Shown here: piece by piece, positions 1 to 32,896 of the stretch
Numbering within the stretch: the stretch's first letter is position 1
How the letters are laid out: every line of letters starts with the position of its first letter
IMG/VR virus record: IMGVR_UViG_3300020442_002503
Location: 1 to 32,896 of that record
Source: a virus
Direction: 5' to 3' (one strand)
Length of the DNA: 32,896 nt
Translations under genes and position numbers: made by a program
Notes under the pieces: generated by a model
Told to the model about the DNA's origin: nothing
Seen by the model: only the letters and a program-made list of their open reading frames with translations
The model's database searches: none

Positions 1-858
1 GCCCTTAAAAAGAGATGGGAATGGTTTGTTTGTATCTCGGCATATGTATGTGAATAAGACATTTGATGCCAATCCGTATTCCTGTATAAGCTCCGGTATG
101 TCCCAGCCTAAGTCTGGATAACTTGTGTGGCAGTATAGGTAATATTTTTTATCTTCAGAGGCGTCTAAGAATTTTTTGAATGCCGCAAACAAATCTGGAT
201 ATAGCTTCCTTCTTTGGTTTCGCATAACTGTTCCGATGACTTTGTACTCTGGATCAATTCCGTGATCTTCCTTATGCTTTCTTTTGTTCTCTACTGGTTG
301 GTAAGCGGGGTGTGCTGAAGGTGGTGCGCTACCAAGGTGGTTGATTTTACCACCGCTCTGATCTCTAAGTATTTCTCCAGCCCAATCTGAATATGTAAAG
401 CAAGCATCTGCTGACTGGTAGGTTGAAATCCACTGCCTAGCTTGAGGTCTAGCGTCAACAGTTGGCATTAAAGCCCACTTAAAGTAGTTTCTGTAGGGAG
501 ACCTTTCTATAAAATCTACCATCCAAAAGTCTCTAATATCACACACTATATCTGGGAAAAAGTCCAAACAGACGTGTTCAAATATGCCTTCGCCAAACTG
601 GTTGGTCGGGTTGGAATTGAAATGATCCAGCTCTTCTTTAGTCGCTTTAGGTTCATTGTCTTGATTAGGCATCACGCCATAATACTTCCAAGGCAAAGAT
701 AGGCCTCTAGGATCATTTCTTTCTCCGTAGGCAGATAACTCCGCTAGCTCATACTTTCCGGTGGAGTTCAAATAGTTCAGCGTCTCCCTCACGTAGGTGG
801 CGTATCCAGTGTTTAGAAACGTGGCTTCACCACAAAAAAGAATTCTTTTCTTACGCAT
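1..858 (-). CDS. GT4-like glycosyltransferase, 3' end cut by window edge
   Basis: An open frame of 286 codons begins at the ATG at 858-856 and runs off the left edge, so the C-terminus is missing. It starts with MRKKRILFCGEATF and a following N-T-G-Y-A-T segment, the usual opening of a GT-B fold sugar transferase, in which a glycine-rich loop follows the first strand. A later segment (KVIGTVMRNQRRK, then a strand reading YLYCHTSYPDLGW) resembles the second Rossmann domain, where the nucleotide-sugar donor binds. The ATG overlaps the end of ssb by 8 nt (ATGCGTAA), so translation is probably coupled. It is one of at least six sugar-transfer genes in the window. Donor and acceptor cannot be told from the sequence. 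Confidence 0.75.
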   Translation of the reverse strand, partial: MRKKRILFCGEATFLNTGYATYVRETLNYLNSTGKYELAELSAYGERNDPRGLSLPWKYYGVMPNQDNEPKATKEELDHFNSNPTNQFGEGIFEHVCLDFFPDIVCDIRDFWMVDFIERSPYRNYFKWALMPTVDARPQARQWISTYQSADACFTYSDWAGEILRDQSGGKINHLGSAPPSAHPAYQPVENKRKHKEDHGIDPEYKVIGTVMRNQRRKLYPDLFAAFKKFLDASEDKKYYLYCHTSYPDLGWDIPELIQEYGLASNVLFTYICRDTNKPFPSLFKG

Positions 859-1189
859 TATACTCACTTTCCGATAATTTATCTGAGTCTACAGTTGCAA
901 AGTCAAACTCGTTAACTCTGAAGACAATATCCTTGTTATCTTTCGACACGTTGCGAGCTGACGCAAGTATAGAAATCTTAGAGCCTTTTTTGGCAAATCT
1001 AGCTATGGTTTCTGCTCCGGTATGCCAAGCCTCAAATTTAAGGAATGAGGGTATCCTGCTCTTCTCACCAGTGCTTTTAGCTCTTCTGTATGCATATGTG
1101 ACGAGTGTAAAGTTTATAACACTTACCCCGTTGACCTTACGCATCACTGGGTCATCTGCTAGAAACCCAGTAAATGAACAAACATTCAT
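851..1189 (-). CDS. ssb: Single-stranded DNA-binding protein, OB fold
   Basis: This 112-residue protein has the layout of the bacterial/phage SSB OB-fold: an opening VCSFTGFLADDPVMRKV strand pair, a central INFTLVTYAYRR segment, then FLKFEAWHTGAETIARFAKKGSKISI, matching the SSB pattern of an aromatic-containing strand followed by 'A..i.ky..KG..i.v'. It would coat single-stranded DNA at the fork. It is shorter than E. coli SSB (about 178 residues) and lacks the long linker and the D-D-D-I-P-F tail that recruits partners, ending instead in a modest acidic stretch, SDKLSESEYNA. It lies 61 bp after the polymerase C-terminal gene, with its own TATAAT box and an AGGAG Shine-Dalgarno 5 nt before the ATG. 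Confidence 0.85.
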   Translation of the reverse strand: MNVCSFTGFLADDPVMRKVNGVSVINFTLVTYAYRRAKSTGEKSRIPSFLKFEAWHTGAETIARFAKKGSKISILASARNVSKDNKDIVFRVNEFDFATVDSDKLSESEYNA

Positions 1190-1220
1190 GTAAACTCCTA
1201 TCCGCTTTTTCTAACATCCT

Positions 1221-1226
1221 ATTATA
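1221..1226 (-). promoter_or_regulatory. Predicted -10 box for ssb
   Basis: A perfect TATAAT is read on the minus strand in the 61-bp gap between the polymerase C-terminal gene and ssb, about 32 bp before the ssb start. No good -35 hexamer is visible 16-18 bp upstream (GTGCTT at 17 bp), a trait shared with two other gap promoters here. Phage or host sigma usage cannot be decided from this. Confidence 0.5.
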
Positions 1227-1250
1227 TCAGGCGTTACAAAGAAAAGCACA

Positions 1251-2822
1251 TTAAATTTCATATATTTTATTAACTATAAAAGAGTCGTCTTTTTCAGAGA
1301 CAGACCCACAAAAAATCAGGTTGTTGCCTTCGTACAAAACATATTGATACTTATCTCTCGTCTTTGGGAAAACAACAACACTATCTAAAGAACAAGTTTC
1401 ATCCTCTATGGTTAAGAATGACATGTACTTACCTTTAGACTCTCCCTTCTTAACCTTGTAATTAGAAACTCTATTAACATTTCCAGCAACACACAAGCCC
1501 TTACCCTTCTTGCCGTCAATTATCTCTTTACAAGTAGTGTTTGCGCTTGATGTGTCAGAAGCCTCAATCTTAGACAAAGATACCGGACACCCCAAAAACT
1601 TTACTTCTTGAGCTATTACCCAGCTAGGATCATCGTCCATTTCATATGGAGGGTTTTCTAAGAAGTGTATCTCGTTTTGTACCGCTTGACTTCTGTCTGC
1701 CCTACTAGTTCCGCCGCCATTCTTTTTTGTTGGTGCTAAATCTACAAAGCAGTCTTTCAAAGATTTCCACTTTCTCTTTGGGTAATTTTCTATAACCCAG
1801 TTTGTCTCTCCTTTAGATAGGCCTCTGAATATTTCATATTCGTATAGGGCTCTATTCCTAGTTATGGTACCGTCGAAGCCTCTAAAAAATCCAACTGAGG
1901 CTAATGCTTTAAAGGCTGTGGACGATATTTTTTGGGAAAGGCCTAGAAGTATTTCCATCCAGCACATCTCTGAAATCGGCTTAGGGTGACTATCTTTAAG
2001 CTCCTTTATTGCAGAAATAACTTTGTCTCCAGTCTTGCCGGTAAGTGACTTTATGTCCTTTACGCCAAACATAATTCCATTTTCATGCTCATGAAACTTT
2101 GCGTAGTGGGTTTTTATGCTTGGTGTCCTAAGCTCTAAGTCAAAAAGTTTTGCCTCTGAAACCAATTCGTATATTTCTTGGTGCGGATCTTGCTTATCTA
2201 CTGCGTGATAAAAATACGCCAGAAAGAATTCTTTGACATGGTTTGCTTTGTACCAAGCACTTGCGTAGGAATTCATTGCATATGCTACTGAATGAGATTT
2301 GTTAAACGCATATCTACTTGACTTTTCAATCCAACTAAATATCTCTTCAGCCTCTTCTTTTGTAACAATAGCCTCTTTCTCTGCGCCCTCAATGAAAGAT
2401 TTTTTAACCTTGGCCATGAGGCTAGCTTTCTTTTTACCAATCGCTTTTCTCAGTATGTCAGCTTCTTGTAAATTAAAACCGGCTATCTTCTGCGCAATCA
2501 TCATTGACTGTTCTTGATATACTAAAACCCCATAAGTATTACCTAGTATACTCTCTAGAGACTCATGCAAATATTCAACCTCGTCAAGACCATGCTTCCT
2601 ATCGACATAGTGCTGTGTCATTGACTTTCCATTGCTAATCGCTTTCAAGCAGCCCGGCCTGATCAAAGCAATAAGTGCGGAAAGTTCCTCCATATTAGAG
2701 GGAGAAACCTTCTTAGACCAAGATCTTCCTAGATTGCTTTCTAGCTGAAATACCCCTTTTGTCTTCCCCTCTTTGAAGAGATCCCAAGTTTTATCGCAGT
2801 TATAGTCAATAGGCTTAGACAT
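1251..2822 (-). CDS. dnaE: Split DNA polymerase III alpha, C-terminal half (fingers to OB domain)
   Basis: This 523-residue protein starts where the palm of DnaE ends. It has the fingers signature GVFQLES at 23-29, RPGCLK near 55-60, DRKHG, YGVLVYQEQ at 97-105, ADILRKAIGKKK at 121-132 and FNKSHSVAY at 173-181, all highly conserved in bacterial DnaE. Residues about 425-523 look like the OB domain (CVAGNVNRVSNYKVK through VVVFPKTRDKY). No tau-binding C-terminal domain follows, and I see no clear internal clamp-binding motif. The ATG at 2822 is chosen because GGAG stands 6 nt upstream; a start six codons earlier is possible. It overlaps the exonuclease stop by 8 nt (ATGTCTAA). It carries none of the catalytic aspartates, so it must pair with the product of 5116-3485 to work. 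Confidence 0.9.
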   Translation of the reverse strand: MSKPIDYNCDKTWDLFKEGKTKGVFQLESNLGRSWSKKVSPSNMEELSALIALIRPGCLKAISNGKSMTQHYVDRKHGLDEVEYLHESLESILGNTYGVLVYQEQSMMIAQKIAGFNLQEADILRKAIGKKKASLMAKVKKSFIEGAEKEAIVTKEEAEEIFSWIEKSSRYAFNKSHSVAYAMNSYASAWYKANHVKEFFLAYFYHAVDKQDPHQEIYELVSEAKLFDLELRTPSIKTHYAKFHEHENGIMFGVKDIKSLTGKTGDKVISAIKELKDSHPKPISEMCWMEILLGLSQKISSTAFKALASVGFFRGFDGTITRNRALYEYEIFRGLSKGETNWVIENYPKRKWKSLKDCFVDLAPTKKNGGGTSRADRSQAVQNEIHFLENPPYEMDDDPSWVIAQEVKFLGCPVSLSKIEASDTSSANTTCKEIIDGKKGKGLCVAGNVNRVSNYKVKKGESKGKYMSFLTIEDETCSLDSVVVFPKTRDKYQYVLYEGNNLIFCGSVSEKDDSFIVNKIYEI

Positions 2823-3492
2823 ATAGGTCTCCGTTTGCAAATGCCTTTTCGATCTTTAGATTTTGGTAGACTGCTCTATGTGTTTTCATGAACTTAATCA
2901 TGATGTTTGCCGTGTCCTTAACGTCCTGTAGGGCATCATGCGCGTTTTCTTTACTTAAACCCATTCTCTCTCTCATTGAATCCATGCTTATCGACCTCAC
3001 GTCTGGGTCTGCTTCAGTCCACATAAATACATTGTCCATGACGTCTATCTTATATATCATATGAAATAGTTTCTGCCTGTTTGTTTTAGGGTCATATTGA
3101 CCGAACTCCTTGCAAAGACGGTTGACAATAATCATATCAAACCCTATAATATTGAAACCTGCTGGAATTGGAGCGAAATACTGCGTCCCCTTCCAATTAT
3201 ACTTATCTACAAAGTTAGCAAATTTTTTCCAGACAGTTTTTAGATGAGGAGCTTTTGCCAGATTCTCTCTAGTCTTCCCTGTTATCTTCAAGGCCTCATC
3301 TTCGATTGGGTCTAGACCAGCAGCGATAGCTTTTTCATCATCGAGTATTGGGCGTATCTCGCTGTTAAATGTACCCTTCGGTTTCAGGCTTCTGCCATCT
3401 AGCGCTATAGCCGCAATCTGTGTAGGCTGGGTCTTGTGCGGGTTTCTGCTACCAGTTTCAAAGTCAAATACAATAATATCTCGGTTAGCCAT
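2815..3492 (-). CDS. DEDDh 3'-5' proofreading exonuclease between the two polymerase halves
   Basis: A 225-residue DnaQ-type exonuclease. Exo I is VFDFETG with D10 and E12, Exo II is FNIIGFD with D119, and Exo III is HDALQD with H185 and D190, so all four metal ligands and the general base of the DEDDh class are present. It would remove mispaired 3' nucleotides for the polymerase. The gene lies between the two halves of DnaE and overlaps each by exactly 8 nt (ATGGCTAA upstream, ATGTCTAA downstream), a layout suited to equal co-translation and assembly of N-alpha, exonuclease and C-alpha. AAGGA lies 8 nt before the ATG. No clamp-binding motif is obvious at the C-terminus. Confidence 0.9.
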   Translation of the reverse strand: MANRDIIVFDFETGSRNPHKTQPTQIAAIALDGRSLKPKGTFNSEIRPILDDEKAIAAGLDPIEDEALKITGKTRENLAKAPHLKTVWKKFANFVDKYNWKGTQYFAPIPAGFNIIGFDMIIVNRLCKEFGQYDPKTNRQKLFHMIYKIDVMDNVFMWTEADPDVRSISMDSMRERMGLSKENAHDALQDVKDTANIMIKFMKTHRAVYQNLKIEKAFANGDLYV

Positions 3493-5116
3493 TAATAAGT
3501 TCCTTAATTTTCATTATCTTGTCAAGTAGGTTAATTCCTAATATGTCAAATTTAACGTGACCAAGCGCTTCTAGGTCAGCCATTTCTAAACCAGCTATCT
3601 TTTCTTCAGATGACTTTTGGTTTACCATTGGGCAAACATGTTTTAATTCATTTGCGGATATGACAACCCCAGCAGCGTGCTTGCCTTGGTTTCTGAACGT
3701 TCCTTCTATTCTTATAGCTTGGTCAAACTGATCTGCATAGTCGCCCTCTAGGTAGCCAGAATCATTTATATAACAAAAATCTCTTAGCTCCTCTGGGTTG
3801 TTTATAAGAGCCCATCTTATTATAGATCTGTCTTCCGCATCCATCTCTTCTAATTGGTCAGATATATCTGCTTCATTAGGTATGCTTTTTGTCATCTCAT
3901 TCATCTCGCTGAAAGAGCAGGCGTTTGTAACCCTGAGAACCTCCTTCAGTGCGCTTCTACCCTGTAGGCGACCAAAGGTAATCATCTGACTAACATTGCC
4001 GTGACCATATTTTTCTTTAAGGTATAGTATTATTTCATCACGCATATTTCCGGGAACATCAACGTCAATATCAGGTAGCGAGACATGGTCTTCGGTATTT
4101 CTCCCGCTGTTGTAGAATCTTTCAAAGAGCAGATCAAACTCAATAGGATCAATCTCAGTTATTCCTATCATGTATGAAATTAAACATCCAGCGGCAGAAC
4201 CTCTGCCCGGCCCAGAGAGCCAGCCTCTTGCCTTAACATAATTCACGATGTCTTGAACTATTAAGAAGTATCCGAATAAGTTTGCTTGATCTATAACTAG
4301 AAACTCTTTCTCAAACCTTTCTAGATATTCAGCTTTGCTTTCTTCGTCATCTACTTTACCGCCGTCTATTAAACGCTTCTTCCAGCCTTCTCGACAGAGT
4401 TGTTTAAGTTCTTCTTCTTCGGATTGCTTGCATGGAAATTTAGGGAGGGAAGGCTTGCTTAGTATCTCGTAGTCTTCGCATAGAGATAGTATTTTTGAAA
4501 CACTATCTAGACTCAACCCCTCTGAGCACATCATCTCTGTGATCTCTATACTGTCAGGTAAGTGGTAGTCAGAGCGATTGAAGAACTTTTTAACCGAGTC
4601 TGCTTCGCCACTTTTAAGTTTCTTATTTATCTTTGGAAGGGTCGTCTTGAGTGAAGAGCATATTAATATCCTGTGAAGCTCAGCATCTTCCCTGTTAGTG
4701 TAGAATATGTCTTTAAGTGAACTGTCTTTTATAAACGTCATCTCTTCTTTGACTGGTGAATCTGCTAGGCTTTTGCTTATGCAGATAAGATTTCCTGCGG
4801 AGCAAGTTTTAGATAGCAGGGCTTTGTCGGGATTTCCATCTTTGTTTATAGATGAAACAATAGATATTAAGTCAAACCAACCGTTCTTATTTATGGCTAT
4901 CAGAGAGAAGTCGTCAAATGCGCAGCCTATAATCGGCTTTACGTCATTTGCCCTGCAGGCTTTATAGAAAGATATAGCTCCAGATATAGACTTATAGTCT
5001 GTTATTCCGCAGAATTTATAGCCGTTGTCGCTGCATTTTTTTGCTAGTTCGGCTGGCTTAGAAAAGCCCTTGAGTAAGCTGTAGTGGGTATAGTTGCATA
5101 TTGGAGCCCAGTCCAT
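3485..5116 (-). CDS. dnaE: Split DNA polymerase III alpha, N-terminal half (PHP + palm/thumb)
   Basis: This 543-residue protein covers the PHP domain and the whole polymerase active site of DnaE. GPGRGSAAGCLISY is at 302-315, PDIDVDVP at 348-355 supplies D349 and D351, and VKFDILG at 521-527 supplies D524; these match E. coli D401, D403 and D555. It stops 20 residues after the third aspartate, at the palm-fingers boundary. The PHP domain (about 1-270) looks inactive: the usual HxHxxYSLLDG motif reads CNYTHYSLLKG and the usual ITDH reads ITDY, so metal ligands are lost, which fits proofreading by the separate exonuclease. AAGGA sits 6 nt before the ATG. A palindrome-covered TATAAT box lies about 45 bp upstream. 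Confidence 0.92.
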   Translation of the reverse strand: MDWAPICNYTHYSLLKGFSKPAELAKKCSDNGYKFCGITDYKSISGAISFYKACRANDVKPIIGCAFDDFSLIAINKNGWFDLISIVSSINKDGNPDKALLSKTCSAGNLICISKSLADSPVKEEMTFIKDSSLKDIFYTNREDAELHRILICSSLKTTLPKINKKLKSGEADSVKKFFNRSDYHLPDSIEITEMMCSEGLSLDSVSKILSLCEDYEILSKPSLPKFPCKQSEEEELKQLCREGWKKRLIDGGKVDDEESKAEYLERFEKEFLVIDQANLFGYFLIVQDIVNYVKARGWLSGPGRGSAAGCLISYMIGITEIDPIEFDLLFERFYNSGRNTEDHVSLPDIDVDVPGNMRDEIILYLKEKYGHGNVSQMITFGRLQGRSALKEVLRVTNACSFSEMNEMTKSIPNEADISDQLEEMDAEDRSIIRWALINNPEELRDFCYINDSGYLEGDYADQFDQAIRIEGTFRNQGKHAAGVVISANELKHVCPMVNQKSSEEKIAGLEMADLEALGHVKFDILGINLLDKIMKIKELING

Positions 5117-5153
5117 ATTCGTTCCTTCAACACAAATTTCAATTTAACTTTGT

Positions 5154-5168
5154 CACTATATTATAGTG
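5154..5168 (-). promoter_or_regulatory. Palindrome over a TATAAT box upstream of the polymerase genes
   Basis: CACTATATTATAGTG is a perfect 15-bp palindrome (7-bp arms, one centre base) and contains TATAAT on the minus strand at 5165-5160. It lies in the 92-bp gap before the split polymerase genes. A palindrome lying over a -10 box is the usual geometry of an operator for a dimeric repressor. No good -35 hexamer is present (GTGTAA at 17 bp). The regulator is unknown. Confidence 0.5.
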
Positions 5169-5208
5169 GGGGCAGCTGGTTTTTACACAAATAATATCTA
5201 AAACTGCT

Positions 5209-5862
5209 TTAACAAAGATCCTTAAAGATTTTATCTGCCCTTTGGAATGCTATTTCTTCCTTTGTCGCATAAAGCAAGCCTCTATATGTTCTTTCTCCCA
5301 CTCTAGATTCTTTGTCTTCTAAGAATTTAAAGTCTTTGTGGCTTTTGAGTATGTCTGCAATTATTTTTGACCCCCACTCCTTGGCCGTAGCAAGTCTTTT
5401 AAGCGGCGGGTTGGAGTCGTGAGATATTATATTCGGTATGTCATTTTTTAAGACGTGAAAAAAGTCTGTGGACGCGCTGGGTATCCGGTGGTCACCATCT
5501 ATTATAACCAAATCTATGTCGCTGGGGCAAGCCTCTGACCAGAAAACATCGCTTTCTAAGTTATGAACATTAACAGCCTCTTTTTTTGCACAATAGCTTA
5601 TGGCCTCATCAAGGTTGCTTGTCTCTTCGGGGCGGTATTGCCAAGGTTCTACCAGATGTAGATTAAATTGCTTACCCTTGTCTAGGGCGGCCAGAAGGGC
5701 ACAGGTAGAATATCCCATGTAGCTACCTATCTCAACTATAGTTTTAAAATTATTTTCCATGACTATATTATGTATAATATTGACATGTCTTTCATCCATT
5801 ATCCAGTCGGAATGTTCGCATGACAATACGCATGGATATTTTTCAAAGCAGACTTTGTGCAT
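5209..5862 (-). CDS. Class I SAM-dependent methyltransferase (Methyltransf_24-like)
   Basis: A 217-residue protein with Rossmann methyltransferase motifs: motif I VEIGSYMGYST (about 43-53, SAM-binding glycine turn), an acidic residue after the second strand in LHLVEPW, and DIDLVIIDGDHRIPSAS around 115-131, which matches the D-G-D-H motif of the Methyltransf_24 / TylF-like group. Such enzymes often methylate sugars or small molecules. It follows a GT77-like glycosyltransferase by 34 nt, so modification of a glycan is plausible but inferred. A weak Shine-Dalgarno (AAGGA) lies 10 nt before the ATG. The gene ends 41 bp before the palindromic promoter of the polymerase genes. Confidence 0.75.
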   Translation of the reverse strand: MHKVCFEKYPCVLSCEHSDWIMDERHVNIIHNIVMENNFKTIVEIGSYMGYSTCALLAALDKGKQFNLHLVEPWQYRPEETSNLDEAISYCAKKEAVNVHNLESDVFWSEACPSDIDLVIIDGDHRIPSASTDFFHVLKNDIPNIISHDSNPPLKRLATAKEWGSKIIADILKSHKDFKFLEDKESRVGERTYRGLLYATKEEIAFQRADKIFKDLC

Positions 5863-5896
5863 TTATCTTCAATCCTTAATATCTAAAAGAGGACTA

Positions 5897-6577
5897 TTAA
5901 ATTATCCAGTGTCCGTACTTCTTCATATCTTCTATTTTTATATCCGCACCAATTGCATTGTAGTGAACAGCAATTCTCTCACCTCCCCATTGACATAGAG
6001 CACCTCTCCATATTGGCCCATTGCAAAACAGAGAAGCGTCTAGCATGTTATAATCAACGTCTTTTTGTTGTAGCCTGTTGTTTATCAATGTCTGGTCATA
6101 AGCCCTGAGATCCGCAACCGGACTGGGTGAAAATATCATCTTTGACAAACTAGAGCTTTTTGCATAGAAAAATCCTGCACAAGCGTCTCCGTCCCAATCC
6201 AACATGAAGCTACAGTCTTTTTTACACTTCATTAGGCGTGTTAGGGGGTTGCTGAACAGGAATACGTCAGAGTCAGAATAAAGTATGTCATTGCCTAGAG
6301 AAAGCTCTCGATGAACTATCCTAAGTTTTTCATACATCAGGGCTTCATAGCCAGCCTCTCGCCAGTTAGGTAAAAGTAATACTGGGGTATTGCTTTGTGT
6401 CTCCCATCTTATAACCTGTGAGCCTACGGCAAAGCTTTTGACTTGTTTATAACACATGTCATCTAAACAGTATATTGTTAGCAAGCTATGAATGTCAAGA
6501 CTCTTAAGATTGGCATAAAAATTCTTAATATATTCTATATAGCCAAGATTACCATATGTAATTATTTTATGACTCAT
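5897..6577 (-). CDS. GT77-like nucleotide-diphospho-sugar transferase
   Basis: A 226-residue protein with a GT-A fold pattern. The metal-binding DxD motif lies in ILYSDSDVFLFSNP (about 98-111), followed by GFFYAKSS and a DQTLINNRL segment, an order typical of the GT77 / Nucleotid_trans family (YSDxDvvfl.nP, then g.f..a, then dQ..fN). It would move a sugar from an NDP donor to an unknown acceptor. It overlaps the gene upstream by 4 nt (ATGA) and is followed by a methyltransferase gene. No signal peptide or membrane segment is seen, so the product should act in the cytoplasm. Calling it GT77 rather than another GT-A family is from motif memory only. Confidence 0.7.
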   Translation of the reverse strand: MSHKIITYGNLGYIEYIKNFYANLKSLDIHSLLTIYCLDDMCYKQVKSFAVGSQVIRWETQSNTPVLLLPNWREAGYEALMYEKLRIVHRELSLGNDILYSDSDVFLFSNPLTRLMKCKKDCSFMLDWDGDACAGFFYAKSSSLSKMIFSPSPVADLRAYDQTLINNRLQQKDVDYNMLDASLFCNGPIWRGALCQWGGERIAVHYNAIGADIKIEDMKKYGHWII

Positions 6578-7203
6578 ATTGTTATTAGGCTTCTTGCTTC
6601 TTCATTATAGCTCAGGAAACTATTCATTGGTGGGAACCAGTAATTCCTAGAATGATTAAGGTTATTAAACATGTTGCCATTCTGCGGGCAGCAACAAAAG
6701 TCTATGAGAAAAAGATTTTCTTTATCATGTCTATCCTTAAACATCTTTGTGTAATAGTAAAGATTTGTTATATATTGAGCCTCATTTCTTATAGCCTCAC
6801 CTACCTTAAAGCCAATCCTAACCCCCTTGCCGCTAGTAGATACGTATGAAAAAAGTATATCTTGATCGTCTACTGTTCTGTTAAATAGCCTTTCAGCATC
6901 GTCATTTACTGCAAGCTCTGTATTTGACTTGTCATCGACTACCCAGTGGTCATGATAATCTAGCTCGGTTACTATAATTTTTACCGCGTTATTTTTATAG
7001 TCAATTCTGCGGTATATAAAGCTATGAGAATCCCACGGTGGTACATAGAAGCTTTCTTCGTAAGACTTGTAAAGCGAAAATAATGGTACTTTTCTTGGAT
7101 CTGATCCTTGATGCCGCGCTTGTGATTCAAATAGGAAATCCTTAAGGTCTTTTTCTTCTACTTTACAGACTTGTCCATCAATATAAAAAGTGTTAATTTT
7201 CAC
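6574..7203 (-). CDS. Hypothetical protein with an SGKG motif
   Basis: A 209-residue acidic protein with a GTG start at 7203 and no strong Shine-Dalgarno. I do not recognise it with confidence. The stretch ILFSYVSTSGKGVRIGFKV (about 115-133) followed by a helix with YYYTKMF resembles the YVSpSGkGlK motif of the VirE_N/BT4734-like domain found beside some primases, but the expected downstream residues are not obvious. A cysteine triplet (DFCCCPQNG) lies near residue 170. It sits between a membrane CxxC protein and a GT77-like transferase, away from the replication genes, which gives no help on function. Unknown function is the safe reading. Confidence 0.6.
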   Translation of the reverse strand: MKINTFYIDGQVCKVEEKDLKDFLFESQARHQGSDPRKVPLFSLYKSYEESFYVPPWDSHSFIYRRIDYKNNAVKIIVTELDYHDHWVVDDKSNTELAVNDDAERLFNRTVDDQDILFSYVSTSGKGVRIGFKVGEAIRNEAQYITNLYYYTKMFKDRHDKENLFLIDFCCCPQNGNMFNNLNHSRNYWFPPMNSFLSYNEEARSLITI

Positions 7204-7215
7204 AGTTCTGTTGGT

Positions 7216-7527
7216 CTAAGGTTCTCTATTGGGGTAAAATATTGTTTTGGTATTTGTGTCTGGAGTAGCTTCTCTAATCTCTTCGCAAGCTGGACACATA
7301 TCCTGCTGTCCGGGTTGGTGTATTCCAAGGCGATGATGAGTTAGAAGTATGGCCTTTAATATATGAGTATCTCGGGCTCTACTTTCCTCTATTAGAGTGT
7401 GCATTGCAGGATCTGAAGCCATGATAATATCAGGCTCATGTAGCTCCTTGTACATCCAACCATTGAAACCTAAACTTACTAAATTGATAAATACGAGTAC
7501 ATAAACAGCGTTCTTGAAGAAATTCAT
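7216..7527 (-). CDS. Small membrane-anchored protein with a CxxC motif
   Basis: A 103-residue protein with one N-terminal hydrophobic segment (residues 7-22, VYVLVFINLVSLGF) and a hydrophilic remainder, so probably a signal anchor with the bulk outside the cytoplasm. C78 and C81 form a CPAC motif (MCPACEEI), the spacing seen in metal-binding or thioredoxin-like redox pairs. Too little surrounds it for a thioredoxin fold. It follows the first DUF1501 gene by 9 nt, with AAGGTG 5 nt before the ATG, so it belongs to the exported-protein block. No family recognised. Confidence 0.6.
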   Translation of the reverse strand: MNFFKNAVYVLVFINLVSLGFNGWMYKELHEPDIIMASDPAMHTLIEESRARDTHILKAILLTHHRLGIHQPGQQDMCPACEEIREATPDTNTKTIFYPNREP

Positions 7528-7536
7528 TTTTACACC

Positions 7537-8748
7537 TTAAGAAAATAGATCAGTAATCACTTTTCCTGAATTAGCTATCTTCATAGGTCTGCCGCTTTTG
7601 CTCGTAAAAGTAGTGTTCAAGGATATACCAAGAGCTTTACATACAGAGGCCATAACATCTTGCGAACTGTATGGCTCTGTTTCAACCCGTGTTCCGTCTG
7701 AGTTGGTTTCACCAATGGCTATACCGCCATTCATACCAGCTCCTCCGACTACAACACTCCAGCTTCGTGCCCAGTGGTCACGGCCAGCGTTTTGGTTGAT
7801 ACGAGGTGTACGACTAAATTCGCCCATCCATATGATAGCTGTATCCTCCAGTAACCCTCTTTCTTCTAGATCCTCTACTAAAGCACTCATGCCTTTATCA
7901 AGCATGGGTAACTTGTTGTCTCTTAATGTTGGGAATATGTTTTGGTGATTATCCCATCCACCTAAGTTTACTTCTATAAAAGGGACTCCAACCTCGACAA
8001 GTCTTCTTGCCATTAAGCACGACTTGCCAAAGTTGTTGTCTCCATATCTATCTTTAACCGCTTCAGGCTCGCCTGCGACCTTGAACGCTTCCATTTGTTC
8101 GCTAGTCATTAGGCTAAAGGCCTGTCTTAATACATCTCTGTGGTCGCTAGCAATAGAGCCTCGCTTTTGATTTATAAAACCATTTTCTATAACGTCTAAA
8201 GCATATGCTCTTTGGAAGAATCTCTGATCTGGCTTGATGTCTAGGTTGCGAACCCTCCCGTCGCTGTTAACGACAAACGGTGAATGGTTCATGCCTAAAA
8301 AGCCAGCTCCAATGCTTCCTCCTCCTACAGAAACAAATTGCGGAATCTCTAGATTTTCTCGCTCAAGCTGGTGAGATAATACGGCTCCATAGCTAGGATG
8401 CTCAATGGTTGAGTTGGGAACATACCCCGTGTGCATGTAATATCTCCCACGCATGTGGTCAGCTTCACGAGTACTCATGGATCTAACGATTGACATGTGG
8501 TGCATTTGCTTAGCCATCAAAGGCATGTGTTCACAAATTTCCACGTCTCCAGTTGTGGATATTGGTCTGAATGGCCCGCCTGTAGGCGCTTTCGGCTTTA
8601 AGTCCCAAATATCCATTGTTGAAGGGCCACCGCTCATCCATAGTAGAATGGCAGATTTATTGTTCTTACGCATCTCGTCTGCATTAGCGTTTAGTAAGTC
8701 TACGAGTGGAAGTGAAGAAAATCCAGCTAAAAAACTTCGTCTGTTCAT
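7537..8748 (-). CDS. Tat-exported DUF1501 protein A
   Basis: A 403-residue DUF1501 protein. It opens MNRRSFLAGFSSLPL, a twin-arginine signal, followed by the family hallmarks ILLWMSGGPSTMDIWDLKP, LGGWDNHQNIF and a C-terminal GEFSRTPRINQNAGRDHW with a VVVGGAGMNGG strand. DUF1501 belongs to the alkaline phosphatase/sulfatase-like superfamily and is very abundant in Planctomycetota; the biochemical reaction is not established. The ATG at 8748 is chosen because AAGGA stands 7 nt upstream and it places the RR motif at the N-terminus; an upstream ATG at 8787 would overlap the PAP2 gene. The protein should fold in the cytoplasm and be exported by host Tat. A paralogue lies at 11950. Confidence 0.85.
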   Translation of the reverse strand: MNRRSFLAGFSSLPLVDLLNANADEMRKNNKSAILLWMSGGPSTMDIWDLKPKAPTGGPFRPISTTGDVEICEHMPLMAKQMHHMSIVRSMSTREADHMRGRYYMHTGYVPNSTIEHPSYGAVLSHQLERENLEIPQFVSVGGGSIGAGFLGMNHSPFVVNSDGRVRNLDIKPDQRFFQRAYALDVIENGFINQKRGSIASDHRDVLRQAFSLMTSEQMEAFKVAGEPEAVKDRYGDNNFGKSCLMARRLVEVGVPFIEVNLGGWDNHQNIFPTLRDNKLPMLDKGMSALVEDLEERGLLEDTAIIWMGEFSRTPRINQNAGRDHWARSWSVVVGGAGMNGGIAIGETNSDGTRVETEPYSSQDVMASVCKALGISLNTTFTSKSGRPMKIANSGKVITDLFS

Positions 8749-8759
8749 TTTGTCGTCCT

Positions 8760-9410
8760 TTACAGTTTGTGCCTTATATCTTCCCACAAAGCTCCTGAGA
8801 TTACCATTGACGCATCATTGTCTGTGGGATAGTGTACACCTTGCAAGCATCTGGCTAAACCAACCGTGCCCACAAGCTGATAAAATTCTGATGAGTATTC
8901 TGGGTGCTCCTCCGAAGCTATGGCTGCTATCAATCCTGCATACACAGTATGCCCAGATGGGTAGGCCGGTGTCTGGTGAGTATCTGTTTTCATTACCTTT
9001 ATATTGTAACCCAGAAGATCCCCTAGCTGCTCCGGTCTTGGCCTATTGTACTGCCATTTTAGGTTTTTTACAACTGGCCAACATATGTTCCAAGCCCTTT
9101 TAATCCTTTGCTTTGGTAATCTTATCCTGCGTTTCTTTGCTACGTCTAAGTAAAGACGTAATGGATCGTCGTCTACTAGCCTGACTAACTCTTCTTCTTG
9201 GGGTGTTCTTAGTCTTGTTAGATCACTAAGGTATTCTAGCTCATCCCTAGTTACGTCACTGTCATTAGCAGGAGGAGCCGGAAGAACGCCTTTCCAATAT
9301 ATAGTGACTTGTTTGGATATCTTTTGTTTTTTAGGTATATCAAAAGAGTACTTTAGTGTCTCTAGCCTTTTGTTGTTTAAGGCAGCGTCTGCCTCGTGTA
9401 TGTATTTCAT
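8760..9410 (-). CDS. PAP2-superfamily phosphatase, soluble
   Basis: A 216-residue protein with the three-part PAP2 active site: LKWQYNRPRPEQL (K118, R123, P124), YPSGHTVYAG (PSGH at 151-154, catalytic-base His) and ARCLQGVHYPTD (R187, nucleophile-type H193, D197). PAP2 enzymes remove phosphate from lipid phosphates, nucleotides or small acid-soluble esters, and vanadium haloperoxidases share the site. No membrane segments or signal peptide are visible, so it resembles the soluble phosphatase forms I associate with large phages rather than lipid phosphate phosphatases. The ATG directly abuts the stop of the secreted Pro/Gln-rich gene, and the DUF1501 A gene follows 11 nt later. Substrate unknown. 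Confidence 0.8.
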   Translation of the reverse strand: MKYIHEADAALNNKRLETLKYSFDIPKKQKISKQVTIYWKGVLPAPPANDSDVTRDELEYLSDLTRLRTPQEEELVRLVDDDPLRLYLDVAKKRRIRLPKQRIKRAWNICWPVVKNLKWQYNRPRPEQLGDLLGYNIKVMKTDTHQTPAYPSGHTVYAGLIAAIASEEHPEYSSEFYQLVGTVGLARCLQGVHYPTDNDASMVISGALWEDIRHKL

Positions 9411-9791
9411 TTACCACCTAAATTGAAAAAAGAACCCGTGAAACGGAGCTGGGTAAATTGGTTGTGGCTGAATGACTACCGGAGGCTGAATAATTACAGG
9501 TGGATAATAAGACGGGACTCTATAATACCTGAAGTGAGGATTTACAGGCCTGTAATAATTATAGAAACCAAAACTATGTTTAGGCTCAACTCTTGGTTGC
9601 TGAGGTTGTGTCTGAGGTTTCTGCCACTGTTGTTTTCCGGGAATTGTAGGTCTAGCAGTAGGCGGTCTTGTGAAATCTCTAGGCTGACTTCTGACAACTT
9701 GAGGTGGTTTTATTACTTTGCGTTGCGGTTGTTCCGCGTTAGCGGACATAGGAACAAACGAAAAGCATAATAATACTAGTAAATGTTTCAT
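9411..9791 (-). CDS. Secreted Pro/Gln-rich low-complexity protein
   Basis: A 126-residue protein with a classical Sec signal peptide (MKHLLVLLCFSFVPMSANA, likely cleavage after ANA) and a mature part rich in Pro, Gln, Arg and Tyr: repeated PPQV, QKPQTQPQQP and IIQPPVVIQPQP stretches, then an aromatic tail FHGFFFQFRW. No enzymatic domain is visible. Such chains are found in cell-surface, peptidoglycan-associated or adhesive proteins. CAAGGAG lies 7 nt before the ATG. The next gene (PAP2) starts with no gap, so both are probably made together. Secreted low-complexity proteins are unusual in a phage replication region; acquisition from the host is possible but not shown. Confidence 0.65.
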   Translation of the reverse strand: MKHLLVLLCFSFVPMSANAEQPQRKVIKPPQVVRSQPRDFTRPPTARPTIPGKQQWQKPQTQPQQPRVEPKHSFGFYNYYRPVNPHFRYYRVPSYYPPVIIQPPVVIQPQPIYPAPFHGFFFQFRW

Positions 9792-9817
9792 CTTAAACTC
9801 CTTGTAGTTTAAATTGA

Positions 9818-9847
9818 GTGCCCATCAAAATCCTTTTTGAAAGGCAC
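9818..9847 (-). other. Imperfect hairpin in the 104-bp gap before the secreted-protein gene
   Basis: The gap 9792-9895 holds no TATAAT box. It does hold an imperfect hairpin: outer arms GTGCC/GGCAC, a 3-nt internal bulge on each side, inner arms CAAAA/TTTTG and a 4-base loop. A second small GGCG/CGCC stem lies near 9864-9877. No T-run follows, so it does not look like an intrinsic terminator; an RNA-stability or processing element is possible. Confidence 0.35.
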
Positions 9848-9895
9848 CCATTTCTTCTTCCGATGGCGCCTCTCGCCGTTGGGTCGAGATCGAAA

Positions 9896-10063
9896 TTAGC
9901 TAATGCAATTATCACACTTACATGTATCAATATCGCAAATGCAATCAGCATCTACACAAGGGCATTCGTTTACGCAAATGCCACAAGCTACAGGCTGTCC
10001 GTCCATACAACCAAGTGTCATCAGGACACCAAAAACAAAAATAAAACTAAGTATCGTCTTCAT
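9896..10063 (-). CDS. Tiny cysteine-rich exported (possibly lipo-) protein
   Basis: A 55-residue protein. Residues 1-18 (MKTILSFIFVFGVLMTLG) form a signal-peptide-like hydrophobic segment ending at Cys19, possibly a lipobox, although T-L-G-C departs from the usual L-[AS]-[GA]-C. The mature part is packed with cysteines in closely spaced pairs (CGICVNECPCVDADC, then CDIDTCKCDNC) and aspartates, as in small metal-binding or disulfide-knotted peptides. The ATG at 10063 is fixed by an unusually complete Shine-Dalgarno (TAAGGAGGTGATC), the best in the window, implying high expression. It sits between the basic-domain protein and the secreted Pro/Gln-rich gene. No known family recognised. Confidence 0.65.
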   Translation of the reverse strand: MKTILSFIFVFGVLMTLGCMDGQPVACGICVNECPCVDADCICDIDTCKCDNCIS

Positions 10064-10066
10064 ATA

Positions 10067-10079
10067 GATCACCTCCTTA
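10067..10079 (-). promoter_or_regulatory. Full-length Shine-Dalgarno for the cysteine-rich peptide
   Basis: TAAGGAGGTGATC on the minus strand is a 13-nt perfect complement to the canonical 3' end of bacterial 16S rRNA (GATCACCTCCTTA). GGAGG ends 8 nt before the ATG. Its first three bases are also the TAA stop of the upstream gene, so termination and re-initiation are physically superimposed. Confidence 0.8.
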
Positions 10080-10688
10080 CCATTTTTTGCAAGACCAATA
10101 GCGTGCCTTCCAGCGAGGGCCGGGAGTATCACACCTATGTCTTGCTCTAAAACTTTTTCTACGTTTTGGATTATCCTTTTTAATTTCCATATTAGGATCT
10201 CCAAAGTTAACTTTAACAACATTTCCTTTATCGTTCTTTACATATACAGAAAATTTCTTTGGGCCATCAGGTGTTCTGAATGGCTTTCCAAGCTTAACCT
10301 TTTTGCCTTGGTATTCCGCTGCTTTAACCAGCATTAAAGTTCTTCCGTCTTTTTTGTATACACCTTTCCTCTCGTACTCATAAACCTGACCAGTTTTTGG
10401 GTCTTTGTACTTGTAGGCAGCTTTGGTTCCAGAACCTTTCTTTCTGCAACTTCCGGGTTCGCCTTCCTTTGTGTTGGGCACCCTTTCGTAACCTTCCCAG
10501 CAAGCGCCGGTCTTGTCGCTCTTTGTGTAATCAACCGCATCCGCAACAGAAATTTCTTCCTCTTCTTCGCCAAAGTCAATATACTCTGCCTCTGAAGGGA
10601 TATAAAAGTTACATGGCGTTAATTCTTCTTCAGAACCAAAAGCCTCAAAATAAAATTTGTCGTCAGCTTCACTCACATAGTCTCTCAT
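10077..10688 (-). CDS. Phage protein with C-terminal basic YWSC domain
   Basis: A 203-residue protein in three parts: an acidic N-terminus (about 1-50, ending FGEEEEEIS), a CWEGYERVPNTKEGEPGSC module (about 62-81), and a basic C-terminal domain with SVYVKNDKGNVVKVNFGDP, then KRRKSFRARHRC and ARYWSCKKW. From memory, both the C..GY..VPgTK...GSC module and the KVNFGD...RRKSFRARH.C...YWSCK domain recur as small modules in marine phage and large-virus proteins, often at the ends of unrelated proteins; their function is not established. The four conserved cysteines suggest structural metal or disulfide sites. It overlaps the DUF1501 B stop by 1 nt (TAATG). Confidence 0.7.
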   Translation of the reverse strand: MRDYVSEADDKFYFEAFGSEEELTPCNFYIPSEAEYIDFGEEEEEISVADAVDYTKSDKTGACWEGYERVPNTKEGEPGSCRKKGSGTKAAYKYKDPKTGQVYEYERKGVYKKDGRTLMLVKAAEYQGKKVKLGKPFRTPDGPKKFSVYVKNDKGNVVKVNFGDPNMEIKKDNPKRRKSFRARHRCDTPGPRWKARYWSCKKW

Positions 10689-11950
10689 TACAGTATTACC
10701 TTTGCTTCGCCCTCTAATAAGTATCTTGGTCTACCACCGTTGTCTATACGCTGTTCTCCTTGGTTTATTCCAAAGTGGTCAAACAAGGTCGCTTGCAAAT
10801 CTAATGGCCCTACAGGGTTTTCGATTGGACTGTACGACCTATCGGAAGAACCGATGGTTCTGCCTGACTGATAGTTTCCTCCAGCCATCATCATAGGAGT
10901 TATTGCGGGCCAGTGGTCTCTACCCGCATTAGCGTTTATCTTTGTTCTACCAAATTCTCCAGTAACAACAAGAAGCACTTTTTCATTAAGGCCTCTGTCC
11001 CATAAGTCCTGAAGAAATCCTGATATGGCCTTGTCTATAGGAGCTACTTTTCCCTTTAGGGCTGTAGAGATATTGCTGTGCATGTCCCATCCGCCATAAT
11101 GTAAAGTTACGAATCTAGTACCATGCTCTATCAATCGTCTAGCTAGAATTAGCTGCTCACCAATGTCATTAGCTTTTTCAGATCCGTAAAGAGATTTTGT
11201 GCTTTCTGATTCTTGATCTGTAGCAAAAGCGTCTTTAGCTGATCCTAATATTACATCATATGCCTGACCTTTATAGAAACCAACAGACTCAGCTCCTGTT
11301 CCTGATATATCTTTAGCTGCTGAGCCTAAAGCGCCTAGCAGTTCTTTTCTATTGCTAAATCTATTTAGCTCTATACGTGGAGTTAGATTATCTTTGTTGG
11401 AAGGATCAAACGGTTTGTAAGCACCGCCAAGCCAAGCTCCTTCATCGCCCTCGATTTTGCCTTGCTTAACATAAGAGGGAACCCCATTTTGTGGATGGTT
11501 AGTTCCGTACACGGCAGATACTATAGATCCAAAAGAGGGGTATTTAGCGATTGATGTTGTTGTTCTTTCTGGGTTGTAATGCCCAGTCATCATGAAGTGC
11601 GTACCCTGTCTGTGAGAAGAATCCTTATGACTGAAAGAATTTACTACATTTAGTTTAGAGGTATGTTTTGAAAGCTCTTGCCAATCAGCACCTAAAGTAA
11701 TGTTTGTGCTTGCGTCATGTATGGCACCGTTTACTGGCTGCCATTCAGTTGGTACTGTGTCATTAGGAGCATGGAAAGTCTCAAACTGGGTTGGGCCACC
11801 ACCAAGCCAGATCCAAACAACAGCTTTGTCGTGTAAAGAAGACGGGTCTTGTGCAGCAAAAGCCTCATCTGAAAACCCAAGCGCGGTCATTCCAGCGCCA
11901 ATAGAACCAATTCTAAGAAAATCTCGCCTGTCAAAAAATAAATCTAACAT
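10688..11950 (-). CDS. Tat-exported DUF1501 protein B
   Basis: A 420-residue DUF1501 protein, clearly divergent from the one at 8748. It begins MLDLFFDRRDFLRIGSIGAG, a strong twin-arginine signal (RRDFLR) with a cleavage-like AFAAQ at about 31-35. Family hallmarks follow: AVVWIWLGGGPTQFETFH, LHYGGWDMHSN and GEFGRTKINANAGRDHW with a MMMAGGNYQSG strand. A region near 255-280 with SLYGSEKANDIGEQLILARRL matches the usual DUF1501 mid-section. The ATG at 11950 has GGAGG 5 nt upstream; a TTG four codons earlier is less likely. Having two copies in one phage block suggests they act on different substrates or pair up. Function of the family is unknown. Confidence 0.85.
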   Translation of the reverse strand: MLDLFFDRRDFLRIGSIGAGMTALGFSDEAFAAQDPSSLHDKAVVWIWLGGGPTQFETFHAPNDTVPTEWQPVNGAIHDASTNITLGADWQELSKHTSKLNVVNSFSHKDSSHRQGTHFMMTGHYNPERTTTSIAKYPSFGSIVSAVYGTNHPQNGVPSYVKQGKIEGDEGAWLGGAYKPFDPSNKDNLTPRIELNRFSNRKELLGALGSAAKDISGTGAESVGFYKGQAYDVILGSAKDAFATDQESESTKSLYGSEKANDIGEQLILARRLIEHGTRFVTLHYGGWDMHSNISTALKGKVAPIDKAISGFLQDLWDRGLNEKVLLVVTGEFGRTKINANAGRDHWPAITPMMMAGGNYQSGRTIGSSDRSYSPIENPVGPLDLQATLFDHFGINQGEQRIDNGGRPRYLLEGEAKVIL

Positions 11951-11963
11951 TTTGCCCTCCAAA

Positions 11964-12986
11964 TTAACCGGGTGCTTCGTAAAAACCTATATTAAATCCT
12001 TCTCTAGTACACTCTTTTATCGTATCTTCCATCCCATGTTTGTTTAGGTGCTCCTCTATATATATACACATATTCTTCTCTGTGTTGCCCCAGTTGTTTT
12101 TATAAAAATGGCACAGCCTATTGCATTTCCAATGGTTCCTTGAGTGAGACATTGGTCTTGGCTTATTATTAGCCTTTATTTCTTCAAACCTGTTCTTCAA
12201 CATGCCTAAAAACTTTTCTTGATCTTTTCTGTCAAAACACATACTGAAAGGACCGCCATCCTTTACATAAAATATAGACATTATTGCCTGACTATAATCT
12301 GGATATAGCTTTGATATAGCGTAGTTATATAGTAATAATTGGGGGTCTGAACACAGTTTATCATATGTCTTCTCTTCTCCTGTCGCCCAGTCTACCCTTC
12401 TTCCCGTCTTCCAGTCAATAACCTCTATAATATCATCATCAACCTTAGTTACTAAGTCTATGGTTCCTTTGATAGCTAGCTGGCCCTCTATTACTTTTCC
12501 GTCAGGCATTGTGTATTCGTATTTAGCCCAATCCTCTTCAATAGCTATGTCAAAATGTGGCTCAGGGTCTACAATGTTTCTATATCTTGGGTCAAACTGA
12601 CCTTTATTATAGCCAAGCGTCTTCCAAACAAGCTCCATGCTTGTCTTTCTGTCGCCCTTAGTCCACTTATGTTTTGAGTCTTTTGTGTAAGAATCAAAGC
12701 TTAAATCGTTTAGGCTTTCAATAAATTCGTCAGTAACCAGCTCCTCTTTTTTAATCCTGACCTTACCAACTGCGTCATCAATGACCTCAAGGTATTTTCG
12801 TCTAGGATGATCTTGTTGGCACTTTTTGAGACCGGCCAAGACCTCCATAACTTTGTGAACTATTGTGCCTAACTCAGCTTTTTTCCCGCTATCTGATTGA
12901 TGTCCTAAGACATAGGTTATAAAGTACTGCATTTCACAGTAATTATAATTGTTATAGGAAGAGCTTCTTATGTAGGTAACTAACAT
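11964..12986 (-). CDS. RecB/Cas4-like PD-(D/E)XK nuclease with possible Fe-S cysteines
   Basis: A 340-residue nuclease of the RecB/Cas4 class. Motifs in order: GTIVHKVMEV (H44), KGTIDLV (D177), EVIDWKTGR (D191, K193) and DPQLLLYNYAI (Q216, Y220), the full active-site set of this family. C17 near the N-terminus and C288, C292 and C307 near the C-terminus have the one-plus-three arrangement used by Cas4 and AddB to hold a 4Fe-4S cluster; this is my inference. It would degrade or trim DNA ends in recombination or host DNA breakdown. It starts on the stop of the dNMP kinase gene (TAATG) with GAGG 6 nt upstream, completing the helicase-primase-kinase-nuclease operon. Confidence 0.85.
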   Translation of the reverse strand: MLVTYIRSSSYNNYNYCEMQYFITYVLGHQSDSGKKAELGTIVHKVMEVLAGLKKCQQDHPRRKYLEVIDDAVGKVRIKKEELVTDEFIESLNDLSFDSYTKDSKHKWTKGDRKTSMELVWKTLGYNKGQFDPRYRNIVDPEPHFDIAIEEDWAKYEYTMPDGKVIEGQLAIKGTIDLVTKVDDDIIEVIDWKTGRRVDWATGEEKTYDKLCSDPQLLLYNYAISKLYPDYSQAIMSIFYVKDGGPFSMCFDRKDQEKFLGMLKNRFEEIKANNKPRPMSHSRNHWKCNRLCHFYKNNWGNTEKNMCIYIEEHLNKHGMEDTIKECTREGFNIGFYEAPG

Positions 12987-13720
12987 TATTTTCCTCTCAA
13001 GATGTTTTCGAGATTTTCACACAGTTCTGATATGCTACCACTAGGTACAATATGCGTGAATTTGCTTTGATCAAAATTATTTTCATCTAGGGCTGTTTCG
13101 CTGGAGTGTTCGTCTTTAAGCGGTGCTCTTTGCAGTTTGATTACCTCGCCTCCAGCTTCTAGTATTGCATCCACCTCATTGGGAAACCTAACGTCTGCGA
13201 CAATCGAAAGCTCAGACTGTTCTGATTTTATTTTGTTGATGGTGTGATTTACCCAAACGTTCTCATGCATTTTTCTCATGATGTCTGTCCCAAAGTACTG
13301 GAGAAGTTCTCTGGCTGTCATGCTGCCCCTGTTCTTGTTTCTACTGCTATTCTTCCAAGTAGGAATATTCTCCCAGAGTACACATGTGCTACTATTCTTA
13401 TCCTTGTCTGTTCCATAAACTTGGTCTGGTGTCAGCCCAAAGAACTCTACGCAAATACTTTTTAAGCCGTCAGCAAAACTATACAGCTTTACAAATGGCC
13501 ACATATTTGACTCTGCGTACTCAACAAACTGCGCGTCCTTTCTTGTTATATCAAACACGCCCCAGCCAGAATCAGATAAAACAGCTAGCTCTCCTGTAGA
13601 ATCAGATATTCTAAACTCTTCAGTGAAACCTTTGCTTTTCAACACACTGCCGTGAATGTAATTTGCTGAGGTGTTTTTGCCGGACTGTTTTTTTCCAGCT
13701 ATTCCGATTATTCTACTCAT
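12986..13720 (-). CDS. Deoxynucleoside monophosphate kinase (T4 gp1-like)
   Basis: A 244-residue P-loop kinase. GIAGKKQSGKNT (about 6-17) is the nucleotide-binding loop. FADGLKSICVEFFGLT, a GTDKDK segment, TARELLQYFGTDIMR and IVADVRFPNEVDAI match the dNMP kinase family of large phages typified by T4 gp1, which phosphorylates dNMPs to dNDPs and so recycles nucleotides from degraded host DNA. It lies between primase and a RecB-like nuclease, overlapping both by 1 nt (TAATG), with GAGAGGG 8 nt upstream. With ribonucleotide reductase and dUTPase in the same window it supports dNTP supply for phage replication. Confidence 0.85.
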   Translation of the reverse strand: MSRIIGIAGKKQSGKNTSANYIHGSVLKSKGFTEEFRISDSTGELAVLSDSGWGVFDITRKDAQFVEYAESNMWPFVKLYSFADGLKSICVEFFGLTPDQVYGTDKDKNSSTCVLWENIPTWKNSSRNKNRGSMTARELLQYFGTDIMRKMHENVWVNHTINKIKSEQSELSIVADVRFPNEVDAILEAGGEVIKLQRAPLKDEHSSETALDENNFDQSKFTHIVPSGSISELCENLENILRGK

Positions 13721-14739
13721 TAATATAACCCTCTCACTTGTGGCAAAATTTTACTTTCAATATCCTTTTTTGACATATCTCCTATATCCTTTCCTGAAAA
13801 TCTTGGGAAGAACAGTTTGAAATTTCTGGCGAGCTTTCTTTGGATTTGAACCTTTGACTCTCTTCCCGCTTGGTCGTTATCGGTTAGCACAACAATCTTA
13901 GTTATGCCGCTATTTAGTATTTTCTGCTCCTGCTGTTTTGTTAGTGACTTTCCGAAGATGCCAACGCAGTTTTCTATGCCGCACTCAAATAGTCTCCAAG
14001 TGTCTCCTTGCCCCTCTGTTATAAAGAGGCACGATTTTTCTGAGGCCTTGGCAATAGCCCTGTGGTAGTTATAAAGAAATCTTCTCTTATCAAAACCGCT
14101 GGTAAATAGAAACTTTGGCTTCCTGTACTCTCTTATTGCCCTACCTATGTAAGCAGATAGAACGCCTCGGTCATCGTGTATGGGAGTTACAGCTCTTTGG
14201 TACATTTCGCTATCTTTATTATAGCAGTCACCAACGCCAAAATGCTCTAAAGTTTTTAAAGAAAATCCTCTCGACATAAAATACTCCGAGGCCTTAAGGG
14301 CCTGTATCTCATCTACGGAGGTGCTAGAATTTTTACTAGGGCTTACATCTGAGAATATATTGACTAGCCTTACAAACTCATCGGGCTTCTTCTTTTTCTT
14401 TTTCTTCTTACCTGAAGAGTTGCTATTGATATCAAGGGCTTTGCAGATAGTTCTAAGGGCATCTTTAAACTCGACCTCTTCACCGAGCTGCTTTGATAAA
14501 ACACCTCTAACTAGGCCAAACATATCATTTCCATAATCGTCGTTACAGCTCCTAGTCCAGCATTTCCACATCTTTAATTCTTTAGATATAGAAAAGCCTC
14601 TGTCATTATCACTTCCTTCATGTATCGGGCAGGCGCAATATAGATTATCTCCCAAGTCTTCAAACTCTATCTGTAGATACTCTAGTATTTTTTCTACAGA
14701 GTCAAACGCGTCGGAGTTTAACTTTTTTAAGTCTAGCAC
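13720..14739 (-). CDS. DnaG-type primase (zinc finger + Toprim)
   Basis: A 339-residue primase. The N-terminal zinc-binding module is CACPIHEG with MWKCWTRSC (C35, C37, H40, C60, C65). The Toprim domain carries LFITEGQGD (E242) and VVLTDNDQAG (D287, D289), the metal site for RNA primer synthesis. A run of eight lysines (111-118) links the two domains and is coded by mixed AAA/AAG codons. The start is GTG, overlapping the helicase stop (TAGTG), with GGAGG 7 nt upstream. It is shorter than cellular DnaG (about 580 residues) and lacks the C-terminal helicase-binding domain, as is usual for phage primases. It acts with the DnaB-type helicase encoded just upstream. Confidence 0.9.
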   Translation of the reverse strand: MLDLKKLNSDAFDSVEKILEYLQIEFEDLGDNLYCACPIHEGSDNDRGFSISKELKMWKCWTRSCNDDYGNDMFGLVRGVLSKQLGEEVEFKDALRTICKALDINSNSSGKKKKKKKKPDEFVRLVNIFSDVSPSKNSSTSVDEIQALKASEYFMSRGFSLKTLEHFGVGDCYNKDSEMYQRAVTPIHDDRGVLSAYIGRAIREYRKPKFLFTSGFDKRRFLYNYHRAIAKASEKSCLFITEGQGDTWRLFECGIENCVGIFGKSLTKQQEQKILNSGITKIVVLTDNDQAGRESKVQIQRKLARNFKLFFPRFSGKDIGDMSKKDIESKILPQVRGLY

Positions 14740-16187
14740 TAAACTTCCTCCAAAGTTCCTTTAATGTCTTCAACGTTGACGAGGCCAGTATCTAAATCTG
14801 GTTCCAAGCGAAACTCATTTCTAGTCTTAAGCTCTGTCAATCTTGTGTACTCGCCTTGCATCTGCATGTTTATGTAATTTCCATCGTCTAGACCTGCTCC
14901 GTGCCTAGCGACTATGGGAACCAACTTTCTATTCCCAGCGTTTGGCCCATCCTCAGCAAGCTCTTCCGGAGATTTTGCTTTAAAGATACTAAAGGATGTA
15001 CAGAGCCATATAAGCCTATCTGAACCGCTTACAGCATCTGTGCTTTCTTTTGTTATGCCATCCCTGTTTAGCTGAACAAAAGCCAAGCAAGGGAAGTCAT
15101 ATTTTACAGCTAGGTTATGTAGGCTGGTTATTTGAAAGCCTAGAGCTTGGTATTCTTGAATGTTGTTTGTTATAGATGTTGATGACATCAGCTTTAAGTA
15201 ATCGTATACCACGACGCACTCATTTGTTCTTCCATTTTCATCTGTTCCAACGTCCTGCATTATCCATCTTTTTATGATATTCATGATCTGCTCGAATGGA
15301 GCTCCTGCGACACTAGCGTAAGTATAAGGCACATCTTTGATATGTTCTACCGCCTTCAAAACTCTATCTTGCTTTTCCTCATCACCAGCAAACTTTCCTG
15401 TAGAAACATCGTTGACTGGTATGCCTGTTAAGTTAGCAATGATTCTATTGAGGTGATCTTCCTTGGACATTTCTGTATCAAGCATCAAGACTGGTATACC
15501 TTTAGACGCTGCGTTTAAAGCTACATTGTCTGCAAAGACACTTTTACCGACTTTAGGTCTGGCGGACACAAGGTCAACACACTTTCTTCTTAGACCCCCT
15601 CCTATAGAAGCATCATACCTAGGAAAACCAGTTGATACTCCTATCTGGTCGCATTTGTTTTCAATTAAGAAATCAACATAATCATCAAGCCCCTTACCTA
15701 TTTTTTCTGTCTTCTGTCCAGAGTCCTCTTCCCTTAAGAAATCAGTAACGGGGTTTTCTATAATACCTATAATATCATCTACACTCTCGCTACCATTGAT
15801 TTCTTCTATGTCCTTGCCGATTTTACTGGCTAGCTTTTTTATCTTTCTGGCAAATTCAAACTTTTTGATTTGAATTGCAAAGCTCATAACGTTCTCTTTT
15901 TTTATAGGGAACGAAAGTAAAGACTTGATATATTCTAATTCAACCTCAGTGTTTATAGATTCTGAAAATCCCAAATGCTCCGCAGAAGAAAGTATGGAAG
16001 GCAGGTCTATCTCAGAGTTTTTTTCAAGTATGTCCTCTACGCATTTATAGAGTATCTGGTTGTTGTAATTGCCGAAGGTTTTGTCGTCAACAATGGTTGA
16101 GACTTCCACATAAGCTTCTATACCATATGTGAAAAGGCCAGCTAATACGGCTCTTTCAGCGCCTACATCACTTAAATTTAAATCCAT
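14739..16187 (-). CDS. DnaB-family replicative helicase
   Basis: A 482-residue DnaB/RecA-fold helicase. The N-terminal domain (about 1-150) begins with NLSDVGAERAVLAGLF, the DnaB N-domain pattern. The motor domain has Walker A SARPKVGKSVF (209-216 core), LMLDTEMSKEDHLNRI (motif H1a, glutamate E239), Walker B VVVYDYLKLM (D329), AFVQLNRDG (sensor glutamine/arginine-type motif) and a late VARHGAG segment. It should unwind the fork as a hexamer and move 5'-3'. GGAAGA lies 6 nt before the ATG. It is followed without a gap by primase and preceded 3 nt earlier by a zinc ribbon protein, a plausible accessory factor. Confidence 0.92.
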   Translation of the reverse strand: MDLNLSDVGAERAVLAGLFTYGIEAYVEVSTIVDDKTFGNYNNQILYKCVEDILEKNSEIDLPSILSSAEHLGFSESINTEVELEYIKSLLSFPIKKENVMSFAIQIKKFEFARKIKKLASKIGKDIEEINGSESVDDIIGIIENPVTDFLREEDSGQKTEKIGKGLDDYVDFLIENKCDQIGVSTGFPRYDASIGGGLRRKCVDLVSARPKVGKSVFADNVALNAASKGIPVLMLDTEMSKEDHLNRIIANLTGIPVNDVSTGKFAGDEEKQDRVLKAVEHIKDVPYTYASVAGAPFEQIMNIIKRWIMQDVGTDENGRTNECVVVYDYLKLMSSTSITNNIQEYQALGFQITSLHNLAVKYDFPCLAFVQLNRDGITKESTDAVSGSDRLIWLCTSFSIFKAKSPEELAEDGPNAGNRKLVPIVARHGAGLDDGNYINMQMQGEYTRLTELKTRNEFRLEPDLDTGLVNVEDIKGTLEEV

Positions 16188-16190
16188 ATT

Positions 16191-16571
16191 CTATCTTCCA
16201 ATACATCTATCGCAACGGTAATACTCTCCATACACCAATGAAGCAGCTATGTTAAAAGTTTTACTACATATGTGGCACTGAATACTCTTAGTTTTAGGCT
16301 TAGGTCTATTCCTTGGAGTCTTTTCAAACTCTGGGGTTTGTATGTGACTATCTTCACCTTGATCTGACCAAGTATTTTCTTTAGCTTGGACTGGTGTTTT
16401 GCCATTTTTCGCAGCGCTTCTATTGACTGTGAAGTCTTCGCCAACGGTTTCCACAGGTTTTGCAGGCTCCTCCTGTTTTTCATCATCTTTTTTGAGCAGT
16501 GCTTCTCTTAAAGAGTCTAGCTGTTCAGGTGTCAATGATCCTACAAAATTTTCAAAATGCTCGTTTGTCAT
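16191..16571 (-). CDS. Small protein with C-terminal four-cysteine zinc ribbon
   Basis: A 126-residue protein. The first 30 residues look helical (LTPEQLDSLREALLKKDD), the middle (about 31-95) is hydrophilic and probably disordered, and the end holds CHICSKTFNIAASLVYGEYYRCDRC, two CxxC pairs about 20 residues apart that should bind one zinc ion. It lies 3 nt before the DnaB gene and overlaps the preceding gene by 4 nt (ATGA). Position suggests a helicase-associated or DNA-binding role, but this is inference. No named family is recognised. Confidence 0.7.
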   Translation of the reverse strand: MTNEHFENFVGSLTPEQLDSLREALLKKDDEKQEEPAKPVETVGEDFTVNRSAAKNGKTPVQAKENTWSDQGEDSHIQTPEFEKTPRNRPKPKTKSIQCHICSKTFNIAASLVYGEYYRCDRCIGR

Positions 16572-17050
16572 TTTCTTTTACCTTTCTCCATTAAGCAGTC
16601 AGCTTTTCTTCTAGTTATTGCGTCTTTGCCCTCAAGTCTCTTAAGTCTGGACTCTGCGACTAGACGCCACTGATCTACTTTGGATGCAAATGAATTTTCT
16701 TTTATCAAAATTGGTATTTTCATTTCGTGTTTTGTATATTGAGGAAAGCAGTCCTCATTTGTAGCAATGATATAGTTTAGCCTGCTATTGCACCAGTCAA
16801 CAACAACCTGTTGCTGGGAAATTTCATCTTGTACATACCCTGCGTACTGATATAGAGTGTAAGCGTAGTCAAAGCACTCTTGTTGCGTTAGCTTGTCCAT
16901 GACATCCAAATCTAGGTTCAGAGCAATGTCAAAATCATCTGTGAACGAAACCTGCTTGATGCCTTTTAGCTCAATATATTCATCTATAGAGTTTTTAAAT
17001 GCCTCAAATTGTTCATTAGCGTTTTGCAAGCGACTCTCTCCAATTATCAT
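16568..17050 (-). CDS. Conserved-looking helical phage protein between recombination and replication genes
   Basis: A 160-residue protein, mostly alpha-helical by composition, with a tyrosine-rich helix FDYAYTLYQYAGYVQDEIS and a C-terminal basic part (LKRLEGKDAITRRK, MEKGKRK). I do not recognise the family. Its size, helical character and place just after recA and a nuclease recall recombination mediators such as T4 UvsY, but there is no motif proof. The ATG at 17050 overlaps the upstream nuclease by 35 nt; an in-frame TTG at 17029 with GGAG 8 nt upstream would shorten this to 14 nt and is a reasonable alternative. It overlaps the zinc protein by 4 nt. Confidence 0.65.
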   Translation of the reverse strand: MIIGESRLQNANEQFEAFKNSIDEYIELKGIKQVSFTDDFDIALNLDLDVMDKLTQQECFDYAYTLYQYAGYVQDEISQQQVVVDWCNSRLNYIIATNEDCFPQYTKHEMKIPILIKENSFASKVDQWRLVAESRLKRLEGKDAITRRKADCLMEKGKRK

Positions 17051-17438
17051 CTGTATCTAAGTAACTAAGAACTATAAGTTTTATGCCGTTTAAATCGCAC
17101 CAATCTTTTTTATCCTCATCTCTAGCCAATGACTTTACAAAACCGGCCTTAGATTTGTGAAAGTATGGAACAAACTCATAGTGCTGTCTGCCATGAACCT
17201 CTATGGCTAGCATTAAGTTTGGTATAAAAAAGTCTAGGTAGAGCACAGATCTCTTATGAGAAGCTGTACTCCCCGGAAGTTTGACTTCCTCAAGGACGTT
17301 GTACCCGCTAAAAAGTTCACTCAGTACCCTTCTAGCTCTGATGTGATACTTTGACTTTTTCTTTAGGTCATCCTTATAGACTTTATATTTGTTTAAGCTG
17401 AGATTGTAGTCTCTACCATTAAGGCCTTTGACTTTCAT
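17016..17438 (-). CDS. Vsr/DUF559-like PD-(D/E)XK endonuclease
   Basis: A 140-residue nuclease-like protein. LYLDFFIPNLMLAIEVHGRQHY (about 67-88) gives the D-x(10-12)-E-x-x core of Vsr-type and DUF559 restriction-fold endonucleases, where the D and E hold the metal and the following G-x-Q-H is typical. DKKDWCDLNGIKLIVLSY (about 108-125) matches their D....L...Gi.li.i segment. It overlaps recA by 4 nt (ATGA), suggesting a role in recombination intermediates, for example branched or nicked DNA, though a homing-type or repair role is also possible. It is short and has no extra DNA-recognition domain. Confidence 0.75.
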   Translation of the reverse strand: MKVKGLNGRDYNLSLNKYKVYKDDLKKKSKYHIRARRVLSELFSGYNVLEEVKLPGSTASHKRSVLYLDFFIPNLMLAIEVHGRQHYEFVPYFHKSKAGFVKSLARDEDKKDWCDLNGIKLIVLSYLDTDDNWRESLAKR

Positions 17439-18538
17439 AGACCAAGTAATTCCCTAACTTCTTCGTAAACAAGTTCAGCGATTGGCTCATTATCAGTAAG
17501 AAACTCGGATAGCCTGTTTACTCCTTGAAACTTGAAAAACTTCTCCGCTGCCTCTTCGCCCTCTGGCACTTCGTTGTCTTTGAGGACTTTCTTAACTCTC
17601 TTGTCATCCATTTTGTCTAGGGCGCATCTAATGGTGTACCAAGCTCCTGCCGCTTTGATAAGACGGAATTCACAGGCTATCTGTATTACTTCTTGTACTT
17701 CATCTATGCCTACTCCATATTTTATCCAGCTTTCTGCTTTTGACATTGGAGTCCCGTTTGAAGATGTTTTGATAACCCAATTTGCTATCTGTCCTACATG
17801 GTTCCCACTTTCTTTAGGAACCTCCCACTTACCTCTATGTGTTATTACCATGTTGGTGCTCACTTGGTATTGTAGCATATTACCTGCATCAGCCATCTTT
17901 GATGGAGCAAACCTACTACCACTAGTATTGGCTATGTTGTGAGTGATAAAGATAAGTATAGCCTTTGTCCTTGAAACAGATCCGCTTATCCTCTTGAAAA
18001 ACATTGAAAGAAGCCTTGGTAAGGCGTTTCTTACACCTGTTCTAATCTCTCCTTCAAGCTCGGCTTCAGGAACCATATTGGAAACTGAATCAATGATAGC
18101 TACCATGTTTGGGGTTGAGTTTACATATGTCTCAATCATATTTAGAAATTCTTCTGCGGTCAGAATTCTATCGTCTGTAGATTCTATGACTTTGATTTTA
18201 GAAGGATCTAAACCTTTTATGCCCTCAAAGTTTTTAAGCTCCAGCCTGCCCTCGGTATTAAAGTAGAGCACTTCTTTGCCTAGTTTCTGGCACTTAGCTG
18301 CGAAGTGTAACGCCGTAGTTGTCTTGCCGGTTTTGGGATCTCCAGTCATTGCTACACAGGTTCCCTCACGAATACCGCCTCCCAAAGCTAAGTCCAAAGC
18401 TGGGGAAACACTGACTGTTTCGTAGCTGCCTAGGCTTTCAATTACCTCGGTTCCGCTTTTAATTACATCCCCATACTTGGAAATCAAAGCGTTGCTAATG
18501 TCATCGTCTTTAAATTTACTTATTGTCTTTTTTGCCAT
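17435..18538 (-). CDS. recA: RecA/UvsX-family recombinase
   Basis: A 367-residue strand-exchange ATPase. Walker A is GDPKTGKT at 66-73, followed by EVLYFNTEGRLE (the glutamate of RecA motif 1a), Walker B-like VAIIDSVSNMV, and ILIFITHNIAN (the Q/H-type signal region). The DNA-binding loop region contains SGSRFAPSKMADAG. The C-terminal part (YGVGIDEVQEVIQIACE and later) matches the RecA C-domain. GAGG lies 7 nt before the ATG. It overlaps the upstream small gene by 23 nt and the downstream endonuclease by 4 nt. It would drive recombination-dependent repair and replication on the phage genome, using the window's SSB and possibly the 160-residue protein as helpers. Confidence 0.9.
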   Translation of the reverse strand: MAKKTISKFKDDDISNALISKYGDVIKSGTEVIESLGSYETVSVSPALDLALGGGIREGTCVAMTGDPKTGKTTTALHFAAKCQKLGKEVLYFNTEGRLELKNFEGIKGLDPSKIKVIESTDDRILTAEEFLNMIETYVNSTPNMVAIIDSVSNMVPEAELEGEIRTGVRNALPRLLSMFFKRISGSVSRTKAILIFITHNIANTSGSRFAPSKMADAGNMLQYQVSTNMVITHRGKWEVPKESGNHVGQIANWVIKTSSNGTPMSKAESWIKYGVGIDEVQEVIQIACEFRLIKAAGAWYTIRCALDKMDDKRVKKVLKDNEVPEGEEAAEKFFKFQGVNRLSEFLTDNEPIAELVYEEVRELLGL

Positions 18539-18968
18539 CTAAATTCCTCAGCTGATTAAGTTTTGAACGCTTACCGTAACTTTTTTTTCTGGTTTCCGCA
18601 CTCTCGTTAACGTCTAGGTCTTTCTTTATTTTTGAAGCGTCTAGCTTGACCTGTATATCGTGTTTCCTTACTACTTCATTCACCTTTGGGTGTCGAAGGG
18701 AGTAGGCTCTTGATAGCTCTCTAGATTGCACAGCTTTTACCAAAGCTAATTCGCTATACTTAGATATTAACCTGTTGGCCAATATGACTTGAAACTGATA
18801 AATCTTTTTCCACTTGTCGGTGTTCCAAAATTTATAAGCTTGTGTGCCTTGGTTTTTTCTCTGCGCCATCCTCGTACACATTAATTCAGCTACGTACTGG
18901 GCGCATGTGCAGAACTCGCCGGTAGAAGGCGAGGTGTATTTACTTCTGTCAGATCTTTCTTTTACCAT
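18516..18968 (-). CDS. Small basic phage protein of unknown function
   Basis: A 150-residue, lysine/arginine-rich protein. The front half contains KYTSPSTGEFCTCAQYVAE followed by QAYKFWNTDKWKKIYQFQ, which I associate from memory with a conserved protein of large phages without known function; the CTC pair and the tryptophans are the likely conserved core. The C-terminal 60 residues are highly charged. The ATG overlaps the upstream gene by 20 nt and has no close Shine-Dalgarno (GAGGA is 18 nt away). A good internal promoter lies directly upstream, so a transcript beginning almost at this ATG could serve this gene and recA. Confidence 0.65.
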   Translation of the reverse strand: MVKERSDRSKYTSPSTGEFCTCAQYVAELMCTRMAQRKNQGTQAYKFWNTDKWKKIYQFQVILANRLISKYSELALVKAVQSRELSRAYSLRHPKVNEVVRKHDIQVKLDASKIKKDLDVNESAETRKKSYGKRSKLNQLRNLDGKKDNK

Positions 18969-19380
18969 ATTGATATATTATAGCTTCCTCAAAACAATTT
19001 TCAACAGTTTCTTCAATAGTTTCTTCAATAATTAATTCGGGAACCATCCACATCTGTTTTGTAACTGATTCACCGACAACCTTACCACTAATTATATAGT
19101 GAATAGCTTCTGCTCCAAACTGGCCTTTTAGGCATCCTACGAGATACACGCCGTCAGCGTCTTTTATGTCGGTTTCTACCTTGTGAGACCTAAATTGCAG
19201 CGAAAGCTTGCTAATGCTAGAATTATTTTTCTCGCATATATTTTTTACCTCTAGCCATTGCTTAAGGTTTGTGAAATAGGCCTGAGTGCCATCAGAAAAA
19301 TCAACGACAACCCAAGTTCTATCCCTATCCTTTACATACTCATCGTACCATTCTTCGTAGGTAGAGATGATATTATGCAT
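18949..19380 (-). CDS. Hypothetical acidic phage protein
   Basis: A 143-residue protein. TWVVVDFSDGTQAYFTNLKQWLEVK (about 22-46) and DGVYLVGCLKGQFGAEAIHYIISG (about 76-99) suggest a small alpha/beta domain; no catalytic motif is recognised. Near the C-terminus IIEETIEETVEN comes from a short DNA repeat (GTTTCTTCAATA-like, twice, about 19011-19030 on the plus strand). It overlaps the upstream gene by 8 nt (ATGCATAA). Its end contains the internal recA promoter. Confidence 0.6.
   Translation of the reverse strand: MHNIISTYEEWYDEYVKDRDRTWVVVDFSDGTQAYFTNLKQWLEVKNICEKNNSSISKLSLQFRSHKVETDIKDADGVYLVGCLKGQFGAEAIHYIISGKVVGESVTKQMWMVPELIIEETIEETVENCFEEAIIYQYGKRKI
18977..19004 (-). promoter_or_regulatory. 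Predicted internal promoter before the recA gene pair
   Basis: On the minus strand TTGAAA (19004-18999) is followed after 16 bp by TATAAT (18982-18977), a near-consensus sigma-70 promoter and the best -35/-10 pair in the window. It lies inside the end of the 19380-18949 gene. The expected start of transcription falls at or within a few bases of the ATG at 18968, so the RNA may be nearly leaderless for that gene and mainly serve recA. Confidence 0.5.
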
Positions 19381-19684
19381 CTTTTCTGATCCTCACAACA
19401 CATTGACTACTTCTTTTTGTTCCAGATTTTCTGGTAGAGTCTGCGTAGGAAGATGCGTTCTCAGTCATTACGACGACCCCTTCCTGTCTAGCCATTAAAG
19501 ACCCTGAGCCTTGAGACTTTGCCTTGTCCTTATCCTCTTGGGCAGGTTCTATCTTTGCTATCTCTTTCTTTACTATACTTACGGCTCTATCTAGCTCTTT
19601 GGCAAGCTCTTGAGCAGTTTTTTCCGAATGAAAGCTTTGAATGTAAAATACTTCGGCTCTTCCTAATGGCCCCTTTTTAGTCAT
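19373..19684 (-). CDS. Small HTH-like phage protein (possible regulator)
   Basis: A 103-residue protein. The N-terminus, MTKKGPLGRAEVFYIQSFHS then KTAQELAKELDRAVSIVKKEI, has the length and helix pattern of a simple helix-turn-helix like that in small phage DNA-binding proteins. The C-terminal half has SLMARQEGVVVMTENASSYAD and a CVVRIRKD end, a combination I recall in conserved proteins of large marine phages without assigned role. Transcription control is a guess. It overlaps both neighbours by 8 nt (ATGACTAA upstream, ATGCATAA downstream), with AGGAG 8 nt before its ATG. Confidence 0.6.
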   Translation of the reverse strand: MTKKGPLGRAEVFYIQSFHSEKTAQELAKELDRAVSIVKKEIAKIEPAQEDKDKAKSQGSGSLMARQEGVVVMTENASSYADSTRKSGTKRSSQCVVRIRKDA

Positions 19685-20000
19685 TTGTAAAACTCCTTTG
19701 TGCTCTAGTTAGGTATAGTGAATTTCTAGTTTTAAGAAAAAGCATGTAATAGTCAAACGTTTGTTTTGAAACAGGTTTCATGCTAGTTTCTAAATTCGTT
19801 TCCCTTCCCTTATACATACCCCAAGGATCTAGGGGTAAGCTTTGGTATGTAAGTATATAGTGACGCTCTCTACTGTCTTCAGAAATAATAGTTTTTGAAA
19901 ATACTAATTCTTTTTTACCAGTTATTTCACCACCACGCTTATCAAACTTAAGCTCACGGTTGCTGGGTTCTTGAAAATCACCACCTTCTGTAAATCTCAT
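19677..20000 (-). CDS. Hypothetical small protein
   Basis: A 107-residue protein with no recognised motif. It contains a strand-rich middle (KKELVFSKTIISEDSRERHYILTY in two parts) and a C-terminal helix (FDYYMLFLKTRNSLYLTRAQ). It overlaps the FmdB-like gene upstream by 4 nt (ATGA), with AAAGG 6 nt before the ATG, and the next gene by 8 nt. The tight coupling and good ribosome-binding site support it as a real gene. Confidence 0.55.
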   Translation of the reverse strand: MRFTEGGDFQEPSNRELKFDKRGGEITGKKELVFSKTIISEDSRERHYILTYQSLPLDPWGMYKGRETNLETSMKPVSKQTFDYYMLFLKTRNSLYLTRAQRSFTND

Positions 20001-20350
20001 TTCTTACCTTTCATTATGTAGTTAGCTTTTTGCTCTTTTGTCATTCTGCTTATTTCCAAACCGCTAGCTCCCCCACTTTTGTGGTACCAAGGCTTTTCCT
20101 CAGTTGGTTTGGACTCTGCTTTTTTTGCCTCTATCTCGTTTATCTTAGAAGCATTTACTCTTGCGTTTCTGTCCGCCAGTGAGCCCACAGTGTTTGTGTT
20201 TTGCACAAAAGCTCCAGCTCCACCAGAAATAACCCTCCTAAGAGCCTCTTCGTGACACTCTGGGCATTTAGTAATCGGGTCATCCTTTATGCTTTGATAG
20301 TAGTCAAATATCTCATGCGAGCATTTATCACAAACGTAATCATATCTCAT
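19997..20350 (-). CDS. FmdB-type zinc ribbon protein
   Basis: A 117-residue protein. The N-terminal domain MRYDYVCDKCSHEIFDYY followed by ITKCPECHEEALRRVISG is the FmdB / CxxC_CxxC regulatory zinc ribbon: C7 and C10, then C29 and C32 as the four zinc ligands. FmdB family members are small putative regulatory proteins; many large phages encode one. The C-terminal part is a hydrophilic tail with PWYHKSGGASGLE. It starts 1 nt after the PhoH stop with little Shine-Dalgarno signal, so it probably depends on coupled translation. Confidence 0.8.
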   Translation of the reverse strand: MRYDYVCDKCSHEIFDYYQSIKDDPITKCPECHEEALRRVISGGAGAFVQNTNTVGSLADRNARVNASKINEIEAKKAESKPTEEKPWYHKSGGASGLEISRMTKEQKANYIMKGKK

Positions 20351-20351
20351 A

Positions 20352-21017
20352 TTAATCTAGCGCTGCAAGCACTCTCCCTAATATCCCGTTTCTCTGGATG
20401 TCTTCGTGTGTCAGTTCACAAACACCCACACCTTCAACATCCTCAAGCCTATCCATGCAGTCTTCTAAACCACTGAGGCCTTTGAGATCAGTCTGGTCTA
20501 TGTCTCCATTTATTATTATTTTAGAGTTTTCGCCCATTCTCGTTATAAACATCTTTATTTGCTCAAACGTACAATTCTGGGCTTCGTCAAGAATCATGTA
20601 GGAATCATGAAATGTAGCGCCCCTCATGACCTCAAGGGGTTCGTACCGAAGTCTGCCTTCATTATTATAGTAACCATATAGCGATTGTCCTAAGAAAAAT
20701 TTTATATTTTCTTGCATTGGGGTAAGATAAGGGGCAATTTTTTCATGTAGCTCTCCGGGGAGCGCGCCGATATCTTTTCCGGTGCAGACGAGGGGTCTCG
20801 TTATGATTATGTTTTCTATACCACCCTTGTGTAGATGGTTAGCAGCTATCCCTGCGGCTACAAAAGACTTTCCCGATCCTGCTGGCCCGCAACAAAAAGT
20901 AATATCGTTTTCTATTATGGATATTATGTACTCCTTTTGGTTTTGGGTTTTAGCCGTGATAGGCTTAACACCACGCTCTTGTTTTTCTTGCTGCCGTTTT
21001 TTTCTTCTTGTTGTCAT
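20352..21017 (-). CDS. phoH: PhoH-family P-loop ATPase
   Basis: A 221-residue PhoH protein. Walker A is CCGPAGSGKSF (44-51 core), followed by TRPLVCTGKDIGALPGELHEKIAPYL, the PhoH signature, then Walker B MILDEAQNCTFEQIKMFITR and the arginine-bearing sensor GENSKIIINGDIDQTDL. PhoH is a nucleotide-binding protein common in marine phages; RNA-related ATPase or helicase activity is reported for relatives but its phage role is unsettled. The ATG at 21017 lies after the dUTPase stop, with GAGAG 5 nt upstream, and starts a basic N-terminal tail (TTRRKKRQQEKQ). An ATG at 21095 would overlap dut by 65 nt and is rejected. Confidence 0.9.
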   Translation of the reverse strand: MTTRRKKRQQEKQERGVKPITAKTQNQKEYIISIIENDITFCCGPAGSGKSFVAAGIAANHLHKGGIENIIITRPLVCTGKDIGALPGELHEKIAPYLTPMQENIKFFLGQSLYGYYNNEGRLRYEPLEVMRGATFHDSYMILDEAQNCTFEQIKMFITRMGENSKIIINGDIDQTDLKGLSGLEDCMDRLEDVEGVGVCELTHEDIQRNGILGRVLAALD

Positions 21018-21030
21018 ATTATCTCTCTTG

Positions 21031-21453
21031 TTAGTTGCCAGAACTTCCAAAGCCTCCATCGCCTCTATCCGATCCGTCCAGTGATTCCACTCCAACCATT
21101 TTGCAGTCAGAGATTTTTTGTATCAAGATCTGAGCTATCCTGTCACCCTCATTGATGTCAAAAATAGTTGCTCCAGAGTTGAAAAGACAAACCTTGACCT
21201 CGCCTCTATAGCCAGAGTCTATAACTCCTGCAAAAACATCTATGCCTTTTCTTACCGAAAGCCCAGACCTAGGCCACACTAGACCGACATGTCCTTCTGG
21301 TATCGCTAGGGATATAGATGTTGATACCAAACGTCTATGGTCTGGCATGATTTGAAGATCCTCTGAAGAGTACAAGTCCCATCCAGCGTCTGTGTCGTGT
21401 GCTCTTGTCGGTACACAACCCTTTTCATTTAAAATTTTAACTCTTACTTCCAT
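21031..21453 (-). CDS. dut: dUTP diphosphatase (trimeric dUTPase)
   Basis: A 140-residue dUTPase with all five motifs: AHDTDAGWDLYS (about 18-29), WPRSGLSVRKG (60-70), GVIDSGYRGEV (77-86, catalytic aspartate D79), GDRIAQILI (103-111) and RGDGGFGSSG (130-139), the P-loop-like tail that closes over the active site. It hydrolyses dUTP to dUMP and PPi, preventing uracil incorporation and feeding thymidylate synthesis. It overlaps the nrdB stop by 1 nt (TAATG), keeping it in the reductase operon. Confidence 0.95.
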   Translation of the reverse strand: MEVRVKILNEKGCVPTRAHDTDAGWDLYSSEDLQIMPDHRRLVSTSISLAIPEGHVGLVWPRSGLSVRKGIDVFAGVIDSGYRGEVKVCLFNSGATIFDINEGDRIAQILIQKISDCKMVGVESLDGSDRGDGGFGSSGN

Positions 21454-22532
21454 TAAAGTCCTATTCCTCCAAAATCCATATCCTCTAAATCGTTTTTGCT
21501 AGCGCCTATCTTGTAGCTTGTAATCTCATGTTCCTGTGGGGCTACCTGAACAGCTCCGCTATTCATCCAAGGGTCTGACCATCCAGCTATAGGGTTCTTG
21601 CCAACCGTGTCATATGGCAAACCTATTGACTTTCTTCTGGTCATACACAACCAATCTATATACTGATGCAAAACCGTCTCGTTCAGACCTATCAATGATC
21701 CGTCTTTAAAAAGGTAAGAGGCCCATTTTTTCTCCTCCTCAGCCGCCGAGTCAAACATCTTGCAAGCCATATCCTCACACTCTTTTGAGACCTGAATAAA
21801 ACCTTCGTCTTTTTCCCTATGTAGTATTTTTATAATTTCTTGTGTGTTGAATAGGTGTAGAGCCTCGTCCCTTTTGATTAATTTAATTATGTCCGCGTTG
21901 CCAACCATCTTCTTGTTCTCAGCAAAAGCAAAAGCACACACAAACGATACATAGAACCTGACAGCCTCTAAAATATTTACGCTTACCAAAGTGAGATAGA
22001 TCTGCTTTTTAATATCTTTGACAGACTTTCTTTTACCTACCTTAGCTAGTGCGTCATATTCTTTTATTGCAACATCGGCTCTCTCCAATATTTCAGGGTC
22101 TGTCAAGCAGCTATCTAATACATTCGTAGGATCGCTATATACATTTTTTATAATATATGTGTAGCTATAGCTGTGTATCTGTTCAAAGAATTGCCAGACA
22201 TTCATGCACGCCTCTAGCTCGGGGTTTGACACAAATGACTGGAGGGTAGGTACGCCTCTGCAGATCACAGAATCCATCATTGTCTGGTACTTGAGATTAG
22301 AAGTGAAAATAAACTTTTCGTTCTCAGACATTACAGAGCTATCTTTGAAGTCGCTTCGGTCTTTTTTTAACTCTATTTCTTCTGGCCTCCAGAAGAACTC
22401 TAGCTGCTTTTTGTATAAATCAAAGAACTTAGGGTATTTAAACCTGTCATATCTTTGCAGAGAGAGATCTTCCCCTAAAAATAGAGGCTGTTTTAGATAG
22501 TCTACGTTTTTCTTGTTAAGTATTGTTTCCAT
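21453..22532 (-). CDS. nrdB: Class Ia ribonucleotide reductase beta subunit
   Basis: A 359-residue protein closely following E. coli NrdB. The diiron ligands are all visible: the aspartate in KYQTMMDSV (E. coli D84), E and H in FEQIHSYSY (E115, H118), E in FAFAENKK (E204), and E and H in RDEALHL (E238, H241). The tyrosine of HSYSY matches radical Tyr122, so it is a class Ia, Tyr-radical type. The C-terminal tail VQVAPQEHEITSYK and DLEDMDFGGIGL should dock on NrdA. The ATG at 22532, 1 nt after the nrdA stop, opens METILNKKN like other NrdB proteins; an upstream ATG at 22640 inside nrdA is rejected. Confidence 0.95.
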   Translation of the reverse strand: METILNKKNVDYLKQPLFLGEDLSLQRYDRFKYPKFFDLYKKQLEFFWRPEEIELKKDRSDFKDSSVMSENEKFIFTSNLKYQTMMDSVICRGVPTLQSFVSNPELEACMNVWQFFEQIHSYSYTYIIKNVYSDPTNVLDSCLTDPEILERADVAIKEYDALAKVGKRKSVKDIKKQIYLTLVSVNILEAVRFYVSFVCAFAFAENKKMVGNADIIKLIKRDEALHLFNTQEIIKILHREKDEGFIQVSKECEDMACKMFDSAAEEEKKWASYLFKDGSLIGLNETVLHQYIDWLCMTRRKSIGLPYDTVGKNPIAGWSDPWMNSGAVQVAPQEHEITSYKIGASKNDLEDMDFGGIGL

Positions 22533-22533
22533 A

Positions 22534-24759
22534 TTAGATAGCGCAAGCGCCTCCTTCACAAACCATTTCTTTTTCTGTATCGCCATCTCCGTCTGGCGTA
22601 TTGGCATAATAAAAGTTTTTAAGACCGTACTTGTATCCATAAATTTGGTCTTTTACCAGCTCACTAAGAGGTATGTTACCATCTTCATAGTGATTATAGT
22701 TATAGTATAGATTAGTGCTCATGCTCATGTCCACAAACTTCTGGATTACCGCAGCTAAATGTATTACGCATTCGTTTCCTTCTATTTCCCAAGCCTTTGT
22801 GTAGAAGTTTTTTCTTGAAGAATAGTTCGGCACTAATTGCTTTAGAACACCGTTCTTTGCTTTTTTGTAAGACAGTAAATCTCTGACTGGCTCAATACCG
22901 TTAGTGCTATTCTGTATGACACTAGAGGATTCGCATGGCATGACGGCGCTTAGGGTTGAGTGTCTAAGACCAAACTCTTTAACTCTTGATCTTAATTCTT
23001 CCCAGTCCATATTGTAGCATGGTTTTACCAGTTTGTCAACTTCTTTTTTATACCAATCTATAGGAAGTTTTCCCTTTGAGTATTTAGTTTCCGAAAACTT
23101 TTCACACGCCCCTAGCTTCTCAGCTAGCTTACACGACTCATTAATCAAGTTCCACTGTATTTTTTCCATAAGTTCATGGACTAGCTTGAGAGCCTCTGGG
23201 TCTTCGTACTTCAATTTATTCTTAGCTAGAAAGCCAGCTAAATTAGTAATTCCTATTCCTAAAGATCTTCTATTCTTTGTGAAGTTTTCTCCGGCCTTAA
23301 CTGGGTAGTCTTGATAATCAATCACTGATTCTAATGCATTGACTGCGACAAAGCACGCTGATTGAATATCGCTATCATTGTTAAGCTCTAAAAGGTTCAA
23401 AGCAGAGAGTATGCAGATCCCTATTTCGCCATCTTCGTCATCAATCGAAGAGATAGGCTCTGTTGGGTGTATGATTTCTTGACAAAGATTTGACATATAA
23501 ACTGGCGTGTCCCATGAGCCGTGTTCGTTAGCGTTGTCAATATTCATGCTGTATATTCTTCCAGTCTCAAGACGCTCTCTAGCAAAAACCTCTGCAAGTT
23601 TTCTAGCTGGAATCTTCTTTTTCATCTTTATAGATCTTGAGTTTTCGTACTTCACATAAAGCTCTTCAAATTTTTTGTTGTCGCCAAACGATTCGTAGAG
23701 ACCTGTAGCTTCGTGTGGGCTAAATAGAGTTATATCCTCATTAGCAATGAGTCTCTCGTAGAATAGTTTGCAAAACTGGATTGAATAATCCAACTTCCTT
23801 ACTCTGTTATCGTCAGTGCCAGCGTTGTTCTTTAAAACAATAACATCTTCTATCTCATAGTGCCAGAAGGGGACATGCACAGTTGCGGAACCTCCCCTAA
23901 TTCCATTCTGACTTGTTGACTTAACTGCAGATTCAAAGTTTTTAAGATAAGGTATTAAGCCAGTATGTATAACTTCGCCTCCTCTTATGGGAGAATTTAT
24001 AGGCCTAATTCTGCCTACATTTAAGCCTATGCCAGCCCTTCTGGCGGTATACTTACCGACTGCGTGTATGCTAGAAAATATTGAATCCAAGTCGTCCTCA
24101 ACGTCAACCAAAACGCAACTAGCAAACTGCTTTATATTAGTTCTCACCCCAGCCATTATTGGTGTAGGCAGGTTTATCTTAAATGTAGAAAAGCAATCAT
24201 ATGCTTTCTTGACACTTCTTAGGTCGTTAAAAAGACACATTGCAATTAATATATATGCCATCTGTGGTGTTTCGTATATTCTTCCGGTAATCCTGTTCTT
24301 AACTAGGTATTTATCTACCATTTGTTGCAGACCAGCGTAGGTATATAGATCGTCTCTTTTGTGGTTAATGTAAGATTCTATTTTTTCTATATCTTCATTG
24401 CTCCACTTTTCAAGAATGTCGGGGTCATATATACCGCTGTCTACATTGATTTGTATGTGATGTAAAAGACTAGGCTCCTTTGAGCCTTTCCAGACTTCTC
24501 TCCTCAATGACATGTTAAGTAATCTGGCCGCCACGTATTGATAATTTGGATTTGACTGCGATATTAGATCGTTGGCTGATTTAATTAGTATCTTATGGAT
24601 TTCTTCAGTAGTTATGCCGTTTGTAATTGAAAGATTGGCATTCATCTCTATTTCTGACATAGAAACGTTAGTTAACCCCTCAGTTGCCCACTCAACGACC
24701 TTGTGTATCTTCTCTACGTTGTAATCTTCTTTGCTGCCGTCTCTTTTTGTTACTTGCAT
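22534..24759 (-). CDS. nrdA: Class Ia ribonucleotide reductase alpha subunit
   Basis: A 741-residue large subunit (E. coli NrdA has 761). An ATP-cone allosteric domain occupies about 1-90 (VTKRDGSKEDYNVEKIHKVV). The active-site set is present: CVLVDVEDD (E. coli C225), SNLCQEI (C439 and E441), CILSALNL (C462), the radical-path pair FYYANT (Y730, Y731) and the redox C-terminus CEGGAC. It reduces NDPs to dNDPs with NrdB. The ATG has only a weak Shine-Dalgarno. A 168-bp upstream gap with promoter, direct repeat and hairpin suggests controlled expression. The operon continues into nrdB, dut, phoH and the FmdB-like gene. Confidence 0.95.
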   Translation of the reverse strand: MQVTKRDGSKEDYNVEKIHKVVEWATEGLTNVSMSEIEMNANLSITNGITTEEIHKILIKSANDLISQSNPNYQYVAARLLNMSLRREVWKGSKEPSLLHHIQINVDSGIYDPDILEKWSNEDIEKIESYINHKRDDLYTYAGLQQMVDKYLVKNRITGRIYETPQMAYILIAMCLFNDLRSVKKAYDCFSTFKINLPTPIMAGVRTNIKQFASCVLVDVEDDLDSIFSSIHAVGKYTARRAGIGLNVGRIRPINSPIRGGEVIHTGLIPYLKNFESAVKSTSQNGIRGGSATVHVPFWHYEIEDVIVLKNNAGTDDNRVRKLDYSIQFCKLFYERLIANEDITLFSPHEATGLYESFGDNKKFEELYVKYENSRSIKMKKKIPARKLAEVFARERLETGRIYSMNIDNANEHGSWDTPVYMSNLCQEIIHPTEPISSIDDEDGEIGICILSALNLLELNNDSDIQSACFVAVNALESVIDYQDYPVKAGENFTKNRRSLGIGITNLAGFLAKNKLKYEDPEALKLVHELMEKIQWNLINESCKLAEKLGACEKFSETKYSKGKLPIDWYKKEVDKLVKPCYNMDWEELRSRVKEFGLRHSTLSAVMPCESSSVIQNSTNGIEPVRDLLSYKKAKNGVLKQLVPNYSSRKNFYTKAWEIEGNECVIHLAAVIQKFVDMSMSTNLYYNYNHYEDGNIPLSELVKDQIYGYKYGLKNFYYANTPDGDGDTEKEMVCEGGACAI

Positions 24760-24782
24760 CTTTTATCTTTCTAATAAAAATA

Positions 24783-24807
24783 CCGACCCCGCTAAAAGCG
24801 AGGACGG
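24783..24807 (-). terminator. Terminator-like hairpin in the nrdA leader
   Basis: On the minus strand an 11-position stem (one T-T mismatch and one G-T wobble) closes on a 3-base loop and is followed by TATTTTTATT, the form of an intrinsic terminator. It lies 24 bp before the nrdA ATG and downstream of the predicted promoter, so it would have to be bypassed for nrdA expression. It may be an attenuator or the terminator of the upstream operon with partial read-through. A 16-codon frame starting ATGATGCCG overlaps it and stops just before nrdA. Confidence 0.5.
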
Positions 24808-24815
24808 CATCATAT

Positions 24816-24847
24816 ATTTAGTCTTTAATAATTTTCAATTTAGTCTT
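24816..24847 (-). repeat. Direct repeat in the nrdA leader
   Basis: ATTTAGTCTT occurs twice, at 24816-24825 and 24838-24847, with starts 22 bp apart, about two helical turns. Both copies lie between the predicted TATAAT box and the hairpin, inside the transcribed leader. The spacing is suitable for a protein binding one DNA face twice. Chance cannot be excluded in AT-rich sequence. Confidence 0.4.
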
Positions 24848-24874
24848 CTCAATGTTTATCTTGGTTAACAATTA

Positions 24875-24901
24875 ATTATAGCCCGCAAACGACATGTTTG
24901 C
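24875..24901 (-). promoter_or_regulatory. Predicted promoter for nrdA with inverted repeat in the spacer
   Basis: TATAAT (24880-24875, minus strand) lies about 116 bp before nrdA. No fitting -35 is seen. Instead a perfect inverted repeat, GCAAAC-5 nt-GTTTGC, occupies 24885-24901, exactly the region between -10 and -35. This could be an operator or activator site for the reductase operon; alternatively it is the end of the upstream operon, though no T-run follows. The remainder of the 168-bp gap holds the direct repeat and hairpin listed separately. Confidence 0.45.
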
Positions 24902-24927
24902 ATGACAAAAGATTTAAACTTTTACAA

Positions 24928-25149
24928 TTAGTCTGCTGATTTAGTATTGTCTTTAGCCCATTTGACACCAGCTTCAATTATGATTGCGATAATTGGAACC
25001 ACCAAAGCGCTTGATGTTCCAAAATCCAATTCGCCAATATTTTCACCCATGTAAGCGAGTGACGCTGCAGCACCAACTAAAATGGCATTTCTGCCCAAGC
25101 TGATAAAGTCTGCCCAGTTAAACGAGAATTTTTTTGAGTCGGAATTCAT
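24928..25149 (-). CDS. Small two-segment membrane protein, holin candidate
   Basis: A 73-residue protein with two hydrophobic segments: RNAILVGAAASLAYM (about 20-34) and ALVVPIIAIIIEAGVKWA (about 48-65), with a short charged start (MNSDSKKFS) and a charged tail (KDNTKSAD). The size and two-segment layout match class II holins, which form the lysis pore; this is inferred from topology only, and no endolysin gene is in the window. The ATG at 25149 has AAAGG 7 nt upstream; a GTG five codons earlier is less likely. It directly follows the membrane PAS gene and is the last gene before the nrdA promoter. Confidence 0.6.
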   Translation of the reverse strand: MNSDSKKFSFNWADFISLGRNAILVGAAASLAYMGENIGELDFGTSSALVVPIIAIIIEAGVKWAKDNTKSAD

Positions 25150-25163
25150 TATACTACCTTTCA

Positions 25164-25742
25164 CTAATTTGATAATTCATAAACACTAATTAGAAATCCG
25201 CCATGCTCCTTCGAGTTTATCCTGTAGGGAAAACCTACCATTCTTACGTTTTTGTTATCTGATGTTTTTGCGTTCCTAGAGAATCTCCTGTTCATACTTA
25301 AGCAAGACTTAAATTCTTGGAGAAACTCTTCTCTTTCGTCCTCATGTATGTATATCAACCAATCAAACCCCGCTATGTCTGTTAGAGCGAGCCCAGTCAG
25401 ATCATAAAAGGGTTCGTTAGTCCATATCAAATTACCATCTTTGTCTGTCTCAAAAAGCGCTGTATTTGAGTAGTGCAGTGAGGCTTTAGTTCTCTGCTCA
25501 ATAACTTTTTGTGATCGCTCTATGCTTTCACAAGTGTCAGACAGCCTGACTACAGCATCCTTCAGGCTCCCTCCGCCATTACAGGTTATTTCCTTCTCAA
25601 TAATTTCTATTGACTTCACAACTTCTTCGTGCTTATCAATAAACTTCATCGCAGGTCTTAAAACTTTAACCCACACACCGGCCATGAAACTAGCCAAAGT
25701 TCCTACCATAGTTATTAAGAAAGTTACATCTTCGACTGACAT
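25164..25742 (-). CDS. Membrane-anchored PAS-domain protein
   Basis: A 192-residue protein. An N-terminal hydrophobic segment (about 6-24, TFLITMVGTLASFMAGVWV) is followed by a likely coiled-coil linker (KFIDKHEEVVKSIEIIEKE and on to KVIEQRT, about 34-86) and a PAS domain (about 94-190): ALFETDKDGNLIWTN, then FYDLTGLALTDIAGFDWL and IHEDEREEFLQEF, ending FPYRINSKEHGGFLISVYE. PAS domains sense ligands, redox or light or mediate dimerisation; no output domain (kinase, cyclase) is attached, so the domain is the end of the protein. It overlaps the GT31-like stop by 1 nt (TAATG) and runs into the holin candidate. Its role in the phage is unknown. Confidence 0.75.
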   Translation of the reverse strand: MSVEDVTFLITMVGTLASFMAGVWVKVLRPAMKFIDKHEEVVKSIEIIEKEITCNGGGSLKDAVVRLSDTCESIERSQKVIEQRTKASLHYSNTALFETDKDGNLIWTNEPFYDLTGLALTDIAGFDWLIYIHEDEREEFLQEFKSCLSMNRRFSRNAKTSDNKNVRMVGFPYRINSKEHGGFLISVYELSN

Positions 25743-26479
25743 TATGTTTGTCTTTCGGTGAAGTTTTTATGTCTGTCCCTTATTTCCTCAGATTTTAATC
25801 CCATATGATCTATAGTTAAATGTTCCACAAGCCTTCCCATTTCTATCAGACTCACACCATTGTTAAAAAGTATATGACTGATAGCCATGTCTTCGTAAAG
25901 CCATTTTTTTGAGGGGTTTGAAGAATCTAATTGGTATTTATCTTCAGACAGCTCATTGGCTAGTATTTTGCAGTTTGTTTTGTCTATTACGTAGCAGTGA
26001 CCTTGCGCCCATTTTTTTGGAAATATCCCCGTGTAAGGAACCCTGTCTTTACGTTTTACTTTCTTGTAGTGCCATGTCCTGCATGACTCTGGTGGGTTTT
26101 CGGGGTCTGTGAATTCATCTTTTACAATATTGTCTGCAATGGTTGTGGCAAAGCTTATCTTGTTTTTCTTTAAGTCTTTTACTTTTGAAAGCAAGGCATC
26201 AAAGCTTGGTATGTATATGTCACTGTCAAGTTTTATAAGATAATCAAAGTCATTTTTTAATGCAAACTTTATTGTTTCGTGTGTTTTTTGCAAAAGGTTT
26301 TTGTAAGACTCTCTGCATGGTAGGTATAGATTTCTACCTTTTTGTGTAATACCTTTTGGCTGTCCGTATATATACCTTATGTCACACTCTTCTGGGTTTT
26401 CCTTGGGTAAGCAGGTTTCTTCAAGAGCCCGTATTCTGTCTTCGTGTTTTGGGCAGGAAAATATAGCAAATAGAAACAT
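25742..26479 (-). CDS. GT31-like glycosyltransferase
   Basis: A 245-residue GT-A type transferase. It opens MFLFAIFSCPKHEDR, then CRESYKNLLQKTHETIKFAL (about 54-73) and DFDYLIKLDSDIYIP (about 76-90) with the DxD metal motif, and later a GHCYVIDK strand and LYEDMAISHILF with a catalytic-type E-D. The order Y.NLl.Kt...i.w, K.DdD, EDv matches beta-1,3-galactosyltransferase-like family GT31. It likely transfers a sugar during phage or host glycan modification. No Shine-Dalgarno precedes the ATG, which begins right after the U-tract of the terminator of the preceding gene. It starts the operon with the PAS and holin-like genes. Confidence 0.75.
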   Translation of the reverse strand: MFLFAIFSCPKHEDRIRALEETCLPKENPEECDIRYIYGQPKGITQKGRNLYLPCRESYKNLLQKTHETIKFALKNDFDYLIKLDSDIYIPSFDALLSKVKDLKKNKISFATTIADNIVKDEFTDPENPPESCRTWHYKKVKRKDRVPYTGIFPKKWAQGHCYVIDKTNCKILANELSEDKYQLDSSNPSKKWLYEDMAISHILFNNGVSLIEMGRLVEHLTIDHMGLKSEEIRDRHKNFTERQT

Positions 26480-26486
26480 AAAAAAC

Positions 26487-26524
26487 CAAAAAAAAGGCGG
26501 AGTGCTCCCGAGGGAGCAAACCGC
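26487..26524 (-). terminator. Strong intrinsic terminator after the isolated structural-type gene
   Basis: On the minus strand an arm starting GCGG and ending GCTCC pairs with GGAGC...CCGC over a CTCG tetraloop, with a 2-nt mismatch in the middle, and is followed directly by eight T residues, two G and more T. It ends the 27238-26543 gene 19 bp after its stop and lies 8-45 bp before the GT31-like ATG, so that gene must depend on read-through or an unseen promoter. Confidence 0.85.
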
Positions 26525-26542
26525 GTGAGAAAAAAATAGATA

Positions 26543-27238
26543 TTAAGAAGAACCGTCAAGCTCTTCGTATGCATCTTTAGCTTTGTAATCATCAGTTTGT
26601 GGGCCACCTGCTCCACCGAAGTGGTAAACAAGTTCGCCGGGAACTGATCTGGTTGACTTAATTTCAGAAGCAACCGCTGCAGATCCATCTGTTGGGTTAA
26701 TAAAAGTAAGAGCGTCGCCAGCAGTTGCCCACTTTGTGAAGCCCGGAGTAATCTCTGTGCTTGGTCGAGCCAATACGTTGATGTCGCCAGATGCGTGAGG
26801 GTTAGAGCCAAGTCTATCACTAATCTTAACAACTTCTGTTCCTGCGGCTGGTGCGCCACCATTTGCTCCTTGGCGAAGATTGTCTACCGTTACGCCACTT
26901 AGCTTTTTGGTAACGTTTCCACCCTGAACAACCCAAGTTGTTCCGTGAGTAACGTGGTCATTAGAATTGTAGGCAAAGGTGCCTTCTGAGTAAGCCTTTG
27001 TTACGCCAACTCTGTCTGTTGTAGAACCAGTGTTAGCGGTAAGTTCGATGACCTTACCTCCAACTGTTTCGTCCTTAGTATCAGAGCGAAGAGCGTTAAC
27101 TTCTACTTGATTCTTGATTGGGCCAACGCCAGTGTCGATATTGCCACCGTTGACAACTGTACCACCTTCGACCTGAGCGTCTTTGGCAGCCTTTGCGTGT
27201 GCGTAAGTAGTCGCACTTGTTGCGGATTTAAAAGCCAT
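26543..27238 (-). CDS. Isolated, highly expressed-looking protein, virion decoration candidate
   Basis: A 231-residue protein rich in Ala, Gly, Thr, Val and Asn with almost no cysteine (MAFKSATSATTYAHAKAAKD at the start, then GGTVVNGGNIDTG, ELTANTGSTTDRVG and similar short beta-strand segments). The composition and lack of catalytic motifs recall phage head-decoration or fibre proteins; no domain family is identified. Unlike its neighbours it stands alone with a -35/-10 promoter, an ideal AGGAGG 6 nt before the ATG and a strong terminator, all marks of a product made in large amounts. Its base composition also looks more GC-rich than adjacent genes. A capsid-decoration role is inferred. Confidence 0.65.
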   Translation of the reverse strand: MAFKSATSATTYAHAKAAKDAQVEGGTVVNGGNIDTGVGPIKNQVEVNALRSDTKDETVGGKVIELTANTGSTTDRVGVTKAYSEGTFAYNSNDHVTHGTTWVVQGGNVTKKLSGVTVDNLRQGANGGAPAAGTEVVKISDRLGSNPHASGDINVLARPSTEITPGFTKWATAGDALTFINPTDGSAAVASEIKSTRSVPGELVYHFGGAGGPQTDDYKAKDAYEELDGSS

Positions 27239-27311
27239 GATAAGCCTCCTAAAATAAGATTAATTATTAGTAATGTCCGTTCCGGCTAAAAATCCTTGTT
27301 TTCCTAAACAT

Positions 27312-27341
27312 ATTATACACTTTATTTCATTCTCATCGCAA
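27312..27341 (-). promoter_or_regulatory. Predicted promoter of the isolated structural-type gene
   Basis: TTGCGA (27341-27336) and TATAAT (27317-27312) on the minus strand are separated by 18 bp and lie at the end of the sigma factor gene, about 75 bp before the ATG at 27238. The -35 matches consensus at four of six positions. The predicted leader ends in an ideal AGGAGG ribosome-binding site. Confidence 0.55.
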
Positions 27342-27795
27342 GTCTAGCGAGAGATTTTTTGATTTTTCTTCTGGTAGTCTCTCTGTTCAAACCAAACTTT
27401 TCAGCTATTTCTTTTACAGAAAGCCCTGAAAGCTTATCCCTAACCATTTGTTTATTGGGGAGTAAGTCTATCTCTTCTTCTAGCTCTACACTAAAGCTAT
27501 AGTCTTTCCTGTCGTGGATATTTGAGTGTACAGGGCCAAAGTCTGAATTTTTTTGCTTGAACTTTAACTCCCTCAAGCACTCTATCTGAACCCCCTTGTA
27601 AAGGTAGGTCAAAAATAACGTTCCAAATTTTGGGTTGTAGTGCTGGTGAGCTTTCCACATAGCGTTAACATGACAGGTCTGTATTTCATCTAAGGAAAGC
27701 TGTTTTGAAAAAGACATGGAAGCCTTGTTCATAATCCTAACTAAATCCTCGTCCCTCATATCTCTTTCAATCTTCTCGTTTAAAGTCAACTCCAT
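27322..27795 (-). CDS. Small sigma-70-family factor
   Basis: A 157-residue protein with a region 2-like N-terminal half: LDEIQTCHVNAMWKAHQHYNP followed by FGTLFLTYLYKGVQIECLREL (about 37-79), the pattern 'a...a..kyd...g.f.tYl...i...i', and a region 4-like helix-turn-helix at the C-terminus (LSGLSVKEIAEKFGLNRET then a basic helix KIKKSLARL, about 121-151). It would direct RNA polymerase to phage promoters, probably at a late stage, as with other short phage sigma factors. The ATG at 27795 is chosen because AGGAG stands 6 nt upstream; the ATG 6 bp earlier is too close. It overlaps the upstream gene by 29 nt. Its target promoters are unknown. Confidence 0.75.
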   Translation of the reverse strand: MELTLNEKIERDMRDEDLVRIMNKASMSFSKQLSLDEIQTCHVNAMWKAHQHYNPKFGTLFLTYLYKGVQIECLRELKFKQKNSDFGPVHSNIHDRKDYSFSVELEEEIDLLPNKQMVRDKLSGLSVKEIAEKFGLNRETTRRKIKKSLARLAMRMK

Positions 27796-28225
27796 AATCA
27801 TCTCCTATAGTATTTTCAATTTCTTCTCTAACGTTTTTAAAATCAAACATTCTGCCAACACCAATAAAGAATCTATATCGGCTGCAGATTTTCAAAATCT
27901 CCACTCCATTAATTTCGTTTAGTGTTTCTTTAATGGATGGTGTAATGTCAAAATTTGTATGTCCTATCCAGCAGTCAAAACTACTCATTAAAGCTATTTC
28001 GTTTGACAGATCTTCTGTCACTGGAACTGGTAATATAAAGCTATCTGATACTTGGTGCTCGTCGTATTCTTCTTGAGTGTAATATTCAGCAGGCTCTTCT
28101 TGTAATTCTTCGGGCTGTAGGTTTTCAGCAACACTTTTCATGATTTTCTGAAAATGTGGTGAGGATAACTGATTTTCTATAAGGTCTTCATATTTTTGCC
28201 AGCCTATTGTTCTGGTTTTTCTCAT
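27767..28225 (-). CDS. Conserved-looking phage protein of unknown function
   Basis: A 152-residue protein. A strongly acidic middle (ENLQPEELQEEPAEYYTQEE, about 34-53) precedes a compact part with SFDCWIGHTNFDIT and GVEILKICSRYRFFIGVGRMF (about 82-128), which looks like the conserved core and which I recall from other marine phages without assigned function. The ATG at 28225 is chosen because GGAG lies 6 nt upstream; a TTG four codons earlier is less likely. It sits between another small phage protein and the sigma factor. Confidence 0.6.
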   Translation of the reverse strand: MRKTRTIGWQKYEDLIENQLSSPHFQKIMKSVAENLQPEELQEEPAEYYTQEEYDEHQVSDSFILPVPVTEDLSNEIALMSSFDCWIGHTNFDITPSIKETLNEINGVEILKICSRYRFFIGVGRMFDFKNVREEIENTIGDDYGVDFKRED

Positions 28226-28239
28226 GGCACGCTCCAAAA

Positions 28240-28617
28240 TTAAAGTACGTCTTTTGGTTTAATACACGGCTCCTCTTTTTTATCCTTATTTCCTGTGCTA
28301 TTCTTTGTTAGCTGTAAAATCTGAAGTATGTTTAGCATCTTTAGTAGCTCTTCAGACTTTCCTCCCTCCATCATTCCTTCCTTAACCAGCTCCAGAGTGG
28401 GCGTAAAATAAACTGATCCGGATATTCCGGCTAAGAGTATGGTAAGATTCTCAATAGATTCTGGCGTAAAATCTGGAACAGAAATATCTACTTTTGGCTC
28501 ACCTTCATCTACAAAGTATATTAACTGCGCGCCAAATGGGTGTTCCTCTTCAGCTTCTTCGACTACTTCAGGATCAAGTTGTGAGACCTCTTCCTTTTTT
28601 TTAAAAAAATTAAACAT
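28240..28617 (-). CDS. Conserved-looking small acidic phage protein
   Basis: A 125-residue protein: a basic start (MFNFFKKKEE), an acidic stretch (DPEVVEEAEEEH), a compact core FGAQLIYFVDEGEPKVDIS with FTPESIENLTILLAGISG (about 27-67), and a helical end (ELLKMLNILQILQL) with a lysine-rich tail. No motif of known function is seen. It overlaps the GT4-like gene by 8 nt (ATGTTTAA), lacks a clear Shine-Dalgarno and is probably translated by coupling. Confidence 0.55.
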   Translation of the reverse strand: MFNFFKKKEEVSQLDPEVVEEAEEEHPFGAQLIYFVDEGEPKVDISVPDFTPESIENLTILLAGISGSVYFTPTLELVKEGMMEGGKSEELLKMLNILQILQLTKNSTGNKDKKEEPCIKPKDVL

Positions 28618-29677
28618 TTGATAGTATCTTTTCTGCTGAATTATCCCAACTGAATTTTAAAGCGGTCTCTACCCCTTGCTCGTTGACATTAAGAGAGCCT
28701 TCAGTGTTTAGTTTGTGGACTGCTCTCATGTGCTCTACTATCTGGTCTATCTGGTTTTCTCCAATGCTGGCCCAAGAGCCTTGCTTTCCATCAAACCATT
28801 TTCCATCATATGCTTTTTCTATCTTATCTATCGACACTAGGCGTGAGTTTTCTTTAGTGCAAAACTCTTTGTGCGCAGAATAATCTGTAATTATCAGGTG
28901 TTTTCCGCAGGCAAGAAGCTCTAACGCTTCTAAATTCCAGCCTTCAGCTCTAGCTGGGAATATACCGCAGTCAACTTGAGACATAATATTATACACTTCT
29001 TGAGAAGTTTGTACTCTATTAACAAGCCTTATTTTGTCTCTCAGGTTGGAGCTCATGTAGATATTTTGCCACTGTCTAGTCTCTTTGTCTGTACAAAACG
29101 GATTGTCGCACATCATCCATAGTTCTACGTTATCATCTTTTGTGAAGGCTTTATTGAAGCATTTCGCAATAACGTCGTGACCTTTTCTGACTTCCCACTT
29201 ACCGCAGTTAAAGAATATTGTAGCATCTTTTTTCTGTTTGTCAACCCTTTTAAATGTTTTATTATCAACACCAAGCGGGATTACATTTACATGCTCAGGA
29301 GATATGTCTATTTCGTCTAGTATAACTGACTTAGCCCATTCAGAGCATACAAATATTTTGTCTAAATACGAAAGGTGGTGCTTCTCGACATCCTTAAACT
29401 TGTCCAGCTCAAACACAGGAAACCCAATCTTCTGTCCGTTCCCTACAAACTGAGACATGTCATGTTGATGCCAAAGTCTTACGCAGGGAGCGTCCCAATC
29501 TGGCAACGCAGCATTGTTTACCTGTTGCTGTATTACCGCCACATCTTCCCTGCTAGTAAGCTGAGGTTCAGATATAGGCCATAAAGAAACTTTAGTTTTA
29601 GTGTGCAGGGCTTTGCATATATTTAATCCTGCTACCCCGTACCCCAAAGAGTTGATTGGTGCTATTAGGTTAATCAT
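28610..29677 (-). CDS. GT4-like glycosyltransferase
   Basis: A 355-residue GT-B fold enzyme. It opens MINLIAPINSLGYGVAGLNI, the glycine-rich first loop. FVCSEWAKSVILDE (about 111-124) and VNVIPLGVDNKTFKR (about 134-148) are the classic group 1 linker motif, followed by FNCGKWEVRKGHDVIAKCF at the start of the second domain. GIFPARAEGWNLEALELLACGKHLI (about 238-262) carries the E-x7-E donor-site motif (E-G-W-N-L-E-A-L-E). These features define GT4-type retaining transferases. Gene placement after an NDP-sugar synthase suggests it uses that donor. GAGGAG lies 6 nt before the ATG. Confidence 0.85.
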   Translation of the reverse strand: MINLIAPINSLGYGVAGLNICKALHTKTKVSLWPISEPQLTSREDVAVIQQQVNNAALPDWDAPCVRLWHQHDMSQFVGNGQKIGFPVFELDKFKDVEKHHLSYLDKIFVCSEWAKSVILDEIDISPEHVNVIPLGVDNKTFKRVDKQKKDATIFFNCGKWEVRKGHDVIAKCFNKAFTKDDNVELWMMCDNPFCTDKETRQWQNIYMSSNLRDKIRLVNRVQTSQEVYNIMSQVDCGIFPARAEGWNLEALELLACGKHLIITDYSAHKEFCTKENSRLVSIDKIEKAYDGKWFDGKQGSWASIGENQIDQIVEHMRAVHKLNTEGSLNVNEQGVETALKFSWDNSAEKILSNV

Positions 29678-29687
29678 TTACTTCTCC

Positions 29688-31058
29688 TCATTTTTGGTTT
29701 TCCAAAAAGTAGTTAAGGTCTTCTGGCGTGCCAAGACCCCACATATTTTCTATATTAAACACCTTCACCTTTTTGCCATCTTGGATTGCCTCGTTAAAAA
29801 CTGGGCACACATAAAATTCATTATTCACTCTTTTGTTTGCTTCGATCATCTGCTCTGCATATTTAACGTAGTCACTACCCTTAGACCAGTAATATATACC
29901 AACTGTAGCGATGTCGCTGATAGGATTCTTCTCTTGGACTTCGGAAACAAACCCGTCGGCATTTAATTTAGCGTAACTCCACTTTGGGTGGTTTGATTTA
30001 AAGGTTAAGATTCCGGCGTCTATGTTGTCTCCGACCATTGAATACATGAATTCATTTGAGTCCCACTCTACAAACTGGTCTGAGTTTGCCATAAGCAAAG
30101 GCTCGTCGTTATCAATGTACTCTTTCGCTAGTAACGTTGTGCAGGCAGCGCCCTCGGTAACACCTTCTACCTGTATGATGTCACAATCTGCAGATATATT
30201 GTTTAAAACTGTCTTCAAATTATACTTATCGTAGTGAGACTTTTGTACAACAAAAATGTGTTTAGCATCAACATTTATATTCTCAACGACCACCTGAATC
30301 ATCGGTTTGCCGTTGACTTCAATTAAGGGCTTCGGGAAGGTGTAACCCGCCTTTTCAAAGCGGGAACCTGCACCAGCCATCGGAATAAGCACGTTCATCT
30401 TTCCTCCTTGCCACTTGGGTTTAGTTTCCTCTTCCGTTCTGTCTAGTTTCTTAATTTTTCTGACGATATCTTCTAGTATAACATCGCTTGAGTTCTTTAC
30501 TGGAAACAGGTGCGCTCCTGAATCAATGGCTGACTTTCTTCCGATGTGTGAGTCTTCAATAACCAACGTCTCTTTTGGGGAAGTGCCTGCCCGCACCATG
30601 CATCTGAGGTATATTTCAGGGCTTGGCTTAGGGTTATCCACATCTTCATTAGAAAAGATCTCGTCCACAAACTCCAAAATACCCCTTCTAAGAAGCATCA
30701 TCTTAATGGTGTGCTTCACGGAGTTGGAACCAACATATATTTTGTAACCCGACTTCTTAAGCTCAGAGAGAACGTGAGCCATCCTATAGTCAGTGGTCAT
30801 CTTGTTTATTATATCTACTGTTTTTTCCTGTTTCTTTTCCCAAGTCTCGTTGTATTTTTCTGGAGGAAAGCCTTTATTTTCAGTTAGCAGTTCAAGCTTT
30901 GTTTTTGTGGGGCGTCCATCGTATGTAGATAAGTGTTCCTCTCTATCAATTACGTATTGAGGATCAATCTCATTAAGCGCTAAATTAAAAGCTTCATAAT
31001 GAAGGTCTCTAGCGTCCACAAGAACACCGTCTAAGTCAAAAACAATTAACTTTATCAT
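29688..31058 (-). CDS. HAD phosphatase/phosphomutase fused to sugar nucleotidyltransferase
   Basis: A 456-residue two-domain protein. Residues about 1-205 are a HAD enzyme of the beta-phosphoglucomutase-like subgroup: FDLDGVLVD (motif I, both aspartates), YVGSNSVK (motif II), NPKPSPEIY (motif III lysine) and VIEDSHIGRKSA (motif IV). Residues 221-456 are a nucleotidyltransferase: MNVLIPMAGAGSRF with FPKPLIEVNGKPMI (the G-x-G-x-R and P-K-P-L motifs), ANSDQFV (metal aspartate) and a C-terminal GLGTPEDL. Together they could turn a sugar-6-phosphate into sugar-1-phosphate and then an NDP-sugar; this is inferred. A strong Shine-Dalgarno lies in frame before Met221. ATG 31058 is preferred over an upstream TTG. 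Confidence 0.85.
   Translation of the reverse strand: MIKLIVFDLDGVLVDARDLHYEAFNLALNEIDPQYVIDREEHLSTYDGRPTKTKLELLTENKGFPPEKYNETWEKKQEKTVDIINKMTTDYRMAHVLSELKKSGYKIYVGSNSVKHTIKMMLLRRGILEFVDEIFSNEDVDNPKPSPEIYLRCMVRAGTSPKETLVIEDSHIGRKSAIDSGAHLFPVKNSSDVILEDIVRKIKKLDRTEEETKPKWQGGKMNVLIPMAGAGSRFEKAGYTFPKPLIEVNGKPMIQVVVENINVDAKHIFVVQKSHYDKYNLKTVLNNISADCDIIQVEGVTEGAACTTLLAKEYIDNDEPLLMANSDQFVEWDSNEFMYSMVGDNIDAGILTFKSNHPKWSYAKLNADGFVSEVQEKNPISDIATVGIYYWSKGSDYVKYAEQMIEANKRVNNEFYVCPVFNEAIQDGKKVKVFNIENMWGLGTPEDLNYFLENQK
30396..30409 (-). promoter_or_regulatory. Internal Shine-Dalgarno and ATG at the domain junction of the fused gene
   Basis: AAGGAGG (30409-30403) followed by 4 nt and ATG (30398-30396) lies in the HAD-nucleotidyltransferase frame, at the first residue of the nucleotidyltransferase domain. 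It has the form of a complete start site. The separate domain could therefore be made as an extra product, or the two genes fused recently and kept the old start. Confidence 0.6.
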
Positions 31059-31060
31059 AT

Positions 31061-32065
31061 TTACTTCTCGCAAATTCTTTTGTAAACTTCTGCAATGTTA
31101 ATATAAAAAGGACTGTGGCCTCCTGTAGGGCGGTCTGATTTTATATACTCTACTTTACATTTTGGAAAAACATGTTCAACTAAAGATTTGGTAAATGAGA
31201 AGTGTCCGTCTGGAACGCCAGTATCAAGTATTATAACATTTTTCAAGTTTCTAGCAAAAAGTATGTTCATTGAACTAGCTCCGTCAGGGATCAACAAGGT
31301 TTCAACGTTGGATAAAATGGATATTTTTTCCTTGATGCTTTTGTTAGCCATATATACCGTGTTAAAACCCACGGTGCTTATTTTATCTGTAAATTCTTTC
31401 TCGTTCTTTGCGAACCGCTGATTCCCAGTTTGGTTGTTGTTGTTTTGTATATCCTCAACATCATTGTTTCTAGAAATATAAGCCCTTGTTGTGCCTGACT
31501 CTTTTGAGCTACGATCTTTGCATATTTGGTTAAAGGACTTTAATGCGTTGAGGGTATATTCTGTGCAAGCCATGTTCTCCTCATACCCACAAAAACTCAG
31601 AGACTTTACGTTATAGCAGGTCTCAAACTCTGAAACCACTATAAAATCCTTTGGTATATCTAACAAACTGCAAATATCAAAAAAGAACTTGTTTCCAGAT
31701 AAGGGACTACAGATCAGCTTCATCCCGAGAATATTTTTTCTGTAGTTCATCAGTTTTGGAAGCAACTCTGTAATAAAATGCTGAAAATTGCCACTCCACT
31801 GGTTTGTGTGAGCAAGAAATACTTCGTCAAGATATTCTGCCTTCAACGCGCTCCCCATTGAGGGTGTGTAGGTGTTAGCCCGAACTGAATCGAAGCGACT
31901 GATAAAAAAACACTCTTTTAATAAATGTCCTTCGTGATCAAAGGCCGCCACTATTTGATCGCCCAACCAAGGGCTTTTGATATTCGTGTGTTCTCCCTGA
32001 CGGCGTGGCATGAAATCTTCGCTACTACACAGTACCTTGGCGTTTTTTTCTGTCAATATTTTCAT
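31061..32065 (-). CDS. GT61-like glycosyltransferase
   Basis: A 334-residue protein with the marks of GT61 (formerly DUF563): GNFQHFITELLPKLMNYR (about 95-112), the F.HW..d.LPrl-type motif; an RAYISRNND segment (about 190-198), which matches the 'r.yi.R' strand of the family; FTDKISTVGFNTV, and LLIPDGASSMNILFARNLKNVIIL (about 265-288), the 'G.hGa.l.n.lf...' donor-site region. GT61 enzymes move xylose, GlcNAc or related sugars. It follows the first glycosyltransferase by 2 nt, with AAGG 8 nt before the ATG, and is followed after 2 nt by the fused NDP-sugar enzyme gene. Confidence 0.75.
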   Translation of the reverse strand: MKILTEKNAKVLCSSEDFMPRRQGEHTNIKSPWLGDQIVAAFDHEGHLLKECFFISRFDSVRANTYTPSMGSALKAEYLDEVFLAHTNQWSGNFQHFITELLPKLMNYRKNILGMKLICSPLSGNKFFFDICSLLDIPKDFIVVSEFETCYNVKSLSFCGYEENMACTEYTLNALKSFNQICKDRSSKESGTTRAYISRNNDVEDIQNNNNQTGNQRFAKNEKEFTDKISTVGFNTVYMANKSIKEKISILSNVETLLIPDGASSMNILFARNLKNVIILDTGVPDGHFSFTKSLVEHVFPKCKVEYIKSDRPTGGHSPFYINIAEVYKRICEK

Positions 32066-32067
32066 AT

Positions 32068-32865
32068 TTATGGCCTTGAATATTCAGTTGGAGAGTAAAG
32101 AGTTATCATACTAGGGTTTATGTAAATTTTATTCCCACCTTTCCTTATTTGCTCATTAAATGAAACGTGTTCACAGGCAACCTCTTCGGTCTTTGTAAAC
32201 GGTCTGTATTCACAGCGTAAACAGTCTTCCATTCTGTATATACCTAACCCAGAAAACACAGAGTCAACCAAAACTGGCAGTTCACCTTTCTCAAGCTGTA
32301 GGAATTCATGAATTGCATACCCTTTAAATTTTTTCTGCCCTACTTCTCTAAAAGCCCAAGTATCATAAAATATTCTTTTAACCTTGGAGGGAAGCGCAAC
32401 ACCTCCTTTGATTACCTCTTCCTGTTTAAATAGCAATCCATTTGCACCCATTCCCGACCAGTCTTTGAAAGAAAAGCAGCTAAGCAATCCTTCGTAAGAC
32501 CAGCCCCCATCTAAATCCATATCAACCATTATAACATAGTCAAAATCTTTGTACTCATGTAGTTCGTCTAGATATACGTTCCTTAGTGTTGACATGAGAG
32601 ACATTCTGCCGAAACTCATACCGCTTACACTGTCCTTGTTGTTATACTTTGTTTTATCTCTAATGGTAGGGTTTATTATCTTAACGCCAGTTGATTCATT
32701 TTGATACTTATTCAAAATCATGGGGGTTGAATCAGAGGAGTCGTTTTCTACTATTATTACCTTAGATTTTCTAAAGAACGATCTTGTTCTTTCTATCCTA
32801 GCTATCGTAGATGGTAATGCATTTTCTATATCTCTACACAGCCCACATATCACAACATTAAGCAT
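32068..32865 (-). CDS. CAP59/Anp1-like glycosyltransferase
   Basis: A 265-residue GT-A like protein. It opens VVICGLCRDIENALPSTIARIE (about 4-25), then KVIIVENDSSDSTPMIL (about 35-51, E-N-D-S-S-D-S-T) and a FDYVIMVDMDLDGGW strand (about 108-122) with the D-x-D metal motif. This set, especially 'iyENdS.D.T' and 'mDlDl', matches the CAP59/Anp1-type mannosyltransferase-like group. It is the most upstream complete gene; the bases 32866-32896 hold no clear upstream gene end. A weak AGG is 8 nt before the ATG. Confidence 0.7.
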   Translation of the reverse strand: MLNVVICGLCRDIENALPSTIARIERTRSFFRKSKVIIVENDSSDSTPMILNKYQNESTGVKIINPTIRDKTKYNNKDSVSGMSFGRMSLMSTLRNVYLDELHEYKDFDYVIMVDMDLDGGWSYEGLLSCFSFKDWSGMGANGLLFKQEEVIKGGVALPSKVKRIFYDTWAFREVGQKKFKGYAIHEFLQLEKGELPVLVDSVFSGLGIYRMEDCLRCEYRPFTKTEEVACEHVSFNEQIRKGGNKIYINPSMITLYSPTEYSRP

Positions 32866-32896
32866 TGCGCACCTGTCATAACCTTTGATTACATGC

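What the first reader, a model, noticed from the sequence alone, without database searches (positions are those of the whole stretch)
1251..5116. Replicative DnaE split at the palm-fingers boundary with the proofreading exonuclease gene inside the split
The N-half ends 20 residues after the third catalytic aspartate and the C-half begins just before the fingers motif VFQLES. Between them lies a complete DEDDh exonuclease. Cyanobacterial split DnaE breaks elsewhere (within the C-terminal third) and is rejoined by a split intein; no intein motifs are visible at either end here. All three genes are linked by identical 8-nt overlaps with both downstream frames shifted +1. PolC has its exonuclease inside the PHP domain of one chain; here the same idea is achieved as separate co-translated chains. 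This may be a three-part polymerase not yet described.
Basis: partly seen in the sequence, partly recalled or inferred. Interest (0 to 1): 0.85.

Follow-up and report, generated by a model that had tools for sequence, protein, structure and literature searches.

The report
Phage replicase split around its proofreader
A large, uncultivated group of bacterial viruses makes its only recognised DNA-copying enzyme (a DnaE-type polymerase) as two separate chains with the gene for an error-correcting nuclease sitting between them; the split is real, old and under strong selection, and no sign was found that the two chains are joined into one.

Summary
On the minus strand the window encodes DnaE-N (PHP+palm, 5116-3485), a DEDDh exonuclease (3492-2815) and DnaE-C (fingers+HhH+OB, 2822-1251), joined by two 8-nt overlaps. 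It is not a frameshift artefact. The N-exo-C order recurs in about 120 distinct viral loci (38-89% identical), the break sits at the same place in each, catalytic residues are kept and dN/dS is about 0.03-0.06. In 18 long relatives this is the only polymerase (no PolA or PolB), and in 23 the only DEDDh exonuclease. No intein lies at this break; some relatives carry a genuine split intein further along, at the cyanobacterial DnaE site, which serves as a positive control. The split is ancestral to the clade: the single re-fused member (L072) nests inside it. The PHP metal site is intact in basal split lineage L226 and in L072 but lost in the window's clade, so the exonuclease is the likely proofreader. 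Precedents for intein-free split phage DnaE exist: jumbo phages with distant genes (published), and in GenBank phage phiT1 (same break, no exonuclease inside) and phiST. I therefore call it a new variant of a known kind. That the three chains form one complex is inferred.

The parts
3485..5116 (-). DnaE-N: degenerate PHP domain + palm with all three catalytic Asp (D349, D351, D524), 543 aa
   Evidence: (PF07733 8.5e-71, PF02811 5e-15)
4064..4072 (-). palm catalytic motif D349-I-D351 (PDIDVDV)
   Evidence: invariant columns D349, D351; aligned with Taq D463/D465; 118/118 loci
3545..3547 (-). third catalytic Asp, D524 (KFDILG), 19 residues before the end of DnaE-N
3485..3492 (-). 8-nt overlap ATGGCTAA between DnaE-N stop and exo start
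2815..3492 (-). DEDDh 3'-5' exonuclease (D10, E12, D119, H185, D190), 225 aa, the likely proofreading subunit
   Evidence: PF00929 2.7e-16; phrog_192 'DNA polymerase exonuclease subunit' 5e-24
2815..2822 (-). 8-nt overlap ATGTCTAA between exo stop and DnaE-C start
1251..2822 (-). DnaE-C: fingers, HhH, OB, 523 aa
   Evidence: PF17657 4.5e-47; model aligns to E. coli alpha 583-1073
2299..2312 (-). RYAFNK site in DnaE-C: uninterrupted here; in relatives L072, L074, L075, L077 and L169 this is where the split intein sits
851..1189 (-). SSB directly downstream, same strand, probably same transcription unit (inferred)
   Evidence: PF00436 1.7e-9

Best explanation
This is the replicase module of an uncultivated tailed-phage lineage. 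Its C-family (DnaE-type) polymerase is permanently encoded as two chains broken in the linker between palm and fingers. The N-chain (PHP+palm, all three catalytic Asp) and the C-chain (fingers+HhH+OB) are made from adjacent, often overlapping cistrons and most likely reassemble without covalent joining into one polymerase. The DEDDh exonuclease encoded between them most likely proofreads in trans, replacing the decayed PHP active site. SHOWN by sequence: break position, domain content, catalytic residues, purifying selection, sole-polymerase and sole-DEDDh status in long relatives, absence of an intein at the break, PHP decay, and the split being ancestral to the clade. INFERRED: non-covalent assembly, polymerase activity of the pair, binding and proofreading by the exonuclease, coupled translation.
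For: Conservation: N-exo-C in 117 distinct loci (plus 4 with a further split) and no split relative covering both halves without the exo inside. The break lies 15-32 residues after the third Asp in all 116 loci where that motif was recognised. Median dN/dS: N 0.062, exo 0.032, C 0.051. Sole enzyme: 18/18 long contigs have exactly one PF07733 and one PF17657 match, with no PolB and no PolA; 23/23 have exactly one PF00929, the one in the module. Complementarity: N aligns with PHP+palm of Taq/E. coli alpha, C with the remainder (model residue 1 = E. coli 583, Taq 642). No intein: no Hint or intein family hits in P0001 or P0003, while the same libraries detect the intein in relative L074 (TIGR01445 above cut-off). 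PHP: the nine-residue metal motif is complete in L226 and L072; it is lost, with ~100 aa missing, in the window clade (motif from PMC12926913). Tree: family 100/100; fused L072 nested inside, AU p=0.008 against one clade of split rows. N, exo and C distances correlate at 0.84-0.91.
Against: No complex was modelled or measured. The exo falls in the broad DnaQ superfamily (DinG, RNase T, ExoI, PolC-exo and epsilon all score within Z 17-21.5), so its role as polymerase proofreader rests on context. No phage beta clamp was found, so processivity would need the host clamp or something unrecognised. Distance correlation is expected for linked genes. The window is a 32.9-kb fragment.
Confidence: 0.78

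Rival explanations
1. The halves are one reading frame broken by sequencing or assembly error, or a decaying pseudogene.
For: Split polymerases can come from frameshifts (PMC3919608 notes this for bacterial DnaE).
Against: About 120 distinct loci share the arrangement with a complete 225-aa gene in the gap; dN/dS 0.03-0.06; catalytic residues kept.
Confidence: 0.01
2. The two chains are joined after translation by an unrecognised intein or other ligation.
For: Relatives do carry a split intein at another DnaE site, so trans-splicing probably occurs in this lineage.
Against: No extra sequence exists at the break: N ends and C begins at the expected residues; no Hint/intein match, although the same searches find the real inteins.
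Confidence: 0.03
3. Programmed frameshifting across the two overlaps makes an N-exo-C polyprotein, a PolC-like single chain.
For: Both overlaps are 8 nt with +1 frames.
Against: Spacing varies from -23 to >+1000 nt, and unrelated genes (methyltransferase, glycosyltransferase, HNH-like, a ~75-aa ORF) sit in the gaps of relatives; each gene has its own start.
Confidence: 0.03
4. The exonuclease is a general nuclease (for example ssDNA degradation or recombination) that merely shares the operon; the polymerase is still two chains.
For: Structure search cannot separate proofreading from other DEDDh enzymes; the closest solved sequences are only weakly similar (best 7.6e-8 to PolC exo).
Against: It is the only DEDDh exo in 23 long contigs; it stays next to the polymerase even in re-fused L072; PHROG best match is 'DNA polymerase exonuclease subunit'; the PHP site has decayed while the exo is the most constrained gene.
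Confidence: 0.15
5. N and C do not form a replicase; they modulate the host polymerase, which copies the phage genome.
For: No beta clamp found, so some host replication parts may be used.
Against: All catalytic residues of palm and fingers are conserved; the module sits with phage helicase, primase, SSB, RecA and dNMP kinase; no other polymerase was found.
Confidence: 0.05

Closest known systems
Rossellomorea phage phiT1 split DnaE (PV767480 gp20/gp18)
   Same: Same palm-fingers break, no intein, adjacent genes; phage-encoded
   Different: Separate origin in the tree; a 49-aa ORF, not an exonuclease, in the gap; PHP region longer. I found no paper on it.
Jumbo-phage group 2.2 split minimal DNA polymerase III alpha (Iyer et al. 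2021, PMC7824862)
   Same: C-family phage polymerase in two chains, presumed to reassemble
   Different: Minimal (no other pol III domains), genes far apart, PolB also present
Cellulophaga phage phiST / Cbastvirus split DnaE
   Same: Two adjacent phage DnaE genes
   Different: Break lies inside the palm just before PDIDTD; no exonuclease between
Cyanobacterial split DnaE with trans-splicing intein
   Same: DnaE in two genes
   Different: Different break (RYxFN|K); rejoined by a split intein. That intein site is occupied in some relatives of the window but not in the window
PolC (Gram-positive replicase)
   Same: Proofreading DEDDh exonuclease physically associated with a C-family polymerase
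   Different: One chain with the exo inserted in PHP; here DnaE domain order and separate chains; sequence match is to DnaE, not PolC
E. coli Pol III alpha-epsilon
   Same: DnaE with inactive PHP plus separate DnaQ-fold exonuclease
   Different: alpha is one chain; this exo scores far below the epsilon model cut-off (TIGR01406 25 vs 222.7 bits)
'Fractured genes' (Dassa et al. 2009, known here from reference lists; text not held)
   Same: Relatives L072, L074, L075, L077 and L169 show split intein plus free-standing endonuclease
   Different: The palm-fingers break has neither intein nor obligatory endonuclease

Membership tests
C-family DNA polymerase, DnaE type | Palm with D..D and distal D, pol3_alpha domain | tested here: met
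   PF07733 8.5e-71; D349, D351, D524 invariant
C-family DNA polymerase, DnaE type | Fingers, HhH, OB C-terminal to palm | tested here: met
   PF17657 4.5e-47, OB 0.0028, HhH 0.021; fold aligned to E. coli alpha 583-1073, Z 22.9, rmsd 7.2 over 448
C-family DNA polymerase, DnaE type | Single polypeptide | tested here: not met
   Two ORFs separated by a complete gene
DnaE with active PHP proofreading | HHDHEH[C/H]DH metal motif | tested here: not met
   Lost in window clade; complete in L226 and L072
Cyanobacterial split-intein DnaE | IntN/IntC at the break | tested here: not met
   No Hint/intein hit in P0001/P0003; detected in L074 as positive control
PolC | Exo inside PHP of one chain; PolC domain order and sequence | tested here: not met
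   Best matches DnaE; PolC model only 4e-10
DnaQ/DEDDh exonuclease superfamily | DEDDh residues and fold | tested here: met
   D10, E12, D119, H185, D190 invariant; model pLDDT 89.5, epsilon 2gui Z 19.4, rmsd 2.0 over 164
Pol III epsilon subunit (proteobacterial DnaQ) | Curated epsilon family score | tested here: not met
   TIGR01406 25.1 bits, cut-off 222.7
Proofreading subunit of this polymerase | Physical binding to polymerase and 3'-5' editing | not testable with these tools
   No complex prediction or assay available
Jumbo group 2.2 split pol III alpha | Minimal halves from distant genes alongside PolB | tested here: not met
   Adjacent genes with PHP and OB retained; no PolB in 18 long contigs

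The most novel reading that the evidence does not exclude
An obligate three-chain replicase in which the exonuclease is also a structural bridge holding the palm chain and the fingers chain together, so that neither half is stable or active without it. This would be a PolC-like editing arrangement reached by splitting DnaE around the proofreader gene.
Probability: 0.2. Interest if true: 0.82.

Novelty: new variant of a known kind. Interest (0 to 1): 0.62.

Why it matters
C-family polymerases are treated as single large chains. Here a whole virus lineage (the alignment search confirmed at least 584 related contigs, of which the closest were examined) appears to run on a two-chain version as its only recognised polymerase, with the proofreader encoded in the gap. 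It shows that the palm-fingers linker tolerates a natural, long-term break. It gives a natural series (active-looking PHP + split; inactive PHP + split; re-fused; split twice with an intein) for studying how proofreading moved from PHP to a DnaQ-type nuclease. It also gives ready-made halves for testing polymerase assembly.

Tried and rejected
Artefact: rejected by ~120 conserved loci. Intein at the break: searched with Pfam and NCBIfam, none found, while known inteins in relatives were detected. Intron in the window: Rfam gathering search gave nothing. Intact backup DnaE, PolA, PolB or clamp in relatives: none found. The idea that the ~240-nt gap before exo in the L022-type group is an intein extension of N was rejected: N stops at the usual place and the gap holds a separate ~75-aa ORF without Pfam hits. 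The idea that fused L072 is the ancestral state was rejected by the tree and AU test, with the caveat of long outgroup branches. Identical 8-nt overlaps as a signature: rejected, spacing is variable. Structure could not place the exo in one DEDDh subfamily. Dassa 2009 and 10.1093/nar/gkr581 (a virus-replicase survey, identified from memory) could not be read. Bacterial and archaeal MAG hits (L223-L227) were not used for host assignment because misbinning of viral contigs is likely.

Full report
OBSERVATION. The window is a 32,896-bp IMG/VR virus record. Its minus strand encodes, in order, DnaE-N (5116-3485), a 225-aa exonuclease (3492-2815) and DnaE-C (2822-1251). N ends 19 residues after catalytic D524; C starts 23 residues before VFQLES.

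NOT AN ARTEFACT. Across all fetched loci and after removing duplicates, 117 loci are N-exo-C, 4 are N-exo-C-C and one is exo-(N+C)-C. No split locus that covers both halves lacks the exo between them. The end of N lies 15-32 residues after the third Asp in 116 of 118 loci; the other two did not match the motif pattern. Pairwise dN/dS medians are 0.062 (N), 0.032 (exo) and 0.051 (C).

THE ONLY POLYMERASE. In 18 long relatives (51-159 kb) there is exactly one DNA_pol3_alpha and one finger domain, no PolB, no PolA and no beta clamp. In 23 long relatives (51-174 kb) there is exactly one DEDDh exonuclease, which is the one in this module. These records are not rated complete, so absence is not proof. 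In the window the module shares the strand with SSB, DnaB-type helicase, DnaG-type primase, RecA, dNMP kinase and a PD-(D/E)XK nuclease.

THE BREAK. Profile alignment puts N on PHP+palm of Taq and E. coli alpha and C on fingers-HhH-OB. The AlphaFold model of C (pLDDT 86.5) aligns from E. coli residue 583 or Taq 642 to 1073/1121. The break is thus in the linker just after the palm, where fused DnaEs simply continue. No Hint or intein family hits either half. Positive control: relatives L072, L074, L075, L077 and L169 do carry a split intein, at the RYxFN site of the C half (the cyanobacterial DnaE intein site, from general knowledge and the NF007079 match), with a NUMOD3/DUF559-type endonuclease gene between the intein halves; NCBIfam calls the L074 intein N-terminal region above cut-off. 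Some members therefore encode the polymerase in three pieces, two of which probably trans-splice, while the palm-fingers break has no such means.

THE EXONUCLEASE. All DEDDh residues are invariant in 27 aligned relatives. PHROGs names the closest phage family 'DNA polymerase exonuclease subunit'. The model (pLDDT 89.5) matches DinG-exo, RNase T, PolC-exo and epsilon at similar Z, so fold alone does not give its function. Context does: basal split lineage L226 and re-fused L072 retain the nine-residue PHP metal motif, whereas the window's clade has lost most of it together with about 100 residues (motif as defined in PMC12926913). The same paper says inactive PHP in DnaE1 or PolC is complemented by a DnaQ-type exonuclease. 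The exo is also the most constrained of the three genes.

HISTORY. In a maximum-likelihood tree of palm+fingers with fused phage and bacterial outgroups, the family is one clade (100/100). The fused L072 lies inside it, above split lineages L224 and L226/L227, and the AU test rejects all split rows as one clade (p=0.008). The parsimonious reading is one ancient split followed by re-fusion in L072, where the exo gene now lies directly upstream. Outgroup branches are long, so this is well supported but not certain. Rossellomorea phage phiT1, which falls among the outgroups, was split at the same site independently.

MECHANISM. Most likely the two chains assemble without covalent joining and the exo edits in trans, all made from adjacent cistrons. 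Assembly, activity and editing are inferred. Whether the exo also bridges the halves is open.

NOVELTY. Intein-free split phage DnaE is known or deposited: jumbo group 2.2 (PMC7824862), phiT1, and phiST-type phages. I found no description of the exonuclease-in-the-split arrangement in the open-access library; subscription papers could not be checked. I therefore class it as a new variant of a known kind.

Noticed in passing
L072 6525-7766, L074 6528-7817, L075 4117-5394, L077 6648-7771, L169 ~9062-9946: Split inteins with a NUMOD3/DUF559 (Vsr-like) endonuclease gene between their halves, at the cyanobacterial DnaE intein site, in viral DnaE; possible new natural split inteins.
   Followed up: partly
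L169 7473-9062: A second, in-frame HNH-type intein in the fingers at RPG|C...HN|C, so this 154-kb virus has a DnaE interrupted three ways.
   Followed up: partly
L212 4271-6264: DnaE-N broken again in the palm just before SLPDIDID, the same spot as the phiST gp44/gp45 split; no Rfam intron found.
   Followed up: partly
window 7537-8787 and 10688-11962: Two DUF1501 genes; 15 of 23 long relatives carry 1-3 DUF1501 copies. Unusual phage cargo that may point to planctomycete-like hosts (inference).
   Followed up: partly
window 8760-9410: PAP2-type phosphatase gene next to a DUF1501 gene.
   Followed up: no
L022 5065-5304, L033 5058-5294, L048 4820-5044 and others: Conserved ~75-aa ORF of unknown function (KYQVWSDRH...IDEAVDKF) between DnaE-N and exo in one subgroup; no Pfam match for the L022 copy.
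   Followed up: partly
L224, L226 start of DnaE-C: Basal members have an extra N-terminal 'P-C-G-C-x-F' segment on the fingers chain.
   Followed up: no
L223 (VFHP01000007.1, SAR202 MAG, 152-kb contig): N-exo-C module inside a contig binned with a SAR202 genome; a virus, prophage or misbinned contig.
   Followed up: no
L255 (PV767480) 3345-6627: Cultivable phage phiT1 with an independent palm-fingers split of DnaE, a practical test system.
   Followed up: partly
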